64,000 nt of DNA, taken from the NCBI RefSeq assembly GCF_013364355.1, contig NZ_CP054931.1, positions 2,542,001 through 2,606,000 of the forward strand, given 5' to 3'. The position numbers and the translations under genes were made by a program. The notes under the pieces are model-generated. The model searched no databases. It was not told where the DNA came from and saw only the letters and a program-made list of their open reading frames with translations. Positions within the stretch are counted from its first letter, which is position 1. Every line of letters starts with the position of its first letter. Below are positions 1 through 64,000 of the stretch, one piece after another. Origin of the DNA: Stenotrophomonas sp. NA06056 (GTDB taxonomy: Bacteria > Pseudomonadota > Gammaproteobacteria > Xanthomonadales > Xanthomonadaceae).

Positions 1-2420
1 GAGCCGATCGGCACCATCTCGCCACGATCATTGCGGGTCCGCAGCTTGCCGATGTCCTCGACGCTGTCACGGAACTGGCCATCGGCCTGTGCGATCACCT
101 GCCAGGTACGTCCGAACTGGTTGAAGTCGTTGACGTACGCCGAACCCAGATAGGTCTGCAGCGTGTCGAACAACTCGGTCAGCTGTACGCCTTGGGCCTT
201 GGCCTTGACACGGTCCACCTCGGCATCCAGCTGCGGCACGTTGGCCTGGTAACTGGTGATCGGGAAGGCCATGCCCGGGGTCTGCGCAACCGCGCCCTGC
301 ATCGACTGCACCGCGTTCTGCAACGCGCCATAGCCGAGGTTGCCACGGTCCTGGATGAACATCTGGTAGCCGTTGCCGTTACCGAGGCCGAGGATCGGCG
401 GCGGCATCATGGCAAAGGCGAACCCTTCCTGCAGGCCTGCGATCTTCTGGTTGATCTCCGCATTGATCTGCGCGGCGGTACGGCCATGGCGCTCGCTGAA
501 GGGCTTGAGCGGAATGAACGCGACACCGGTGTTGGGCGTGTTGGTGAACTGCAGGGCATTCAGGCCCGGGAACGAAATGGTGTGGGCCACACCGTCAGTT
601 TCCTGGGCGATCTTGGCGACCTTGCGCAGCATTTCATCGGTACGCGCGATCGACGAACCCTCCGGCAGCTTCACACCAGCGATCAGGTACAGCTTGTCCT
701 GGGTCGGAATGAAGCCCGGCGGCACCAGCTTGAAGATGAAGCCGGTACCGACCAGCAGCACCGCGTACACCACGAACACCGCACCACGACGGCCGAGGAT
801 CTTGGACACGCCACGCTCATACTTTTCCGAGCTGGACTTGAAGAAGCGGTTGAACGGACGGAACACCCAGCCGAACAGACGGTCGATGATGCGGGTCGGG
901 GCATCCTTCGGCGCGCCGTGCGGCTTGAGCAGGCGGGCGGCCAGGGCCGGCGACAGGGTCAGCGAGTTGATCGCCGAGATCACCGTGGAAATGGCGATGG
1001 TGACCGCGAACTGCTTGTAGAACTGACCGGTGACGCCCGACAGGAACGCCATCGGCACGAACACCGCACACAGCACGAGCGCGATGGCGATGATCGGCCC
1101 TGACACTTCGCGCATCGCCTGATGCGCAGCGGCCAGCGGCGTCAGGCCTTCTTCGATGTTGCGTTCAACGTTTTCCACCACCACGATCGCGTCATCGACC
1201 ACGATGCCGATGGCCAGCACCAGGCCGAACAGGCTCAGTGTGTTGATCGAGAAACCCAGCAGGTACAGCGCGCCGAACGTACCGACGATCGACACCGGCA
1301 CCGCGATGAGCGGGATGATCGAAGCACGCCAGGTCTGCAGGAACAGGATCACCACCAGCACCACCAGCGCGATGGCTTCCAGCAGGGTGGATACCACGGC
1401 CTTGATCGAGTCGCGCACGAAGATGGTGGTGTCATACACCGCTTCGTACTTCACGTCGGCCGGCATGGTCTTCTGCATCTCGTCCATGCTGGCCATCACC
1501 GCATCGCGGATCTCCAGCGCGTTGGCGCCGGGGGCCTGGAAGATGCCGATACCTACCGCGTTCTTGCCATCCAGCTGCGAGCGCAGGGTGTAGTCGCCGG
1601 CACCCAGTTCGACCCGAGCCACGTCCGACAGCCGCACCACTTCACCGTCGGTGCCGCTCTTGAGCACGATGTCACCGAACTCCTGCTCGCTGCGCAGGCG
1701 ACCCTGGGCATTGATCAGGGTCAGGAACTGGCTGTTGGGCATCGGCTCGGCGCCGAGCTGACCGGCCGAGACCTGCACGTTCTGCTCACGCATGGCACGC
1801 ACCACGTCACTGGCGGTCAGGCCGCGCGCAGCAACCTTGTCCGGATCCAGCCAAGCGCGCATGGCGTAGTCGCCACCGCCGAAGATCTGCGCATCACCCA
1901 CGCCCTGGATACGTGCCAGCGCATCCTTGACGTGCAGGCGGGCGTAGTTGCGCAGGTACAGGGTGTCGTACTTGCCGTTGGGCGAGGTCAGGTGCACCAC
2001 CATCAGGAAGGTGGGCGACTGCTTCTGGGTGGTCACGCCTTGCCGGCGCACGTCCTCGGGCAGTCGCGCCTGGGCCTGGGCGACACGGTTCTGCACCTTC
2101 ACTGCCGCTTCGTCCGGGTCGGTGCCCGGGCGGAAGGTGATGGTCATCTGCAGCACGCCGTCCGAACCGGCCACCGACTTGAGGTAGATCATGCCCTCAA
2201 CGCCGTTGATGGCCTCCTCCAGCGGGGTGGCTACGGTTTCGGCGATCACCTTGGGGTTGGCGCCCGGGTAGACCGTGCGTACGACCACCGACGGCGGCAC
2301 CACTTCGGGGTACTCGCCGATGGGCAGCATCGGGATCGAGATCAGGCCGGCGGCGAAGATCACGATCGACAGCACCGCCGCGAAGATCGGCCTGTCGATG
2401 AAGAAACGGGAAAAGTCCAT
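1..2420 (-). CDS. smeW: RND multidrug efflux pump, inner-membrane transporter (SmeW/MexF-like), partial
   Basis: Proton-driven inner-membrane transporter of a tripartite efflux pump. The ORF begins MDFSRFFIDRPIFA, the usual HAE1-RND start in which TM1 follows at once. About 806 codons are visible and the window start removes the C-terminal quarter. The TM4 proton-relay pair is present as Asp409-Asp410 in IVVDDAIVVVENV. It follows the adaptor gene by 127 bp on the same strand and belongs to one operon with it. The family is firm from sequence. The name smeW rests on the LysR-SDR-adaptor-pump order known for S. maltophilia smeVWX and on MexF-like sequence; smeU2 and smeX should lie beyond the window. 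Confidence 0.85.
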   Translation of the reverse strand, partial: MDFSRFFIDRPIFAAVLSIVIFAAGLISIPMLPIGEYPEVVPPSVVVRTVYPGANPKVIAETVATPLEEAINGVEGMIYLKSVAGSDGVLQMTITFRPGTDPDEAAVKVQNRVAQAQARLPEDVRRQGVTTQKQSPTFLMVVHLTSPNGKYDTLYLRNYARLHVKDALARIQGVGDAQIFGGGDYAMRAWLDPDKVAARGLTASDVVRAMREQNVQVSAGQLGAEPMPNSQFLTLINAQGRLRSEQEFGDIVLKSGTDGEVVRLSDVARVELGAGDYTLRSQLDGKNAVGIGIFQAPGANALEIRDAVMASMDEMQKTMPADVKYEAVYDTTIFVRDSIKAVVSTLLEAIALVVLVVILFLQTWRASIIPLIAVPVSIVGTFGALYLLGFSINTLSLFGLVLAIGIVVDDAIVVVENVERNIEEGLTPLAAAHQAMREVSGPIIAIALVLCAVFVPMAFLSGVTGQFYKQFAVTIAISTVISAINSLTLSPALAARLLKPHGAPKDAPTRIIDRLFGWVFRPFNRFFKSSSEKYERGVSKILGRRGAVFVVYAVLLVGTGFIFKLVPPGFIPTQDKLYLIAGVKLPEGSSIARTDEMLRKVAKIAQETDGVAHTISFPGLNALQFTNTPNTGVAFIPLKPFSERHGRTAAQINAEINQKIAGLQEGFAFAMMPPPILGLGNGNGYQMFIQDRGNLGYGALQNAVQSMQGAVAQTPGMAFPITSYQANVPQLDAEVDRVKAKAQGVQLTELFDTLQTYLGSAYVNDFNQFGRTWQVIAQADGQFRDSVEDIGKLRTRNDRGEMVPIG

Positions 2421-2547
2421 GGAAGAATTCCTGGAAAAGGCCGTCGGCGGGCAACAGCCGCCCTGCCCCTCGCCAATCTGGCGAAGGCAGTGACGGCTGC
2501 CGCTGGCACCGGCAGCTAAGCGGGTACGCGAATCAGGAGACGGCGGA

Positions 2548-3780
2548 TCAGTGGTTCAGTGCGGCAGTTGCATCGCGACCCGGCGCCGGCGCAGCGGTGG
2601 GCTGCATCGCCACCGCCTTCGCCTGCACCGGCATACCGGGCATGAAGACTTTCTGCACGCCATCGATGATCACCTTGTCACCGGCGGCCAGACCCTGCTC
2701 AACGATGCGCAGGCCTTCGGCGGTGCGGCCCAACTGGATGTCGCGGCGCTGGGCCTTGCCATCCTTGTCGACCACGTAGACGTACTTGCGGTCCTGGTCG
2801 GTCAGCACGGCCTTGTCGTCGATCAGCATGGCCTGGAACTGGCCGCTGCCGAGCAGCTGCACGCGGGCGAACAGGCCCGGGGTGAACTGGCGGTCGGCGT
2901 TGTCCAGCAGCGCACGGACGCGGATGGTGCCGGTGCTGCGGGTCACCTGGTTGTCGAGGAAGTCGACCTTGCCCGTGTGCGGATAGCCTTCTTCGCCGGA
3001 CAGGCCGACCTTCACCGGCAGCTCGCTGTCGCGCTCGCTCGGGCGTTCGCCCTTGCGTGCCATCTGCGCATACCGCAGGAAGGTGCTTTCGTCGGCATCG
3101 AAGTAGACAAACACCGTATCCAGAGAGACCAGCGTGGTCAGCACGCTGGCGCTGTCGCCGGCGGTGACCAGGTTGCCGGCGGTGACCATCGCGCGACCGG
3201 CACGGCCGTCGATCGGCGCACGCACCTTGGTGAACTCCAGGTTGAGGCGGGCTGCATCCAGGGCGGCCTGCGCAGCCTGCACTGCCGCACCGGACTGGTC
3301 GGCGGCCGCGCGACGCTGTTCAGCCGTCTCGGTGGAGATCGCCTGCTGCTCGGCCAGGCGCTTGGCGCGCTCGGACTCGCTGCGGGCCAGGGTGGCCTGG
3401 GTGCGTGCACGGGCCAGTTCGGCGTTGGCGCGATCGTACTCGGCCTGGTAGCTGCGGGCATCGATGGTGAACAGGACGGCGCCCTTCTTCACTTCTTCGC
3501 CTTCAACGTAGTTGACCTTGTCGATGTAGCCGGACACGCGGGGGCGCAGTTCGACGCTCTGTACGGCCTCGACGCGACCGCTGAAGTCGTCCCACTGGCT
3601 GACCTGCTTGAGCAGCACGGGGGCGGCGCTGACCTGCGGCGGGGGCGGTGCGCCAGCTTCTTCGGCATGGCCACCGCTGCAGGCAGCCAGGACGGCGGCA
3701 GCGAGGATCGACACGCCAGCCATCGCCAGGCGATGACGGAAACGATGTGGAGTGGTGTTGGGGGAAGTCATGGCATGCAT
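2548..3780 (-). CDS. smeV: RND efflux periplasmic adaptor lipoprotein (SmeV-like)
   Basis: Membrane-fusion protein that would link the RND pump to an outer-membrane channel. It is 410 aa with an N-terminal signal and lipobox ending AAACSGG (Cys about 34). A barrel-sandwich/lipoyl half (RPRVSGYIDKVNYVEGEEV) follows, then an alpha-hairpin rich in Ala, Arg and Glu (about 110-170) and the returning half KVRAPIDGRAGRAM. A second in-frame ATG lies 9 nt downstream at 3771, so the start is uncertain by three codons. It sits 85 bp after the SDR gene and upstream of the pump gene. MexE/SmeV is the closest family by sequence character; exact naming is inferred from the cluster. Confidence 0.85.
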   Translation of the reverse strand: MHAMTSPNTTPHRFRHRLAMAGVSILAAAVLAACSGGHAEEAGAPPPPQVSAAPVLLKQVSQWDDFSGRVEAVQSVELRPRVSGYIDKVNYVEGEEVKKGAVLFTIDARSYQAEYDRANAELARARTQATLARSESERAKRLAEQQAISTETAEQRRAAADQSGAAVQAAQAALDAARLNLEFTKVRAPIDGRAGRAMVTAGNLVTAGDSASVLTTLVSLDTVFVYFDADESTFLRYAQMARKGERPSERDSELPVKVGLSGEEGYPHTGKVDFLDNQVTRSTGTIRVRALLDNADRQFTPGLFARVQLLGSGQFQAMLIDDKAVLTDQDRKYVYVVDKDGKAQRRDIQLGRTAEGLRIVEQGLAAGDKVIIDGVQKVFMPGMPVQAKAVAMQPTAAPAPGRDATAALNH

Positions 3781-3865
3781 CCGTACGGAGGGGTGGTACA
3801 GCTATTTGAGAATTGCTATCAACTTTTTTCGGCGGCGTATCCTGCGACCTCAACCAAGGTCGAGG

Positions 3866-4636
3866 TCAAGCAACGCCTGCGGTATCGCGCCACAGCGGCG
3901 GTATTTCCAGATGCAGCAGGCCGCGTGGCAGTTCGGCATCACTGCTGTCGCAACGGACGATGGCGCGGTTGTCGCGGCAACCGTCGAGCAGGGAGACCAC
4001 GCGGCGGCCGACCAGCAGCGAACTCGGCCATTCGATGCAGGCGTTGGCAGCGTTGGCCGGGGTGCAGACCGGGCTGCACACTTCCAGCATCTGCGCGCGC
4101 ACACCTACGGCCTGCGCTTCCTGGTGCACCACCTGCGCGTACATGCGCATCGCCGCCGCGGTGATCGAGCTTTCGCCGTAGCCCGCCCACGGCTTGACCG
4201 CCGCCGGGCTGCCGATCATCACGTAGCGGCGTGCATGCACGTTGTCCTGCAGCAGCGGCAGCAGGTGACGCACCGCATGCACGTGCGGCATCAGATCGGC
4301 CTGCATCGCGCCGAGCAGTTCGTCGCCGTTGCGATCGACCACACGGCCGCGCCGATACGGGCCACCCACTGCGGCGATCACCGCCGCCAGCGGGCGCGGA
4401 CGCTGCGCGATGCGCTCGGCCAGCGCGCGTGCCGAACCGTCATCACTGAGCGAGCCCAGCATCGTCTGCAGGCCCGGCTCATCGGCGAACTGCTCGTGCA
4501 GCGCAGCCAGCCGGCCCGGATCGCGGCCGACCACCAGCACCGGGCTGCCAGCCTCCAACAGTGCGCCAACCACGCCCTGGCCAACGGCACCGGTGCCGCC
4601 CAGAACCAGGACTTCGGGCGTCAGCATCCCATTCAC
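3866..4636 (-). CDS. smeU1: SDR-like NAD(P)-binding protein of the efflux operon (SmeU1-like)
   Basis: Rossmann-fold protein of the short-chain dehydrogenase type, 256 aa. The cofactor loop reads LVLGGTGAVGQG near the N terminus, and a serine strand (VMIGSPAAVKPWAGYG) stands where the catalytic Ser/Tyr should be. The usual YxxxK is not intact: after GYG the sequence runs ESSITAAAM without the lysine, so the enzyme may be atypical or non-catalytic. The start is GTG at 4636, overlapping the TGA of the upstream small ORF (GTGA); an internal ATG lies at 4627. smeVWX is known to carry SDR-type genes smeU1 and smeU2 within the operon, and position and regulator agree with smeU1. Confidence 0.75.
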   Translation of the reverse strand: MNGMLTPEVLVLGGTGAVGQGVVGALLEAGSPVLVVGRDPGRLAALHEQFADEPGLQTMLGSLSDDGSARALAERIAQRPRPLAAVIAAVGGPYRRGRVVDRNGDELLGAMQADLMPHVHAVRHLLPLLQDNVHARRYVMIGSPAAVKPWAGYGESSITAAAMRMYAQVVHQEAQAVGVRAQMLEVCSPVCTPANAANACIEWPSSLLVGRRVVSLLDGCRDNRAIVRCDSSDAELPRGLLHLEIPPLWRDTAGVA

Positions 4637-4860
4637 GGGACATTTCCTCCCAAATCCGGGATAGTCCCAATTCGGCGCAGTCGGTCACCCTTGTGCGGAA
4701 CCAGACGGATGGCGCCGCCACGCTGCTGACGCATGGGCGCGGTAAACTCACGAAAGTCCTTGTGCACCAAGGAACTCGGACGGGCTTCGACGGTCATCGC
4801 CAGGTCCAGGGCGTTCTGGCCGGCGTTCCGGAGTCGGGCAAGAATGTTGCGCAGGCTCAT
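4633..4860 (-). CDS. Small basic protein, first ORF of the efflux operon, unknown function
   Basis: A 75-codon ORF beginning MSLRNILARLRNAG. An ATG at 4860 is preceded by a good GGAG ribosome-binding site. Its TGA overlaps the GTG start of the SDR gene by four bases, the arrangement expected for translational coupling. The product is Arg-rich, with no signal peptide, no membrane segment and no motif I recognise. It would be the leader gene of the smeU1-V-W operon, directly downstream of the shared regulatory gap with smeRv. It could be a real small protein or a translated leader that sets expression of smeU1. Support is the RBS and the overlap only. Confidence 0.5.
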   Translation of the reverse strand: MSLRNILARLRNAGQNALDLAMTVEARPSSLVHKDFREFTAPMRQQRGGAIRLVPHKGDRLRRIGTIPDLGGNVP

Positions 4861-4910
4861 GGCGGACGGGCTCCAATTAACGAATGGCGCCACGATAGAC
4901 CTCAAACCCC

Positions 4911-4945
4911 TACTTGATTAGTCCTGATTAAGGGGAATAATCATC
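4911..4945. promoter_or_regulatory. AT-rich divergent operator/promoter region between smeRv and the efflux operon
   Basis: An AT-rich island in otherwise GC-rich DNA. It holds TGATTA at 4915-4920 and again at 4925-4930, one helical turn apart, plus the inverted copy TAATCA at 4938-4943. LysR regulators usually bind such half-sites in the gap between their own gene and the divergent target, so this is the likely SmeRv binding region. Inference from position and repeat symmetry. Confidence 0.5.
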
Positions 4946-5007
4946 CCGTCCCCGGTCCAATCGTTCTGTCACGATTGCCCCATCCCCGACGTCCAGGATC
5001 CCTGACC

Positions 5008-6039
5008 ATGTCCCACGATCTCAACGAGACGCTGATCTTCGTCAAAGTGGTCGAGCAAGGCAGCTTCATTGCCGCTGCCAAATCGCTCGGCCTGCCCAAG
5101 ACCACGGTCAGCCGCAAGGTGCAGGAACTGGAAACGCGCCTCGGTGCGCGCCTGCTGCACCGGACCACGCGCCGCCTCGGACTCACCGAGGCCGGCTCGA
5201 TCTATCACGAGCATTGCCAGCGCATCGCACGCGAGCTTGAAGAGGCCGAAAGCGCGGTAAGCCAGCTGCAGTCCGGCCCGCGTGGCTGGCTGCGCTTCAC
5301 CGTGCCCTATTCCATAGGCATCACCTGGATCGCACCGCTGCTGGGCCAGTTCCATGCGCAGTACCCGGAGATCCGCCTGGACATGCACATGGGCAACGAG
5401 AAGCTGGACCTGATCGCCGGCGAGGCCGATCTGGCCCTGCGCGTAGGTGCCCTGCCCGATTCCAACCTGGTGGCGCGCAAGCTCGGCAGCCTGCGCACGC
5501 AGGTGTTCGCCAGCCCGGCCTACATCGAACGCTACGGCGAGCCGCTGCATCCGGAAGAGCTGCAGTTCCACCGCATCCTGGCGATGCGCAAGCCGTACCA
5601 CACGGGCAATTCACCACGCTTTACCTGGCAGCTGGGCGAGAACGGCGGCGAACTGCGCGACTTCCCGGTGACGCCGCTGATGACCGCCAACGACATGTCT
5701 GCGCTGAACGGCGCGCTGGTGTGTGGCGAAGGCCTGCTGTTGACCGGCGACGTGATGGCCAAGCCGTTCGTCGAATCGGGCATGGTGCGCCGCGTGCTGG
5801 CTGGCTGGACCGGGCCGGAAGTGGATTTCAACGCGGTGTTCGCCGGCGGCCGCCTGGTCTCGCCGAAGGTGCGCGCGTTCGTCGATTTCCTGGTGGAGAA
5901 GCTCAACTTCGACGCCAACTACATGCTTGCGCAGTGCCCCGGTGCAAAGCTGGCGCAGCAGCAGAAGGAACAGGAAGAAGCGGCATTGGCCAGCAGCGGC
6001 AAGCGGATTCTGGAGAAGGTCGCGGCTTCCGCGGCATGA
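5008..6039 (+). CDS. smeRv: LysR-family regulator of the efflux operon (SmeRv-like)
   Basis: Transcription factor of 343 aa. The N-terminal winged helix-turn-helix (LNETLIFVKVVEQGSFIAAA, then KTTVSRKVQELE) is followed by a periplasmic-binding-like effector domain from about residue 90. The ATG at 5008 is chosen because it gives the standard LysR N terminus. It is divergent from the efflux operon, the usual place for a LysR activator. Codon 266 is GGC (Gly), in RRVLAGWTG. From memory of the literature, Gly266 of SmeRv is the residue changed in smeVWX-overexpressing quinolone/chloramphenicol-resistant isolates. That match supports the identification and suggests an unmutated regulator here. The C-terminal tail after about 300 is charged and variable. 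Confidence 0.8.
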   Translation: MSHDLNETLIFVKVVEQGSFIAAAKSLGLPKTTVSRKVQELETRLGARLLHRTTRRLGLTEAGSIYHEHCQRIARELEEAESAVSQLQSGPRGWLRFTVPYSIGITWIAPLLGQFHAQYPEIRLDMHMGNEKLDLIAGEADLALRVGALPDSNLVARKLGSLRTQVFASPAYIERYGEPLHPEELQFHRILAMRKPYHTGNSPRFTWQLGENGGELRDFPVTPLMTANDMSALNGALVCGEGLLLTGDVMAKPFVESGMVRRVLAGWTGPEVDFNAVFAGGRLVSPKVRAFVDFLVEKLNFDANYMLAQCPGAKLAQQQKEQEEAALASSGKRILEKVAASAA

Positions 6040-6047
6040 TCGAGGAT

Positions 6048-6070
6048 ATCCACGCATGGCGTGGATCTAC
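6048..6070 (-). repeat. SMAG-type (GTAG) REP element
   Basis: Reads GTAGATCCACGCC...GTGGAT on the minus strand, a palindrome with a GTAG head. The TAG of the head is the stop codon of the LysR gene to its right. Confidence 0.9.
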
Positions 6071-6963
6071 CCAGGCCGCTGTGCGAGCACATGCTCCACC
6101 AGCGCGCGCAGCTTCGGCTCAGCCTGGCGACGGCTGGGGTAGTACAGGAAGAAGCCCGCGAACCGCGGGCAGAACGCATCCAGCAGAGACACCAGTTCGC
6201 CGCGCTGCAGCCAGGGACGCCAGGTCTCTTCCATGCCGATGGCCAGCCCTGCGCCGGCCAACGCCAGCCTGAGCATCACACCCATGTCGTTGCTGGTGAT
6301 TTCCGGCTGCACGTCCGCGCTGAACTCCCGGCCACGCTCTTCGAATTCCCAGCGATAAGGTGCCCTGCCCGGCGCACTGCGCCAGCCGATGCAGCGATGG
6401 GCAGCCAGCTCGCGGGGATGGGCAGGCAGCACGTGTGCGTCGCGATAACCCGGTGAGCACACCACGAGCTGACGCTGCCGCGCTGATACCGGCACGGCGA
6501 CCATGTCCTGGGCGATGACTTCCCCCAGCCTCACGCCGGCATCGAAGCCTGCACCGACGATATCGAACGCTTCGTCGGTGACGGTGATGTCCAGCTGCAG
6601 CGCTGGATAGCGTGCGGCGAAACTGGCCAGCATCGGGCCGGCCAGGAACGCCTCGGCAATGGAGGACACAGCAAGCCGCAGCTGCCCGGAAACGGCAGCC
6701 TGACGGCGCACGCTGGCCTCCAGCGCATCGTCCAGTTCCGCCAGTGCTGGCCTGATCGAAGCCAGCAGCGCCTGACCGGCGTCGGTAAGGCTGACACTGC
6801 GGGTAGTGCGCAACACCAGGGCAGCGCCCAGCGACTGCTCCAGTTTGGCGATGGTCTGGCTCACCGCCGAACGGGTCACCCCCAGTTGTTGGGCCGCGCC
6901 GGTGAAGCTGGAACAGTCGGCCACCCGCTGGAAGACAGCCAGGGCATTCAGATCGACGGCCAT
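6067..6963 (-). CDS. LysR-family transcriptional regulator
   Basis: A 298-aa LysR protein: helix-turn-helix at about 18-37 (SFTGAAQQLGVTRSAVSQTI) and an effector-binding domain from about 90. It is divergent from the SDR gene at 7083 with a ~120-bp shared gap, so it probably controls that gene. The sequence resembles the large group of regulators paired with SDR oxidoreductases in proteobacteria; no ligand can be assigned. Its stop codon TAG lies inside a GTAG repeat, so the last codons were probably set by repeat insertion. Confidence 0.88.
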   Translation of the reverse strand: MAVDLNALAVFQRVADCSSFTGAAQQLGVTRSAVSQTIAKLEQSLGAALVLRTTRSVSLTDAGQALLASIRPALAELDDALEASVRRQAAVSGQLRLAVSSIAEAFLAGPMLASFAARYPALQLDITVTDEAFDIVGAGFDAGVRLGEVIAQDMVAVPVSARQRQLVVCSPGYRDAHVLPAHPRELAAHRCIGWRSAPGRAPYRWEFEERGREFSADVQPEITSNDMGVMLRLALAGAGLAIGMEETWRPWLQRGELVSLLDAFCPRFAGFFLYYPSRRQAEPKLRALVEHVLAQRPG

Positions 6964-7082
6964 TGGTTAGAAACCCTGAACAAGGTGATCAGCGGTCGCC
7001 ATCTTATCGCGACAAGGTGTGCGGTCTACCGTGGCTGCACCGGGCACGACCCGGCATTCCCCAACCCTTCAGAGACACCGCC

Positions 7083-7808
7083 ATGACCCCTTCCCGAACC
7101 ATTCTGATCACAGGCGCCTCCAGCGGCATCGGCGCCGGTATCGCCCGCTCCCTCGCTCGACCCGGCGCACGCCTGGTGCTGGGGGCCCGCCGAGTGGACC
7201 GTCTGCAGGCACTGGCCGACGAACTGCGCCAGCAAGGCGCTGACGTGCGGGTTCACGCACTGGATGTGACCCAGCGCGCGCAAGTCGAGGCGTTCGCCGA
7301 CGCCGCGCGGCAGCACTTCGGCTCGATCGATGTGATCGTCAACAATGCCGGTGTGATGCCTTTGTCCCGGATGGCGTCGCTGAAGGTGGAAGAATGGGAC
7401 CGGATGATCGACGTGAACATTCGTGGCGTGCTCTACGGCATCGCTGCCGTGCTGCCCGGCATGATCGCGCAGCGCAGTGGGCAGATCATCAATATCGCCT
7501 CGGTGGGCGCATTGACCGTGTCGCCGACGGCGGCGGTGTACTGCGCGACCAAGTACGCCGTGCGTGCGATTTCCGAGGGCCTGCGCCAGGAACACCGCGA
7601 ACTGCGGGTGACCTGCATCCATCCTGGCGTGGTTGAAAGCGAGTTGGCCAACAGCATCACCGATCCCGCCGCTGCCGAGTTGATGGTCGGCTACCGCGCC
7701 ATTGCGCTGCAGCCGGATGCGATTGGGCGCGCGGTACGGTTCGCCATCGAGCAGCCGGCCGATGTGGATGTGAATGAGATCGTGGTGCGGCCTGTCGCGA
7801 CGATGTGA
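7083..7808 (+). CDS. Short-chain dehydrogenase/reductase (classical SDR)
   Basis: A 241-aa cytosolic NAD(P)-dependent oxidoreductase. It has the cofactor motif TGASSGIG near residue 10, the NNAG motif, Ser before the active-site strand, and an intact Tyr153-x3-Lys157 (YCATK). The C-terminal part (HPGVVESELANSI) is typical of YdfG/clavaldehyde-dehydrogenase-like SDRs. The start at 7083 gives a normal MTPSRTILITGASSG N terminus. The divergent LysR gene next door is the likely regulator. The substrate cannot be told from sequence. Confidence 0.88.
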   Translation: MTPSRTILITGASSGIGAGIARSLARPGARLVLGARRVDRLQALADELRQQGADVRVHALDVTQRAQVEAFADAARQHFGSIDVIVNNAGVMPLSRMASLKVEEWDRMIDVNIRGVLYGIAAVLPGMIAQRSGQIINIASVGALTVSPTAAVYCATKYAVRAISEGLRQEHRELRVTCIHPGVVESELANSITDPAAAELMVGYRAIALQPDAIGRAVRFAIEQPADVDVNEIVVRPVATM

Positions 7809-7832
7809 GCGGTTGGCCCAGCGTCTGGCAAA

Positions 7833-7850
7833 TACCGACCTTGGTCGGTA
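7833..7850. repeat. Perfect palindrome TACCGACC..GGTCGGTA
   Basis: 18-bp inverted repeat just after the SDR gene. It resembles the CCGACC/GGTCGG REP variants elsewhere in the window and may also act as a weak terminator. Confidence 0.55.
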
Positions 7851-7886
7851 GCGTTGGGAAAAGCTGCGAACGGAAGCGCTATCGGC

Positions 7887-7910
7887 GTGCCGGGCAAGCC
7901 CGGCACCTAC
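7887..7910 (-). repeat. SMAG-type (GTAG) REP element, GCCGGGC variant
   Basis: Minus-strand reading GTAGGTGCCGGGC followed by GCCCGGCAC; GTAG head and palindromic arms as in other copies. Confidence 0.8.
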
Positions 7911-7941
7911 AAAAAATGCCGCCTGCAAGGGCGGCATTTTC
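7911..7941. terminator. Bidirectional rho-independent terminator between convergent genes
   Basis: Stem AAAATGCCGCC (7913-7923) pairs with GGCGGCATTTT (7930-7940), with A and T tracts on either side. It serves the SDR gene (+) and the OmpA-like gene (-). Two further hairpins follow at 7943-7959 (TTCCGGC/GCCGGAA) and 7964-7982 (AATAACGC/GCGTTATT); the last overlaps the OmpA-like stop codon. Confidence 0.85.
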
Positions 7942-7977
7942 GTTCCGGCTGCGCCGGAACAGCAATAACGCTGCGCG

Positions 7978-8673
7978 TTATTGCTTCAGCGGAATCACGC
8001 GGATCTCGACGCGGCGGTTCTTAGCGCGGCCGGCATCGGTGCTGTTGTCGGCAATCGGATACGACTTGCCGGCGCCCAGGGTCTCGATGCGCACGCTCTG
8101 CACGCCCTGGCCGATCAGGTATTGCGCCACCGAATCAGCACGTTCCTTGGACAGACGATTGTTGACCGCGTCGCTGCCGATGCTGTCGGTGTGACCGACC
8201 ACTTCGATCATGGTCTGGTTGTAATCGCGCAGGGTGCCGGCCACGCCGTTGAGCGAGCCGTAGAACTGCGGCTTCAGGGTCGACTTGCCGAAGTCGAAGG
8301 TGATGCCGTCCGGCAGGTTCAGCATGATGTTGTCGCCCTGGCGCTGCACATCGATGCCGGTGTTGGCGGTGCGCTCGCGCAGCGCGCGCTCCTGGCGATC
8401 CTGGTATTGACCCACGGCGGCGCCACTGAGCGCACCGATGCCCGCGCCGATCAGCGCATGCTGGCGACGTTCGGTCGCGCTGTCGCCGGTCAGCAGGCCA
8501 GCGGCCACGCCGATGGCGGTGCCGATCAGGGCGTTGCGGCCGGTGCGGTTCTGCTGCTCGGTCGGGTTGCCGTACTGGTCGCTCTGCACATAGGAGCCGC
8601 CGGTGGCGCAGGCCGACAGGACGGCCGCGCTCATCAGGGCCAGTGCGACGTTGCGGGTGGTGTTGCGGATCAT
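7978..8673 (-). CDS. OmpA-family outer-membrane lipoprotein (YiaD-like)
   Basis: A 231-aa lipoprotein anchored in the outer membrane that binds peptidoglycan. The signal peptide ends in the lipobox LSACATGG. A glycine-zipper segment follows (about 45-95: NALIGTAIGVAAGLL, ALIGAGIGALSGAAVG). The C-terminal OmpA domain (about 115-225) has the TFDFGKSTLKP and GHTDSIGSDAVNNRLSKERA signatures of the diaminopimelate-binding fold. The order glycine zipper plus OmpA domain is that of YiaD and related envelope lipoproteins. It is monocistronic, convergent with the SDR gene, with a strong terminator downstream. Confidence 0.9.
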   Translation of the reverse strand: MIRNTTRNVALALMSAAVLSACATGGSYVQSDQYGNPTEQQNRTGRNALIGTAIGVAAGLLTGDSATERRQHALIGAGIGALSGAAVGQYQDRQERALRERTANTGIDVQRQGDNIMLNLPDGITFDFGKSTLKPQFYGSLNGVAGTLRDYNQTMIEVVGHTDSIGSDAVNNRLSKERADSVAQYLIGQGVQSVRIETLGAGKSYPIADNSTDAGRAKNRRVEIRVIPLKQ

Positions 8674-8814
8674 GGTGTTCTCCTTGGTTTCCGGTCGGGC
8701 CGGCGGCTTGCGGGCGGCAACGAGGATAAACAGCCGGACGCGATGTCGGGATGATGATCGTACCGGTCGACAGGGACGTGTTCAGCTAGCTGTCTGGACC
8801 GCTCAGCCAGCGCT

Positions 8815-10236
8815 TTACCCGGCCGCCGACTGGCGGTAGGCCGCCAGTGCCGCATCCCGGCCGGCGGCCAGGTCTACCAGTGGCGTGCGCGGGTACCCAG
8901 GCGCACGTTCGGCCAACAACTGCGGGTGCTGCCACGGCGCGAAGCGTGCCTTCACCGGCAGCGCCGCCAGTTCCGGCACCCAACGGCTGATGTAGCGGGC
9001 CTGTGGATCGAACTTCTCGGCCTGGGTTACCGGATTGAACACGCGGAAATAGGGAGCCGCATCGGCACCGGTGCCGGCCACCCACTGCCAGCCCATGGTG
9101 TTGTTGGCCAGATCCGCATCCACCAGCGTATCCCAGAACCAGCGCGCGCCGTGCAGCCAATGCGCACGCAGGTGCTTGCACAGGTAGCTGGCCACGATCA
9201 TCCGCACCCGGTTGTGCATGTAGCCGGTATGCCAGAGCTCGCGCAGGCCAGCATCAACGATGGGCACACCGGTGTTGCCGCGCTGCCAGGCGTGCAGCTG
9301 GGCAGCGCTGGGGTTGGCCCAGGGGAAGCGATCAAAGCGCGCATTGAGGTTGTCGGTCGGCGTCTTCGGGAAGTTGTGCAGCAGGTGGTAGGCGAAGTCG
9401 CGCCAGCCGAGCTGGCGCAGGTAGCCGTCGATGTCGGCGTCGGTACCAGCGCTGCGCAGGCCTTCCAGCGCGTGGGCGATGCGCCATGGGGCGATCTCAC
9501 CGAAATGCAGATGCGGTGACAGCCGCGAGGTGCCCGTGCGATCGGGCAGGTCGCGCTGCTCGCGATAGCCGCGCAGCGCACCGTCCTCGAAGACGGACAG
9601 CGCCTCCAGCGCACCGGCCTCACCCGGCTGCCAGTGCTCCCAGAAGCCGGAGTCCCAGTCCAGCGTCGGCGCCAGCTGAAGGTCATCCAGTGCGAGGCTG
9701 TCGACCACGTGCGCCGCCAGTGCCTTCGGTGCGGCCTGCAGCGCCGGCAGGCGCCAATGACTGAGTACGTTGCGCCAGTACGGCGTGAACACTTTGTACG
9801 GCTGGCCCTGCTGGGTGGCGATATCCCAGGGCTCGAACAACAGGCTGCCGTTGCAGCTCTGCGCATCGACGCCCTGCTCCCGCAGCGTGCGCTTGATGGT
9901 GGCGTCGCGCGGTTGCGTCGCCGGTTCGTACTTGCGGTTCCAGTACACCGCCTCGGCGTGGGTCTGTTCGATCAGCGCCTGCAGGGTCGGCAGGCTGTCG
10001 CCGGCACGCAGCACCAACGATGAACCCCGCGCACGCAGGTCGGCATCCAACGCTGCCAGCGAGCGATGGCGCCACGCGTTCGACGCAGCACCCGGCGCCC
10101 AGTCGCCCTCTTCGTACGGCGCGTGGATGTAGACCGGCACCACATCGTGGCCCGCGTCCAGCGCCGCCTGCAGCGCCGGATTGTCCTGCAACCGCAGGTC
10201 CCGACGGAACCATACCAACGCTACCGACACGTGCAC
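8815..10236 (-). CDS. phrB: Deoxyribodipyrimidine (CPD) photolyase
   Basis: Light-driven flavoenzyme that splits UV cyclobutane pyrimidine dimers; 473 aa, the usual class I length. The N-terminal antenna-binding alpha/beta domain starts VALVWFRRDLRLQDNPAL. The C-terminal FAD domain carries GTSRLSPHLHFGEI, RQLGWRDFAYHLL, WQRGNTGVPIVDAGLREL and the late WFWDTLVDADLANNTMGWQW segment that forms the flavin and lesion pocket. The start appears to be GTG at 10236, with a second GTG at 10230. It stands alone between the OmpA-like gene and the divergent SUKH-like gene. No SOS box was recognised. Confidence 0.95.
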   Translation of the reverse strand: MHVSVALVWFRRDLRLQDNPALQAALDAGHDVVPVYIHAPYEEGDWAPGAASNAWRHRSLAALDADLRARGSSLVLRAGDSLPTLQALIEQTHAEAVYWNRKYEPATQPRDATIKRTLREQGVDAQSCNGSLLFEPWDIATQQGQPYKVFTPYWRNVLSHWRLPALQAAPKALAAHVVDSLALDDLQLAPTLDWDSGFWEHWQPGEAGALEALSVFEDGALRGYREQRDLPDRTGTSRLSPHLHFGEIAPWRIAHALEGLRSAGTDADIDGYLRQLGWRDFAYHLLHNFPKTPTDNLNARFDRFPWANPSAAQLHAWQRGNTGVPIVDAGLRELWHTGYMHNRVRMIVASYLCKHLRAHWLHGARWFWDTLVDADLANNTMGWQWVAGTGADAAPYFRVFNPVTQAEKFDPQARYISRWVPELAALPVKARFAPWQHPQLLAERAPGYPRTPLVDLAAGRDAALAAYRQSAAG

Positions 10237-10342
10237 TGCCTCTCTGTCTCTGGGCGGCCATGATAGCTATTGAGGGTGAAGGCGATGCGTGCGACCGGCT
10301 CTGCTAGGCTGCGTGCTCTTCCGCTTTCGCCCTGCCCTCGTC

Positions 10343-10924
10343 ATGGATGATCTTCGCGCCACGTTTGCCCGCTTCGGCCGCCTGCAACCGCAATCCGCTG
10401 ACGCGTGGCAAGGGCCGTTCCCGTTGCCAGACGCGCTGGCTGGATTCTATGCGCGCGTCGGCCCGTTCGGTGTGGTGTTCAATCCTGCCAAAGGCCCCAG
10501 CGGCATCACCGTTCCGGGCGTGGAGGTGTGGCTGCCGCCGCTGCAACGCCTGTGGGCGTATCAGGCAGGCTACCGCTGGAATGGCATTGATGGCGAGCCG
10601 ATCAGCGACTGGCCAGCGCACTGGCTGGTGATCGCCGACCGTGGCGCCGATCCCCTCATCCTCGACATCAACGACGGCCGCGTGCTGTTCGCCCGTCATG
10701 GCGCGGGGCACTGGGACGGCGGTGACTTCGTTGCGGACGTGCTGACGCTGATGGCCGCGCTCGCCGCGGCGGGGAGCGTGTATCTGGATGCCGATGAGGA
10801 TCTGTACAGCGATGACGACGACGGTGGAATCCGTCCCGTTCATCGCACAGCGGCGCTGCGTGCGGTCACTGCGGTGCTGGGCAGCACGGACGAAGCAGAA
10901 CGGTTCCTGGATGCGATGCAGTAG
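10343..10924 (+). CDS. SMI1/KNR4 (SUKH)-like protein
   Basis: A 193-aa soluble protein. The central part (WHW-type residues in PISDWPAHWLVIADRGADPLIL, then DINDGRVLFARHG and FVADVLTLMAALA) resembles the SMI1/KNR4 or SUKH fold, with an acidic stretch LDADEDLYSDDDDGG near the end. SUKH proteins often act as immunity proteins to secreted toxins, but no toxin gene is adjacent, so the role here is open. The ATG at 10343 is chosen for a natural start. Its TAG stop is the TAG of a GTAG repeat, and its last ~15 codons recur as a duplicated fragment at 11040-11091. Confidence 0.6.
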   Translation: MDDLRATFARFGRLQPQSADAWQGPFPLPDALAGFYARVGPFGVVFNPAKGPSGITVPGVEVWLPPLQRLWAYQAGYRWNGIDGEPISDWPAHWLVIADRGADPLILDINDGRVLFARHGAGHWDGGDFVADVLTLMAALAAAGSVYLDADEDLYSDDDDGGIRPVHRTAALRAVTAVLGSTDEAERFLDAMQ

Positions 10925-10943
10925 ATCCACGCCATGCGTGGAT
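10921..10943 (+). repeat. SMAG-type REP element (pair, left member)
   Basis: GTAGATCCACGCC..GTGGAT; its TAG is the stop codon of the SUKH-like gene. An inverted partner lies at 10962-10984. Confidence 0.92.
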
Positions 10944-10961
10944 GGTGTACCGGAAGGCTCA

Positions 10962-10984
10962 ATCCACGCATGGCGTGGATCTAC
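10962..10984 (-). repeat. SMAG-type REP element (pair, right member)
   Basis: Inverted partner of the 10921 element, 18 bp apart. The pair is duplicated at 11089-11152. Confidence 0.92.
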
Positions 10985-11039
10985 TTCATGGCTTCCCTCA
11001 TCACCCACCCGACTTTCTTTCCTGCGGCGCCTGCTTCGG

Positions 11040-11091
11040 CGCTGCTGGGTGGTACGGATGAAGCAGAACGGTTCCTGGACGCGATGCAGTA
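11040..11091 (+). pseudogene. Duplicated 3' fragment of the SUKH-like gene
   Basis: Nearly repeats 10873-10924: it encodes LLGGTDEAERFLDAMQ-stop against VLGSTDEAERFLDAMQ-stop in the intact gene, then runs into a copy of the same REP pair. It has no start of its own. It reads as the relic of a ~110-bp direct duplication that carried the gene end plus repeats. Confidence 0.8.
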
Positions 11092-11111
11092 GATCCACGC
11101 CATGCGTGGAT
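11089..11111 (+). repeat. SMAG-type REP element (second pair, left member)
   Basis: Same sequence as 10921-10943, again supplying the TAG after the duplicated gene tail. Confidence 0.92.
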
Positions 11112-11129
11112 GGTGCACGGGAAGATTCA

Positions 11130-11152
11130 ATCCACGCATGGCGTGGATCTAC
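11130..11152 (-). repeat. SMAG-type REP element (second pair, right member)
   Basis: Inverted partner. On the minus strand its GTAG head supplies the TAG stop (11149-11151) of the small secreted protein gene. Confidence 0.92.
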
Positions 11153-11322
11153 TTTTCGAGCCGCTGCATGGCTTCGCCCATCTTGTTTTCCTGCGGCGCC
11201 TGCTTCGGCTGAGCGGTCAGGAACGGATGCAGTACCGTATCCGCAGCGGCCACCGCGCTGCCCATCAGCAACAGGGCAACGGCAATGGCGGCCATGGGGG
11301 CGAAGCGGGGGCGCGTGCTCAT
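11149..11322 (-). CDS. Small secreted protein, last gene of the phytase operon
   Basis: 57 codons: MSTRPRF, a hydrophobic signal segment (APMAAIAVALLLMGSAVAAA) ending AVA-A, then a short polar tail containing QPKQAPQENKMGEAMQRLEK. The mature peptide would be only about 30 residues. It starts 10 bp after the metallophosphatase stop on the same strand, so it is probably co-transcribed. Function unknown. The stop codon comes from a GTAG repeat, so the present C terminus may be truncated or extended relative to orthologues. Confidence 0.6.
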   Translation of the reverse strand: MSTRPRFAPMAAIAVALLLMGSAVAAADTVLHPFLTAQPKQAPQENKMGEAMQRLEK

Positions 11323-11332
11323 CGGTCTGTCC

Positions 11333-12682
11333 TCACTCCCAGCAGCGGTCGGCACGACCCTTGGCGGTCTGCGCACGCGGGCAGTCGCGTGGCGTGATGC
11401 GGCCTTCGGTCAGCTCCGTGCGCTGCTTGCCACCGTTGGCATCGCGGCGCAGTTCGAAGGCATCGTAGAGACGGCCGGTCACGGTGCGTGCTTCATAGCG
11501 CAGGTGCTGCGGATCGATGTTCAACACCTGGAACAGCTGGGTGTCTTCGGCCACCGGGTCCATCGTCCTGCGCGCTTCGTCGGAAAGGCGGTACTGCTTC
11601 GGTCCCGCCACGGTAACCACATACTGCGGCGTCGCGGCCTGCCCTTCACCACGGCGACCATAGGTGTGATCGTGGCCCTGCAGCACCAGGTCGACGTTGT
11701 GGCGGCGTACCACCGGCAGCAGCACGTCACGCAACGCGGCGTTCTCGCGCCCTTCGCGCGGCGAGTAGAACGGCTGGTGCAGCAGCACGATGGTCCACGG
11801 CTGCGGATTGCCGGTCAGCACCTTGTCCAGCCACTGTGCCTGTGCCTTGGCGGTGCCCAGGTCGAGCGCCGACGTGCCATCGACCACGGCCACGCGCACG
11901 CCCTGCGCATCGAACCAGTAGCTGGTCTGCTGGGCGGCGGTGGCGCCATTGCCCGGCAGCGCGAACGTCACCGGCCAATGCTTGCCCAGCACGCGGCGCT
12001 CCTGCGGAGTGTCCTCGAATTCCTCGAAATACTCATGATTGCCGATCGCCGGGGCTACCAGGGTTTCCTGCGCCAGCCAGCTGGTGGCAGCGAACCACTC
12101 ACCCCATTCGCTGTCATCCATGTTGTCGCCACCGCTGACCAGATCACCGGCGAACAGGCTGATCCGTGCATCCGGAGCAGCCTTCTGTGCGGCCCGCACC
12201 ACCCGGCTGACATGGCTCACGTTCTTGTTCTGGGTATCGCCGAAATACAGCAGGGTCAGCGGCTGGTCGGCCGCGGCCAGCGTGCGCAGCTGGTTCCAGG
12301 CGCTCCAGCTGCCGTTACCCTGTACGCGGTAGACATACAGAGTGTCCGGCTGCAGGCCATCGATGTCGGCGCGATGATGATGCGACAGACCATTCTCGGT
12401 CTGCAGCAGCTGGGTCTTCGCGCGCACCTCGCGGATGCCCTCGATGGCCGGCGAATCGTCGGCCAGTGCGATCTGCAGCAGCGGCGACTGCACACTGCCA
12501 TCGGTGCGCCAGGCCACCGCAAAACCGTGGGCGGGGTCGACCGACGGAGAGGCGACGATGCGATCCGGCACCGGTGCGGCCGCGTAGTAACGGCTGCCCG
12601 ACGGCACCTGGGTGTTGGGCTCGGCGGCCGCCGGCGCCAGCGACGGCAGGGCCAACAGCAGGCCGAGCGCAAGCGCGCGCAT
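11333..12682 (-). CDS. Secreted purple-acid-phosphatase-like metallophosphoesterase
   Basis: A 449-aa calcineurin-type phosphoesterase with a signal peptide (MRALALGLLLALPSLAPAAA). An N-terminal fibronectin-like domain (about 25-130: VAWRTDGSVQSPLLQIAL) precedes the catalytic domain. Metal ligands are seen in YFGDTQ, GDLVSGGDN, GNHEYF and VLQGHDHTYGR. This is the purple acid phosphatase architecture, likely releasing phosphate from organic esters in the periplasm or outside. The ATG at 12682 gives a clean signal peptide; an upstream GTG at 12706 would overlap the phytase gene. It lies after the phytase gene in a TonB receptor-phytase-phosphatase operon. Confidence 0.85.
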   Translation of the reverse strand: MRALALGLLLALPSLAPAAAEPNTQVPSGSRYYAAAPVPDRIVASPSVDPAHGFAVAWRTDGSVQSPLLQIALADDSPAIEGIREVRAKTQLLQTENGLSHHHRADIDGLQPDTLYVYRVQGNGSWSAWNQLRTLAAADQPLTLLYFGDTQNKNVSHVSRVVRAAQKAAPDARISLFAGDLVSGGDNMDDSEWGEWFAATSWLAQETLVAPAIGNHEYFEEFEDTPQERRVLGKHWPVTFALPGNGATAAQQTSYWFDAQGVRVAVVDGTSALDLGTAKAQAQWLDKVLTGNPQPWTIVLLHQPFYSPREGRENAALRDVLLPVVRRHNVDLVLQGHDHTYGRRGEGQAATPQYVVTVAGPKQYRLSDEARRTMDPVAEDTQLFQVLNIDPQHLRYEARTVTGRLYDAFELRRDANGGKQRTELTEGRITPRDCPRAQTAKGRADRCWE

Positions 12683-12693
12683 CGAACGCCCGC

Positions 12694-13812
12694 TCAAGAA
12701 CCGCACTCCAGCGGCAGGGCCAGCTGCTTTGCAATGCTCTCCCAGTCGAACGCCACCACGCCCTGGTCATCGTGCACCGCATACAACGCGCCGTGCGGGA
12801 ACCGCGGCGTCGGCTGCTGCATCATCCAGATGCCGTCGGTGTTGGCCACGGTATTGCCCTGGAACGCGCCCACCGGCTTCAGCGTATGGCGGTCGAACAG
12901 ATGGAACACGCTGCGCTGCTTGCCCTGCTCGGTGGTGATCCACCAGCCGTCCTTGCCGCAGGTGCGCAACATCACGCCTTCGGCCTGCGCCTTGAACACG
13001 TCCCGACCGAAGGTGGTGCCGGTGAAGCGTCCGGCCAGGGTGTAGACCTTGAATTCGCTGGCGTAGCTTTCGTCCTCTTCGGCGATCAGCAGGCGATCAT
13101 TGGCCGGATCACCCCAGATCGATTCGACCACGCGCAGCGCGCCGGCTTCGCTGGTATCACCGATGCTGGCCGCCAGCGTTGCCTGGACCTGAGTGCCGTC
13201 GCGGATCACGTGGTACTGGCGCACGCGCTTGTCCAGCTCGGCCAGCGGCGGCAGGATGTCCTTGCCCTGCGCGTCCTCGCCGTTGTCCCAGGAGTCGGTG
13301 ACGTAGACGCTGTAACCATCGGCGCGACGGTCCACCCACAGGCCGTAGGGCTTGCGCAGGTCGTCGGCACCGAAGGTGGCCAACGGAGTGAAGTCCGGCA
13401 GTGACAGCACCTGCACACGGTGGTTGTCGCGCTCGACGATCCACAGCAGGTCATCGGTCACTGCAATGCCATTGGGACGATCGAACTGGCCAAGGCCGGC
13501 GCCGGTGCTGCCGACCTCACGCAGGTGCTGGCCATTGCTGCCGTCGTAGACCACCAGCTTGTCGGTGGCCTTGGCCGTGGCAATCAGCCAGGTCTTGCCA
13601 TCCGGTGCCTGCCAGGCAGCCGGCGAATCGATGTTGTCGGCCGGGGTCATCGGAGTCAGGAACGCCTCGGCGATGGTCGCCACCTTGCGCTCCGCGGTTG
13701 CCGCAGCGTCAGTGGCTGCAGCCGCTGCCGGCACCTTGTCTGCTGCCGGCGAGCAGCCGGCGGCAAGAACGGCTGCCAGCGAGGCGGCCATCAGGGTCAT
13801 GCCGCGCACCAT
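12694..13812 (-). CDS. Beta-propeller 3-phytase-like lipoprotein
   Basis: A 372-aa protein with lipobox (LAAVLAAGCSPA), exported and probably lipid-anchored. After an Ala-rich linker come repeated propeller blades: DSPAAWQAPDGKTWLIATAK, GLGQFDRPNGIAV, DDLRKPYGLWVD, YSVYVTDSW, ANDRLLIAEEDE, ANTDGIWMMQQ and HGALYAVHDDQGVVAFDW. The acidic and Lys/Arg residues and the final HDDQ segment match beta-propeller phytases, which hydrolyse Ca-phytate. Its ATG shares one base with the TGA of the TonB receptor gene (TGATG), so the two are translationally coupled. An NHL/SMP30-like propeller without phytase activity is the main alternative. Confidence 0.8.
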   Translation of the reverse strand: MVRGMTLMAASLAAVLAAGCSPAADKVPAAAAATDAAATAERKVATIAEAFLTPMTPADNIDSPAAWQAPDGKTWLIATAKATDKLVVYDGSNGQHLREVGSTGAGLGQFDRPNGIAVTDDLLWIVERDNHRVQVLSLPDFTPLATFGADDLRKPYGLWVDRRADGYSVYVTDSWDNGEDAQGKDILPPLAELDKRVRQYHVIRDGTQVQATLAASIGDTSEAGALRVVESIWGDPANDRLLIAEEDESYASEFKVYTLAGRFTGTTFGRDVFKAQAEGVMLRTCGKDGWWITTEQGKQRSVFHLFDRHTLKPVGAFQGNTVANTDGIWMMQQPTPRFPHGALYAVHDDQGVVAFDWESIAKQLALPLECGS

Positions 13813-16370
13813 CACAGTGCCACCTTCAGGCCAACGGCGTAGGTGCGGCCATATTCCTCCAGCTGCAGGGTGCGCGAGCGCGTGCCCTGGTACAGCTCCA
13901 ACGGCTTGTCCAGCAGGTTCTGCGCTTCGAAGTACAGGCTCACGTTCGCGTTGAACTTGTAGTCAAGCGAGAAGTCGAGCTGGGTGTTGGGTGCCACGTA
14001 GATATCGAACGCACGGCCCTTGCCGATCGTGTCCAGGTACTCGCTGCGGTACACCGCCGCCAGGCGCGTGCTGAGGCCGTACTTTTCATAGCCGATGTGT
14101 GCGCTGTATACGTGCTTGGAGGCGCGCGGCAAGGTGAAGTCCTCACCGGCGCGATCCTCGATGCCGGCGTCGAATCCGGTGTCCAGCCAGGTGCCGCTGG
14201 CGCCCACCAGCAGGCCGTCCAGGCCGGCGGGCAGGAAGGCCAGCTGCTGCTGCCAGTTCAGCTCCGCACCCCGCACCGTGGCCTTGCGGCCGTTGATCGG
14301 CTGGGTCACGTCGAAACCGCCGTACGCCGGATCATTGGTACGCACGGTCTGCACGATGTAGCCGTCGATGGACTTGTGGAACAGACCGAGCGAGACGATG
14401 CCGGTGCTGCCCAGGTACTTCTCGACCGACAGATCGATGTTCTTCGACTCGTACGGGTCCAGCTCCGGATTACCCAGGCGCACTTCCTCGTCGCCGCGGC
14501 TGTAGCCGACGCGCGGCGAGATATCGCCGAAGGAGGGGCGCGAAACCGTCTTGTTGGCCGAGGCACGCAGCACCCAGTCGTCGGCCGCGTCATAGCGCAG
14601 GTGCAGGCCCGGCAGCACGTTGGTGTAGCTGCTGTTGGCAACGCGCGGGGTCACCGTGTAGCTGCGGCCGTTGGCAGCCACATCGACCTGGTTGCCCTCG
14701 GCCTTGAAGCGGGTGTTCTCCACGCGCACGCCACCGATGATGCGCAGCGCACCGACATCCCAGGTACCCATGGCATAGCTGGCGAAGATGTCTTCACTCG
14801 CGGTGTAGTCCTCTTCCAACGACGTCATCGCATTGGCGCCGACGTCCTGCGGACGGGCGCTGTACTGGCCGCCGTTGGCCGCCCAGAACGCACGCATGGC
14901 GTCCGAATCCATGCCGTCACCCAGAGTGCCGTGGCGGTGGTCGGGCGAGCCGGTGGTCCAGCTCGACAGCGCGACCTTCGGGCCGACGCGCAGCTCGCTT
15001 TCGTCGACGTTGACGTCGCGATCGCGCCAGCGCCCCAGCACACCGAACTTGATGCTGCTGGTGTCGCCGTCGAAGCGTACGTTGACCTGCGCACTGTGTT
15101 CCTTGTCGTTCACCTGCTTGGGCGAGAGCACGAAGCGATCGAACGCGTAGCTGCCGTTGTCCAGCCACTGCGGATTGTCGAAGCTGTAGCTGGGCAGGCG
15201 GCTGCTCTGGTCCAGGGTGCCGTTGAACGCCTTGCCGTTGAGCTTGAAGCGCGCCTCCATCTCATCGTTCACCCGCTCTTCGGTACGGGTGAAACCAACC
15301 TTGTAATCGACCACCGCGTTGGTCAACTTGTTCTCGCCGCCCAGGCTGGCCGCGAAGGTGTTCTCTTCCTTGGTGCGGTAGCGCATGCGCTTGTCGATGG
15401 AATCCTTCGGCATGCCGTCCAGCCGGTACTGGTCGGTACCGGTCTTGACCATCTTCGCGTCGTCGAAATTGAAGATCACGCGCTGGCGGGTTTCGGCATC
15501 GTCGAACTGGCTGTACAGCGCACGCAGGTAGTACTTGCTGTCCTCGTTCGGGCGCCAGTCCAGGTTGAGGTTGGCGCCGATGCGCTTGCGCTCGATTTCG
15601 TACTTGCGGTGCTGCAGGTTGATCGCGGTGACGTCGCCCGGCGCAGCATCGTCCTCGCCGTCGTACTCCACTTCGGTATTGTCCGACTCGAACGTGCGCT
15701 TCTGGTAGTTCACACCCAGCGCCACGCCGAAGGTGTCATTGAACACTTCGCTGTAGTTGAAGGCAGCCTTCGGGCTGGTTTCGCCGGACAACTGCTGGTG
15801 GCTGGCTTCGATCTTGCCACGCAGGCTGCGGCCATCACGATCGAAGGCCGAGGCCGACTCGACCAGGATCGCGCCGCCGATGGCGTCGCCCGGCATGTCC
15901 GGGGTCGGCGACTTGACCACGCGCAGGCGCTCGGTCGAATCGGACGGAATCACATCCAGCGGCGCAGCACGGCTGGAATCTTCCGGGGTGCCGATGGCGA
16001 TGCCGTCGACGCTGACGCTGTTGAGGTTTGCATCCAGGCCACGCACCACCACGAAACGGCCTTCCCCCTGGTCGCGGGTCACGCTGATGCCCGGCAGGCG
16101 CTGCAGCGACTCGGCCACGTTCTTGTCCGGGTACTGGCCCAGCGCGTCGGAAGACACGGCGTCCTCGATGGCATCGCTGCTGCGCTTGAGGTCAACCGCG
16201 CGGACCTGCGATTCCAGCTGTGCACGCACTTCGATGCGGTCCAGATCGGTCGCAGCAGCGGCACCGCCTGCAACTGCAGCGGAAGCGGTTTCGGCCGCCA
16301 GCACCGACGGGCTGGCCGTCACCAGCAGCGAGAGGCTGATTGCCAGGCCCAACGTGTTCTTCTTCTGCAC
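13812..16370 (-). CDS. TonB-dependent outer-membrane receptor of the phytase locus
   Basis: Outer-membrane beta-barrel of 852 aa. A signal peptide (LGLAISLSLLVTASPSVLAA) precedes a plug domain: DALGQYPDKNVAESLQRLPG, VRGLDANLNSVSVDG and GGAILVES. A long barrel ends YAVGLKVAL. This is the CirA/FecA-like TonB-receptor subgroup common in Xanthomonadaceae. I place the start at GTG 16370, with GGGGATA as ribosome-binding site, because it gives a normal signal peptide; ORF upstream of that lacks one. Co-transcribed with the phytase and phosphatase genes, it probably imports phytate, inositol phosphates or a released product. Substrate assignment is inferred from the operon only. Confidence 0.88.
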   Translation of the reverse strand: MQKKNTLGLAISLSLLVTASPSVLAAETASAAVAGGAAAATDLDRIEVRAQLESQVRAVDLKRSSDAIEDAVSSDALGQYPDKNVAESLQRLPGISVTRDQGEGRFVVVRGLDANLNSVSVDGIAIGTPEDSSRAAPLDVIPSDSTERLRVVKSPTPDMPGDAIGGAILVESASAFDRDGRSLRGKIEASHQQLSGETSPKAAFNYSEVFNDTFGVALGVNYQKRTFESDNTEVEYDGEDDAAPGDVTAINLQHRKYEIERKRIGANLNLDWRPNEDSKYYLRALYSQFDDAETRQRVIFNFDDAKMVKTGTDQYRLDGMPKDSIDKRMRYRTKEENTFAASLGGENKLTNAVVDYKVGFTRTEERVNDEMEARFKLNGKAFNGTLDQSSRLPSYSFDNPQWLDNGSYAFDRFVLSPKQVNDKEHSAQVNVRFDGDTSSIKFGVLGRWRDRDVNVDESELRVGPKVALSSWTTGSPDHRHGTLGDGMDSDAMRAFWAANGGQYSARPQDVGANAMTSLEEDYTASEDIFASYAMGTWDVGALRIIGGVRVENTRFKAEGNQVDVAANGRSYTVTPRVANSSYTNVLPGLHLRYDAADDWVLRASANKTVSRPSFGDISPRVGYSRGDEEVRLGNPELDPYESKNIDLSVEKYLGSTGIVSLGLFHKSIDGYIVQTVRTNDPAYGGFDVTQPINGRKATVRGAELNWQQQLAFLPAGLDGLLVGASGTWLDTGFDAGIEDRAGEDFTLPRASKHVYSAHIGYEKYGLSTRLAAVYRSEYLDTIGKGRAFDIYVAPNTQLDFSLDYKFNANVSLYFEAQNLLDKPLELYQGTRSRTLQLEEYGRTYAVGLKVAL

Positions 16371-16522
16371 AGCTATCCCCAACGGTGTAAAGATTGGGTC
16401 AGCACGGTATGTCCGCGAGGTTGCATGGGCATGACACCGGTGGAGCCCGGCCTGCCGGACCGGCTCGGCAGCACCGCGCATTCCGCTTAAAATGGGGCTC
16501 TCCCCTTCTGCCAGACCCTCCC

Positions 16523-17155
16523 ATGAAGATCGTCGAAGTGCGCCACCCGCTGGTGCAGCACAAGATCGGCCTGATGCGCAACGCCGCGCTCAGCACCAAG
16601 GATTTCCGCGAACTGGCCAACGAACTTGGCACGCTGCTGGCCTATGAGGCCACCGCCGACCTGGAAACCGAGCCGCATACCCTGCCGGGCTGGTCCGGCC
16701 CGGTCACCGTGCAGCGCATCGCCGGCGCCAAGATCACCGTGGTGCCGATCCTGCGTGCCGGCCTGGGCATGCTCAGCGGCGTGCTGTCGCTGATTCCGGC
16801 GGCCCGCGTCAGCGTGGTCGGCCTGCAGCGCGATGAAGAAACCCTGCAACCGGTGCCCTACTTCGAGCGTCTGACCGGCCGCCTGGAGGAGCGCGATGCG
16901 CTGATCCTCGACCCGATGCTGGCCACCGGCGGCACCCTGATCGCCACCATCGACATGCTCAAGCGCGCTGGCGCCCGCCGCATCAAGGGGATCTTCCTGG
17001 TCGCCGCGCCGGAAGGCATCGAAGCCGTCAAGGCCGTGCACCCGGACGTGGAGATCTACACCGCCGCGATCGACGCGCAACTCAACGAAAAGGGCTACAT
17101 CCTGCCGGGCCTGGGTGATGCCGGCGACCGCATCTTCGGTACCCGCGTGGGCTGA
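16523..17155 (+). CDS. upp: Uracil phosphoribosyltransferase
   Basis: Cytosolic pyrimidine-salvage enzyme that joins uracil to PRPP to give UMP; 210 aa, the usual size. Recognisable are [15 protein letters not shown] at the N terminus, [10 protein letters not shown], the PRPP loop [11 protein letters not shown] and the C-terminal uracil site [12 protein letters not shown]. Divergent from the TonB receptor gene; TTAAAAT at 16488-16494 is a reasonable -10 region, 29-35 bp upstream of the ATG. Confidence 0.97.
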
Positions 17156-17273
17156 GATCGACCGGGATCGGAGCGCTTTCGAAAGCAAGTGCTCCACCTG
17201 CTCCAGGCACCTTCACGCCGGCTTTGCGGCGACGGGCGAATGCTCCGCGCACCCGCCCTGCCCTGGAGCCACC

Positions 17274-17567
17274 ATGAAAGCCTCTTTCCTGCTCGCCGCC
17301 GCCCTGCTGGTCAGCCTCCCGCTTGCCGCCAACGCAACCACCCCACAGCAGCAGCGCATGGCCGACTGCTCGGCCAAGAACAAGGGGCTTAAAGGCGACG
17401 CCTACAAGTCCGCGCAGAGCGCATGCCTGAGCTCACACGCAGCCGCCCCGGCAACCCCCACCACGCCGCAGGAACGCATGAAGAAGTGCAACGCCGACGC
17501 CGCCACCAAGAAGCTCGCCGGTGACGCCCGCAAGACCTTCATGAGCAGCTGCCTCAAGGCATCGTAA
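17274..17567 (+). CDS. psiF: PsiF-family phosphate-starvation-inducible periplasmic protein
   Basis: A 97-aa exported protein: signal peptide MKASFLLAAALLVSLPLAANA and then two copies of the PsiF repeat, each with a Cys pair (MADCSAKNKGLKGDAY..ACL and KKCNADAATKKLAGDAR..SCL). In E. coli psiF belongs to the Pho regulon. Its place next to the phytase/phosphatase operon fits a phosphate-starvation region. No convincing Pho box was found upstream. The molecular function of PsiF is unknown. Confidence 0.88.
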   Translation: MKASFLLAAALLVSLPLAANATTPQQQRMADCSAKNKGLKGDAYKSAQSACLSSHAAAPATPTTPQERMKKCNADAATKKLAGDARKTFMSSCLKAS

Positions 17568-17586
17568 GAACAGCGAAGAAAGGCCC

Positions 17587-17609
17587 ATCCACGCATGGCG
17601 TGGATCTAC
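17587..17609 (-). repeat. SMAG-type (GTAG) REP element
   Basis: ATCCACGCATGGCGTGGATC then TAC on the plus strand, so the GTAG head is on the minus strand. A degenerate copy follows at 17628-17651. Confidence 0.9.
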
Positions 17610-17676
17610 TGACCGTCACCTCGAACCTATGCGCGCATGGCGTGGATGTACTGGCCACCGGAAAACGGTCGAAGGT

Positions 17677-17772
17677 GGGGCGGTGTCGGATTGCGGGGTG
17701 TCAGCCGCATGGATGCGGCTGCCAAGCCTACAGGGACGTACTTGCGGCGTCCCCGCCATCCGACACCGCCCC
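17677..17772 (-). repeat. Structured hairpin element, copy A
   Basis: Arms 17677-17698 and 17751-17772 pair over 22 bp with one mismatch. Read on the minus strand, hairpin 2 is the standard AGCCGCA-TCCA-TGCGGCT. Hairpin 1 is a variant (AAGTACGTCCCTGTAGGCTT) replacing the usual CCCA-TCCA-TGGG at the same length. Same family as the elements at 22846, 23101, 43388, 44470 and 55321. Confidence 0.8.
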
Positions 17773-17791
17773 GCCACCCCACGGATAGCCC

Positions 17792-17842
<51 letters not shown>

Positions 17843-17857
17843 GTTGATTCGGCAGGT

Positions 17858-17874
17858 GCAGGGCGCAGCCCTGC
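17858..17874. repeat. Palindrome GCAGGGCGCAGCCCTGC
   Basis: 17-bp inverted repeat after the hexanucleotide tract. The identical palindrome occurs at 23251-23267 in the same relative place after copy C, so it is part of a shared module. It may also act on transcripts of the MBL gene. Confidence 0.8.
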
Positions 17875-17883
17875 CGGCAAACC

Positions 17884-18771
17884 TCACCCCAACGCCCGCG
17901 CCTTCAGCTCACCCTGCTCGTGCAGCGTAACGAAACGCCCTTTCTCATCCCGCCCAACCTGCGCCAATGCCACCTGCGGGTCATGGGTGAAGAACAGATG
18001 CACGTTGCGCGCCAGCTTGTCTTCCAGGAACTGCCGCTTCTCGTCGATCAACAGTTCGGCATTGCGGTCGTACCCCATCGTGATCGGCACGTGCACCCAC
18101 GAACGACCGGGAATCAGGTCGGCGCAGAACACCACGCCGCCGTGCGCCCTTTCGCCTGCGCGCCCCTGCCCCACGATCTCGGCCAGCATCAGCCCCGGCG
18201 TGTGGCCGTCGCTGTAGCTGAAACGCACGCTGTGGCCGAGCACCTTCGAATACTCACCGTCCACCACTTCCAGGCGTCCACTGGCCTGCAGCAGGCCCGG
18301 CAGTTCCGGAATGAAGCTGGCACGATCGCGCGGGTGCGGCTGCAACGCACGCTGCCAATGCTGCGCACCGACCACGTACGTCGCATTGGGGAACAGCAGT
18401 TCCGCTTCACGACCTTCGCGCCACGCTGCCAGCAGGCCACCGGCATGATCGAAGTGCAGATGGCTGAGCACCACCACGTCGATGTCTTCGTGCTCGAAGC
18501 CGGCTTCGCGCAGTGAATCGATCAGCACATGCTGGCTTTCCTGCACGCCATAGCGCTCGCGCATGCGCGGATCGAAAAACGCACCGATGCCGGTTTCGAA
18601 CAGCACCGTCTTGCCTTCCAGCGGGCTGGCCAACAACGCCCGGCAAGCCAGCTCGATGCGATTGAGCTCATCCGGTGCTGCCCATTTTTCCCACAACGCA
18701 CGCGGTGCATTGCCGAACATCGCACCGCCATCCAGGCGTTGTGTATTACCGCGGATCGACCATAGTTTCAT
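17884..18771 (-). CDS. Metallo-beta-lactamase-fold hydrolase (AHL-lactonase-like subgroup)
   Basis: A 295-aa cytosolic MBL-fold enzyme. The zinc motif is intact: His104-x-His106-x-Asp108-His109 in [10 protein letters not shown], with later ligands in [16 protein letters not shown] and the C-terminal FFTHDP. The length and the [11 protein letters not shown] start resemble the quorum-quenching lactonase / YtnP-like subgroup. AHL hydrolysis cannot be claimed from sequence. No signal peptide. It stands alone, with repeats on its 3' side and the gamma-glutamyltransferase terminator upstream. Confidence 0.85.
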
Positions 18772-18820
18772 GACGCAATTATCGGTGGCCGCTCGTTAAA
18801 TAATCGCTAGCGGGGAAATG

Positions 18821-18850
18821 AAAAACCCCGCCGTTGCGGGCGGGGTTCTC
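18821..18850 (-). terminator. Rho-independent terminator of the ggt transcript
   Basis: Stem AACCCCGCC (18824-18832) pairs with GGCGGGGTT (18839-18847); on the minus strand the stem is followed by a T run. A degenerate REP palindrome (CGCCGGGCATGGCCCGGCG) follows at about 18862-18880. Confidence 0.85.
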
Positions 18851-18891
18851 AGATCTGCGTCCGCCGGGCATGGCCCGGCGCTTCCGCCGGA

Positions 18892-20619
18892 TCAGGGGGC
18901 CGGCACGACCTGGGCGCTGCCGACCGGGTTGCGCGGATCGCTGCCGCCAAACAGCTTGTTGGCCTTGCGGTCCCATTCCACCGTCTGCAGGTTGCCCCAC
19001 ACATGGCTGGAACCACGACCACCGGCGGCGACTTCACCCGGCAGGTCGATCTTGTGGCCCATCGCCTGCAGCTGCTTGATGGTGGCAGCGTCAAACGCGT
19101 TGCTCTCGGCCTCGATCAGGTCCGGCAGCCACTGGTGGTGGTAGCGCGGCAGCGCGGCGACCTGCTGCGCATCCAGGCCAGCGTCGTAGCCGAGGATGCC
19201 CAGCAGCACCATGGTGATGATGCGGCTGCCACCAGGCGTGCCCAGCACGATCACCTTGTCGTCGTTCTCCATGAACGTCGGCGTCATCGAGCTGAGCATG
19301 CGCTTGCCCGCTTTCGGTGCATTGGCGGCGTAGCCCATCACGCCAAAGGCGTTGGGCGTGCCCGGCTTCAGCGCGAAGTCGTCCATCTCGTTGTTCAGCA
19401 GCACACCGGTGCCCTTTGGAATCAGGCCCGAGCCGTACAGCAGGTTGACGGTCTGGGTGGCGCCGACACGATTGCCATCACGGTCGATGATCGAGAAATG
19501 GGTGGTCTCGTCATCCTCCAACGGCGTCGGATTACCCGACAGCAGGTCGCTGGGGGTGGCCTTTTCCGGGTGGATGGTGGCACGCAGGCCCTGCGCGTAG
19601 TCCTTGCTGGCCAGCACCTTCTGCGGGATCTGCACGAAATCCGGATCGCCAAGGAAGAAGGTACGGTCACGGTAGGCACGGCGCATCGACTCGACCACCA
19701 GATGGGTGCGGTGCGCCGCATCCATCTGCTTGATGTCCCAGCCTTCCAGGATCTGCAGCATGCTGGCCAGGGCGATGCCACCGGAGGACGGCGGCGGTGC
19801 AGTGGTGATCTTCCAGCCGTTGTAGTTGAAGACGATCGGCGCGCGCTGCTTCACGCGGTAGCCAGCCAGTTCTTCGGCGGTCCACTTGCCGCCGGCCTGC
19901 TTCACGCCGGCCAGCAGCAGCTTGCCGGTCTGGCCCTTGTAGAAGCCATCGAAGCCACCGGCAGCCAGGCGCTCCAGGGTCTGCGCCAGTTCCGGCTGCT
20001 TGAACAGGTCACCGGTGGCGATCGGCTTGCCGTTGCGCAGGTAGACCTCGCGCGTGCCGGGGTAACGCTCCATCACTTCACGGCGCGAGGCATAACCCTT
20101 GGCCATGCGGTCGTACACCGGGAAGCCCTCACGCGCGATGCGGATCGCCGGCTGCAGCGAGGCCGCCAGCGGCAGCTTGCCGTGCTTGGCCGACAGCTCG
20201 ACCAGTGCCGCCGGCAGGCCCGGAATGCCGGCCGACCACGGGCCGTTGACCGATCGGTCGCGGTCCAGGTCGCCCTTCTTGTCGAGGAAGGCCTGCGGCG
20301 TGGCTGCGGCCGGCGCGGTCTCGCGCGCGTCCAGCATCACGTCCTTGCCGGTGGCCGCATCATGCAGCAGGAAGAAACCGCCGCCACCGAGGCCGGAGCT
20401 GATCGGCTCGACCACGGCCAGGGTGGAGGAGACCGCCACCGCCGCGTCGAAGGCATTGCCGCCCTGGGCCAGGATGTCGACACCGGCCTGGGTGGCCAAG
20501 GCGTGTCCGCTGGCGATGGCCGCGCCGTCAGGACGCTCGGCGCGGGCCGGGGCATCTGCCCAGGCGATGGGGCTCAGCAGCAGGCCGAGCAACAACAGGG
20601 GGCGGGCGAACGGCTTCAT
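18892..20619 (-). CDS. ggt: Gamma-glutamyltransferase, exported
   Basis: Periplasmic N-terminal-nucleophile enzyme that removes the gamma-glutamyl group of glutathione; 575 aa. A signal peptide (MKPFARPLLLLGLLLSPIAWA) precedes the large subunit, with SGLGGGGFFLLHD and ALVELSAKHGKLPLA. Autocleavage is expected before Thr372 in ETTHFSIIDRDGN, the usual Thr-Thr-His-(Tyr/Phe)-Ser junction. The small subunit has the oxyanion-type GTPGGSRIITMVL. The ATG overlaps the TGA of the ferredoxin gene (ATGA), so it is coupled to it. A strong terminator follows. Confidence 0.95.
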   Translation of the reverse strand: MKPFARPLLLLGLLLSPIAWADAPARAERPDGAAIASGHALATQAGVDILAQGGNAFDAAVAVSSTLAVVEPISSGLGGGGFFLLHDAATGKDVMLDARETAPAAATPQAFLDKKGDLDRDRSVNGPWSAGIPGLPAALVELSAKHGKLPLAASLQPAIRIAREGFPVYDRMAKGYASRREVMERYPGTREVYLRNGKPIATGDLFKQPELAQTLERLAAGGFDGFYKGQTGKLLLAGVKQAGGKWTAEELAGYRVKQRAPIVFNYNGWKITTAPPPSSGGIALASMLQILEGWDIKQMDAAHRTHLVVESMRRAYRDRTFFLGDPDFVQIPQKVLASKDYAQGLRATIHPEKATPSDLLSGNPTPLEDDETTHFSIIDRDGNRVGATQTVNLLYGSGLIPKGTGVLLNNEMDDFALKPGTPNAFGVMGYAANAPKAGKRMLSSMTPTFMENDDKVIVLGTPGGSRIITMVLLGILGYDAGLDAQQVAALPRYHHQWLPDLIEAESNAFDAATIKQLQAMGHKIDLPGEVAAGGRGSSHVWGNLQTVEWDRKANKLFGGSDPRNPVGSAQVVPAP

Positions 20620-20897
20620 TCGGATGGGGGCTCCGCATAGAGTTCGGGATGATCGTGCTGCAGTTGGCGCAACTTGGCCAGCAGCTCGATTTCGGTTTCG
20701 ACGATGTCCGGATCCGGGTCGATGCATTCGACCGGGCACACGACCACGCACTGCGGTTCGTCGAAATGGCCCACGCACTCGGTACAGCGGGCGGGGTCGA
20801 TCACGTAGATGGTTTCACCCATCGTGATGGCCTGGTTCGGGCAGGCCGGCTCGCATACGTCACAGTTGACGCAGAGCTCATTGATTTTCAGCGACAT
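20616..20897 (-). CDS. yfhL: YfhL-type 2[4Fe-4S] ferredoxin
   Basis: A 93-aa low-potential ferredoxin. The first cluster motif is CVNCDVCEPACP. The second is the family's altered form CTECVGHFDEPQCVVVCP, with an insert between the second and third Cys. This insert plus the C-terminal helix marks the YfhL/Alvin-type ferredoxins. Such genes often lie next to coaD, and coaD is two genes upstream here. The overlap with ggt is discussed there. Electron partner unknown. Confidence 0.93.
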   Translation of the reverse strand: MSLKINELCVNCDVCEPACPNQAITMGETIYVIDPARCTECVGHFDEPQCVVVCPVECIDPDPDIVETEIELLAKLRQLQHDHPELYAEPPSE

Positions 20898-21029
20898 GGC
20901 GATACTCCACGCCCGCGCCTTGGGACAAGGACCGGACTGCGCGGGCGCGCGGGCCGGTCAGGTCATCAGCGGCGCCCATCGCAGGGCGCCGCCCGGGTCG
21001 TGCCGCAGCACGACCGCCTCGGCTCGGTC

Positions 21030-21521
21030 TTACTTGGCTTCGACGAAAATGTACTCGGCACCGGTCGGCTGGACCACGGCCTGGACGCGGGCGTTGTCGG
21101 CGGACTGGCCGATGAACACCACGCGCACGCCCTTCATGGAATCCGGCGAGACGTCCTTGAACACGACCTGGATCATGTCAGCCATCTTGCCCGAGGCCGA
21201 CGAACCGAAGGCCAGCATGTTGCCCGGCTGCACGCCACGGGCCACGGCCTGGGTCGCGCTTTCGGTCTGGCGCTCGTACTTGGCCTGGAAGTCCGGGTCG
21301 GTTTCCGGCGAGAGGTAGTACAGGAACGGGCTGTTGGTGATGTTGCCCATGTTCTGGATGGCCACTTCCTGCAGGTACTTCTTCCAGCCTGCGTCGTCTT
21401 CCTTGGCCGGCGCGACCAGCGCCTGCTTGGCTTCGTCGACCGGAGCGGCTTCTTCCTTCTTGCAGGCGGTGAAAGCCAGGGCAAACGAGGCGATCAGCAT
21501 CGCGCGCATGGTGTTGTTCAT
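21030..21521 (-). CDS. Putative lipoprotein, unknown function
   Basis: 163 aa with a signal peptide and lipobox FTAC (Cys20) followed by KKEEAAPVDEAK, so probably anchored in the envelope. The mature part has NMGNITNSPFLYYLSPETDP and a C-terminal beta-rich region MKGVRVVFIGQSADNARVQAVVQPTGAEYIFVEAK. I do not recognise a domain. It sits between coaD and the ferredoxin gene on the same strand and may share their transcript (gap to coaD 78 bp). Confidence 0.8.
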   Translation of the reverse strand: MNNTMRAMLIASFALAFTACKKEEAAPVDEAKQALVAPAKEDDAGWKKYLQEVAIQNMGNITNSPFLYYLSPETDPDFQAKYERQTESATQAVARGVQPGNMLAFGSSASGKMADMIQVVFKDVSPDSMKGVRVVFIGQSADNARVQAVVQPTGAEYIFVEAK

Positions 21522-21599
21522 GGGTTTCCTCCCGGAATGTTGCGTGTTGGTGTGCGTAATAGGGTGCGTGGTACTACAGGATCTACTGCTGGGCAGGGC

Positions 21600-22714
<1,115 letters not shown>

Positions 22715-22762
22715 CGGCGCCCCCGGCGGGGTTCATTCGAGAATTTCAGCATGAGCAGGATT

Positions 22763-22788
22763 GTAGTTCGGCCGGGCGGCGCCCGGCA
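22763..22788 (+). repeat. REP-like element, GTAG head
   Basis: GTAGTTCG then GCCGGGCGGCGCCCGGC palindrome, the GCCGGGC variant of the family. Confidence 0.75.
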
Positions 22789-22845
22789 CCCGCAGAGGCC
22801 GAAGCAACAGCCGAAGCAACTTCAAAAGCTTGATCCCTGTGGGTT

Positions 22846-22947
22846 GGCGGGGTGGGTCCGGTTGCGGGGGACGCCGTGAATCCGTCCATGGAGGCTCGGT
22901 CGCGCCATCCATGGCGCTCACGCCCCCGCAACCGGACCCACCCCGCC
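22846..22947 (+). repeat. Structured hairpin element, copy B
   Basis: Arms 22846-22870 and 22923-22947 are perfect 25-bp complements. Core: GACGCCGTGA, hairpin 1 TCCG-TCCA-TGGA, linker GGCTCGGTC, hairpin 2 GCGCCA-TCCA-TGGCGC, then TCAC, which can pair with GTGA. Flanked on the right by TTCGACAGTTTCC. Confidence 0.85.
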
Positions 22948-22984
22948 TTCGACAGTTTCCTGCGATCTGTCGGAACGACTCTTG

Positions 22985-23023
22985 GGGTCAGATCCGTTTT
23001 CCGTAGGAAAACGGATCTGACCC
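22985..23023. repeat. Perfect palindrome with 18-bp arms
   Basis: Arms GGGTCAGATCCGTTTTCC (22985-23002) and its complement (23006-23023) around a 3-nt loop GTA. It lies midway between structured elements B and C. Similar GGGTCAG... hairpins are, to my knowledge, common in Stenotrophomonas. Confidence 0.9.
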
Positions 23024-23053
23024 TGGTTTGGATTTCGATATCTGGGAGATTTC

Positions 23054-23076
23054 ATCCACGCATGGCGTGGATCTAC
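23054..23076 (-). repeat. SMAG-type (GTAG) REP element
   Basis: Same ATCCACGC/GCGTGGAT palindrome as at 6048 and 17587; head on the minus strand. Confidence 0.9.
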
Positions 23077-23100
23077 TGCAGGTCGCGACGATCTGTCGAA

Positions 23101-23204
23101 GGCGGGGTGGTGTGGGTTGGCAGGACCGTTGGCGCCATGGATGGCGCCATCGAGCCCCCATGGATGGGTTTACGGCGCGTCCTGCCCACCCACACCGCCC
23201 CGCC
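23101..23204 (-). repeat. Structured hairpin element, copy C
   Basis: Arms 23101-23126 and 23179-23204 pair over 26 positions with one mismatch and one G-T wobble. Minus-strand core: hairpin 1 CCCA-TCCA-TGGG and hairpin 2 GGCGCCA-TCCA-TGGCGCC. Inverse orientation to copy B. Confidence 0.85.
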
Positions 23205-23357
23205 ATCCCACGGAATGTCCGCTGTTGCTGTTGCCCTGGCCTCTGCGGGTGCAGGGCGCAGCCCTGCCCGACCAACCCCTTGATTTCGGGACAATCACCC
23301 TTACCCCTTGGCGAGGCCGCACGCGCTGACGCGGCACCGCACATGGAGCCCTACCTG

Positions 23358-25250
23358 ATGACCGAGACGATCCAGACCGAAACCCTTGGCTTCCAGACCG
23401 AAGTCAAGCAGCTGCTGCAGCTGATGATCCACTCGCTGTACTCCAACAAGGAAATCTTCCTCCGCGAGCTGGTCTCCAACGCCGCCGACGCCGCCGACAA
23501 GCTGCGCTTCGAAGCCCTGACCCAGCCTGCCCTGCTGGAAGGCGACAGCGAACTGCGCGTGCGCGTCAGCTTCGATCCGGCCGCCCACACCATCACCATC
23601 GAAGACAACGGCATCGGCATGAGCCGCGCCGAAGCCATCGCCCATCTGGGCACGATCGCCAAGTCCGGCACCGGCGACTTCCTGCGCCAGCTGTCCGGCG
23701 ACCAGAAGAAGGATTCGCAGCTGATCGGCCAGTTCGGCGTCGGCTTCTACAGCGCCTTCATCGTCGCCGATGAAGTCGAAGTCACCTCGCGTCGCGCCGG
23801 TCTGGCAGCCAATGAAGGCGTGCGCTGGACCTCGCGTGGCGAAGGCGATTTCGACGTCGCCACCATCGACAAGGCCGAGCGCGGCACCCGCATCGTCCTG
23901 CACCTGAAGGATGGCGAGCACGACTTCGCCGACGGCTGGCGCCTGCGCAGCATCCTCAAGAAGTATTCGGACCACATCGGCCTGCCGATCCAGATGCCGA
24001 AGGAAGACGCTGAAGAAGGCGCCGCGATCGAGTGGGAAACCGTCAACCGCGCCAGCGCGCTGTGGACCCGCCCGCGCACCGAGATCAGCGATTCGGAGTA
24101 CACCGAGTTCTATAAGCACGTCGCCCACGATCACAGCGACCCGCTGGCGTGGAGCCACAACAAGGTTGAAGGCAAGCTGGAGTACACCTCGCTGCTGTAC
24201 GTGCCGGGCCGTGCGCCGTTCGACCTGTACCACCGCGATGCGCCCAAGGGCCTGAAGCTGTACGTGCAGCGCGTGTTCGTGATGGACCAGGCCGAGCAGT
24301 TCCTGCCGCTGTACCTGCGCTTCATCAAGGGCGTGGTCGATTCCAACGATCTGTCGCTGAACGTCTCGCGCGAGATCCTGCAGTCCGGCCCGGTCATCGA
24401 TTCGATGAAGGCTGCGCTGACCAAGCGTTCGCTGGACATGCTGGACAAGCTGGCCGCCGACAAGCCCGAGCAGTACGCCACGTTCTGGAAGGAATTCGGC
24501 CAGGTGCTGAAGGAAGGCCCGGCCGAGGACTACAACAACCGTGAGAAGGTGGCCGGCCTGCTGCGCTTCGCCTCCACCCGTGGCGAGGCCGATGCACAGA
24601 GCGTGTCGTTGGCCGATTACATCGGCCGCATGGCCGAAGGCCAGGACAAGATCTATTACCTGACCGGCGAGAGCTACAGCCAGGTGCGCAACAGCCCGCA
24701 CCTGGAAGTGTTCCGCAAGAAGGGCATCGAAGTCCTGCTGCTGACCGATCGCATCGATGAATGGCTGATGGGCTACCTGACCGATTTCGACGGCAAGGGC
24801 TTCGTCGACATCGCCCGTGGCGACCTGGACCTGGGCGCGCTGGAAAGCGAAGCCGACAAGCAGGAACAGGAGGCGGCAGCGAAGGACAAGCAAGGCCTGG
24901 TCGAGCGCCTGAAGACCGTGCTCGGCGATGACGTGGCCGAAGTGCGCGTCTCGCACCGCCTGACCGATTCACCGGCGGTGCTGGCCATCGGCGAACAGGA
25001 CCTGGGCCTGCAGATGCGCCAGATCCTGGAAGCCAGCGGGCAGAAGGTACCCGACAGCAAGCCGGTACTGGAGATCAACCCGGGTCATCCGCTGATCGCC
25101 AAGCTGGATGCCGAAGCCGACGGCGCACGTTTCGACGACCTGGGCCGGGTGCTGTTCGACCAGGCCGCACTGGCCGCCGGCGACAGCCTGAAGGATCCGG
25201 GTGCTTACGTGGCCCGTCTGAACAAGCTGCTGCTGGAGCTGTCGGCCTGA
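23358..25250 (+). CDS. htpG: Molecular chaperone HtpG (Hsp90)
   Basis: Cytosolic ATP-dependent chaperone, 630 aa. The N-terminal GHKL ATPase domain has [20 protein letters not shown] and [17 protein letters not shown]. The middle domain has [11 protein letters not shown] with the catalytic Arg, and a C-terminal dimerisation domain follows. The start is placed at ATG 23358 because GGAG lies 7 nt upstream and the protein then begins [20 protein letters not shown] like its relatives; an ATG at 23343 is the alternative. Monocistronic, behind a repeat-rich gap. Confidence 0.97.
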
Positions 25251-25277
25251 TCGACGCCGGGATCTCCCGGTCAGGTG

Positions 25278-25299
25278 GGTGCCAACCTCGGTTGGCACC
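25278..25299. terminator. Hairpin GGTGCCAACC/GGTTGGCACC after htpG
   Basis: 10-bp stem with 2-nt spacing, 28 bp past the htpG stop. No T run, so it may be a REP-type palindrome that doubles as a transcript end. A short direct repeat CGGATCAGGCCC follows (about 25314 and 25339). Confidence 0.45.
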
Positions 25300-25342
25300 T
25301 ATCAGAGCCGGTCGGATCAGGCCCCACCAAGAACCGCTCGGA

Positions 25343-25645
25343 TCAGGCCCGTCGATCCAGCAGCGAGCCAAGCATCTGGTCCTCGCGGCGGATTACCGCC
25401 GCGTTGGCAGCAAAGACCAGCACTTCAGCCTTGGCGGCCAACAGGTCACCCAGCGGCGCAGCGAGGTCGCTGCCGCCGACGGAAGTCACGCGGGCGTCCA
25501 CCCCGCCCTGCGCTGCCGCTTCGCGCTGCAGTTGCAGGCGCGGTGCATCCAGGGTCGTCAGGTTGGCCACGTTGTGCGCGGCCACCTGCACACCCTGCTG
25601 GGCCGCACGCATCCCGCTGAGGGCAATACCGGTCACATCGTTCAT
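25343..25645 (-). CDS. Orphan short protein with flagellar-rod N-terminal motif
   Basis: 100 aa beginning MNDVTGIALSGMRAAQQGVQ and continuing VAAHNVANLTT. This is the SGMxAAxxxxxxxAxNxAN signature at the N terminus of flagellar rod, hook and hook-associated proteins (FlgB/C/E/G/K), where it forms the D0 coiled coil. The protein is too short to be any of these, and no other flagellar gene is within the window. The rest is Ala/Asp/Leu-rich with a C-terminal helix (AAKAEVLVFAANAAVIRREDQMLGSLLD) like the rod proteins' closing helix. So it has both D0 halves and no intervening domain. Role unknown; convergent with htpG. Confidence 0.65.
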   Translation of the reverse strand: MNDVTGIALSGMRAAQQGVQVAAHNVANLTTLDAPRLQLQREAAAQGGVDARVTSVGGSDLAAPLGDLLAAKAEVLVFAANAAVIRREDQMLGSLLDRRA

Positions 25646-25777
25646 CGGGGGGTCTCCCAGGCCACCCAACGCAGCCCTCCGGACCGGTTAACGGCCGCGC
25701 GGCCGCGACCTTGAGTCCACGCCGGCCAGACAGGCCCGGGTGGTAGCATATCCCTCTGATTTCAGCGCCTTTTGCCA

Positions 25778-27118
25778 ATGCTCAGTTTTTTCCGTCGCAA
25801 GAAGCCCCAGGACGCCGTCACACCGGACGCGCCCAAGACCCAGCACTACTCGGCTGAAGAGCTGGCGGCGGCATTCCCGTCGGCCGCGCCGCCCGAGCAG
25901 GCCCCGGCCGCACCGGTAGCCCCGCCCGTGGTGGAAGCGCCGGTGCCAGTCGCCACACCCGAAATCGCCGCGCCCGCAACGTCAGCAGCACCGCCCCCGC
26001 AGGCAACGCTGGAAGCGCCGCAGGAAACCACTGCCGAAGCCCTGCCGGAACGCGTGCTGGCACCGGAGAATTTCGCAGCCGAAGCGGCCGCCGCCGCTGC
26101 GGTCCTCGCTCCGCTGGCCCCGGTCATCCCAGCGCAGGAACCGGCCGCCCCCGCCGCCGACCTGCCGGTACTGGTCGATGCCCCGGCGGCCCCGGCCGGC
26201 AAGCCCGGCTGGCGCGAGCGCCTGCGCAACAGCGCTTTCGCCCGCAGTTTCGGTGGCCTGTTCTCGCGCAATCCCAAACTCGATGACGACCTGCTGGATG
26301 AGATCGAGACCGCGCTGCTGACCGCCGACGTCGGCGTTGCCGCCACCACCGACCTGATCGCCGACCTGCGCAAGCGCATGAAGGCGCGCGAATTCAACGA
26401 TGCCAATGCCCTGCTGGCGGCACTGCGCGCCGACCTCATCGCGATCCTGCAGCCGGTGTCAAAGCCGCTGGTCATCGACCGCAACGCCAAGCCCTTCGTG
26501 GTGCTGACCGTCGGCGTCAACGGCGTCGGCAAGACCACCACCATCGGCAAGCTGGCCAAGCGCTTCAAGGACGAGGGCCACAGCCTGATGCTGGCCGCTG
26601 GCGATACCTTCCGGGCTGCCGCCGTGGCCCAGCTGCAGATCTGGGGCGAGCGCAACGGCGTGGCCGTGGTCGCGCAGGGGCAGAACGCCGATGCCGCCTC
26701 GGTCGCCTACGACGCGTTGCAGGCGGGCAAGGCCCGTGGCACGTCGGTACTGATCGCCGATACCGCCGGCCGCCTGCACACCCAGTCCGGGCTGATGAAC
26801 GAGCTGGGCAAGATCCGCCGCGTGCTTGGCAAGATCGACGAGAACGCGCCGCACGAAGTGCTGATGGTGATCGATGGCACCACTGGCCAGAACGCGCTTT
26901 CGCAGCTGCGCCAGTTCAACGCCGCGGTCAAGGTGACCGGCCTGGTGGTGACCAAGCTGGACGGTACCGCCAAGGGCGGCGTGGTGTTTGCGCTGGCCCG
27001 TGAATTCGGCATTCCGATCCGTTTCGCCGGCATCGGCGAGCGCCCGGAAGACCTGCGCGTGTTCGATCCGGAAGCTTTCGTCGACGCCCTGTTGCCGGAA
27101 GCATTGGGTACTGCCTGA
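25778..27118 (+). CDS. ftsY: Signal recognition particle receptor FtsY
   Basis: Membrane-associated GTPase that docks SRP-ribosome complexes at SecYEG. 446 aa from ATG 25778 (a TTG at 25772 is also possible). An Ala/Pro-rich acidic A domain (about 15-150) precedes the NG domain. GTPase motifs are GVNGVGKTTTIGKLA, DTFRAAAVAQL, DTAGRLHTQ and TKLDGTAKGG. Upstream of mutY on the same strand, separated by REP elements. Confidence 0.96.
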   Translation: MLSFFRRKKPQDAVTPDAPKTQHYSAEELAAAFPSAAPPEQAPAAPVAPPVVEAPVPVATPEIAAPATSAAPPPQATLEAPQETTAEALPERVLAPENFAAEAAAAAAVLAPLAPVIPAQEPAAPAADLPVLVDAPAAPAGKPGWRERLRNSAFARSFGGLFSRNPKLDDDLLDEIETALLTADVGVAATTDLIADLRKRMKAREFNDANALLAALRADLIAILQPVSKPLVIDRNAKPFVVLTVGVNGVGKTTTIGKLAKRFKDEGHSLMLAAGDTFRAAAVAQLQIWGERNGVAVVAQGQNADAASVAYDALQAGKARGTSVLIADTAGRLHTQSGLMNELGKIRRVLGKIDENAPHEVLMVIDGTTGQNALSQLRQFNAAVKVTGLVVTKLDGTAKGGVVFALAREFGIPIRFAGIGERPEDLRVFDPEAFVDALLPEALGTA

Positions 27119-27128
27119 TACGCCGTGC

Positions 27129-27151
27129 AGCCACGCATGGCGTGGCTCTAC
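27129..27151 (-). repeat. SMAG-type REP element, AGCCACGC variant (pair, left)
   Basis: AGCCACGC..GCGTGGCT with GTAG head on the minus strand, 10 bp after ftsY. Partner at 27178. Confidence 0.85.
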
Positions 27152-27177
27152 TGCAACCCGGTAGAGCCGTTGCCGTA

Positions 27178-27200
27178 GTAGAGCCACCCCATGGGTGGCT
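27178..27200 (+). repeat. SMAG-type REP element, GAGCCACCC variant (pair, right)
   Basis: GTAGAGCCACCC then GGGTGGCT. It has different arms from its partner and ends just before the mutY ribosome-binding site. Confidence 0.85.
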
Positions 27201-27216
27201 GCCTTTTGGAGTACCG

Positions 27217-28341
27217 ATGCCCCGCCAGCCGAACGCCAGCGCCATGCCAGCCGCCGAGCACGGCTTCGTCGCCCGCCTGCTGCACTGGTTCGACGACCAC
27301 GGCCGCCACGACCTGCCTTGGCAGCATCCGCGCAGCCCCTACCGGGTCTGGTTGTCGGAGATCATGCTGCAGCAGACCCAGGTGACAACGGTCATTCCGT
27401 ACTTCCATCGATTCCTGCAGCACTTCCCCACCCTGCCCGACCTCGCCGCCGCCAGCAACGATGCGGTGATGGCGCAGTGGGCCGGACTGGGTTACTACGC
27501 TCGCGCGCGTAACCTGCACACCGCCGCCAAGCGCTGCGTGGAACTGCACGATGGTGACCTGCCGCGTGATTTCGATGCCTTGCACGCCCTGCCCGGCATC
27601 GGTCGCAGCACCGCTGGCGCGATCCTCAGCCAAGCGTGGAACGACCCGTTCGCGATCCTCGACGGCAACGTCAAGCGCGTGCTCAGCCGCTATCACGGCG
27701 TCGACGGCTTTCCTGGCCTGCCCGCGATCGAAAAGCAGCTGTGGGCCATCGCCGAAACGCAGGTCGCCCAAGTACCGGCCGGACGCATGGCCGACTACAC
27801 CCAGGCGCAGATGGACCTCGGTGCGACGGTCTGCAGCCGGGCCAAACCCGCCTGCGTGATCTGCCCGCTACAGGCCGAATGCGTGGCGCGCCGCGAAGGC
27901 CGAACTGCTGAACTCCCCACGCCCAAACCCAGCAAGACGCTGCCCGAGCGCGAAGCGGTGGCCCTGCTGCTGCGCGACAAGCAGCAGCGCGTGCTGCTGC
28001 AGAAGCGGCCGGATACCGGCATCTGGGCGCAGCTGTGGACGCTTCCGCAGGCCGATGCGGGCAGCGAGCTGCAGGACTGGTTCGACGCACACGTCGATGG
28101 TTCGCTGGAAGATGCCGAAGAACTACCGATGCTGCAGCACACCTTCAGCCACTACAGACTGCATCTGCAGGTATTGTCACGGCAGGTGCACGGCCTGCGC
28201 GTGGAAGAACCTACTCTGCGCTGGGTCGACGCCGCCGAACTGTCTGCACTGGGCTTGCCAGCCCCCATCCGAAAACTGCTTGATGGCACGCCCATCCAGG
28301 CCCCGAAGCGAACTGTCGCGAAATCCCGCAACCACGAGTGA
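27217..28341 (+). CDS. mutY: Adenine DNA glycosylase
   Basis: Base-excision repair enzyme removing adenine opposite 8-oxoguanine; 374 aa. The HhH-GPD motif is [13 protein letters not shown] with catalytic Asp in [11 protein letters not shown]. The iron-sulfur loop is C-x6-C-x2-C-x5-C ([17 protein letters not shown]). The C-terminal NUDIX-like 8-oxoG recognition domain runs from about 235. ATG 27217 is preceded by TTGGAG. Followed at once by yggX, a conserved mutY-yggX pair. Confidence 0.97.
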
Positions 28342-28346
28342 GTGCC

Positions 28347-28616
28347 ATGCCCCGAACCGTCTTCTGCCAGTACGAACAACGCGATGCCGAGGGCCTGGAC
28401 TTCGTGCCTTACCCGGGCGAGCTGGGCCAGCGTGTGTTCAACCACATCGGCAAACCGGCGTGGACCGCGTGGCTGGCACACCAGACCATGCTGATCAACG
28501 AGAACCGTCTCTCTCCGCGAAAGCCGGAGCATCGCGCACTCCTGGAAACGGAACTGGTGAAGTTCCTGTTCGAGAAGGACGCGGAGAAGCCGGCTGGTTT
28601 CGTACCGGAAGCCTGA
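28347..28616 (+). CDS. yggX: Fe(2+)-trafficking / oxidative-damage protection protein
   Basis: Small cytosolic protein of 89 aa, full length. It starts [19 protein letters not shown] with the conserved Cys7 and has [13 protein letters not shown] and [12 protein letters not shown]. YggX protects iron-sulfur clusters, and its usual neighbour mutY carries such a cluster. It begins 5 bp after the mutY stop. Confidence 0.96.
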
Positions 28617-28622
28617 CAACCG

Positions 28623-28645
28623 GTAGTGCCGGCCGCTGGCCGGCA
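28623..28645 (+). repeat. SMAG-type REP element, GCCGGCC variant (pair, left)
   Basis: GTAGTGCCGGCC..GGCCGGCA. The inverted partner at 28663-28685 is 17 bp away; together they fold into a long hairpin. Confidence 0.92.
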
Positions 28646-28662
28646 TCCCAGATGTCCCAGGT

Positions 28663-28685
28663 TGCCGGCCAGCGGCCGGCACTAC
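28663..28685 (-). repeat. SMAG-type REP element, GCCGGCC variant (pair, right)
   Basis: Inverted partner of 28623-28645, ending just before the stop of the convergent lipoprotein gene. Confidence 0.92.
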
Positions 28686-28689
28686 CGCA

Positions 28690-29148
28690 TCACCTCGCAG
28701 GCGACGTGGGCTCCTCGCGTTCCTGCACCTGCGCCTGGCGCATTTCCTTTTCCTCCGCCCGCAGCGACTTCACGTCCAGCTTGCGGATGGTCTTGATGAA
28801 GCACGGCATGCGCGGGCCACCGGTGGGATCGCGCACCAGCACCTTGTCGAACGGCGCGGAAACGCGGCCCATATGGCTGGTCAATCCGATCGCGGGTGCG
28901 TAGGACAGATCCGGGCAGGGCCCGCTCAGCTCCAGCAGGTAGGCCTCGCTGGGCTTGGTCCAGACCGCCAGCGCGCTGTCGCCCAGTTCGGTCCAGCCGT
29001 TGAGACTACCGAAGAACTGCATGTCCTTCTGTGGCGCACCGGCGTGGGCGCGATACAAGTCCAGCTTCTCGGCACTGCCCAAGCGGCCGGTGGTTGCACA
29101 GCCAGCCAGGGCCAGGCACAGCCCGGCGATCAACAGCGGGGTCTTCAT
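28690..29148 (-). CDS. DUF6491-like lipoprotein
   Basis: 152 aa from ATG 29148: signal peptide and lipobox LALAGCATTG. The mature domain has DLYRAHAGAPQKDMQFFGSLNGWTELGDSALAVWT and a Cys pair (GPCPD, MPCFI). This matches small Xanthomonadaceae lipoproteins of the DUF6491 type as I recall it. Function unknown. An in-frame start at 29175 would lack a clean signal peptide. Convergent with yggX. Confidence 0.75.
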   Translation of the reverse strand: MKTPLLIAGLCLALAGCATTGRLGSAEKLDLYRAHAGAPQKDMQFFGSLNGWTELGDSALAVWTKPSEAYLLELSGPCPDLSYAPAIGLTSHMGRVSAPFDKVLVRDPTGGPRMPCFIKTIRKLDVKSLRAEEKEMRQAQVQEREEPTSPAR

Positions 29149-29264
29149 GGCGATCTCCACAGGGAAACTGTGCACATCATGCGCCCAGTCAGGCAGCGCC
29201 GGCGCGACGGCTGGCAGCCCGATTCAGCCGCCGGTCGGCGGCTTTCCGGTCGCTTGCAACCCTG

Positions 29265-29287
29265 GTAGTCGCCAACCTTGGTTGGCG
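29265..29287 (+). repeat. SMAG-like element, GCCAACC variant (pair, left)
   Basis: GTAGTCGCCAACC then GGTTGGCG. Its partner at 29305-29326 has different arms (GCCGACC/GGTCGGC), a heterodimer. Confidence 0.75.
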
Positions 29288-29304
29288 CTCGGCCTGCAGG
29301 AGCA

Positions 29305-29326
29305 GCCGACCAAGGTCGGCCTCTAC
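29305..29326 (-). repeat. SMAG-like element, GCCGACC variant (pair, right)
   Basis: Minus-strand GTAGAGGCCGACC then GGTCGGC, just downstream of lolD. Confidence 0.75.
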
Positions 29327-29334
29327 CAAGCAGG

Positions 29335-30048
29335 TCAGACGTCGGCGTGGGCCAGCGCGTGCAGGCGCCCTTCGCGCAGCTCCAGCACACGGTCCAGGCG
29401 TCGCGCCAACGAGCGGTCGTGGGTGACCAGCACCAGGCTGGTGTGGCGGGCACGGTTGAGCTCGAGCATCAGCTCGAACACGGTCGCGGCAGTGCGGTCA
29501 TCCAGGTTGCCGGTAGGCTCGTCGCCCAGCACGCAGGCCGGGTGATTGACCAGCGCGCGCGCCACCGCGGCACGCTGGCGTTCGCCACCGGACAATTCGC
29601 CGGGCTTGTGGTCCAGGCGATGGCCGAGGCCCACCGCTTCCAGCAACGCAGTCGCGCGCGTGCTGGCCTCCGCCACGGCGGTACCGGCCAGCATCACCGG
29701 CATCATCACGTTTTCCAGCGCGGTGAATTCCGGCAGCAGGTGGTGGAACTGGTAAACGAAACCCAGCGCCTGGTTGCGCAGCAGGCCGCGCGAGGTGTCC
29801 GACAGCGCGGACATGCGCTGGCCGGTGACATAGACCTCGCCCGCGGTGGGCGTGTCCAGCCCACCCAGCAGGTGCAGCAGCGTGCTCTTGCCGGCACCGG
29901 AGGCACCGATGATCGCAACCGTCTCGCCGGCGGTCACCGTCAGGTCCAGGCCATCGAACACCGGGGTCTGCATGCGCCCTTCGGCGTAGGTCTTGCCCAG
30001 CGTTTCTGCACGGATCACTTCATCGCCGCGGTTGAAGACCTTATTCAT
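29335..30048 (-). CDS. lolD: Lipoprotein-releasing ABC transporter ATPase
   Basis: Cytoplasmic ATPase of the Lol system that detaches outer-membrane lipoproteins from the inner membrane; 237 aa. Walker [10 protein letters not shown], LolD loop [19 protein letters not shown], signature [15 protein letters not shown], Walker [13 protein letters not shown] and H-switch VTHD. It overlaps the end of the permease gene by 8 bp. The window holds one permease gene beside it. Confidence 0.95.
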
Positions 30049-31282
30049 AACGCAGGGCCTCCGCCGGCTGGGTGCGTGCTGCCCGCCAGGCGGGATACAA
30101 AGTGGCCAGGAAGCTCATCAGCAGCGCAATCAGGGTGATCACCACGATGTCGCTGGTCTGCATGTCGGTCGGCAGGCCGGTGATGTAGTACACGTCCTCC
30201 GGCAGCAGCTTGACCTTGAACACCGACTCGATGGCACCGAGGATGCGCTCCAGGTTCAGTGTCAGGGTGATGCCTCCGATCAGGCCCGCGAGGGTGCCGA
30301 AGATGCCGATCAGCGAGCCCTGCACCATGAACACCTGCATCACCCCGCCCGGGGTCAGGCCCAGGGTGCGCAGAATCGCGATGTCGGCCTGCTTGTCGGT
30401 CACCAGCATCACCTGCGAGGACACCAGGTTGAACGCGCCCATGGCGATGATCAGCGAGAGCAGGATGCCCATCACTACCTTTTCCATGCGCAGCGAGTGA
30501 TACAGGTTGGCGTTCTGCTGGGTCCAGTCGCTGACCCGATAGGCGCCGCCGAGGTTCTGCGCCAGGTCCACGCCCACCTCCAGTGAGCGATCCATGTCAT
30601 GCAGTTTCAGGCGGACGCCGGTGGCACCGTCGGAACGCAGTACGCGCTCGAGGTCTTTCATGTTGGCAAAACCCACACCGCGATCGACTTCGTTGTAACC
30701 GGCCTCGAAGATGCCGCTGACGGTGAAGCGTTTCATGCGTGGCACCGCGCCGGCCGGCGTGCCCTGCACTTCCGCGAACGTCACCAGCACCTGGTCACCG
30801 ACATCCACGCCCAGCCAGACCGCCAGTTCCTTGCCCAGCAGCAGGTTGAAGCTACCCGGGGTCAGGCTGCCGTAGCTGCCCTTGGTGACCTTCTTGTCGA
30901 TCACCGACACCTTCGGCTCCAGCGCCGGGTCGATACCCTGGATGATCGCGCCCTGCACACGCGGGCCACTGATCATCGACTGGATCTCGATGTATGGTGC
31001 AGCACCGGCGACGCGCGGATCCTTGCTGGCCACGTCGACCACGCGCATCCAGTCCGGCATCGGTTCGCCGTCACGGCTGATGGTGGTGTGCGCGGTCATC
31101 TGCAGCAGGCGGCTGCGGATCTCCTTCTGGAATCCGCTCATCACCGCCAGCGTGGTGATCAGCACCGTCACCCCGAGCGCGATGCCCAGGATCGATGCCA
31201 TCGAAATGAAGGAGATGAAGCCGTTGCGGCGTTTGGCGCGCAGGTAGCGCAGGCCAATGGCCACGGGAATGGGTTTGAACAT
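30041..31282 (-). CDS. lolC: Lipoprotein-releasing ABC transporter permease (LolC/LolE family)
   Basis: Inner-membrane permease of 413 aa with the FtsX/MacB topology. TM1 is near 25-45 ([28 protein letters not shown]) and is followed by a large periplasmic domain. Three C-terminal TM segments (about 275-400) end [20 protein letters not shown]. Only one permease gene is present; many gammaproteobacteria have LolC and LolE, others a single LolF-type protein. Calling it lolC rather than lolE or lolF is arbitrary. Confidence 0.9.
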
Positions 31283-31305
31283 GCAGGCACGCCAGTCGAT
31301 TCAGC

Positions 31306-31755
31306 CTATGGTGCCACCGACCGGGGCCTACGGGAAACGGCGCGTGCGGATACGGCCAGTCGCAGTTCACGTCGCTGCCCACGATCAAGCACATCCGGCC
31401 AGAACAACAGCCGTCGTCGGTGCCAGCCCTCACGCCACTGCAGCATCAGCCAAGGCCCCCGCACCACCAGTCGCGGCGCGGGGATGTCCTGCCCGCCCAC
31501 GCGCAATGGCTCCGGTGGGGGCGGCAGCTGCACCTTCACGCGGGGCCGCCGCAGGCGCCAAGCCAGCTCGGCCAGGCCGAGCCCCCAGATCCCGACCAGC
31601 ACGGGAACCAGGTGCGCCGACGGCAGATCCGAAGCGCGCAGCAGCCACGGCGCGGCCAGCAGCACAGCCAGCTGAGCGCCGGCCTGCAGCCGCGATGGGC
31701 GCCACTCAAGGCTTGAGGGCGAGGATCTTTTGCATGAGAGGGATGGCGTGCGCAT
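31306..31755 (-). CDS. YgfX/CptA-like membrane protein next to sdhE
   Basis: About 149 aa from ATG 31755, overlapping sdhE by 50 bp; the start is uncertain because the frame has no nearer ATG or GTG. Two hydrophobic segments ([13 protein letters not shown] and [20 protein letters not shown]) are followed by a basic cytoplasmic beta-rich domain ([28 protein letters not shown]). Size, topology, and position after sdhE all match E. coli ygfX (cptA), which forms a pair with sdhE (ygfY). ygfX has been reported as a toxin and also as a membrane partner of SdhE. Confidence 0.65.
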
Positions 31756-31954
31756 GTGGGCAGGCCTCGTAGCCCATGAACCAGCGCCACAACTTATCGT
31801 CTTCGCAATCGAGCAGGAACAGGAAAACCTCGCGCTCTTCGGTCGGCGCACTGCTCCATTCGCGGTCCAGGTAGCGCCCGAACAGCTGGTCCAGTTCGCG
31901 CATGCCACGCCGGCAGCGCCAGCGCAGCTTCTTCAGCAGAACATCTTCTTCCAT
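31706..31954 (-). CDS. sdhE: FAD assembly factor SdhE
   Basis: A small helical protein of 82 aa that promotes covalent FAD attachment to SdhA. The signature [16 protein letters not shown] contains the RGxxE motif that contacts the flavoprotein. The rest ([21 protein letters not shown]) matches the family. It follows sdhB on the same strand, separated by two REP copies, so it is probably part of the sdh transcript. Confidence 0.94.
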
Positions 31955-31976
31955 CGTGTCTCTCCAGATACAGCAA

Positions 31977-32032
31977 AGCCACGCATGGCGTGGCTCTGCT
32001 GGGAGGTGCAGCCACGCGTGGCGTGGCTCTAC
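31977..32032 (-). repeat. Two tandem SMAG-type REP elements (AGCCACGC variant)
   Basis: Copies at 31977-31999 (head mutated to GCAG) and 32010-32032 (GTAG head), in the same orientation rather than inverted. They lie between sdhB and sdhE. Confidence 0.85.
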
Positions 32033-32051
32033 CGGGTACAGCCAGGCCGTA

Positions 32052-32837
32052 TCAGGCGCGGCGTTCCATCATCAGCTTCTTGATCTCGGCGATCGCCAGC
32101 GCCGGGTTCAGGCCCTTCGGGCAGGTCCGGGCGCAGTTCATGATGGTGTGGCAGCGGTACAGCTTGAACGGATCTTCCAGATCGTCCAGGCGCGCACCGG
32201 TGTCCTCATCGCGCGAGTCGATGATCCAGCGGTAGGCCTGCAGCAGGATCGCCGGGCCCAGGTAACGCTCGCCGTTCCACCAGTAGCTCGGGCAGCTGGT
32301 CGAGCAGCACGCGCACAGGATGCACTCGTACAGGCCATCGAGCTTCTTGCGGTCTTCCGGCGACTGCAGGCGCTCACGGTCCGGCGGTGCCGGGGTCTGG
32401 GTGCGGATCCACGGCTTGATCGAGGCGTACTGCGCGTAGAAGTGGGTCAGGTCCGGAACCAGATCCTTGACCACGTTCATGTGCGGCAGCGGGTAGATCG
32501 GCACTTCCTTCTTGCCGCAGTCCGAGATGGCTCGGGTGCAGGCCAGGGTGTTGGTGCCGTCGATGTTCATCGCGCACGAACCACAGATACCTTCGCGGCA
32601 CGAGCGGCGGAAGGTCAGGGTCGGATCGATCTCGTTCTTGATCTTGATCAGCGCGTCCAGAACCATCGGGCCGCAGGCGTCCAGATCGACGTCATAGGTG
32701 TCGGTGCGCGGATTGCTGTCGTCGTCCGGACTCCAGCGGTAGATCTTGAAGGTGCGCACGTTCTTGCCGCCGGTCTTGGCGGGGAAGTGCTTGCCCTTCG
32801 TGATCTTGGAATTCTTGGGGAGTGAAAACTCGGCCAT
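32052..32837 (-). CDS. sdhB: Succinate dehydrogenase iron-sulfur subunit
   Basis: Complex II subunit of 261 aa carrying three Fe-S clusters between SdhA flavin and quinone. [2Fe-2S] ligands lie in [15 protein letters not shown]; [4Fe-4S] in [12 protein letters not shown]; [3Fe-4S] in [17 protein letters not shown]. Downstream of sdhA with a 66-bp gap. Confidence 0.97.
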
Positions 32838-32903
32838 GGCTGCTCTCGTTGGCTCAGGCGGCCCGCGCCCGAGGGCGCGGATTGCATGTTAGGCGGGGTC
32901 GGA

Positions 32904-34694
32904 TCAGTACACGCGCGGCTTCGGCGGCACCACGGACACGTCATCAGTCAACGTGTACATGTGCACCGGACGGTAGTCGAAGCTGCACTTGCCCTTCTCG
33001 TCCACGCTGACCAGGGTGTGCTTCTGCCAATTGACGTCGTCGCGGTCCGGGAAGTCCTCGTGCGCATGTGCGCCGCGGCTTTCCTTGCGCTGCTCGGCCG
33101 AGTTGATCGTCGCCACCGCGTTCAGCAGCAGGTTGTTCAGCTCGTAGGTCTCGATCAGGTCCGAGTTCCACACCAGCGAACGGTCGGAGACCTTCACGTC
33201 CTGGAACGAGTCGAAGATCTTGTCCATCTTCTCGCAGCCTTCCTTCAGCGTCTGGCTGGTACGGAAGACCGCCGCGTCGGCCTGCATGGTGCGCTGCATG
33301 CGATCGCGGATGACCGAAGTCGGGGTATCGCCGTTGGCGTGGCGCAGCTTGTCCAGCAAGCCCAGCGCCTTGTCGCAGGCGTCTGCCGGCAGGGTCTTGT
33401 GCGCCGCGCCCGGGGTGATCGTCGCTGCGCAACGATTGGCCACCGCACGGCCGAACACCACCAGGTCCAGCAGCGAGTTCGAGCCCAGGCGGTTGGCACC
33501 GTGCACCGAAACGCAGGCCGCTTCGCCGATGGCGTACAGGCCCGGCACGACCGCATCGGGGTTCTCGCCGTCCTTGCGCACCACTTCACCGTGGTAGTTG
33601 GTCGGAATGCCGCCCATGTTGTAGTGCACGGTCGGGATCACCGGGATCGGCTGCTTGTGCACGTCGACGCCAGCGAAGATGCGGGCGCTTTCGGCGATGC
33701 CCGGCAGCTTGTCGTCGATCACGCCCGGGCCGAGGTGGGTCAGGTCGAGCAGGATGTGGTCCTTGTGCTCGCCAACGCCGCGGCCTTCACGGATCTCGAT
33801 GGTCATCGAACGGCTGACCACGTCACGCGAAGCCAGATCCTTGTAGTGCGGTGCGTAGCGCTCCATGAAGCGCTCGCCGCTGCTGTTGCGCAGGATGCCA
33901 CCTTCACCGCGGACACCCTCGGTGATCAGGCAGCCGGCGCCGTAGATGCCGGTCGGATGGAACTGCACGAACTCCATGTCCTGCATGGCGATGCCGGCGC
34001 GCATGGCCAGGCCGCCACCGTCGCCGGTGCAGGTGTGCGCCGAGGTGGCGCTGAAGTAGGCGCGGCCGTAGCCGCCAGTGGCCAGCACCACGCCCTGGGC
34101 GCGGAACAGGTGCAGCGTGCCGTCGGACATGTCCAACGCCAGTACGCCGCGGCAGGCACCTTCGTCATCGAAGATCAGGTCGAGCGCGAAGTACTCGATC
34201 ATGAAACGAGCGTCGTGCTTCAGCGACTGCTGGTACAGGGTGTGCAGCATCGCGTGGCCGGTACGGTCGGCCGCCGCGCAGGTACGCTGCGCCGCCGGGC
34301 CTTCGCCGTACTGGGTGGTCATGCCACCGAACGGACGCTGGTAGATCTTGCCTTCGGCGGTGCGACTGAACGGCACGCCGTAGTGCTCGAGTTCGATGAT
34401 CGCCGGAATCGCTTCGCGGCACATGTACTCGATGGCGTCCTGGTCGCCCAGCCAATCCGAACCCTTGATGGTGTCGAAGAAGTGGTAACGCCAGTCGTCC
34501 TCGCCCATGTTGCCGAGCGCAGCGGAGATACCACCCTGGGCGGCGACGGTGTGCGACCGGGTCGGGAAGACCTTGGTCAGGCACACGGTCTGCAGGCCCT
34601 TGGCGGCCAGGCCGAACGTGGCACGCAGGCCGGCGCCGCCGGCGCCCACCACGACCATGTCGTACTTGTGTTCGGTAATCTTGTAAGCGGACAT
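32904..34694 (-). CDS. sdhA: Succinate dehydrogenase flavoprotein subunit
   Basis: Catalytic subunit of complex II, 596 aa. FAD fold [17 protein letters not shown]; covalent-flavin His in [13 protein letters not shown]; substrate-site HPTGIYGAG and the active-site Arg region [26 protein letters not shown]. It lies between sdhD and sdhB in the usual sdhCDAB order. Confidence 0.98.
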
Positions 34695-34725
34695 CTAGTC
34701 TGGATTCCTGTCTTGGCGCCTGGGC

Positions 34726-35112
34726 TCAGGCAACGCCGAGGGCGATGCGGCCCACCGCAAACACACTGACGATCATGCCGAGCACGGCGACGAACTTCAC
34801 CGCGGTCTGCAGCACCAGGGCCAGCAGCGATTCGTGGATGTAGTCCTCCAGCACGACCTGCAGGCCGAGCTGGGCGTGCCAGAACATGGCAATCAGCAGG
34901 CCGATCAGCGGAACGGCGTTCCACGGCTTGGCGATCGCGGCCGTGGCGGTCACGTAATCCGAGCCCAGCAGGCCCAGCACGAACACCAGGAACCAGATGC
35001 CCAGCACCACCAGCGCGGCGGCGGTCAGGCGCTGATGCACGAAGTGCTCGGTGCCGGTCTTGGCCGAACCGAGACCGCGCACGCCCTTCAACGGGGTACG
35101 GAACTTGCTCAC
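34726..35112 (-). CDS. sdhD: Succinate dehydrogenase membrane anchor subunit
   Basis: 128 aa with three TM segments (about 30-50, 60-85, 98-122). It starts at GTG 35112, which overlaps the sdhC stop (GTGA). HAQLGLQVVLEDYIHE carries the likely haem-ligand His and quinone-site residues. Together with SdhC it anchors SdhAB and binds haem b and ubiquinone. Confidence 0.93.
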   Translation of the reverse strand: MSKFRTPLKGVRGLGSAKTGTEHFVHQRLTAAALVVLGIWFLVFVLGLLGSDYVTATAAIAKPWNAVPLIGLLIAMFWHAQLGLQVVLEDYIHESLLALVLQTAVKFVAVLGMIVSVFAVGRIALGVA

Positions 35113-35501
35113 GCGGCACCTCCGAACATCACATAGGCCCACACCGCCAGGGTGATCAGCAGGCTGCCGATCACCGACATCCAGCTGCTGCGGATGAAGG
35201 TGGCAATGCGGAATCCGATCGCGAAGTCCTGCACGATGTGGCGGATGCCATTGCACAGGTGATAGGCGAACGACCATGTCCACGCGAACAGGAACACGCG
35301 GCCATACCAGGCCCCGGCATGGCCGGTGAAGCAGTTCCAGGATTCGGGCCCCATCATCAGAGCCAACAGGCCTCCGGCGATGATGAGGGCACCAACAGAC
35401 AGAAAGACGCCAGTGGCTCGATGCAGGATCGAGGTGGCCATCTGAATCTGCCAGCGATACACCTGAAGGTGCGGAGAAAGGGGACGTTGTCTGGTCGCCA
35501 T
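35109..35501 (-). CDS. sdhC: Succinate dehydrogenase cytochrome b556 subunit
   Basis: 130 aa from ATG 35501 (MATRQRPLSPHLQVYRW). SdhC signatures RPLSPHLQVYRW and SILHRATG are present, and the haem-ligand His lies in the second TM region (SFAYHLCNGIRHIVQDF). Three TM segments. An upstream in-frame extension to 35591 lacks similarity and is rejected. Confidence 0.94.
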   Translation of the reverse strand: MATRQRPLSPHLQVYRWQIQMATSILHRATGVFLSVGALIIAGGLLALMMGPESWNCFTGHAGAWYGRVFLFAWTWSFAYHLCNGIRHIVQDFAIGFRIATFIRSSWMSVIGSLLITLAVWAYVMFGGAA

Positions 35502-35557
35502 TCGCTGGGCTCGTTGTCTCGGCTGGGCGGCATAAGGCCGCGTTGGCTCAATGCTGA

Positions 35558-35731
35558 TCAAAAATCGATGCAGCGTCCGTTTTTTTCCCAATCGCCATAC
35601 CGCACCGGATCGAGTCCGCCGCGGCCACCGAATTCCTCTTCCACCTCTGGTTGTTCCACGGGCACAGGGACCGGGGGAACCAGCGGGGCTTCAGCTTCGG
35701 CGTCGGGAGTGGGGGTTGTTTGGCCTATCAT
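35558..35731 (-). CDS. DUF1674 / SDHAF4-type succinate dehydrogenase assembly factor
   Basis: 57 aa from ATG 35731. After a Pro/Glu-rich head, the C terminus EEFGGRGGLDPVRYGDWEKN then GRCIDF carries the DUF1674 signature (GGxxGxDPxRYGDWExxGxxxDF). Homologues include mitochondrial SDHAF4, which binds free flavinated SdhA and protects it during complex II assembly. Its place immediately upstream of sdhC supports that role. It is often missed in annotation because of its size. Confidence 0.85.
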   Translation of the reverse strand: MIGQTTPTPDAEAEAPLVPPVPVPVEQPEVEEEFGGRGGLDPVRYGDWEKNGRCIDF

Positions 35732-35770
35732 GATCGGTCTCGCAACGCACAAATTTTAGACCTCGTTCAC

Positions 35771-36646
35771 GTGCCTGACAACCTTCCCCCTGCTTTCGTC
35801 GCATATCCGCGCCTGCCCGGCCATCAATTGCTGAGCCTGCAGGGCGTGGATGCGGTGGCTTTTGCCCATGCGCAGTTCAGCAGCGATGTGACCGCCCTGC
35901 CCCTGCTGCACTGGCAGTGGAGCGCGTGGCTGAGCGCCAAAGGCCGCACCCTGGCGGTGTTCCAGCTGCTGCGGCTGGCCGATGACCATGTGCTGCTGGT
36001 GCTGGCCGATGGCGATGCCGATGCGATTGCGTCGCAACTGCAGCGCTTCGTGTTCCGCCGCAAAGTGAAACTGCAGGTCCATGCAGACCTGACTGCGGCC
36101 GGGGCCTTCACTGCGCCGGAAGCGGCCACCGGCGCGGCCATCGCGCAGGCCGGCAGCCAGGGCTGGGAACTGGACCTGGGCAGCGATGCACTGCCCCGCA
36201 CGCTGCGCATCGGCCCGGTCGAGGCCTTCCCGGCGAGCGACGAAGCCGAGGATGCAGCCTTCGCTCTGGCCTGGCGCCAGGCCGACCTGCGCTTTGGCCT
36301 GCCGCGACTGGAAGAAAGCCAGCGCGAGGTGTGGACCCCGCAGCAGCTGGGCCTGGACCGGCTCAATGGCTACAGCGTGAAGAAGGGCTGCTATCCCGGC
36401 CAGGAGATCGTCGCGCGCACCCATTTCCTCGGCAAGGCCAAGCGCGCGGTGCAGCTGCTGCATACCGGCGCACCGGCGCAGGCCGGCGATGGCGTGCAGC
36501 AGGACGGCGCCGCGCTCGGCACCCTGGCCAGCGTGGCAGGGGATCTGGCGCTGGCGGTGCTGCCGCTGGAGACCGGCGACAGCGAACTACAGGTGGGTGA
36601 TGCGCCCGCGCAGCGGATTCCATTGCTGGATGGGTTGGCGCGCTGA
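35771..36646 (+). CDS. ygfZ: Folate-binding Fe-S cluster repair/assembly protein YgfZ
   Basis: A 291-aa protein of the GcvT-related family. Diagnostic motif KKGCYPGQEIVART (K-G-C-Y-x-G-Q-E) at about 213-226. The start is GTG 35771. YgfZ uses folate to support some iron-sulfur enzymes, succinate dehydrogenase among them in mitochondria (IBA57), so its divergent placement next to the sdh genes is meaningful. The intergenic gap is only 39 bp, so promoters must overlap. Confidence 0.93.
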   Translation: MPDNLPPAFVAYPRLPGHQLLSLQGVDAVAFAHAQFSSDVTALPLLHWQWSAWLSAKGRTLAVFQLLRLADDHVLLVLADGDADAIASQLQRFVFRRKVKLQVHADLTAAGAFTAPEAATGAAIAQAGSQGWELDLGSDALPRTLRIGPVEAFPASDEAEDAAFALAWRQADLRFGLPRLEESQREVWTPQQLGLDRLNGYSVKKGCYPGQEIVARTHFLGKAKRAVQLLHTGAPAQAGDGVQQDGAALGTLASVAGDLALAVLPLETGDSELQVGDAPAQRIPLLDGLAR

Positions 36647-36665
36647 GGAACCGATCCGGCACGTC

Positions 36666-36688
36666 ATCCACGCGTGGCGTGGATCTAC
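36666..36688 (-). repeat. SMAG-type (GTAG) REP element
   Basis: ATCCACGC..GCGTGGAT with a GTAG head on the minus strand. A hairpin GTGCGGACC/GGTCCGCAC follows at 36701-36721. Confidence 0.88.
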
Positions 36689-36739
36689 TGAACCCGGTGG
36701 GTGCGGACCGTTGGTCCGCACGCGTTCGGCGAAGGAAAG

Positions 36740-36762
36740 GTAGTACCGGCCGCTGGCCGGCA
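36740..36762 (+). repeat. SMAG-type REP element, GCCGGCC variant
   Basis: GTAGTACCGGCC..GGCCGGCA, 7 bp from the end of the ABC ATPase gene. Confidence 0.85.
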
Positions 36763-36769
36763 CCACCGG

Positions 36770-37852
36770 TTACAGGCGCTCGCCGGTTTCCGGGTTGAAG
36801 AAATGCAGGCCCTGCGGGTGGATCGCCACCCGGATGTCCTCGCCCACGCCCGGCAGCGCCTGCGGCGCCACGCGCATGGTCAGCGCGTGCTGGCCGCTGC
36901 TCATGTTGACGAAGATCTCGTTTCCGACCGGCTCGATGCCTTCGATGCGCGCGGTGAACGCATGCGTGTCTTCACTGCCTGCCGGTTGCAGGTGTTCGGG
37001 ACGCACGCCCACCGCAATCGGCTTCTGCAGCCATGCCGGATCGATCGTCGCCTGCCCCAGCGGCGCCTGCCACGCGCCATCGACCACGGTCACGCCACCG
37101 GCGTCGCCCTGCAGCGTGCCGCGCAGCACGTTCATCGCCGGGCTGCCGAGGAAACCGGCCACGAACAGGTTGGCCGGACGGTCGTACAGCGCCATCGGCG
37201 TATCGATCTGCTGGATGATGCCGTCCTTCAGCACCACGATGCGCTGGCCCAGGGTCATCGCCTCGACCTGGTCGTGGGTCACGTAGATCATGGTGGTGCC
37301 CAGCTTGCGGTGCAGCTGCGCGATCTCGGTGCGCACGCTGTGCCGCAGCTTGGCATCGAGGTTGGACAGCGGCTCATCGAGCAGGAACACCGCCGGCTCG
37401 CGCACCAGCGCGCGGCCGAGTGCAACACGCTGGCGCTGGCCGCCGGACATCGCCTTGGGCAGCTTGTCCATCATGTCGGTCAGGCCCAGCGTCTGCGCGG
37501 CTTCGCTGATGCGCTTGTCGATGGTGGCCTTGTCATGGCCGCGCAGCTTCAGGCCAAAGGCCAGGTTCTCGGCCACGGTCATGTGCGGGTACAGCGCGTA
37601 ACTCTGGAACACCATCGCGATGTCGCGATCCTTCGGTGCCACGTCGTTGACCACGCGATCACCGATGGTCAACGTGCCGCCACTGATCTCTTCCAGCCCG
37701 GCCACCATCCGCAGCAGGGTCGATTTGCCACACCCCGACGGGCCGACCAGCACCATCAGCTCGCCGTCGGCGACCTCGAAGGTGGCGTCCTTCACCGCGA
37801 CCTGGCCGTTGTCGTAGACCTTGCGCACACCCTGCAACTGCACTTTTGCCAT
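36770..37852 (-). CDS. ugpC: Sugar ABC transporter ATPase (UgpC/MalK/MsmX-like), no permease nearby
   Basis: Cytosolic ATPase of the carbohydrate-uptake CUT1 class, 360 aa. Walker A GPSGCGKST, Q-loop FQSYALYPHMTVAENLAFGL, signature MSGGQRQRVALGRAL, Walker B VFLLDEPLSNLDAKLR, and a C-terminal OB-type regulatory domain (GVRPEHLQ...FFNPETGERL). The start is ATG 37852, with a possible ATG at 37861. No permease or binding protein is adjacent, so it may energise several uptake systems, like MsmX in Bacillus. It is divergent from zwf and shares a gap with a LacI-type operator. Confidence 0.85.
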   Translation of the reverse strand: MAKVQLQGVRKVYDNGQVAVKDATFEVADGELMVLVGPSGCGKSTLLRMVAGLEEISGGTLTIGDRVVNDVAPKDRDIAMVFQSYALYPHMTVAENLAFGLKLRGHDKATIDKRISEAAQTLGLTDMMDKLPKAMSGGQRQRVALGRALVREPAVFLLDEPLSNLDAKLRHSVRTEIAQLHRKLGTTMIYVTHDQVEAMTLGQRIVVLKDGIIQQIDTPMALYDRPANLFVAGFLGSPAMNVLRGTLQGDAGGVTVVDGAWQAPLGQATIDPAWLQKPIAVGVRPEHLQPAGSEDTHAFTARIEGIEPVGNEIFVNMSSGQHALTMRVAPQALPGVGEDIRVAIHPQGLHFFNPETGERL

Positions 37853-38204
37853 TTCACTCATCCAGTCCGCCCGACGCCGGGCTGTCTTTTGGGACTGCCT
37901 CGGCCCTCCCGATGGCAGTGATGATTGCGCGGTTGCCGCATGACGGCGACCACTGCAATCGAATACAGTTGCCCATTCTGCCATGTAAACGTTTTCACGT
38001 GGCACTATCCGACAGTCGGTGCGCGCCGACCTGCATCGTCGACCGAACGAAGGGTTGCCGCTGTAGTGGTTTCGATTGGAACGGTACTCCGGCAACCCGG
38101 AAAGCCGGTCCAGATGAGCCTCGGACAGGCAGTTGCGCGGATGTCCCCCGAACCCAGCCATGAAGCGATTGACAACGATGTCACCCGGATCTGAAACTCG
38201 AGCG
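37853..38204. other. 352-bp divergent control region, ABC ATPase / zwf
   Basis: Gene-free on both strands. The only strong signal is the operator at 37984-37997. No repeats of the families seen elsewhere are present, unusual for a gap of this size in the window. Short ORFs on both strands are not credible genes. Confidence 0.75.
37984..37997. promoter_or_regulatory. LacI/GalR-type operator TGTAAACGTTTTCA
   Basis: 14-bp near-palindrome with the central CG typical of LacI-family operators (TGTAANCGNTNNCA pattern). It lies about 130 bp from the ATPase start and 207 bp upstream of zwf, so one repressor could control both sugar uptake and the Entner-Doudoroff genes. The regulator gene is not in the window. 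Predicted from pattern only. Confidence 0.6.
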
Positions 38205-39641
38205 ATGCACGACACACTCTTCCTGTTTGGTGCCACAGGTGATCTGGCCCAGCGCTACCTGTTCCCTTCGCTGCTGCGCCTGCTCGGCGACGGCCTGCTA
38301 CCGGAGGATTTCCGCATCCGTGCGCTGGCCCTGTCCGGCCACGACACCGAAGCCTTCCATGACATCCTGCGCCCGCGACTGCAGCAGGCCATGCCAATGG
38401 CCAGTCAGGAGGACATCGCCTCGCTGCTGCGTCGCATCGACTACCGCTCGGTGGACCTGCGCGACGTCGACTCGGTGGCCGCTGCCGTGTCCGACCTGGT
38501 CGACCGCCGCTGCGTGAGCTACCTGGCGATCCCGCCGGGCCTGTACATCTCCACCTGCGAAGGCCTGGCCAAGGGTGGCGCGCTGGCCGCACCCGCGCGC
38601 CTGATGCTGGAGAAGCCGATCGGCAGCGACAGTGAAAGCGCCGAGGAGATCATCACCACCATCGGCCAGTGGATCGACGAAGACCGCGTGTTCCGCCTCG
38701 ATCACTACCTGGGCAAGGCGGCGGTGCAGAACCTGATCGCACTGCGTTTCGGCAATACGCTGCTGGAAGCGGTGTGGAACCGTAACTACATCGAATCGGT
38801 GCACATCCTGGTCGCCGAGAGCGAAGGCGTGGATGGCCGCGATGCCTACTACGCGCGCTCCGGCGCCCTGCGCGATATGGTGCAGAGCCACATCCTGCAG
38901 TTGCTGTGCATGGTGGCGATGGAGCCGCCGGCGTCGCTGGAAGCCGACCGCATCCGCGATGAGAAGGTCAAGGTGCTGCGCGCCCTGCGTCCGCTTGATG
39001 CCAAGCACGCCGCGCATGACAGCATCCGCGGCCGCTACACCGCCGGCAGCATCAACGGCCAGCCGGCACAGGCCTACCAGCCGCCGGAAGGCAGCGACGT
39101 GGAGACCTTCGCCGGTGTCACCGCGCACATCGACAACTGGCGCTGGAGCGGCGTGCCGTTCCACCTGGTCACCGGCAAGCGCCTGCCCGAGCGCACCACC
39201 CGCGTGGTGGTGACCCTCAAGCCGGTCACCCATTGGTTGTTCGAGCGTCCGCAGCGCGCGCAGGCCGCACCGAATCGCCTCGTGTTCCAGCTGCAGCCGC
39301 AGGAAAACATCGAACTGGGCCTGATGAGCAGCCTGGCCGGCCCGGAATGGGGCGCGCTGGAACTGCAGCCGCTGGAGCTGGAGCTGTCGGTGCCGACCGG
39401 CCTGCACCGCCGCATCGCCTACGAACGCCTGTTCCTGGATGCCTTCAACGGCAACCACACGCTGTTCGTGCGCGATGACGAAGTGCGCGCCGCCTGGGCT
39501 TGGATCGACAGCGTGGCCGACGCCTGGAAGGAGGCCAAGCTGCCGCTGGAGCCCTACCCCGCCGGCCAGTGGGGCCCGAGCAATGCGGGCGAGTTCCTGC
39601 CGCAGGGCGTGGATGCACCGGACAGCGGAGCGTCGGAATGA
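38205..39641 (+). CDS. zwf: Glucose-6-phosphate 1-dehydrogenase
   Basis: Oxidises glucose-6-phosphate to 6-phosphogluconolactone, the entry to the Entner-Doudoroff and pentose-phosphate routes; 478 aa. N-terminal NADP motif FGATGDLAQRYLFPSL; catalytic motif RLDHYLGKAAVQNL (His-Tyr-Leu-Gly-Lys). The usual E(T/V)VQN is AAVQN here, a conservative change. The start at ATG 38205 gives the standard N terminus. Its TGA overlaps the glk start (ATGA); first gene of zwf-glk-pgl-edd. Confidence 0.96.
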   Translation: MHDTLFLFGATGDLAQRYLFPSLLRLLGDGLLPEDFRIRALALSGHDTEAFHDILRPRLQQAMPMASQEDIASLLRRIDYRSVDLRDVDSVAAAVSDLVDRRCVSYLAIPPGLYISTCEGLAKGGALAAPARLMLEKPIGSDSESAEEIITTIGQWIDEDRVFRLDHYLGKAAVQNLIALRFGNTLLEAVWNRNYIESVHILVAESEGVDGRDAYYARSGALRDMVQSHILQLLCMVAMEPPASLEADRIRDEKVKVLRALRPLDAKHAAHDSIRGRYTAGSINGQPAQAYQPPEGSDVETFAGVTAHIDNWRWSGVPFHLVTGKRLPERTTRVVVTLKPVTHWLFERPQRAQAAPNRLVFQLQPQENIELGLMSSLAGPEWGALELQPLELELSVPTGLHRRIAYERLFLDAFNGNHTLFVRDDEVRAAWAWIDSVADAWKEAKLPLEPYPAGQWGPSNAGEFLPQGVDAPDSGASE

Positions 39642-40645
39642 GTGCCAGCAGCCAGCCCGTGCTGGTCGCCGACATCGGCGGCACCAACGCCCGCTTCGCC
39701 CTGGCCGACACCTCGCAGGACGCCCCGCTGCTGAAAGAGAGCATCCGCGAGTACGCAGTGGCGGAGTTCCCGTCGCTGGGTGATGCCGCACGCCACCATC
39801 TGGAACAGATTGGCGCCACCGCGAGCCGCGGCGTGTTCGCCGTCGCCGGTCGTGTCGATGGTGACGAAGCCCGCATCACCAACCATCCGTGGGTGATCTC
39901 GCGCAGCCGCACGGCCGCGATGCTCGGTTTCAACGAACTGCACCTGATCAACGACTTCGCCGCGCAGGCGATGGCGATCTCGCTGCTGCAGCCCGATGAC
40001 GTGGTCCAGGTCGGCGGTGCCTCCTGGGTTCCGGGCAAGCCGGGCCAGCCGCGCAATTACGCAGTGATCGGGCCGGGCACCGGCCTGGGCGTCGGCGGCC
40101 TGATCCTGCGCCACGGCCGCTGTTACCCGCTGGAAACCGAAGGCGGCCATGTCAGCTTCCCGCCGGGAACGCCGGAAGAGATCCGCATCCTGGAGATCCT
40201 GTCCGAGCAGTTCGGGCGCGTCTCCAACGAGCGACTGATCTGCGGCCCCGGCCTGGTCAACATCCATCGCGCCATCTGCGAGATGGCGGGTATCGACCCG
40301 GGCCAACTGCAGCCGGTGGACGTGACCGCTCGCGCCCTGCACGGCGATCCACAGGCGATGCGTACCGTGGATGTGTTCTGCGCGGTGTTCGGCGCGATTG
40401 CCGGTGACCTGGTGCTGACCCAGGGCGCCTGGGACGGCGTGTTCCTGACCGGCGGGCTGACTCCGAAGATGCTCGATTCATTGCAGCACTCCGGTTTCCG
40501 CCAGCGCTTCGAACACAAGGGCCGGTTCTCTTCGATCATGGCACGGGTGCCGTCGCTGGCCGTGATGCATCCCCACGCCGGACTGCTGGGCGCCGCTGCC
40601 TATGCTGCCGACGCCGAACGTGACGCACCAGGAGTTGCCGCATGA
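39638..40645 (+). CDS. glk: Glucokinase
   Basis: ATP-dependent kinase making glucose-6-phosphate; 335 aa, of the bacterial Glk family. N-terminal phosphate motif VADIGGTNARFAL; catalytic Asp in LHLINDFAAQA; ATP site IGPGTGLGVGGL; ETEGGHVSFPP. Overlaps zwf upstream and pgl downstream by 4 bp each, so it is tightly co-translated with them. Confidence 0.97.
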   Translation: MSASSQPVLVADIGGTNARFALADTSQDAPLLKESIREYAVAEFPSLGDAARHHLEQIGATASRGVFAVAGRVDGDEARITNHPWVISRSRTAAMLGFNELHLINDFAAQAMAISLLQPDDVVQVGGASWVPGKPGQPRNYAVIGPGTGLGVGGLILRHGRCYPLETEGGHVSFPPGTPEEIRILEILSEQFGRVSNERLICGPGLVNIHRAICEMAGIDPGQLQPVDVTARALHGDPQAMRTVDVFCAVFGAIAGDLVLTQGAWDGVFLTGGLTPKMLDSLQHSGFRQRFEHKGRFSSIMARVPSLAVMHPHAGLLGAAAYAADAERDAPGVAA

Positions 40646-41364
40646 CCCCCGTTTTCCACGACGACCGTATCGATTTCATCAACCACGGCGATGCCGATGG
40701 CTGGATCGAAGCGGTTGCTGCCGAAATGGCACAGGCGATCAACCACGACATCAACGAGCTGGGCCGCGCACGCATCCTGTTGTCCGGCGGCACCACGCCG
40801 GCACCGGTGTACCAGGCGCTGGCCGAGCTGGACGTGCATTGGGACCGCGTTGAAGTAAGCCTGGCCGACGAGCGCTGGTTGTCGCCGCAGGATCGTGACA
40901 GCAATGCATGGCTGGTGCGCGAAAACCTGCTCACGCGTGCCGAAGGTGCGCACTTCGATCCGCTGGTGCGGATCGGCAAGCCGCTGCCCGAGTGCGTCTA
41001 CACGGCCAACCTGCAGGCCCAGTACAGCCAGGCACCAAGCCTGGTTGCACTGGGCATGGGCAATGACGGCCACACCGCGTCGTTGTTCCCGGGCTCGCGC
41101 GACCTGCAGCGCGCCCTTGAAAGCACCTTGCCGTATGCCGCGCTTGATGCCACCGGCTGCCCCGGTGCCAATCAGTGGCCGCTGCGCATCACCCTGACTC
41201 CGCGCGGCCTCCGCCAGTGCCGCCAGCGCCTGCTGCTGCTGCGCGGCAAGCAGAAGCTGCAGGTGCTGCGCCAGGCATTGGACAGCAACGACCCCCAGCA
41301 GTATCCGATCCTCAACGCGATCAACCTGGACGGCGCGCGCCTGCGCGTCCACTGGGCTGATTGA
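40642..41364 (+). CDS. pgl: 6-phosphogluconolactonase
   Basis: Hydrolyses 6-phosphogluconolactone to 6-phosphogluconate; 240 aa, the DevB/SOL type. Motifs ILLSGGTTPAPVY, VSLADERWLSP and ALGMGNDGHTASLFPGS. It lies between glk and edd, completing the pathway. Confidence 0.96.
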   Translation: MTPVFHDDRIDFINHGDADGWIEAVAAEMAQAINHDINELGRARILLSGGTTPAPVYQALAELDVHWDRVEVSLADERWLSPQDRDSNAWLVRENLLTRAEGAHFDPLVRIGKPLPECVYTANLQAQYSQAPSLVALGMGNDGHTASLFPGSRDLQRALESTLPYAALDATGCPGANQWPLRITLTPRGLRQCRQRLLLLRGKQKLQVLRQALDSNDPQQYPILNAINLDGARLRVHWAD

Positions 41365-41422
41365 TGTCGGTGGCGGCGGCCTGCCGCCGCCCGCCTCTCG
41401 CCACCTCGAACGCCGGTAGCCA

Positions 41423-43339
41423 ATGAGCCTCCATCCGCAACTGCAAGCCATCACTGAGCGCGTCATCCGCCGCAGCGCCGCCTCGCGCGCCGCCTATCTG
41501 GCAGCAATCGACGCCTCCCTGCGCGATGGCCCGTTCCGCAGCCGCCTCAGCTGCGGCAATCTCGCCCACGGTTTCGCCGCCTGCGGTGGCACCGACAAGA
41601 GCCGCCTGCGCGGTGGCGTGACGGCCAATCTGGGCATCATCACTGCCTACAACGACATGCTGTCGGCACACCAGCCGTTCGAGACCTATCCCGAACAGAT
41701 CCGCGCGGTAGCCCGTGAACTCGGCGCGACCGCACAGGTGGCCGGCGCGGTGCCGGCGATGTGCGACGGCGTCACCCAGGGCCGTGGCGGCATGGAGCTG
41801 TCGCTGTTTTCGCGTGATGTGATCGCGCAGGCCACGGCGATCGGGCTCAGCCACGACATGTTCGATACCACCGTGTACCTCGGTGTGTGCGACAAGATCG
41901 TTCCGGGCCTGCTGATCGGCGCCCTCGCCTTTGGCCACCTACCCGCCGTGTTCGTGCCGGCCGGCCCGATGACGCCGGGCATTCCCAACAAGCAGAAGGC
42001 CGAAGTGCGCGAGCGCTACGCCGCCGGCGAAGCCACCCGCGAAGAACTGCTGGAAGCCGAATCGGCCTCCTATCACGGTGCGGGCACCTGCACCTTCTAC
42101 GGCACCGCAAATTCCAACCAGGTGCTGCTGGAGGCGATGGGTGTGCAGCTGCCGGGCGCGTCGTTCGTCAACCCGGATACCGCGCTGCGCGATGCGCTGA
42201 CCCGCGAAGCCACCGAGCGTGCGCTGGACATCACTGCGCTGGGCGACGACTTCCGCCCGCTGGGCCGGATCATCGACGAGCGCGCGATCATCAACGCGGT
42301 CATCGCGCTGATGGCCACCGGTGGCTCGACCAACCACACCATCCACTGGATCGCGGTGGCGCGTGCGGCCGGCATTGTGCTGACGTGGGACGACTTCGAC
42401 GAGCTGTCGCAGCTGATTCCGCTGCTGGCCCGCGTCTATCCGAACGGCGAAGCCGACGTGAACCGCTTCGCTGCAGCGGGCGGCCCGGCGTTCGTGTTCG
42501 GCGAGCTGATCAAGGCTGGCCTGATGCATGGCGATCTGGTCAGCGTGGCCCGTGGCGGCATGGCCGACTACGCCCTCGAACCGCAGCTGCGCGAGGGCAA
42601 GCTGGTCTATCTGCCGGGCCTGGAACGCAGTGCCGATGAAGAAGTGGTACGCGGTGTCGACAATCCGTTCGAGAGCCAGGGCGGCCTGCGCCTGCTGCGC
42701 GGCAACCTGGGCAAGTCACTGATCAAGCTGTCGGCGGTGAAGCCGCAGTACCGCACCATCGAAGCGCCAGCCGTGGTGGTGGATGCGCCGCAGGTGCTGA
42801 ACAAGCTGCACGCCGGCGGCCTGCTGCCTGAGCATTTCGTGGCGGTGGTGCGTTACCAGGGACCACGTGCGAACGGCATGCCCGAACTGCATTCGCTGGC
42901 ACCGCTGCTGGGTCTGCTGCAGAACCAGGGCCGGCGCGTGGCACTGGTCACCGATGGTCGCCTGTCCGGCGCGTCGGGCAAGATTCCGGCAGCCATCCAC
43001 GTGACGCCGGAAGCCGCACGCGGTGGTCCGCTGGGCAAGGTGCGCGAGGGCGACATCATCCGCCTGGATGGTGAGGCCGGCACGCTTGAAGTGCTGGTGG
43101 ATGCGGCCGAATGGGCCGCGCGTGCGCATGCGCCGAATACGGCACCGGCCGCCAATGACCTGGGCCGCAACCTGTTCGCGATCAACCGACGCGTGGTGGG
43201 TCCGGCGGATCAGGGGGCGATCTCGATTTCGTGTGGCCCGGCGGCGGCTGATGGGGGGCCGTGGGATTACGACGCGGAGTATGAGCTGGGGCACGATGCG
43301 GCGGCGGCGGCGGCGCCGCATGAGGCGAAGGACGCCTGA
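41423..43339 (+). CDS. edd: 6-phosphogluconate dehydratase
   Basis: Key Entner-Doudoroff enzyme producing KDPG; 638 aa, IlvD/Edd family with a labile Fe-S cluster. Cluster Cys residues lie in [12 protein letters not shown] and GVCDKIVPG; other family blocks are [20 protein letters not shown] and [19 protein letters not shown]. The 58-bp gap after pgl suggests the same operon. A structured repeat (43388-43493) separates it from eda. Confidence 0.97.
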
Positions 43340-43570
43340 GGGATTGAAGAGCGTTGCGGGTTTGTCGCAGCGGTAGATTTCCTGGCTGAGGGCGCGATCA
43401 GCCCCAGCCGGGACACGCCGTAAACCCATCCATGGGGGCTCGGTCGCGGCATCCATGCCGCTCACGGTCCCGTCTGGGGCTGATCGCGCCCTCCTGACAC
43501 TCTCCGGCGCATCAATGCCGCGAAGTGATCATTGAAAATCAAATTCGAAAGCAAAGGCAGAAGCAGAGCT
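43340..43570. other. edd-eda gap carrying a structured repeat
   Basis: Structured element D (43388-43493) fills half of the gap. The AT-rich 43520-43560 stretch (GTGATCATTGAAAATCAAAT) before eda could hold a separate eda promoter. Confidence 0.6.
43388..43493 (+). repeat. Structured hairpin element, copy D
   Basis: Arms 43388-43414 and 43467-43493 pair over 27 positions with one mismatch. Core: CACGCCGTAA, hairpin 1 CCCA-TCCA-TGGG, linker GGCTCGGTC, hairpin 2 GCGGCA-TCCA-TGCCGC. Arms unrelated to those of the other copies. Lies inside the edd-eda unit. Confidence 0.85.
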
Positions 43571-44230
43571 ATGGGTATCGAACAACATCAGGTGCGGGCG
43601 GCGGAGCTGTTGCATGCGGCGGGCATCCTGCCGGTGGTGACGATTCATACGCTGGACCAGGCACGCGCGGTCAGTGCAGCGTTGCTGGAAGGTGGTCTGC
43701 CGGCGATCGAGCTGACGCTGCGGACGCCGGTAGCGATGGAAGCGCTGGCGATGCTCAAGCGTGAGCTGCCGGATGTGGTGGTCGGTGCCGGCACGGTGCT
43801 GACCGTGGAGCAGATGCAGCAGTCCATCGATGCGGGCGCGGATTTCCTGGTGACGCCGGGTACGCCGCCGGTACTGGCCGATGCGCTGGCCGCTGCTCCG
43901 CTGCCGGTGGTGCCGGGTGCAGCCACGCCGACCGAGCTGCTGTCGCTCTACGCGCGCGGCTTCCGCGTGTGCAAGCTGTTCCCGGCCACAGCCGTGGGCG
44001 GCCTGGCGATGATCAAGGGCGTTGCTGGCCCGATTGCCGACCTCAAGCTGTGCCCGACCGGTGGCATCACCGAGAACACCGCCGCCGAGTACCTGGAGCA
44101 GAAGAACGTGGTCTGCATCGGTGGCTCGTGGATGGTGCCGGGCAACTGGATCGATGCGGGCCAGTGGGACAAGGTGCGCGAAAGCGCGGCGCAGGCCGCG
44201 AAGATCGTCAAGCGCGTACGCGGCCACTGA
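43571..44230 (+). CDS. eda: KDPG / KHG aldolase
   Basis: Splits 2-keto-3-deoxy-6-phosphogluconate to pyruvate and glyceraldehyde-3-phosphate; 219 aa trimeric class I aldolase. Schiff-base Lys135 in RVCKLFPATAVGG; catalytic Glu in LPAIELTLRTPVA; phosphate site KLCPTGGI. Last gene of the pathway set, 231 bp after edd. Confidence 0.97.
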   Translation: MGIEQHQVRAAELLHAAGILPVVTIHTLDQARAVSAALLEGGLPAIELTLRTPVAMEALAMLKRELPDVVVGAGTVLTVEQMQQSIDAGADFLVTPGTPPVLADALAAAPLPVVPGAATPTELLSLYARGFRVCKLFPATAVGGLAMIKGVAGPIADLKLCPTGGITENTAAEYLEQKNVVCIGGSWMVPGNWIDAGQWDKVRESAAQAAKIVKRVRGH

Positions 44231-44243
44231 GTCCGATGCAGGT

Positions 44244-44267
44244 GTAGAGCCGAGCCCACGCTCGGCT
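44244..44267 (+). repeat. SMAG-type REP element, GAGCCGAGC variant
   Basis: GTAGAGCCGAGCC..GCTCGGCT just after eda; a plausible transcript end for the operon. Confidence 0.75.
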
Positions 44268-44469
44268 CCGCGCCAGCGGACCGGAAAGCAGCCGAGCATG
44301 GCTATGCCGGTCGTCCTGACCGGCACCCTTTGGGCCGTCGCAAGCGACGTTGGCAGCGGCTCCTGCCGCTACCTTCGGCTCTACAAAAGCCAGCATCCCG
44401 AGCGCGCGACCCGCTCCCGCTCTTCCTTCTTCATTCCGCGGTGGATGCCACAGGAAACTGTCCAAGGTC

Positions 44470-44565
44470 GGGCAGGTTGGGTTCGCGGGGGTGTGAGCCG
44501 CATGGATGCGGCGACCAAGCCCCCATGGATGGGTTCACGGCGTCCCCCGCGAACCCAACCTGCCC
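44470..44565 (-). repeat. Structured hairpin element, copy E
   Basis: Arms 44470-44491 and 44544-44565 are perfect 22-bp complements. Minus-strand core: hairpin 1 CCCA-TCCA-TGGG and hairpin 2 GCCGCA-TCCA-TGCGGC, then TCAC pairing with GTGA. The flank GGAAACTGTCC at 44453-44463 is the complement of the CAGTTTCC flank of copy B. Confidence 0.85.
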
Positions 44566-44626
44566 GGCCATGCCACCGATGTCAGCGGCGATACACCGCG
44601 AGGGGCTCAGCCGTTGGCCGAAACCC

Positions 44627-45274
44627 TTACAGCGGCCGTGCCGGATCCACCAGCCCATACTGGCTGGCCATCCGCGCCAACGCGATGTTGTCGTGGATCC
44701 CCATCTTCTCGAACAACCGCGCCTTGTGCGTGTTCACCGTCTTCGCACTCAGGCTCAGGCGCCGCGCGATGTCTTCCTGGCGCAGGCCCTGGGTCAGCAG
44801 CAGCGCCACCTCAAGCTCGCGCGGCGACAGGTTGTCGAACGGCGAACCGTTGCCTTCCACCGTCGACAGCGCCAGGTTCTGCGCGATGCTCGTGCCCAGG
44901 TAACGCCGTCCGGCGGCGACGTCGCGCACCGCGCGCAGCAGTTCCTGTGCATCACAGCCTTTGCCGATGTAGCCGGCGGCACCCGCTTCGAGCAGGCGCT
45001 TGGGCAGCGGGCCATCTTCCAGCACCGACACGATCACCACCCGCGTGCTGCGGTGACCACGCACGATGCGCTCGGTCACTTCCATCCCGCTCACACCAGG
45101 CAGGTGCAGATCGCACAGCACCACGTCCGGTTGCAGCTGGCGGATCGCGGGCAGCGCTTCTTCGCCCGTCTCGGCCTCGCCCACCACCTCAATGTCGGTG
45201 TCACTCGACAGTATCATCTTCATCCCGGTGCGGACCAACGCGTGGTCATCCACCAGGTAGACTCGAATCGTCAT
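44627..45274 (-). CDS. gacA: LuxR-type response regulator, GacA/UvrY-like
   Basis: A 215-aa NarL/FixJ-class regulator. The receiver domain begins MTIRVYLVDDHALVRTGM with phospho-acceptor Asp55 (CDLHLPGVSGME) and a Lys in the GYIGKG loop. A C-terminal LuxR helix-turn-helix (LSPRELEVALLLTQGLRQEDIARRLSLSAKTVNTHK) follows. Length and sequence fit GacA/UvrY, which with the kinase GacS activates regulatory sRNAs. uvrC, often adjacent to gacA in other gammaproteobacteria, is not next to it here. No sensor kinase is nearby. Confidence 0.82.
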   Translation of the reverse strand: MTIRVYLVDDHALVRTGMKMILSSDTDIEVVGEAETGEEALPAIRQLQPDVVLCDLHLPGVSGMEVTERIVRGHRSTRVVIVSVLEDGPLPKRLLEAGAAGYIGKGCDAQELLRAVRDVAAGRRYLGTSIAQNLALSTVEGNGSPFDNLSPRELEVALLLTQGLRQEDIARRLSLSAKTVNTHKARLFEKMGIHDNIALARMASQYGLVDPARPL

Positions 45275-45476
45275 TCACGTACCTCTTCGAATGCGGCCAA
45301 TACGGGTCAACCTAGGCAGGAGCACCTGACCACTGCAAGCGCGGATGTTGCGCAATTCCGGCGTTCTGCCTTGCGCATCACATTCTTCACGCATTGATCG
45401 TGTCCCTTGCCCTGCAGAACCCACTACAACGAAACAACCCGTCCCTCAGGTAGACGCCCTTGGGAGGGCATCCACG
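45275..45476. other. Gap between gacA-like and PAP2 genes
   Basis: About 200 bp with no ORF and no strong repeat. Presumably holds the promoter of the GacA-like gene. Confidence 0.5.
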
Positions 45477-46226
45477 TCACTCCCCTTGCGTGATCGCTTC
45501 GCTGGCCGTCGCTGGCGGCGAACCGTGCCGTCGCCATGGGTGACGGCGACTGAACATGACCAGATAGCACCCTACCACCCAAACCAGCGCGGCACACCAT
45601 CCGGCCAGGATGTCCGAGGGGTAGTGCACCCCCAGATAGACCCGGGAAACGCTCACCAGCAGGCTGAACGCTGGCGCCAGCAGCAGTACCGGCCAGCGCC
45701 AGCGGGTATTCCAGGCCAGCAGCACCAGGGTGACCGCCAGGGTCATCGAGCCCATCGCGTGGCCACTGGGGAAACTGAACGTGGATTCCGGCGCGATCGA
45801 TTCCCACAGGCTGGGGCGGTCACGCTGGAAGAAGTGCTTGCTGCCCATGTTCAGCAGCGCCGACCCTACGAAGCTCACGGCCACGAAGGTCGCTTCGCGC
45901 CAGCGCCGGTGCCAGGCCAGCGCGCCGACAATCAGCACGTCGGCCGGGATCAGGAACCACTCGTACCCCAGCTTCGACAGCAATACGAAGATCCGGTCCA
46001 GCCACGGCGAATGCAGACCGTGCATCTGCCACAGCAGCGGCGCGTCGAAGTGGAAGGACTCGAACTCGTGCACCTCGTCGGCCAGGGCGACGAATCCGGC
46101 CAACGGCAGCAGCACACCGGCAAACAGCAACAGCAGCCGCCAGGCATTGCGCGCCATCCAGTGGCGGAAACCGGAGGCTGGCTCCGGTGCAGCGAGGATC
46201 GTCGGCTTACCCGGCGCTTCGGACAT
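45477..46226 (-). CDS. PAP2-family membrane phosphatase
   Basis: About 249 aa from ATG 46226, with an alternative ATG at 46247. Five or six TM segments and the three phosphatase motifs: KHFFQRDRP (Kx6RP), PSGHAMG and [12 protein letters not shown] (SRx5HxxxD), all facing the periplasm. The family dephosphorylates undecaprenyl pyrophosphate, phosphatidylglycerol phosphate or lipid A. Its start overlaps the end of ispG by about 20 bp, so coupling to an isoprenoid gene would suit a role on undecaprenyl pyrophosphate. That is an inference. Confidence 0.88.
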
Positions 46227-47472
46227 AGGTGCGTTCAACGTAATCATCGATCAGGGCGACGAATTCCTGGGCGATGTTCTCGCCACGCAGGGTCACCTTC
46301 TTCTCGCCATCGACAAACACCGGTGCCGACGGTGCTTCACCGGTACCCGGCAGCGAGATGCCGATGTTGGCATGCCGCGACTCACCCGGCCCGTTGACCA
46401 CGCAGCCCATCACCGCCAGGGTCATGTTCTCCGCGCCCGGATGCTGGATCTTCCACATCGGCATCTTTTCGCGCACATGGGTCTGCACCACCTTCGCCAG
46501 CTCCTGGAAGAACTCCGAGGTGGTACGGCCGCAGCCCGGGCACGCCGTGACCAGCGGCGTGAACGCGCGCTGGCCGGTGGTCTGCAGCAGTTCCTGGGCG
46601 ACGATCACCTCCTGCGTGCGCGACTGCCCCGGTTCGGGCGTCAGCGAAATGCGGATGGTGTCGCCGATGCCTTCCTGCAGCAGCACGCTCAACGCCGCCG
46701 CCGAAGCGACGATACCCTTGCTGCCGATGCCGGCTTCGGTCAGGCCCAGATGCAGGGCGAAGTCCGAACGCTGGGCCAGGTCGCGGTAGACCGCGATCAG
46801 TTCCTGCACGCCGCTCACCTTTGCGGAAAGGATGATGCGATCGCGCGGCAGGCCGATGTCCACGGCCTGCTCTGCCGAATCCAGCGCCGAACGGATCAGC
46901 GCCTCGCGCAGCACGCGGCCGGCGTCCCAGGGTTGTTCGCGGTGGTTGTTCTCGTCCATCAGCTTCGCCGCCAGGGCCTGGTCCAGCGAGCCCCAGTTGG
47001 CACCGATGCGCACCGGCTTGTTGTAGCGGATGGCAAACTCGATCAGCTGGGCGAACTGCAGGTCCTTCTTCTTGCCGAAGCCCACGTTGCCCGGGTTGAT
47101 GCGGTACTTGGCCAGCGCTTCGGCACAGGCCGGTTCGGCCGTCAGCAGCTGGTGGCCGTTGTAATGGAAATCACCGATCAGCGGTACGTCGATGCCCATC
47201 ATCGCCAGCTTGTCGACAATGCGTGGGATCGCTGCGGCCGCTTCGACGGTATTGACGGTCAGGCGCACCATTTCCGAGCCGGCGCGCCAGAGCTCGGCAA
47301 CCTGCTTCACGCTCGAAGCCACGTCGGAGGTGTCGGTGTTGGTCATCGACTGCACCACCACCGGCTTGCCACCGCCCACGGTGACTCCACCGATCTGGAC
47401 CGAATGGGTCAAGCGACGGGGCCAGGCAGTGGCATCGGAGGGGGCTGTGGGGCGGGTGACGGCGTCATGCAT
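46207..47472 (-). CDS. ispG: 4-hydroxy-3-methylbut-2-en-1-yl diphosphate synthase
   Basis: Seventh step of the MEP isoprenoid route; 421 aa [4Fe-4S] enzyme. [11 protein letters not shown] and the TIM-barrel block [12 protein letters not shown]. Fe-S Cys residues lie in CPGCGRT and [10 protein letters not shown]. The length near 420 aa (longer than E. coli's 372) is usual in Xanthomonadaceae and related beta/gammaproteobacteria. Confidence 0.97.
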
Positions 47473-47586
47473 GCGGGCATTCTAACGCTCGCCCAGACCT
47501 TGCGGGTGTGTCGCATTCAGGCGGCAGACCGGCTGCGGCCGATTGTCGCAGGCAGGCATCCCTGCGAACGCATACGATGGGCGTGA

Positions 47587-48807
47587 ATGACCGGTCCCGA
47601 CGCCCCGTTTCTCAGAACCCTGTGCAGCCTGCGCTGGCTGGCCGTGGCTGGCCAGGCAGCCACCATCCTGGTCGCCACCTGGGTGCTGGGACTGCCCTTG
47701 CCGCAACTGCCGCTGTGGTCGGGCGTCGCTGTGCTTGCCGTGTTCAACCTGTATACGCAGCTGCGCCCGGAGCCGGCCGATACCGCGCCACTGACCGCCT
47801 TCGGCCACATCCTGGTTGATGTGATCATCCTCACCTGGATGGTCAGCTGGAGCGGCGGCATCGCCAATCCGTTCGGCTCACTGTTCCTGATCCTGATCGC
47901 TCTGGCCGCCTTCGCCCTGCCCCTGCGCTGGGCCCTGGCCGTGGCCAGCGCCTGCCTGCTGGGCTATGCCGCCAGCGGACTGTTCGGGCAACCGCTGCCG
48001 ACGGGCTACTTCAATGCACTGGACCTCAATCGCTGGGGCGTGATCGCCACCTTCCTGCTATCCGCTGCGGTCGTGCTGATCTTCTCCACCCGGCTGGCGA
48101 TCGCCCTGCGCGAACGCGAGCTGGAACTGTCGGCCCTGCGCGAACGCTTCGCGCGCAACGAAGGCATCGTCGCCCTGGCCACGCATGCGGCCTCGGTGGC
48201 GCACGAACTGAACACACCGCTGGCGACCATGACCCTGCTTGCCGACGACGTGGCCGAACGCAGCGAAGAGCCGGAAGTGCGCGAGGACATGGAAACCCTG
48301 CGCGAACTGCTGGTGCAGTGCCGTGAACGTGTGCTGGCACTGGCCGCACCGGCCTCCAACGACCGTCCCGGGCGCGCCCACTCCACGGCCCAGCAGGTAC
48401 TGGAACAATGGCGACTGGTGCGCCCGACCATTGACCTGCACCGGAACGACGACGCACCGCTGCGCCTGCCGCTGGACCCCGGCGTCGGCCACCTGTTGAT
48501 GGTGCTGCTGAACAACGCTGCCGATGCCGGCGAACAGGCCGGACGGCCGCGCGTCGACCTCAGCCTGCGCATCGAAGGCGACGACCTGATCGGCGAAGTA
48601 CGCGACTACGGCCATGGCTTCGATGCCCGCGCCGCAGTGCTGCCGGGCAAGCTGTTCGGCAGCAGCAAGAGTGAAGGCCTGGGCGTCGGCCTTGCCCTGT
48701 CCCATGCCACCATCGAACGCCTGGACGGCGAGATGTGGATGCGCCCGGCCCAAGGGGCCGGTAGCCGCGTCGGCTTCCGCCTGCCGTTGGCCCCCCGCGA
48801 GGAATGA
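47587..48807 (+). CDS. Sensor histidine kinase, RegB/PrrB-like
   Basis: Inner-membrane kinase of 406 aa. An N-terminal hydrophobic region with six predicted TM segments contains SWSGGIANPFGSLFLILIALA, which matches the GGxxNPF quinone-sensing motif of RegB/PrrB. The dimerisation box holds the phospho-His206 in ASVAHELNTPLATM. The ATPase domain has NNAADAGEQ, DYGHGFD and GLGVGLALS. The redox-box Cys of RegB was not seen. It overlaps the response-regulator gene by 4 bp. A redox or respiratory role is inferred from RegBA homologues. Confidence 0.87.
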   Translation: MTGPDAPFLRTLCSLRWLAVAGQAATILVATWVLGLPLPQLPLWSGVAVLAVFNLYTQLRPEPADTAPLTAFGHILVDVIILTWMVSWSGGIANPFGSLFLILIALAAFALPLRWALAVASACLLGYAASGLFGQPLPTGYFNALDLNRWGVIATFLLSAAVVLIFSTRLAIALRERELELSALRERFARNEGIVALATHAASVAHELNTPLATMTLLADDVAERSEEPEVREDMETLRELLVQCRERVLALAAPASNDRPGRAHSTAQQVLEQWRLVRPTIDLHRNDDAPLRLPLDPGVGHLLMVLLNNAADAGEQAGRPRVDLSLRIEGDDLIGEVRDYGHGFDARAAVLPGKLFGSSKSEGLGVGLALSHATIERLDGEMWMRPAQGAGSRVGFRLPLAPREE

Positions 48808-49373
48808 CCATGACTGCTTCTACCCTTGGCCTGCTGGTCGACGACGATGAACTCTACCTGCGCACGCTGCAGCGCAGCTTGGCCCGCAAAGGGCTGGAGA
48901 CGCAGACCGCACAGGATGCGGCCAGTGCGCTGATGCTGGCCCGCCAGCATCCGCCCGCCTTCGCGTTGATCGACCTGAAACTGGGCAGCGATTCCGGCCT
49001 GGCCCTGATCCAGCCGCTGCGCGCGCTGCGTGCAGACATGCGCATCCTGCTGGTGACCGGCTATGCCAGCATCGCCACCGCGGTGGAGGCGATCAAGCTC
49101 GGCGCCGACGACTATCTGCCCAAGCCCTCGACGGTGCCGATGATCCTGCGCGCGCTGGGCGAGGAAGACGACGGCCCCGCCGATGACGGCGAGATGGAAG
49201 TGCCCGATGCGATGACCCCGATCAGCCGCCTGCAGTGGGAACACATCCAGCAGGCGATGCATGAAACCGGCGGTAATGTGTCGGCAGCGGCCCGGTTGCT
49301 GGGCATGCACCGGCGTTCGCTGCAGCGCAAGCTGGCCAAGCGGCCGAGCCCGGAGCGCGATCCGAGCCGGTAA
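48804..49373 (+). CDS. Response regulator, RegA/PrrA/ActR-like
   Basis: 189 aa (187 if the ATG at 48810 is used). Receiver domain LGLLVDDDELYLRTL with phospho-acceptor Asp in FALIDLKLGSDSGL, switch Thr in LLVTGYAS and Lys in DDYLPKP. A short linker leads to a Fis-type helix-turn-helix (ISRLQWEHIQQAMHETGGNV, SAAARLLGMHRRSLQRKLAK). This receiver-plus-Fis layout without an AAA domain is the RegA/PrrA type. Forms a pair with the kinase upstream. Confidence 0.9.
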   Translation: MTMTASTLGLLVDDDELYLRTLQRSLARKGLETQTAQDAASALMLARQHPPAFALIDLKLGSDSGLALIQPLRALRADMRILLVTGYASIATAVEAIKLGADDYLPKPSTVPMILRALGEEDDGPADDGEMEVPDAMTPISRLQWEHIQQAMHETGGNVSAAARLLGMHRRSLQRKLAKRPSPERDPSR

Positions 49374-49391
49374 CGCGGCACACCCTTCGCG

Positions 49392-49414
49392 GTAGTGCCG
49401 GCCGCTGGCCGGCA
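49392..49414 (+). repeat. SMAG-type REP element, GCCGGCC variant (pair, left)
   Basis: GTAGTGCCGGCC..GGCCGGCA; inverted partner at 49438-49460. Between convergent regA-like and pgi genes. Confidence 0.92.
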
Positions 49415-49437
49415 ACATCATGAACACATCACCTTGA

Positions 49438-49460
49438 TGCCGGCCAGCGGCCGGCACTAC
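49438..49460 (-). repeat. SMAG-type REP element, GCCGGCC variant (pair, right)
   Basis: Inverted partner; the pair can fold into one long hairpin and may end both transcripts. Confidence 0.92.
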
Positions 49461-49467
49461 CAGAGCC

Positions 49468-50982
49468 TCAGCGCTTCAATTGCGCCAGGATCTCGCGGGT
49501 CATCGGATCGGCAATCGCCACATCCTCGCCCTGCAGCGCCGGCAGCAGGCCACTGGCCAGCTGCTTGCCCAGCTCGACACCGAACTGGTCGAAGGCGTTG
49601 ATGTTCCAGATCACCGACTGCACGTACACCGCGTGCTCGTACATCGCGATCAATGCGCCCAGTGCCTGTGGGGTGAGCGCGTCGAGCAGGATCATCGTGC
49701 TCGGACGGCCGCCCGGGTAGTCACGATGCGGATCGTCGCTGCTCTGGCCGTTGGCCAGTGCTTCGGTCTGCGCCAGCAGGTTGGCCATCAATGCCTGATG
49801 GTTGACCGTATACGGATCATCATTGTGCACGCAGCCGATGAAATCGGCCGGAATGATGCTGGTGCCCTGGTGCAGGGCCTGGAAGAAGCTGTGCTGCACG
49901 TCGGTGCCTGCACCACCCCACCACACCGGCACGGTGTCGGTGCTGACCGGCTGGCCGTCGCGCTGCACGCGCTTGCCCAGGCTTTCCATCACCAGCTGCT
50001 GCAGGTAGGCCGGCAGCAGCGCCAGGCGCTGGTCGTAGGTCATCACCGCGTGCGTGGCATGGCCCAGCAGATTACGGTTCCAGATGTCGGTCAGGCCGTG
50101 CAGTACCGGCAGGTTGCGCTCCAGCGGCGCATCCAGCGCATGCGCGTCCATCTGCGCGGCGCCTTCCAGCAGCTGCTCGAAACGCTCGAAACCGATGGCC
50201 AGTGCGATCGGGAAACCAACGGCCGACCACAGCGAATAGCGGCCACCCACCCAGTCCCACATCGGCAGCACGCGATCGGCGGCAATGGCGAAGGCCTTGG
50301 CGGCGCGCTCCGGGTTGGCGCTGACCGCGTACAGGCGCTCGCTGCCACCCAGCCAGTCATGCAGGATCTGCCCGTTGAGCAGGGTTTCCTGGGTACCGAA
50401 GGTCTTGGAAATGAGGATGCCGGCGGTCTTCGCCGGATCCAGCGTGGCCAGCGTGCGCTGCATGGCGGCGCCGTCCACGTTCGACACGAAATGCACGCGC
50501 AGGCGTGCGCCACTGACCGGACGCAGTGCGTCGGCCACCAGACGCGGACCGAGATCGGAACCACCGATGCCGACACTGACTACGTCGGTCACGCCACTGT
50601 CTTCCAGTGCGCGCACCAGCACGCCCATGCGCTGGCGGATGCCGCGCGCGGTGGCATAGGCCTCGGCCGCCACCGGCGCGTCAACCACATCACCGCGAAG
50701 CGCGCTATGCAGCGCCGCGCGGCCTTCGGTCAGGTTGACCTGCTCGCCACGGAACAGGCGCGTGATAGCGCCGCCGACATCACGTTCGGCAGCCAGCGCC
50801 AACAGCGCCTGCAACGCCGCGGCATCGTATTTCTGCCGGGCGAAGTTGACATACAACGGACCGACCCGCAGCGCCAGATCCTGTACGCGGCCGGGTTCGG
50901 CGGCGAGCAGGCTGGGAATGCTTGCGCCCTTCAGGCGCTGGGCGTGGGAATGCAGCGAGTCGAATCCGTTGTTCGTTGTCAT
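49468..50982 (-). CDS. pgi: Glucose-6-phosphate isomerase
   Basis: Interconverts glucose-6-phosphate and fructose-6-phosphate; 504 aa. SIS-fold motifs [41 protein letters not shown], and the C-terminal [11 protein letters not shown] with the active-site Lys. The ATG overlaps the panD stop by 4 bp, an unusual coupling of a central-carbon enzyme to pantothenate synthesis that is nonetheless seen in Xanthomonadaceae. Confidence 0.97.
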
Positions 50983-51359
50983 GCGGCCTGGGTCGGGATC
51001 GTGTCGTTGGTGTGGGAGATCTGGTTGTTGCCATCCACGTACACCAGCTTCGGCTTGAAGCTGTCCGCTTCCTGCTCGGTCATGCTGGCGAAGGCGGCAA
51101 TGATGATGATGTCACCGACCTGCACGTGGCGCGCGGCGCCACCATTGAGCGAGACGACGCCGCTGCCGGCTTCGGCGCGGATCGCGTAGGTCGAGAAGCG
51201 CGCACCGTTGGTCACGTCCCAGATGTGCACCTGCTCGAATTCGCGGATGCCGGTGGCAGCCAGCAGGTTGTCATCGATGGCGATCGAGCCTTCGTAGTTC
51301 AGCTCGGAATGGGTGACGGTGGCGCGGTGGATCTTGGTCTTGAGCAGGGACAGGTGCAT
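50979..51359 (-). CDS. panD: Aspartate 1-decarboxylase proenzyme
   Basis: Makes beta-alanine for pantothenate; 126 aa. It is self-cleaved between Gly24 and Ser25 (NYEGSIAID) to create the pyruvoyl group. [20 protein letters not shown] is the standard N terminus, and [12 protein letters not shown] is the C-terminal block. Between panC and pgi. Confidence 0.97.
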
Positions 51360-51439
51360 GGAGGCGCTGCAACGGCAAAGGAAAGAGCGGATTCTAGCAC
51401 CCGCGTGGCACCGGGCAGCATGGCCGGCAACCCGTTCAG

Positions 51440-51462
51440 GTAGCGCCGGGCCATGCCCGGCG
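51440..51462 (+). repeat. SMAG-type REP element, GCCGGGC variant (pair, left)
   Basis: GTAGCGCCGGGCC..GCCCGGCG; inverted partner at 51488-51510. Lies between panC and panD. Confidence 0.92.
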
Positions 51463-51487
51463 AGCGCATCGGCAGCAGCCCTTGGTC

Positions 51488-51510
51488 CGCCGGGCATGGC
51501 CCGGCGCTAC
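51488..51510 (-). repeat. SMAG-type REP element, GCCGGGC variant (pair, right)
   Basis: Inverted partner; the hairpin sits inside the pan transcript and may alter panC versus panD expression. Confidence 0.92.
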
Positions 51511-51524
51511 CCATCAGGCGGAAC

Positions 51525-52364
51525 TCAGAACTCCAGGTTGTCGATCAACCGGGTGGTGCCCAGGCGCGCAGCGATCAAGGCCACCCGACCGCCGCCATCG
51601 AAGCTCGGTTCGGCCAGCTCCGGCGTGCGCAGCACCGCGTAATCCACCTGGAAGCCCGCCGCCTGCAGCGCAGCCACGGCGTCGGCCTCGATGCGTTCAC
51701 GTGCCTGCCCGGCCACGTAGCCCTCGCGCATGCCCAGCAGGGTGCGGTGAAGGGTGGTCGCCACCGGGCGCTGCTCGGCGCTGAGGTACTGGTTGCGCGA
51801 GCTCTTGGCCAGGCCATCCTCGTCGCGCACGATCTCGGCACCGACGATCTGGATCGGGAACGACAGCTCGGCCACCATCTGCTTGATCACTGCCAGCTGC
51901 TGGTAGTCCTTGCGGCCGAATACGGCCACGTCCGGCTGCACCTGCAGGAACAGGCGCGCCACCACCGTGCAGACGCCATCGAAGTGGCCTGGGCGGCTGG
52001 CGCCTTCCAGCACTTCACTGACGCCGGGCGCATGCATCTGCGTGGTCTTGTCCACGCCCAGCGGGTACATCGCTTCGACGCTGGGCAGCCACACCGCGTC
52101 GCAGCCCACCTGCTCCAGCCCGGACACATCAGCCTCGGGGGTGCGCGGATAGCGGCTGAAATCCTCGTTCGGCCCGAACTGCGTCGGGTTGACGAAGATG
52201 CTGGCCACCACCTTGTCGGCATACTGCTTTGCCAGGGTGACCAGTGCATGGTGCCCGCCGTGCAGGTTGCCCATGGTCGGCACCAGCGCCACGCGCAGGC
52301 CCTCGCCCTTCCACTGCGCGATCTGCACGCGCAGTGCACCGAGTTCGTTGAAGGTCTGGATCAT
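51525..52364 (-). CDS. panC: Pantothenate synthetase
   Basis: Joins pantoate and beta-alanine using ATP; 279 aa. HIGH-type motif [14 protein letters not shown] and KMSKS-like SSRNQYLS. Also [14 protein letters not shown]. Start ATG 52364 overlaps the panB TGA by 4 bp. Confidence 0.97.
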
Positions 52365-53176
52365 TGGGCGTACGCGTGCTCTTCGTCGGGGAAGCTGCCA
52401 TCGCGGACGGCATCGGCGTAGGCACGGGTGGCACCGGCCACCGAACCACCTTCGGCCAGGAAGTCCTTGACGAACTTCGGACGACGGTGGCCGCTGTCCA
52501 GGCCGAGGAAGTCGTGCAGTACCAGCACCTGGCCGTCGCACTGCGGGCCAGCACCGATACCGATGGTCGGCACGGGAACGGCAGCGGTGACGGCAGCGGC
52601 AACCGGCGTCGGCACGCATTCGAGCACCATGATGCTGGCGCCCGCCTCGGCAACGGCCTTGGCGTCGTCCACCAGCTGGCGCGCGGCATCGCCACGGCCC
52701 TGGATCTTGAAGCCCCCCAGGCGCAGCACTGACTGCGGGGTCAGGCCCAGGTGCGAGCAGACCGGAATTTCACGCTCGACCAGGTAGCGGATGATGTCGA
52801 CCTTGAAGCCAGCGCCTTCGATCTTGACCATCTCGGCACCGGCCTGCAGCAGCTGCAGCGACGCGTCCAGCGCGCGCTCCGGGGTGGCATCGGCACCGAA
52901 CGGCAGGTCGGCGATCAGCAGCGCGCGCTGCAGCACGCGGGCGACCGCACGGGTGTGGTAGACCATGTCGGCGACGGTCACCGGCAGGGTCGAATCATGG
53001 CCCTGCACGACCATGCCCAGCGAATCGCCGATCAGGATCAGGTCGACACCATTGGCATCGAACGTGCGGGCGAAGCCTGCGTCGTAGGCGGTCAACATGA
53101 CCAGCTTCTGGCCATTGCGCTTGGCCTCGGCCAGGGCGGGAACGGTCCAGGGCTTGCTGTCTGCGTGGGTGCTCAT
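52361..53176 (-). CDS. panB: 3-methyl-2-oxobutanoate hydroxymethyltransferase
   Basis: First committed step to pantoate; 271 aa TIM-barrel enzyme. [33 protein letters not shown] with Mg ligands, [19 protein letters not shown] and [17 protein letters not shown] are all typical. Follows folK at a 34-bp gap. Confidence 0.97.
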
Positions 53177-53210
53177 GTGCTGATAACCGGGGGAGATAAC
53201 CCGGGCATTA

Positions 53211-53696
53211 TCACCCTAACGGCGCGATCCCGCAGGCATCCACCCGCATCACTGCATCCCGCACGCGGCCATGGCCGGGAATGGCCAGATCAGCGGCGAT
53301 TTCGGCCAACGGCACCAACACGAACGCACGCTCGTGCAGGTAGGGATGCGGCACCTTCAGCTCGGGCAGGTCCAGCACCTGCTCGCCGAACAGCAGCAGG
53401 TCCAGATCGAGCGCGCGCGGACCCCAGTGCACGGCAGGGTCGCGCACGCGCCCGAAGCGCTGCTCCAGCGCGAGCATGGCCTGCAGCAGCGCGACAGCGG
53501 ACAGGTCCGTGTCGACCGAGGCCACCGCGTTGACGAAGGGCGGCTGGTCCTCATTGCCCCATGCCGGCGTCGCGTACAACCGCGACGCCAGCGTCAGCCG
53601 GGTTCCGGGCAGCTCGCCCAGCGCGGCGATGGCCGCGCGGACGGTGTTGGCTGCGTCGCCAAGATTGGCGCCCAGCCCGATCCAGGCAGCGGTCAT
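53211..53696 (-). CDS. folK: 6-hydroxymethyl-dihydropterin pyrophosphokinase
   Basis: Folate-pathway kinase, 161 aa. [14 protein letters not shown] at the N terminus; [21 protein letters not shown] with the Asp pair that binds Mg; [16 protein letters not shown]. Between pcnB and panB, the common pcnB-folK-panBCD order. Confidence 0.96.
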
Positions 53697-53699
53697 CGA

Positions 53700-55085
53700 T
53701 TACTCGGCGGCACCGGCAGCGGCGCCATCAGGACGACGACGACGGCGACGACGCTTGCGCGGTGCCCCAGCCTCCTCATCGCCGGCCTCGCTGTGCAGCG
53801 AATCCAGCGACGAATCCAGCTCATGCCCGGACTGCGCCTGCGCTTCGCGCCAGAACGCGACGTCGGCTTCGTGCTCTGCCGAGGCCACCTGGCGCAGGGC
53901 CAGGAAATCGAAGGCAGCACGGAAACGGGGGTGGCTGAGCGTGCGCATCACGCGCTTGCGCTGGCGCGAACTGAAGCGTGCCTGCAGCAGCCAGATCTCC
54001 TGCATGGGCAGCGAGAAACGGCGCGGCAATGCGATGGTGCTCAACTGCTGCACGGTGACGCGGTCGGCGGCGCGACGTTGTGCCTCTTCCGGTGCCACGC
54101 CCTGCTTGAGCAGGGTTGCCTGCGCGCGGCAATAGGCCGGCCACAGCAACAGCGCGAACAGGAACGCAGGCGACACGGGCTCGTCATTGGCCACGCGTGC
54201 ATCAGTGTTGGCCAGGCCCTCGACCAGCATGCGGCGCAGCGCGCCGGTGCGGTTCGACTTCAGCGCCTTGGCGCTTTCCGGGAACAACACGTCAAACAGA
54301 CCGTAACGTTCCAGCCCTTCGAAGCTCGCCACGCCGTGCCCGGACAGGAACAGCTTCAGGACTTCCTCGAACAGGCGCGCCGGGGCGGCTTCATTGAGCA
54401 GGCCGGCCAGCTGCGGAATCGGCGCGGCGGTGCCCTCTTCGATCTGGAAGCCGAGCTTGGCCGCCAGGCGGACCGCACGCAGCATGCGCACCGGGTCTTC
54501 CTGATAGCGCTGCACCGGGTCGCCGATGAGCTTCATCAGGCGCGCCTGCACGTCTTCGAAACCGCCGGTGTAGTCGCGCACCGAGAAGTCTTCGATGGCG
54601 TAGTACAGGGCGTTGCAGGTGAAGTCGCGGCGCACGGCGTCGTCTTCGATGGTGCCGTACACGTTGTCGCGCACCAGCATGCCGTTTTCCATCTCGCGGT
54701 CGCCGCTGCCGTCATCGCTGTTGGCACGGAAGGTGGCGACTTCGATGATCTCGCGGCCGAACACAACATGGGCAAGGCGGAAACGGCGGCCGATCAGGCG
54801 GCAGTTGCGGAACAGCTGCTTGACCTGCTCGGGCGTGGCATCGGTGGCCACGTCGAAATCCTTGGGTTGGCCATTGACCAGCAGATCGCGCACCGCGCCG
54901 CCGACAAGGTAGGCGCCGAAGCCGGCGTCGCGCAGCCGATAAAGCACGCGCAATGCGTTCGGGCTGATGTCCTTGCGGGAGATCGTGTGCTGGTCGCGCG
55001 GGATGACGCGCAGGCTGAACGGTGATGTAGCAGAGGAAATGATGTTGGCGCTTCCGGTTGAAGTTTCGGGATTGCCCAATGGCAT
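53700..55085 (-). CDS. pcnB: Poly(A) polymerase I
   Basis: Adds 3' poly(A) tails that promote RNA decay; about 461 aa from ATG 55085. Nucleotidyltransferase motif YLVGGAVRDLLVNGQ then KDFDVATDATPEQ with the catalytic Asp pair. DFTCNALYYAIEDF and the RNA-binding block DPVRMLRAVRLAAKLGF follow. The C-terminal tail is very basic (RKRRRRRRRPDG), as in PcnB rather than CCA-adding enzymes. Divergent from tRNA-Glu by ~40 bp. Confidence 0.93.
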   Translation of the reverse strand: MPLGNPETSTGSANIISSATSPFSLRVIPRDQHTISRKDISPNALRVLYRLRDAGFGAYLVGGAVRDLLVNGQPKDFDVATDATPEQVKQLFRNCRLIGRRFRLAHVVFGREIIEVATFRANSDDGSGDREMENGMLVRDNVYGTIEDDAVRRDFTCNALYYAIEDFSVRDYTGGFEDVQARLMKLIGDPVQRYQEDPVRMLRAVRLAAKLGFQIEEGTAAPIPQLAGLLNEAAPARLFEEVLKLFLSGHGVASFEGLERYGLFDVLFPESAKALKSNRTGALRRMLVEGLANTDARVANDEPVSPAFLFALLLWPAYCRAQATLLKQGVAPEEAQRRAADRVTVQQLSTIALPRRFSLPMQEIWLLQARFSSRQRKRVMRTLSHPRFRAAFDFLALRQVASAEHEADVAFWREAQAQSGHELDSSLDSLHSEAGDEEAGAPRKRRRRRRRPDGAAAGAAE

Positions 55086-55092
55086 CGAGGTG

Positions 55093-55098
55093 CATATA
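55093..55098 (+). promoter_or_regulatory. Likely -10 box (TATACT) of the tRNA-Glu gene
   Basis: TATACT 30 bp before the tRNA, followed by a GC-rich stretch as in stringently controlled promoters. A -35 box was not assigned with confidence. Confidence 0.45.
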
Positions 55099-55128
55099 CT
55101 AGCGCTCCTGCACCGGCAGCGACACACT

Positions 55129-55203
55129 GCTCCCTTCGTCTAGTGGTTAGGACGTGGCCCTCTCAAGGCTAAAACAGGGGTTCGAGTCCCCTAGGGAGCA
55201 CCA
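55129..55203 (+). tRNA. tRNA-Glu (anticodon CUC), CCA encoded
   Basis: 75-nt cloverleaf: acceptor GCTCCCT/AGGGAGC, 3-bp D stem typical of tRNA-Glu, anticodon stem TGGCC/GGCTA, loop CTCTCAA giving anticodon CTC, T arm GGGG-TTCGAGT-CCCC, discriminator A and encoded CCA. It reads GAG codons. A terminator follows 20 bp later. No integrase or att duplication is seen beside it. Confidence 0.95.
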
Positions 55204-55223
55204 GTCGCCGCAGCAGGAACCGA

Positions 55224-55248
55224 AAAAGCCCGCCTTGTGCGGGCTTTT
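55224..55248 (+). terminator. Rho-independent terminator of tRNA-Glu
   Basis: Stem AAAAGCCCGC / GCGGGCTTTT with a 5-nt loop CTTGT, followed by a T-rich tail. Confidence 0.9.
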
Positions 55249-55320
55249 CTGTTTTCCGGGGATTGTGATCGTGGCGATCGGCTTGGTCGCTTTGGCGCCT
55301 GCCTGCAATCGGCTTGAGCC

Positions 55321-55418
55321 GGTGGGGTCACCCAGGGCAGGACACGCCGTGAACCCTTCCATGGGGGCTCGATGGCGCCATCCTTGGCGCCAACGGTCCT
55401 GCCCTGGGTGACCCCACC
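55321..55418 (+). repeat. Structured hairpin element, copy F
   Basis: Arms 55321-55343 and 55396-55418 are perfect 23-bp complements. Core: ACGCCGTGAA, hairpin 1 CCCT-TCCA-TGGG, linker GGCTCGATG, hairpin 2 GGCGCCA-TCCT-TGGCGCC. Arms share no sequence with copy D. Confidence 0.85.
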
Positions 55419-55544
55419 GACTCTGGACGGTTTCCCGCGAGCCGCGGCAGCAACCGACCAGCGCGTCGCCGCGTCCGCACGCACCATGAAACTGTCAGGA
55501 GGGGGCAGGGAGGCGCGAACGGATCGCTCCGAAGCCGAAGCGCG

Positions 55545-56969
55545 TCAGCCTTCCATCTGCTCCAGCTCCTTGCCCTTGGTCTCGCGCACGTAGCGGATGA
55601 CGAAGATGATCGAGAGGATCGCAGCCACGGTGTAGATGCCGTACGCGCCGGCCAGGCCGATACCGGCCAGCAGCATCGGGAAGGTCACCGTGATCGCGAA
55701 GTTCGACGTCCACTGCGCCGCACCGGCCACGGCCAACGCCGGGCCACGGATCTGGTTCGGGAACATCTCGCCCAGCATCACCCACATCACCGGGCCCCAT
55801 GACATGTTGAAGAACACTACATAGACGTTGGCTGCTACCAGCGCCAACCGCCCCATGCCATCGGACAGCTGCAGGCGACCATCGGCCAGACTGCCACTGG
55901 CGAACGCGACCACCATCAGCACAAGGGCCACCGACATGCCGACCGAACCGACCCACAGCAGCGGCTTGCGGCCGATGCGATCGATCAGCACCACCGTCAG
56001 CAGGCAGGCGCCAATGCTCAGCGCACCCGACAATACGTTGATCAGCAGCGCGTCGCTTTCCGAGAAACCAACCGCCTGCCACAACACGGCGCCGTAATAG
56101 AACACCACATTGATGCCGACCAGCTGCTGGAACATCGCCAGGCCGATGCCGACCCAGACAATGGGGCGCAGCTTGCCGGTAGCCTTGTTGAGCAGGTCAC
56201 CGAAACGCGGCTTGTGCTGGTCCTGGGCCAGGCTCGCTTCAATCTCGGCCTGCTTGTTCACCGCGGCACGCTCACCGTACAACCGGCCAAGCACCGCCCT
56301 CGCCTGCACCTGGCGACCCTTCATCACCAGGAAACGCGGGCTTTCCGGGATCACCAGCAACAGCAGCAGGAACAGCAGTGACGGCAGCGCCTGCATCCAG
56401 AACATCCAGCGCCATGCCTCCTGCCCAAGCCAAAGCGGCTCGGTCGAGGCACCTGCGGCCCGGGCCAGCAGATAATTGCTGAGGAACGCCGCGAACAAGC
56501 CGCAGATGATCGCCATCTGCTGCACCGTCGCCAGCCGGCCGCGATAACGCGCCGACGCGACTTCGGCGATGTAGGCCGGCGACATCACGCTGGCCGCACC
56601 AACGGCGAATCCACCGAGCACGCGTGCGCAGACGAACAACCAGGACGCATGTGCAGCGCCGGCACCCAGTGCCGACACCAGAAACATCACCGCTGCCACG
56701 ATCAGCACGCCGCGCCGCCCCAGCCGATCGCCAAGCCAGCCGGCCGCGAACGCGCCGATGGCGCACCCCAGCAGCATCGAGGCGACTTCGAAGCCCAGCG
56801 CGGCCTCGCTGGAGTTGAAGGCCTGGCGAAGTCCGTCGACGGTGCCATTGATGACGCCACTGTCGAAACCAAACAGGAAGCCCCCAAGGGTGGCGGCGCA
56901 ACTGATCAGGACGATGAAGGCGGTGTTCTCACCGCCATTGGAGGCGGCACCGGGCTGGACTGGCGACAT
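55545..56969 (-). CDS. Sugar-proton MFS transporter
   Basis: Inner-membrane symporter of 474 aa with 12 TM segments, sugar-porter family. Motifs: GGFLFGFDSGVINGT in TM1, GDRLGRRGVL (loop 2-3), PESPRFLVMKGR, QQLVGINVVFYYG in TM7, DRIGRKPLL (loop 8-9) and RETKGKELEQM at the C terminus. Close to GlcP/XylE-type glucose or pentose importers. With glk, zwf and edd elsewhere in the window it could supply glucose, but the substrate is not proven. Monocistronic. Confidence 0.92.
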   Translation of the reverse strand: MSPVQPGAASNGGENTAFIVLISCAATLGGFLFGFDSGVINGTVDGLRQAFNSSEAALGFEVASMLLGCAIGAFAAGWLGDRLGRRGVLIVAAVMFLVSALGAGAAHASWLFVCARVLGGFAVGAASVMSPAYIAEVASARYRGRLATVQQMAIICGLFAAFLSNYLLARAAGASTEPLWLGQEAWRWMFWMQALPSLLFLLLLLVIPESPRFLVMKGRQVQARAVLGRLYGERAAVNKQAEIEASLAQDQHKPRFGDLLNKATGKLRPIVWVGIGLAMFQQLVGINVVFYYGAVLWQAVGFSESDALLINVLSGALSIGACLLTVVLIDRIGRKPLLWVGSVGMSVALVLMVVAFASGSLADGRLQLSDGMGRLALVAANVYVVFFNMSWGPVMWVMLGEMFPNQIRGPALAVAGAAQWTSNFAITVTFPMLLAGIGLAGAYGIYTVAAILSIIFVIRYVRETKGKELEQMEG

Positions 56970-57156
56970 GAAGAATCCTGCATTGGAAGGGGGCCGACCG
57001 GAGCGGGCAGGCGGCCTGGGCAGCGTCGCACAGGGCGGGCATGCCGCCAAATGTGCATTCGGGGCACCAATCCGCCCCACTTTCACGCGGCGACCGGCAG
57101 CGGGGTCCAACCTGTTCTAGAATTGGCAGGTTCAGAAAGCGATTCGCCCCCTACCC

Positions 57157-57480
57157 ATGCCCTTTGTCGTCACCGAAAACTGCATCAAGTGCAAACACAC
57201 CGATTGCGTGGAAGTGTGCCCCGTGGATTGCTTCCACGAAGGCCCGAACTTCCTGGTGATCGACCCGGACGAGTGCATTGACTGCACCCTCTGCGAACCC
57301 GAGTGCCCGGTCAACGCGATCTTCCCGGAAGACGACGTGCCCGCGGGCCAGGAAGGTTTCGTCGCCCTCAACGCCGAGCTGGCGAAGGCGTGGCCGGTAC
57401 TGACCGTGCGCAAGGACCCGCCGGCCGACGCCGGTGAGTGGGACGGCAAGCCGGACAAGCTGAAGCTGCTGGAGCGCTGA
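57157..57480 (+). CDS. fdxA: Seven-iron ferredoxin FdxA
   Basis: 107-aa electron carrier with one [3Fe-4S] and one [4Fe-4S] cluster. Cys pattern [18 protein letters not shown] and [23 protein letters not shown], then the Azotobacter-type C-terminal extension [20 protein letters not shown]. It starts MPFVVTENC, as all FdxA do. In other bacteria it supports nitric-oxide or oxidative-stress metabolism. Confidence 0.96.
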
Positions 57481-57493
57481 GGCGCCGGCAACG

Positions 57494-57530
57494 GCAGAAA
57501 AAAGGGCGCCATGGGCGCCCTTTTTTCTGC
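57494..57530. terminator. Bidirectional terminator between fdxA and the lipoprotein gene
   Basis: A perfect 17-bp stem (57494-57510 with 57514-57530), loop ATG, containing A6 and T6 tracts: GGGCGCC/GGCGCCC core. Works for both convergent genes. Confidence 0.92.
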
Positions 57531-57535
57531 TTCCG

Positions 57536-57558
57536 GTAGCGCCGGGCCATGCCCGGCG
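57536..57558 (+). repeat. SMAG-type REP element, GCCGGGC variant (pair, left)
   Basis: GTAGCGCCGGGCC..GCCCGGCG; inverted partner at 57583. Confidence 0.9.
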
Positions 57559-57582
57559 GAACCTTGGACCGCGCTGCGCGCT

Positions 57583-57605
57583 CGCCGGGCATGGCCCGGC
57601 GCTCC
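57583..57605 (-). repeat. SMAG-type REP element, GCCGGGC variant (pair, right)
   Basis: Inverted partner with a degenerate head (GGAG for GTAG). Confidence 0.82.
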
Positions 57606-57610
57606 GGCCA

Positions 57611-58126
57611 TTACGGGGCCAGCTTGGCCTTCAGTGCAGCAATCAGCTTCACCGGCGCTGCGGCAGTGGCCGGCAGGCCACGCGGGTCGACTGCGGAGAT
57701 ATAGGCACCGGCGTCGACAGCGACCACACGCACCAGGAAGTTGCTGCCTTCATAGGCCACGTCGTACGAGCCCAGCAGCTGCGCGCGGGTGGCGATGGTC
57801 AGGCCTTCCACGCCCTCCAGCGCGGTACCGACCTTGGCGAAGGCTTCATCCTTGCTGCCGGCAATGGTGAAGCCGGTTGCGCTGACCGCCGGGGCGGCGG
57901 CGGCCGGCGTGGCCGGCTTGGTCGCCGAGCTCAGGGTCGGCACCTGGTTGTTGCCGGCACCCGCCGGCAGGTTCAGGTCCGGCGGCACTTCCAGCGGACG
58001 CACTTCCGGGGCCAGGGCATAGTCGCCCTTGACGCCACGCTTGAAGCAACCGGTGGTGCCGGCGGCGACAGCTACAGCAAGCAGGGCGTAGGACAGCACG
58101 CGGACGGTGGAAACGGATTGGCGCAT
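57611..58126 (-). CDS. BamC-like outer-membrane lipoprotein downstream of dapA
   Basis: 171 aa with lipobox (VAAGTTGCFKRG). The mature start KGDYALAPEVRPLEVPPDLNLP resembles the unstructured N-terminal segment of BamC that binds BamD. A single helix-grip-like domain follows (TIAGSKDEAFAKVGTALEGVEG.. SYDVAYEGSNFLVRVVAVD). E. coli BamC (nlpB) also follows dapA but is twice as long. So this is probably a short BamC-type protein of the BAM complex, retaining one domain. Confidence 0.72.
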   Translation of the reverse strand: MRQSVSTVRVLSYALLAVAVAAGTTGCFKRGVKGDYALAPEVRPLEVPPDLNLPAGAGNNQVPTLSSATKPATPAAAAPAVSATGFTIAGSKDEAFAKVGTALEGVEGLTIATRAQLLGSYDVAYEGSNFLVRVVAVDAGAYISAVDPRGLPATAAAPVKLIAALKAKLAP

Positions 58127-58158
58127 GTGAATCTCCTGGATCAGACCAAGACGGAAGG

Positions 58159-59052
58159 TCAGTGGCTGGAAAGGGCTTCGAGGGCGGCGATATCGCCGGC
58201 GAGATGGTCGGCGGCAGGCGCATGTGCAGCCGAAAGCGGCAGCAACGGCAGGCGCAGATCGTGACCGATGCCGATCCGACGCAACAGCGCCTTGACCGGA
58301 ATCGGGTTGGATTCGACACCGCAGAAGTCGTGGAACGGCTGCAGGCGCGCATCCCAGGATTCAACGGCTTCATGGTCACGGGCAGCGGCCAGGTCGCACA
58401 TCCGGCGGTAGGCACCGGGCAGCACGTTGGAACCGACCGAGATCAGGCCATCCATGCCGGCCTGGATCGAACGTGCGGCAGTCCCGTCATCACCGGTAAG
58501 CACGGCGAAGTTCGGGCCGCGCAGGTCCAACAGCGCGCGAACGCGGCCGGTATCACCCACCGCTTCCTTGATGCCGACGATGTTCGGATGGCTGGCGAGC
58601 TCGGCCACGGTCTCCGGCAGCATGTCGCAGCCGGTACGGCCGGGCACGTTGTACAGCACCACCGGCAATCCGGCCTGGTCGGCAACCGCGCGGTAATGCG
58701 CGATCAGGCCGGCCTGGGTCGGCCGCACGTACGGCGGGGTGACCACCAGCGCGTGGGTGGCACCGAGCGCGGCGGCGCGACGGGTCTGCTCGATGGTCTT
58801 GGCTGTGCCGGACAGGCCGGTGCCGGCCAGGACCGGAACGCGGCCGGCGATGCGTTCGACCGCACTGGCCAGCAGCTGGTCGTACTCCGCATCGGACAGG
58901 GTGGCTGCCTCGCCGGTGGAGCCGGCAACGACAACGCCTTGGACGCCACCCTCCAGCTGCAGGTGCAGCAGGCGCTGCCAACCGTCGGGGTCGAGTGCAC
59001 CGTCGGCCCGGAAGGGGGTCGCCAGCGCGGTGATGAGGCCGGAAAGGGACAA
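58159..59052 (-). CDS. dapA: 4-hydroxy-tetrahydrodipicolinate synthase
   Basis: Condenses pyruvate with aspartate semialdehyde on the lysine/diaminopimelate route; about 297 aa. [34 protein letters not shown] with the catalytic Tyr, and Schiff-base Lys in [11 protein letters not shown]. No ATG or GTG gives a normal N terminus; a TTG at 59052 ([15 protein letters not shown]) is the best start. Upstream in-frame extension is rejected. Divergent from gcvR. Confidence 0.94.
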
Positions 59053-59216
59053 GGACGTGCTGCTCTTGGCTGGGGAGGGAAAACGCCCGCCACGAAAGGC
59101 CGGGGGCGATCTGAATGTTACTTGCGGCGCGAAAGCACGGGCAAGTATGCTGGACACCGGTGGATCCCCGCCTCTGGCGGGCATTCAGACTAACGCATGC
59201 ATTACCCGGAATCGCC

Positions 59217-59777
59217 TTGACCGACACCACCCCGCGCCCAGCGCCCAGCGAAAACCACCTCCTGATCAACGCCTATACGACGCATCCGGAGTCCCCCCTG
59301 CTGTCCGTCACCCGCCGCATCGCCGACAGCGGGTGCAACCTGGTGGATGCGCGCCTGGCCACCGTGGGCCGCGATGTCTCGGTGACCGCACTGGCCACCG
59401 GCTCCTGGGATTCGGTCGCCAAGCTGGAAGCGATGCTGACCCGGCTCGAGCGCGAGGAAGGCCTGAAGCTGGTCTGGTACCGCACCGAAGCCAAGCAGGC
59501 GCAGTCCAACCTGCTGCCGTACATCGTCGAGGTGATCGCCGCCGACAAGCCGGGCATCCTGTTCCAGCTGGCCGATTTCTTCGACCGCCAGGGCATCACC
59601 ATCGAGACCCTGCAGAGCACGCGTTATCGCGCCATGCAGACCGGTGCGGAAATGTTCAGTGCACAGGTCACCATCGGCGTACCAGCCAACATGCACATCG
59701 CGGCACTGCGCGACGATTTCCTCGAGTTCTGCGACCACTTGAACCTGGACGCGATCATGGACCCGATGAAGTTCTGA
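59217..59777 (+). CDS. gcvR: GcvR-like ACT-domain regulator
   Basis: About 186 aa with two ACT domains (about 18-90: LLINAYTTHPESPLLSVTRR; about 105-175: LPYIVEVIAADKPGILFQLA). GcvR proteins bind glycine and restrain GcvA in E. coli. The order dapA (divergent)-gcvR-bcp is the same as in E. coli, which supports orthology. The start appears to be TTG 59217; longer in-frame starts lack support. Confidence 0.88.
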   Translation: MTDTTPRPAPSENHLLINAYTTHPESPLLSVTRRIADSGCNLVDARLATVGRDVSVTALATGSWDSVAKLEAMLTRLEREEGLKLVWYRTEAKQAQSNLLPYIVEVIAADKPGILFQLADFFDRQGITIETLQSTRYRAMQTGAEMFSAQVTIGVPANMHIAALRDDFLEFCDHLNLDAIMDPMKF

Positions 59778-59869
59778 TTGAAACACTGATTTTTTCGCGC
59801 GCTCCTCACGGGCGCGTGGCGTTTCATGCAATTGTCGTAGAAAGAACCCAGGCTCGACAGAAGGACCTC

Positions 59870-60349
59870 ATGAACAACGGCGATACCCTGGACAGCACCA
59901 TCCTCTCCCTGCCGCTGGCCCTGTCCGGCGGCGCCCATGCCACCCTTGGCGATTACGCTGGCCAATGGCTGGTGCTGTACTTCTACCCCAAGGACAGCAC
60001 CCCTGGCTGCACCACCGAAGGCATCGACTTCAACGCACTGCTGCCCGACTTCAGGAAGGCGGGTGCGGTCGTGCTTGGCGTCTCCCGCGACTCGGTGAAA
60101 TCGCACGACAACTTCTGTGCCAAGCAGGGCTTTGCGTTCCCGCTGGTCAGTGATGCCGACGAAGCGCTGTGTACAGCCTTCGACGTCATCAAGATGAAGA
60201 ACATGTACGGCAAGCAGGTACGTGGCATCGAGCGCAGCACCTTCCTGATTTCCCCCGACAGCCGCATCGTGCAGTCATGGCGCAAGGTCAAGGTCGCCGG
60301 CCATGCCGACGCCGTGCTTGCCGAACTGAAGGCCAATCAGCCCAAGTGA
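59870..60349 (+). CDS. bcp: Thiol peroxidase of the PrxQ/Bcp family
   Basis: 159-aa peroxiredoxin reducing H2O2 and organic peroxides with thioredoxin. Peroxidatic Cys47 in STPGCTTEG. The resolving Cys at +5 found in E. coli Bcp is absent (Ile52). Instead Cys83 (SHDNFCAKQGF) lies 36 residues on, the same spacing as Cys48/Cys84 of Xanthomonas campestris PrxQ. So an atypical 2-Cys mechanism of the Xanthomonas type is expected. Confidence 0.96.
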   Translation: MNNGDTLDSTILSLPLALSGGAHATLGDYAGQWLVLYFYPKDSTPGCTTEGIDFNALLPDFRKAGAVVLGVSRDSVKSHDNFCAKQGFAFPLVSDADEALCTAFDVIKMKNMYGKQVRGIERSTFLISPDSRIVQSWRKVKVAGHADAVLAELKANQPK

Positions 60350-60433
60350 GTCCCATCGCCCACTTTGTCCGCCACCACCCTGCCCTGCAGCAGGTCGTGG
60401 TGGTTTTTCCCTGTCCGTAACCAGGAACCGACG

Positions 60434-61834
60434 ATGACCCGAGGCAAGCGCATCTACGTGCTGGATACCAACGTGCTGATGCACGATCCCACCGCGCTGT
60501 TCAAATTCGAGGAACACGACGTCTACCTGCCGATGCAGGTGATCGAGGAGCTGGACAACGGCAAGAAGGGCACGACCGAGGCGAGCCGCAACGCCCGTCA
60601 GGTCAGCCGCTTCCTCAACGAGCTGGTACAGGCTTCGGGCCTGGACAACCTGGCCGAGGGCATTCCGCTGCAGCGGCCGCAGGGCCTGCAGCTGCGCGGC
60701 AAGCAGAGCGTGGGCCTGCTGCGCTTCCAGACCAGCCATTTCGACGCGGGCAAGAGCTTTGGCAAGGTCATCCCGGACAACGCCATCCTCGGCGCAATCC
60801 TGGCCCTGAAGGAAGAAACGCCGGAAATCCCGGTGGTGTTCGTTTCCAAGGACATCAACCTGCGGATCAAGGCGGCCATCGCCGGCATCGTTTCGGAAGA
60901 CTACGAGAACGATCGTGCGCTGGACGATTTCAGCCTGCTCTACACCGGCGCCACCGAGCTGCCGGAAGACTTCTGGAAGCGCCACAGCGAGGATCTGCGC
61001 AGCTGGAGCGACAAGGGCCGCACCCACTACGAAGTCCTGGCCCAGGAGGGCGAAGAGTGGTACCCGAACCAGTACGTCTACCTGCCGGGTGAAGACGAAG
61101 TCGAGCTGCGCGTCAGCAGGATCGTCGGCGATGGCAAGGTGGTGTTGTCCCTGGTCGATGACTTCCGCCACGGCAGCCATGCCGTGTGGGGCATCAGTGC
61201 GCGCAACCGCGAGCAGAACTTCGCGCTCAACGCACTGATGGACCCGGAAATCGACTTCGTCACCCTGCTCGGTACCGCTGGTACCGGCAAGACCCTGCTG
61301 GCGCTGGCCGCCGGCCTGGCGCAGACGATGGACCAGCAGCGCTACCGCGAGATCATCATGACCCGCGCCACGGTCAGCGTCGGGGAGGACATCGGCTTCC
61401 TGCCCGGTACCGAGGAAGAGAAGATGACGCCGTGGATGGGCGCGTTGACCGACAACCTGGAAGTGCTGACGCACAACCAGGAGGGCGGCACCTGGGGCCG
61501 CCAGGCCACCAACGACCTGCTCGCCAGCCGCATCAAGATCCGTTCGATGAACTTCATGCGCGGCCGTACGTTCCTGTCGCGTTACCTGATCCTGGACGAG
61601 GCGCAGAACCTGACGCCCAAGCAGATGAAGACGCTCATCACCCGTGCCGGCCCCGGCACCAAGATCGTCTGCCTGGGCAACGTCGAACAGATCGACACCC
61701 CGTACCTGACCGAAACCACGTCAGGCCTTACCTACGCCGTGGACCGTTTCAAGAACTGGCCGCACAGCGCACACATCACGCTGCGTCGCGGTGAACGCTC
61801 GCGGCTGGCCGATTACGCGTCGGAGGTGTTGTGA
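60434..61834 (+). CDS. PIN-PhoH protein (PhoH2/YlaK type)
   Basis: 466 aa in two domains. N-terminal PIN-type RNase domain (about 5-150): YVLDTNVLMHDPTAL, EELDNGKKG, IPDNAILGAIL and VFVSKDINLRIKA give the acidic metal-binding residues. The C-terminal PhoH ATPase has Walker A GTAGTGKT at 280-287, DEAQN (388-392) and GNVEQIDTPYL. Such proteins couple RNA unwinding to cleavage; in mycobacteria PhoH2 is paired with a small antitoxin-like gene, not seen here. Its TGA overlaps the next gene's GTG. Confidence 0.92.
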   Translation: MTRGKRIYVLDTNVLMHDPTALFKFEEHDVYLPMQVIEELDNGKKGTTEASRNARQVSRFLNELVQASGLDNLAEGIPLQRPQGLQLRGKQSVGLLRFQTSHFDAGKSFGKVIPDNAILGAILALKEETPEIPVVFVSKDINLRIKAAIAGIVSEDYENDRALDDFSLLYTGATELPEDFWKRHSEDLRSWSDKGRTHYEVLAQEGEEWYPNQYVYLPGEDEVELRVSRIVGDGKVVLSLVDDFRHGSHAVWGISARNREQNFALNALMDPEIDFVTLLGTAGTGKTLLALAAGLAQTMDQQRYREIIMTRATVSVGEDIGFLPGTEEEKMTPWMGALTDNLEVLTHNQEGGTWGRQATNDLLASRIKIRSMNFMRGRTFLSRYLILDEAQNLTPKQMKTLITRAGPGTKIVCLGNVEQIDTPYLTETTSGLTYAVDRFKNWPHSAHITLRRGERSRLADYASEVL

Positions 61835-62337
61835 ACCGTTGCACCCGTCTGCTGCTGCCGTCGATGGCGGTCGCCATCACCACGCTGCTCGGTGCCTGCG
61901 CGACCACGCAGGGACCGGCCAGCGTACCGACCACCGAACGCAGTGGCCAGTCCTGGGTGGTCACCCGCCCGATCATCGCCGCACAGGTGCTCGATACCTG
62001 TTCGCGACCCAGCCCCGGCCGCGAGGCCGGGCGGGTCAGCGGCTACTGGGCGCCGAGCCGGCAGCAGGTGGACCAGCTGGAAGCCAAGCTGCCAGCACTG
62101 GAAACCCGGGTGCCGCACGTCATGGATTTCGACCGCCAGTACGTCGGCATCGAGCTGGACGGAAAGCAGGTGATCTACATCAACGCGTTCCATCTGCCTG
62201 AAGACAACAGTCTGCGACCCGCCCGCGAAGCGGTGCGGGTCTGCGATGGTGGTGCGCAGTTCTGGGGCGCGGTGTTCGATCCGGCGACTGGCACTTTCAA
62301 CGAGCTGCAGTTCAACGGCGGCATCGGCGGGCCCTGA
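61831..62337 (+). CDS. Lipoprotein of unknown function coupled to the PIN-PhoH gene
   Basis: 168 aa from GTG 61831, overlapping the PhoH stop (GTGA). Lipobox LLGACATTQ. The mature domain has two Cys (VLDTCSRPS, VRVCDGG) that could form a disulphide, and the blocks FDRQYVGIELDGKQVIYINAF and WGAVFDPATGTFNELQFNG. I recognise no named domain. An envelope protein in the same translation unit as a cytosolic RNase/helicase is notable. Confidence 0.8.
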   Translation: MNRCTRLLLPSMAVAITTLLGACATTQGPASVPTTERSGQSWVVTRPIIAAQVLDTCSRPSPGREAGRVSGYWAPSRQQVDQLEAKLPALETRVPHVMDFDRQYVGIELDGKQVIYINAFHLPEDNSLRPAREAVRVCDGGAQFWGAVFDPATGTFNELQFNGGIGGP

Positions 62338-62346
62338 GGGCCTGCC

Positions 62347-63015
62347 ATGGGAATCCGCCTGCCCACCTGGGTCTGGATTGGCGCGGTGGCGCTGTCGTGC
62401 GTGGCCGGCATGGTCAATGTGGTCGGCTTCCTGGGTTTTGAACACCAGGCGGTCAGCCATATGACCGGCAGCACCAGCCAGCTCGGCATGGCGCTGGCGC
62501 AGGGTGATTGGCGCGCGGTCGGCCATCTGTGGGGCCTGCTGATCGCGTTTTCGCTGGGCGCGATGGTCAGCGGGTTGCTGATCCAGGACAGCGCACTGCA
62601 ACTCGGCCGCCGCTACGGCGTCGCGCTGGCGTTGGAATCGCTGTTGCTGCTGATGGCGATTCCGCTGTTCAAGCAGCAACAGATCTGGGGCGCACTGGCG
62701 GCTGCGATGGCCTGCGGACTGCAGAATGCGATGGCCACCACCTTCAGTGGCGCCGTCGTACGCACCACCCATCTCAGCGGCATGTTCACCGACCTCGGCA
62801 TCGGCCTCGGCCACCTGCTGCGCGGTCTGCCGCTGCAGGTACGACGCCTGACCCTGAGCGGCCTGATCATCAGCGGCTTCCTGGCCGGCGGCGTCATCGG
62901 CGCATGGCTGTTCGTGCGCTGGCAATACGACGCCCTGCTCGCCCCTGCCCTGCTGACCGGACTGACCGGCATCGTCTACGTGGTGTACCAGCAATGGGCG
63001 CGCTGGCGGCGTTGA
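62347..63015 (+). CDS. DUF1275 (YoaK-like) membrane protein
   Basis: 222 aa with about six TM segments. N-terminal AGMVNVVGFLGFEHQAVSHMTGSTSQLGMAL and central MACGLQNAMATTFSGAVVRTTHLSGMFTDLGIGLG are the two repeats of the DUF1275 family (GxxNAxxF..xxTGN/S). Function of the family unknown. It begins 9 bp after the lipoprotein gene. Confidence 0.9.
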   Translation: MGIRLPTWVWIGAVALSCVAGMVNVVGFLGFEHQAVSHMTGSTSQLGMALAQGDWRAVGHLWGLLIAFSLGAMVSGLLIQDSALQLGRRYGVALALESLLLLMAIPLFKQQQIWGALAAAMACGLQNAMATTFSGAVVRTTHLSGMFTDLGIGLGHLLRGLPLQVRRLTLSGLIISGFLAGGVIGAWLFVRWQYDALLAPALLTGLTGIVYVVYQQWARWRR

Positions 63016-63025
63016 ACATGGCGTC

Positions 63026-63048
63026 ATCCACGCGTGGCGTGGATCTAC
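63026..63048 (-). repeat. SMAG-type (GTAG) REP element
   Basis: ATCCACGC..GCGTGGAT, head on the minus strand, between the DUF1275 gene and thiD. Confidence 0.9.
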
Positions 63049-63080
63049 TTTCCGCTGCTGGACCACGGCACAATCACGGC

Positions 63081-63886
<806 letters not shown>

Positions 63887-63890
<4 letters not shown>

Positions 63891-64000
63891 GCGATTCGCC
63901 GCACGTACTCGCCGTGGACAGCGGCGATGGCCACCGATACGAGGTCATCGCCTGCGTGCCAGCACAGCCACTGGCGCGGTTGTTGTGGCTGCCGGCGCTG
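63887..64000 (+). CDS. Start of an unidentified ORF, possibly an alpha/beta hydrolase, partial
   Basis: 38 codons visible, starting MSDSPHVLAVDSGDGHRYEV at an ATGA overlap with thiD, and running off the window. The phrase ARLLWLPAL resembles the first strand of alpha/beta hydrolases found beside thiD in this family. Too short to assign with confidence. Confidence 0.5.

Follow-up and report, generated by a model that had tools for sequence, protein, structure and literature searches.

Short palindromic repeats and hairpin-rich regulatory RNAs comprise several groups with which the repeat described here, referred to as the fork, can be compared. ERIC-like repeats and MITEs are palindromic intergenic repeats of about 100 bp with an unknown mobiliser, and the fork is like them in these traits; their sequence and fold, however, differ from those of the fork, in which the arms vary while the core and an outer tail are kept. 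Palindrome-associated elements of the IS200/IS605 type carry subterminal hairpins and show a preference for one strand. The fork likewise has hairpins, a strand preference and, in one carrier genome (G140), a target-like TCC at array junctions, but G140 gives no Y1 transposase match and no copy lies beside the Y1_Tnp genes examined. The known Csr/Rsm decoy RNAs are single-locus sRNAs. According to the accounts cited below, these RNAs (CsrB, RsmX/Y/Z, RsmU) present several hairpin loops of the ANGGAN type per molecule at a spacing fit for one dimer, as does the fork, whereas the fork is dispersed in more than 100 copies, has long variable arms and finds no match in Rfam. REP, BIME and REPIN repeats with their RAYT transposases, including SMAG of Stenotrophomonas maltophilia, share with the fork the character of short intergenic high-copy palindromes that occur at gene ends and in inverted pairs. 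REPs are defined by a terminal GTAG or CGTC tag and a length of 20–40 bp (PMC3733652), and SMAG is described as a hairpin that bears a GTAG tag and has a consensus of 23 bases (PMC2613905); the fork, in contrast, has no such tag, forms a three-way junction and shows no RAYT link in the loci examined.

High-affinity Csr/Rsm sites are described as ANGGAX hexaloops on a stem closed by a C-G pair, the N and X bases being looped out and variable, and one Csr/Rsm dimer bridges sites 10–63 nt apart, with an optimum above 18 nt (PMC4005645; PMC7652899). For Xanthomonas genomes, the relevant passages of PMC7694677 give no homologue of CsrB or RsmX/Y/Z and present RsmU as a 3'-UTR sRNA confined to that genus. 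An sRNA screen in Xanthomonas (612 candidates, in a strain that may or may not carry the repeat) reportedly yielded two homologous groups only, which speaks against the RNA reading preferred below. Against this background the fork looks like an apparently undescribed family of interspersed palindromic repeats, and a literature search with most subscription journals outside its coverage found no paper on it.

Copies, arrangement and taxonomic range

The whole stretch of DNA analyzed (64,000 nt, hereafter the window) holds six copies of 96–106 bp (A to F, Table 1), all of them found where the initial annotation had placed them and with the perfect arms that it attributed to B, E, and F. That annotation read the repeat in the orientation that shows TCCA loops (hereafter the original orientation); the opposite strand, which displays GGA loops, is here called the F strand. 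For each of the six copies none of 200 shuffled sequences folded as well (z −7.4 to −10.1). A covariance model built from the inner 69 positions of the six copies (R1) recovered exactly these copies in the window at 80–94 bits, the next match scoring 12.7 bits, and paired GGA-loop octamers at 20-nt spacing occur in the window six times, that is, at the six copies. At Rfam gathering scores the repeat is unmatched in the window, the sole match being a tRNA elsewhere, with no Csr/Rsm decoy family, and a lax search of the copy D stretch gave low-scoring unrelated matches only, so that the absence from Rfam presumed at the outset holds. The idea that D and E are the two ends of one composite around eda was rejected, as the 1.1 kb between them is the eda-like gene.

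Table 1. Fork copies of the window and their loops. Copies are given by the original orientation, GGA loops by the strand on which they are read as GGA (F strand).
Feature	Position	Strand	Remarks
Copy A	17677..17772	-	Solo copy
A hairpin 2 GGA loop	17708..17715	+	CATGGATG, folded strand
A hairpin 1 GGA loop	17731..17738	+	CAGGGACG
B/C locus flanks			rsmD-like gene (PF03602) and htpG-like gene (PF00183) on either side
Copy B	22846..22947	+	Left partner of convergent pair B/C; arms perfect, commonest class
B hairpin 1 GGA loop	22883..22890	-	CATGGACG
B hairpin 2 GGA loop	22906..22913	-	CATGGATG
B/C spacer	22948..23100	.	Contains 3' tails of B and C and a GTAG-type REP (23054-23076)
Copy C	23101..23204	-	Right partner of convergent pair B/C
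C hairpin 2 GGA loop	23136..23143	+	CATGGATG
C hairpin 1 GGA loop	23159..23166	+	CATGGATG
Copy D	43388..43493	+	Gap between edd-like (PF00920) and eda-like (PF01081) genes
D hairpin 1 GGA loop	43427..43434	-	CATGGATG
D hairpin 2 GGA loop	43450..43457	-	CATGGATG
Copy E	44470..44565	-	Gap between eda-like gene and LuxR-type response regulator gene (PF00072, PF00196)
E hairpin 2 GGA loop	44501..44508	+	CATGGATG
E hairpin 1 GGA loop	44524..44531	+	CATGGATG
Copy F	55321..55418	+	3' of tRNA-Glu; atypical loops TTCCAT and ATCCTT in the original orientation
F hairpin 1 GGA loop	55356..55363	-	CATGGAAG
F hairpin 2 GGA loop	55379..55386	-	CAAGGATG

The family is larger than first reported. A search of the source genome (4.52 Mb, one contig) with R1 gave at least 150 matches, the weakest of the best 150 at 76 bits, and the 78 stretches around those matches contain 173 matches at E ≤0.01 (161 of at least 70 bits and 12 of 27–54 bits), a number that is a lower bound for the whole genome; the best 150 of the 173 form the source-genome alignment (A3). 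Copies are dispersed and intergenic (148/150, by rough gene calls of our own). Neighboring copies less than 700 bp apart are convergent in the original orientation in 39 of 39 cases in the source genome (59/59 including weak partners) and in 49 of 50 cases in G038, a genome of a different species, and the partners lie mostly 220–390 bp apart in both. Convergent pairs also occur in other genera (L209, L214, L217, L220, L226, L234, L235; also L306). In one genus (g18) they are organized in tandem arrays, where the adjacency of pairs produces same-strand and divergent neighbors too (e.g., L238). Three loci of this genus (L240, L242, L243) carry two fork subfamilies as convergent pairs with a tandem period of about 293 bp, and a run of six same-orientation forks about 227 bp apart (L338 365-1570) breaks the convergent rule. 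The spacers of pairs (L033-L110; window 23054-23076) contain GTAG REPs (GTAGATCCACGC..GCGTGGAT) and other small palindromes.

Searches with R1 found the repeat in 48 of the 61 sampled genomes of the genus, source genome included (E ≤1e-6; 13 without it), in 54 of 198 genomes and 16 of 54 genera of the family, and in 64 of 369 genomes of the class Gammaproteobacteria, distributed over 56 of 271 genera and, by hand count, 49 families (E ≤1e-5). A phylum sample of 398 genomes, for which the share of other classes is not given, contained 27 positives, all of them Gammaproteobacteria. Individual R1 matches include those of Lysobacter penaei (80 bits) and Vulcaniibacterium tengchongense (40 and 38 bits). 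With copy B as query one plasmid match was obtained (Marinobacter adhaerens pHP-187, 54.9 bits by R1, with A-rich inner arms) and none in phage sequences; the class-level core as query matched neither plasmids nor E. coli genomes.

Fold of the element and the strand that is kept

The fork consists of one long arm (the stem) and two hairpins, which together form a three-way junction. The initial annotation had proposed that a branched fold with two TCCA loops is under selection, and covariation far above shuffled and slid controls in two sets of sequences supports the proposal, with the reservation that both alignments were fitted to R1, which favors the modeled structure. Among the best 150 source-genome matches (128 distinct), 96.6% of the paired cells of the extended structure are indeed paired (79.7% in shuffled alignments), double changes occur at 16 of 22 pairs and the covariation score is 0.434, vs. 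0.142 shuffled and 0.04–0.08 slid; further pair types number 24, fewer than the 28.0 of the shuffles. The multi-genus set (103 sequences, Stenotrophomonas included) has 96.0% paired cells, double changes at 17 of 22 pairs, a score of 0.474 (0.161 shuffled, 0.04–0.09 slid) and 50 further pair types, more than the 38.8 of the shuffles. The outer arms lie outside R1, yet their median length is 28 bp in other genera and class-wide.

The C-G pairs that close the two loops are invariant in source-genome copies (128/128 each) and almost so in the multi-genus set (96/98 and 95/97), although they are not alone in this, as the basal G-C pair of hairpin 1 is fixed as well (98/98, multi-genus); most of the remaining pairs co-vary, and the base swaps originally described in hairpin 2 are present. 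The lower stem of hairpin 1 is GCC/GGC (or GCT/AGC) with a five-base one-sided bulge and shows double changes at two of its three pairs in the source-genome set. The bases that pair are these, whereas the GTGA-TCAC pairing of the initial annotation does not hold in general: the core varies among GTGAA, GTAAA, and GCAAG.

Mismatches in the arms are strongly asymmetric. Over the inner 23 arm pairs of the 150 source-genome copies, A.C accounts for 70 cells (45 unique contexts) and G.T for 9 cells (9 contexts), A.C thus being about five times as frequent. The same asymmetry occurs in 77 copies of other genera (63 vs. 13 contexts, p 5e-9; taken from 103 matches after leaving out near-duplicate loci and copies too close to an end) and in 45 class-wide copies (38 vs. 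7 cells, p 3e-6; taken from 52 matches after leaving out L313 at a contig end, five copies of the L338 array and one weak L323 match); the counts are 7 vs. 1 in 17 orthologs of the rsmD site (p 0.07) and 5 vs. 2 in 12 further copies of the genus (p 0.45). Among 50 copies whose arms belong to the commonest class, the ratio of G>A to C>T changes is 15:7 in the arms and 27:50 in the flanks (p 0.007), and since arms and flanks deviate in opposite directions, a general mutational strand bias does not account for the asymmetry. G140 leans in the same direction, on low counts (arms 5:2, core 2:0, linker 5:11). Read on the opposite strand, an A.C mismatch is a wobble pair, G.T or G.U; the strand whose fold is kept, which the initial annotation had left open, is therefore the F strand, i.e., the one opposite to the original orientation.

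Twin GGA loops and the CsrA/RsmA likeness

On the F strand both loops are C-ANGGAN-G hexaloops. Among the best 150 source-genome matches the motif occurs in 150/150 copies of hairpin 1 and 149/150 of hairpin 2, and in the multi-genus set in 96/103 and 94/103, respectively; class-wide, 38 of 45 copies have it in both loops and 7 in one, a conservation that is partly ascertained since R1 contains the loops. The distance from GGA to GGA is 20 nt in all 149 source-genome copies with exactly two motifs (150 examined) and 20 or 21 nt in each of the 38 class-wide copies with both motifs. In comparable hairpins the motif was found in 9 of 2811 outside the repeats, vs. 164 of 345 inside. G140 also contains a partner palindrome of different sequence; 29 copies of it were examined, one of them without an anchor, and this loop is present in all 28 that were scored. 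Variation in hairpin 1 is concentrated at the two N positions (T, G, A, or C at one; T or C, rarely A or G, at the other) and is rare elsewhere. In the predicted fold the GGA bases have mean unpaired probabilities of 0.89 and 0.78, both exceeding 0.5 in 117 of 149 copies; strict hexaloops appear in 0 of 150 minimum free energy structures, in our opinion because the folding program closes an A-U pair within the loop, and the unpaired probabilities were used instead.

Thus the fork combines the traits published for Csr/Rsm sites, namely ANGGAN on a C-G stem, two sites within 10–63 nt and loops predicted to be accessible. The likeness was noticed post hoc, and which positions vary is a stronger point in its favor than conservation. 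A CsrA match is present in 59 of 64 repeat-positive and 254 of 305 repeat-negative genomes of the class (p 0.08), a weak link, and one repeat-positive genome that is 98% complete (G445) has no CsrA match.

The interpretation preferred here, tentatively and at slightly less than an even chance, is that the fork is a non-autonomous mobile repeat of Gammaproteobacteria which would display a bivalent CsrA/RsmA ligand. The kept form would be the F-strand fork, comprising a variable stem of about 28 bp and two C-ANGGAN-G hexaloop hairpins 20 nt apart. RNA transcribed from the F strand would bind one CsrA/RsmA dimer through both loops, each transcribed copy could thereby act as a bivalent decoy or regulatory site with a possible effect on expression, and the more than 100 copies per genome may amount to a distributed CsrA/RsmA sink. 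The repeat would have spread as single forks and convergent pairs, by means of an enzyme not found here, and after insertion the arms would drift with compensation.

In tandem gene gaps, 14 solo copies of the source genome are F-sense and 13 antisense (15 vs. 17 on the first list); the counts are 8 vs. 22 elsewhere and 4 vs. 14 in a class-level set with other gene calls, all of these gene calls being crude. As there is no F-sense preference in such gaps, the F-strand RNA would need antisense transcription or a promoter of its own, and the lack of a sense preference with respect to neighboring genes speaks against a simple 3'-UTR role.

A more far-reaching version, in which a selfish class-wide repeat would carry as payload mobile CsrA/RsmA decoys (at least 160 in the source genome) that set or buffer free CsrA/RsmA, perhaps chiefly where the usual decoy sRNAs are absent, is conceivable though rather doubtful. 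Should CsrA/RsmA bind the loops, a global regulator would have a heritable setting in the copy number of a mobile repeat, and many gammaproteobacterial intergenic regions would contain unrecognized regulator sites. Even without CsrA, the fork represents a widespread structured repeat family absent from Rfam, with a strand-specific fold and a strong rule of convergent pairing, and R1 provides the means to test these readings on public genomes and RNA data.

Mobility, arm turnover and alternative explanations

Sites of the repeat turn over. In 12 related genomes the gene gap that holds copy A in the window has no R1 match and no twin-loop motif, and contains other small palindromes. One stretch (L138) is without the copy present in L136 and L142, which may represent either a pre-insertion site or a deletion. 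G140 has 75 R1 matches, many of equal score, and the copies inspected are near-identical in the core. In eight stretches of this genome (L278-L285, e.g., L283 3515-4350), all 14 loci with a full-length middle copy have only left halves to one side of it and right halves to the opposite side; scores drop mostly, though not strictly, outward and the numbers on the two sides are often unequal. By eye, the left halves stop in the hairpin-1 loop and TCC is found at the array junctions; TTCC is part of the 3' tail of source-genome copies. We read these arrays as younger copies nested in the hairpin-1 loop of older ones, a picture complicated by the unequal numbers and the loss of older middles. Solo copies with the F strand on the lagging-strand template outnumber the others by 35:20 in the source genome (p 0.058; 42:30, p 0.19, before weak partners) and by 30:15 in G038 (p 0.036), the terminus having been placed roughly in these counts; given that the two genomes have sites in common the counts are not independent, and the bias is suggestive only.

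Bursts, patchy spread, site turnover, the lean toward the lagging-strand template, the half arrays that end in the hairpin-1 loop and the L138 site without a copy would all suit a purely DNA-level mobile element. The F-strand fork would then be an end read by a single-strand transposase or another structure-reading enzyme, the loops would serve as cleavage or target signals and the CsrA likeness would be due to chance. This is the most serious alternative, possible although on the whole improbable: it leaves unexplained the 20-nt spacing and why just the two N positions vary, the F strand is favored in 99 of 150 copies by RNA folding parameters but in 82 by DNA parameters, and no enzyme was found. 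Y1_Tnp is present in 58 of 61 genomes of the genus, among them 10 of the 13 that lack the repeat, and in 8 of the 12 carrier genomes of other genera, those without it being G140, G206, G090, and G119. The examined flanks of Y1_Tnp genes contained no copy above 14 bits (0/3 loci in the source genome and 0/14 others), with one 13-bit match. A RAYT/Y1_Tnp enzyme was rejected as mobiliser, as it is missing from four of the 12 other-genus carriers, including the burst genome G140, and its genes have no convincing copy in the flanks examined. No gene-bearing autonomous copy was recognized in the loci inspected, and no transposase-like ORF was seen by eye between the widely spaced convergent partners in G356 and G384, whose interiors were covered in part. 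Between two distant convergent forks of G356 (L312 370-702) lies an ORF of 110 aa that looks, by eye, like a CcdB-type toxin.

The left arms (25 bases) comprise 108 distinct sequences among 150 copies, the commonest being that of copy B (26 copies); 29 of the 150 copies have no arm mismatch and 90 have one or two. The initial annotation reasoned that, as the arms differ, copying cannot explain the spread. Shared arm classes imply that whole elements have been copied, so this does not stand as worded, but in-place compensation occurs too, as two-sided changes at one orthologous site indicate. At the rsmD-htpG site, B and C both have a match in 8 of 12 related genomes (L121-L132). In the right-hand copy there, the position that precedes the G-run carries C paired with G in the window, A paired with T in L122, L124, L125, and L126, and T paired with A in L121 and L128-L131; one-sided arm mismatches are found nearby in L121, L126, L129, and L131. 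L136 and L142 have, at one site, copies with wholly different yet paired arms. Insertion of the core into existing palindromes, also suggested earlier, is not supported, given the tail GACAGWTTCC, which is conserved outside the 3' arm: a loose GACAG-like anchor is recognizable in 141 of 150 copies and, in the WTTCC that follows it, T stands at the second position in 127 and C at the last in 127. Conserved sequence thus borders the variable arms both inside and outside, and the core was not simply dropped into old palindromes.

Covariation of the arms could instead arise mainly from replication template switching that rewrites one arm, the core being kept as the copies are young. Arms that are perfect or nearly so in most copies agree with this, as does the near absence from the core helices of one-sided standard-pair intermediates, apart from the loop-edge A-U/G-U pair and one outer pair of hairpin 2. 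However, the excess of A.C over G.T follows the orientation of the element, unlike the flanks, and recurs in other genera and class-wide, which makes template switching unlikely as the main cause; it may act together with selection on the fold.

A REP/REPIN-type repeat moved by a RAYT transposase was already disfavored and is very improbable. The fork shares with this class its intergenic, palindromic, high-copy nature and inverted pairs, and GTAG REPs occupy the pair spacers; nevertheless, none of the six window copies bears a terminal GTAG or CGTC tag, 96–106 bp is to be compared with 20–40, no convincing copy occurs at the Y1_Tnp genes examined and G140 carries the fork without Y1_Tnp. A RAYT gene of the source genome (L119 1289-2152) has GTAGATCCACGC REPs on its flanks, including a tight tandem run of six, with no fork near. 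That the forks are intrinsic transcription terminators at gene ends is scarcely credible, for although the hairpins are very stable and, by crude gene calls in stretches fetched around copies, copies are over-represented in convergent gaps (45 occupied, 17 empty) and under-represented in divergent ones (12 occupied, 25 empty), inspection of the flanks by eye showed no T-run 3' of either strand at the six window copies, and the loops and core are conserved beyond the needs of a terminator.

Some copies are visibly rearranged. In S. maltophilia EA1 (L127 9774-9843) the center of a pair, between both hairpin-1 loops, is swapped for an unrelated palindrome and the two outer halves are left. In L124 (9549-9610) another palindrome stands in place of the left half, with a breakpoint near hairpin 1, and in L128 (9544-9600) hairpin 2 is collapsed; the breaks in L124 and L128 are both at hairpins.
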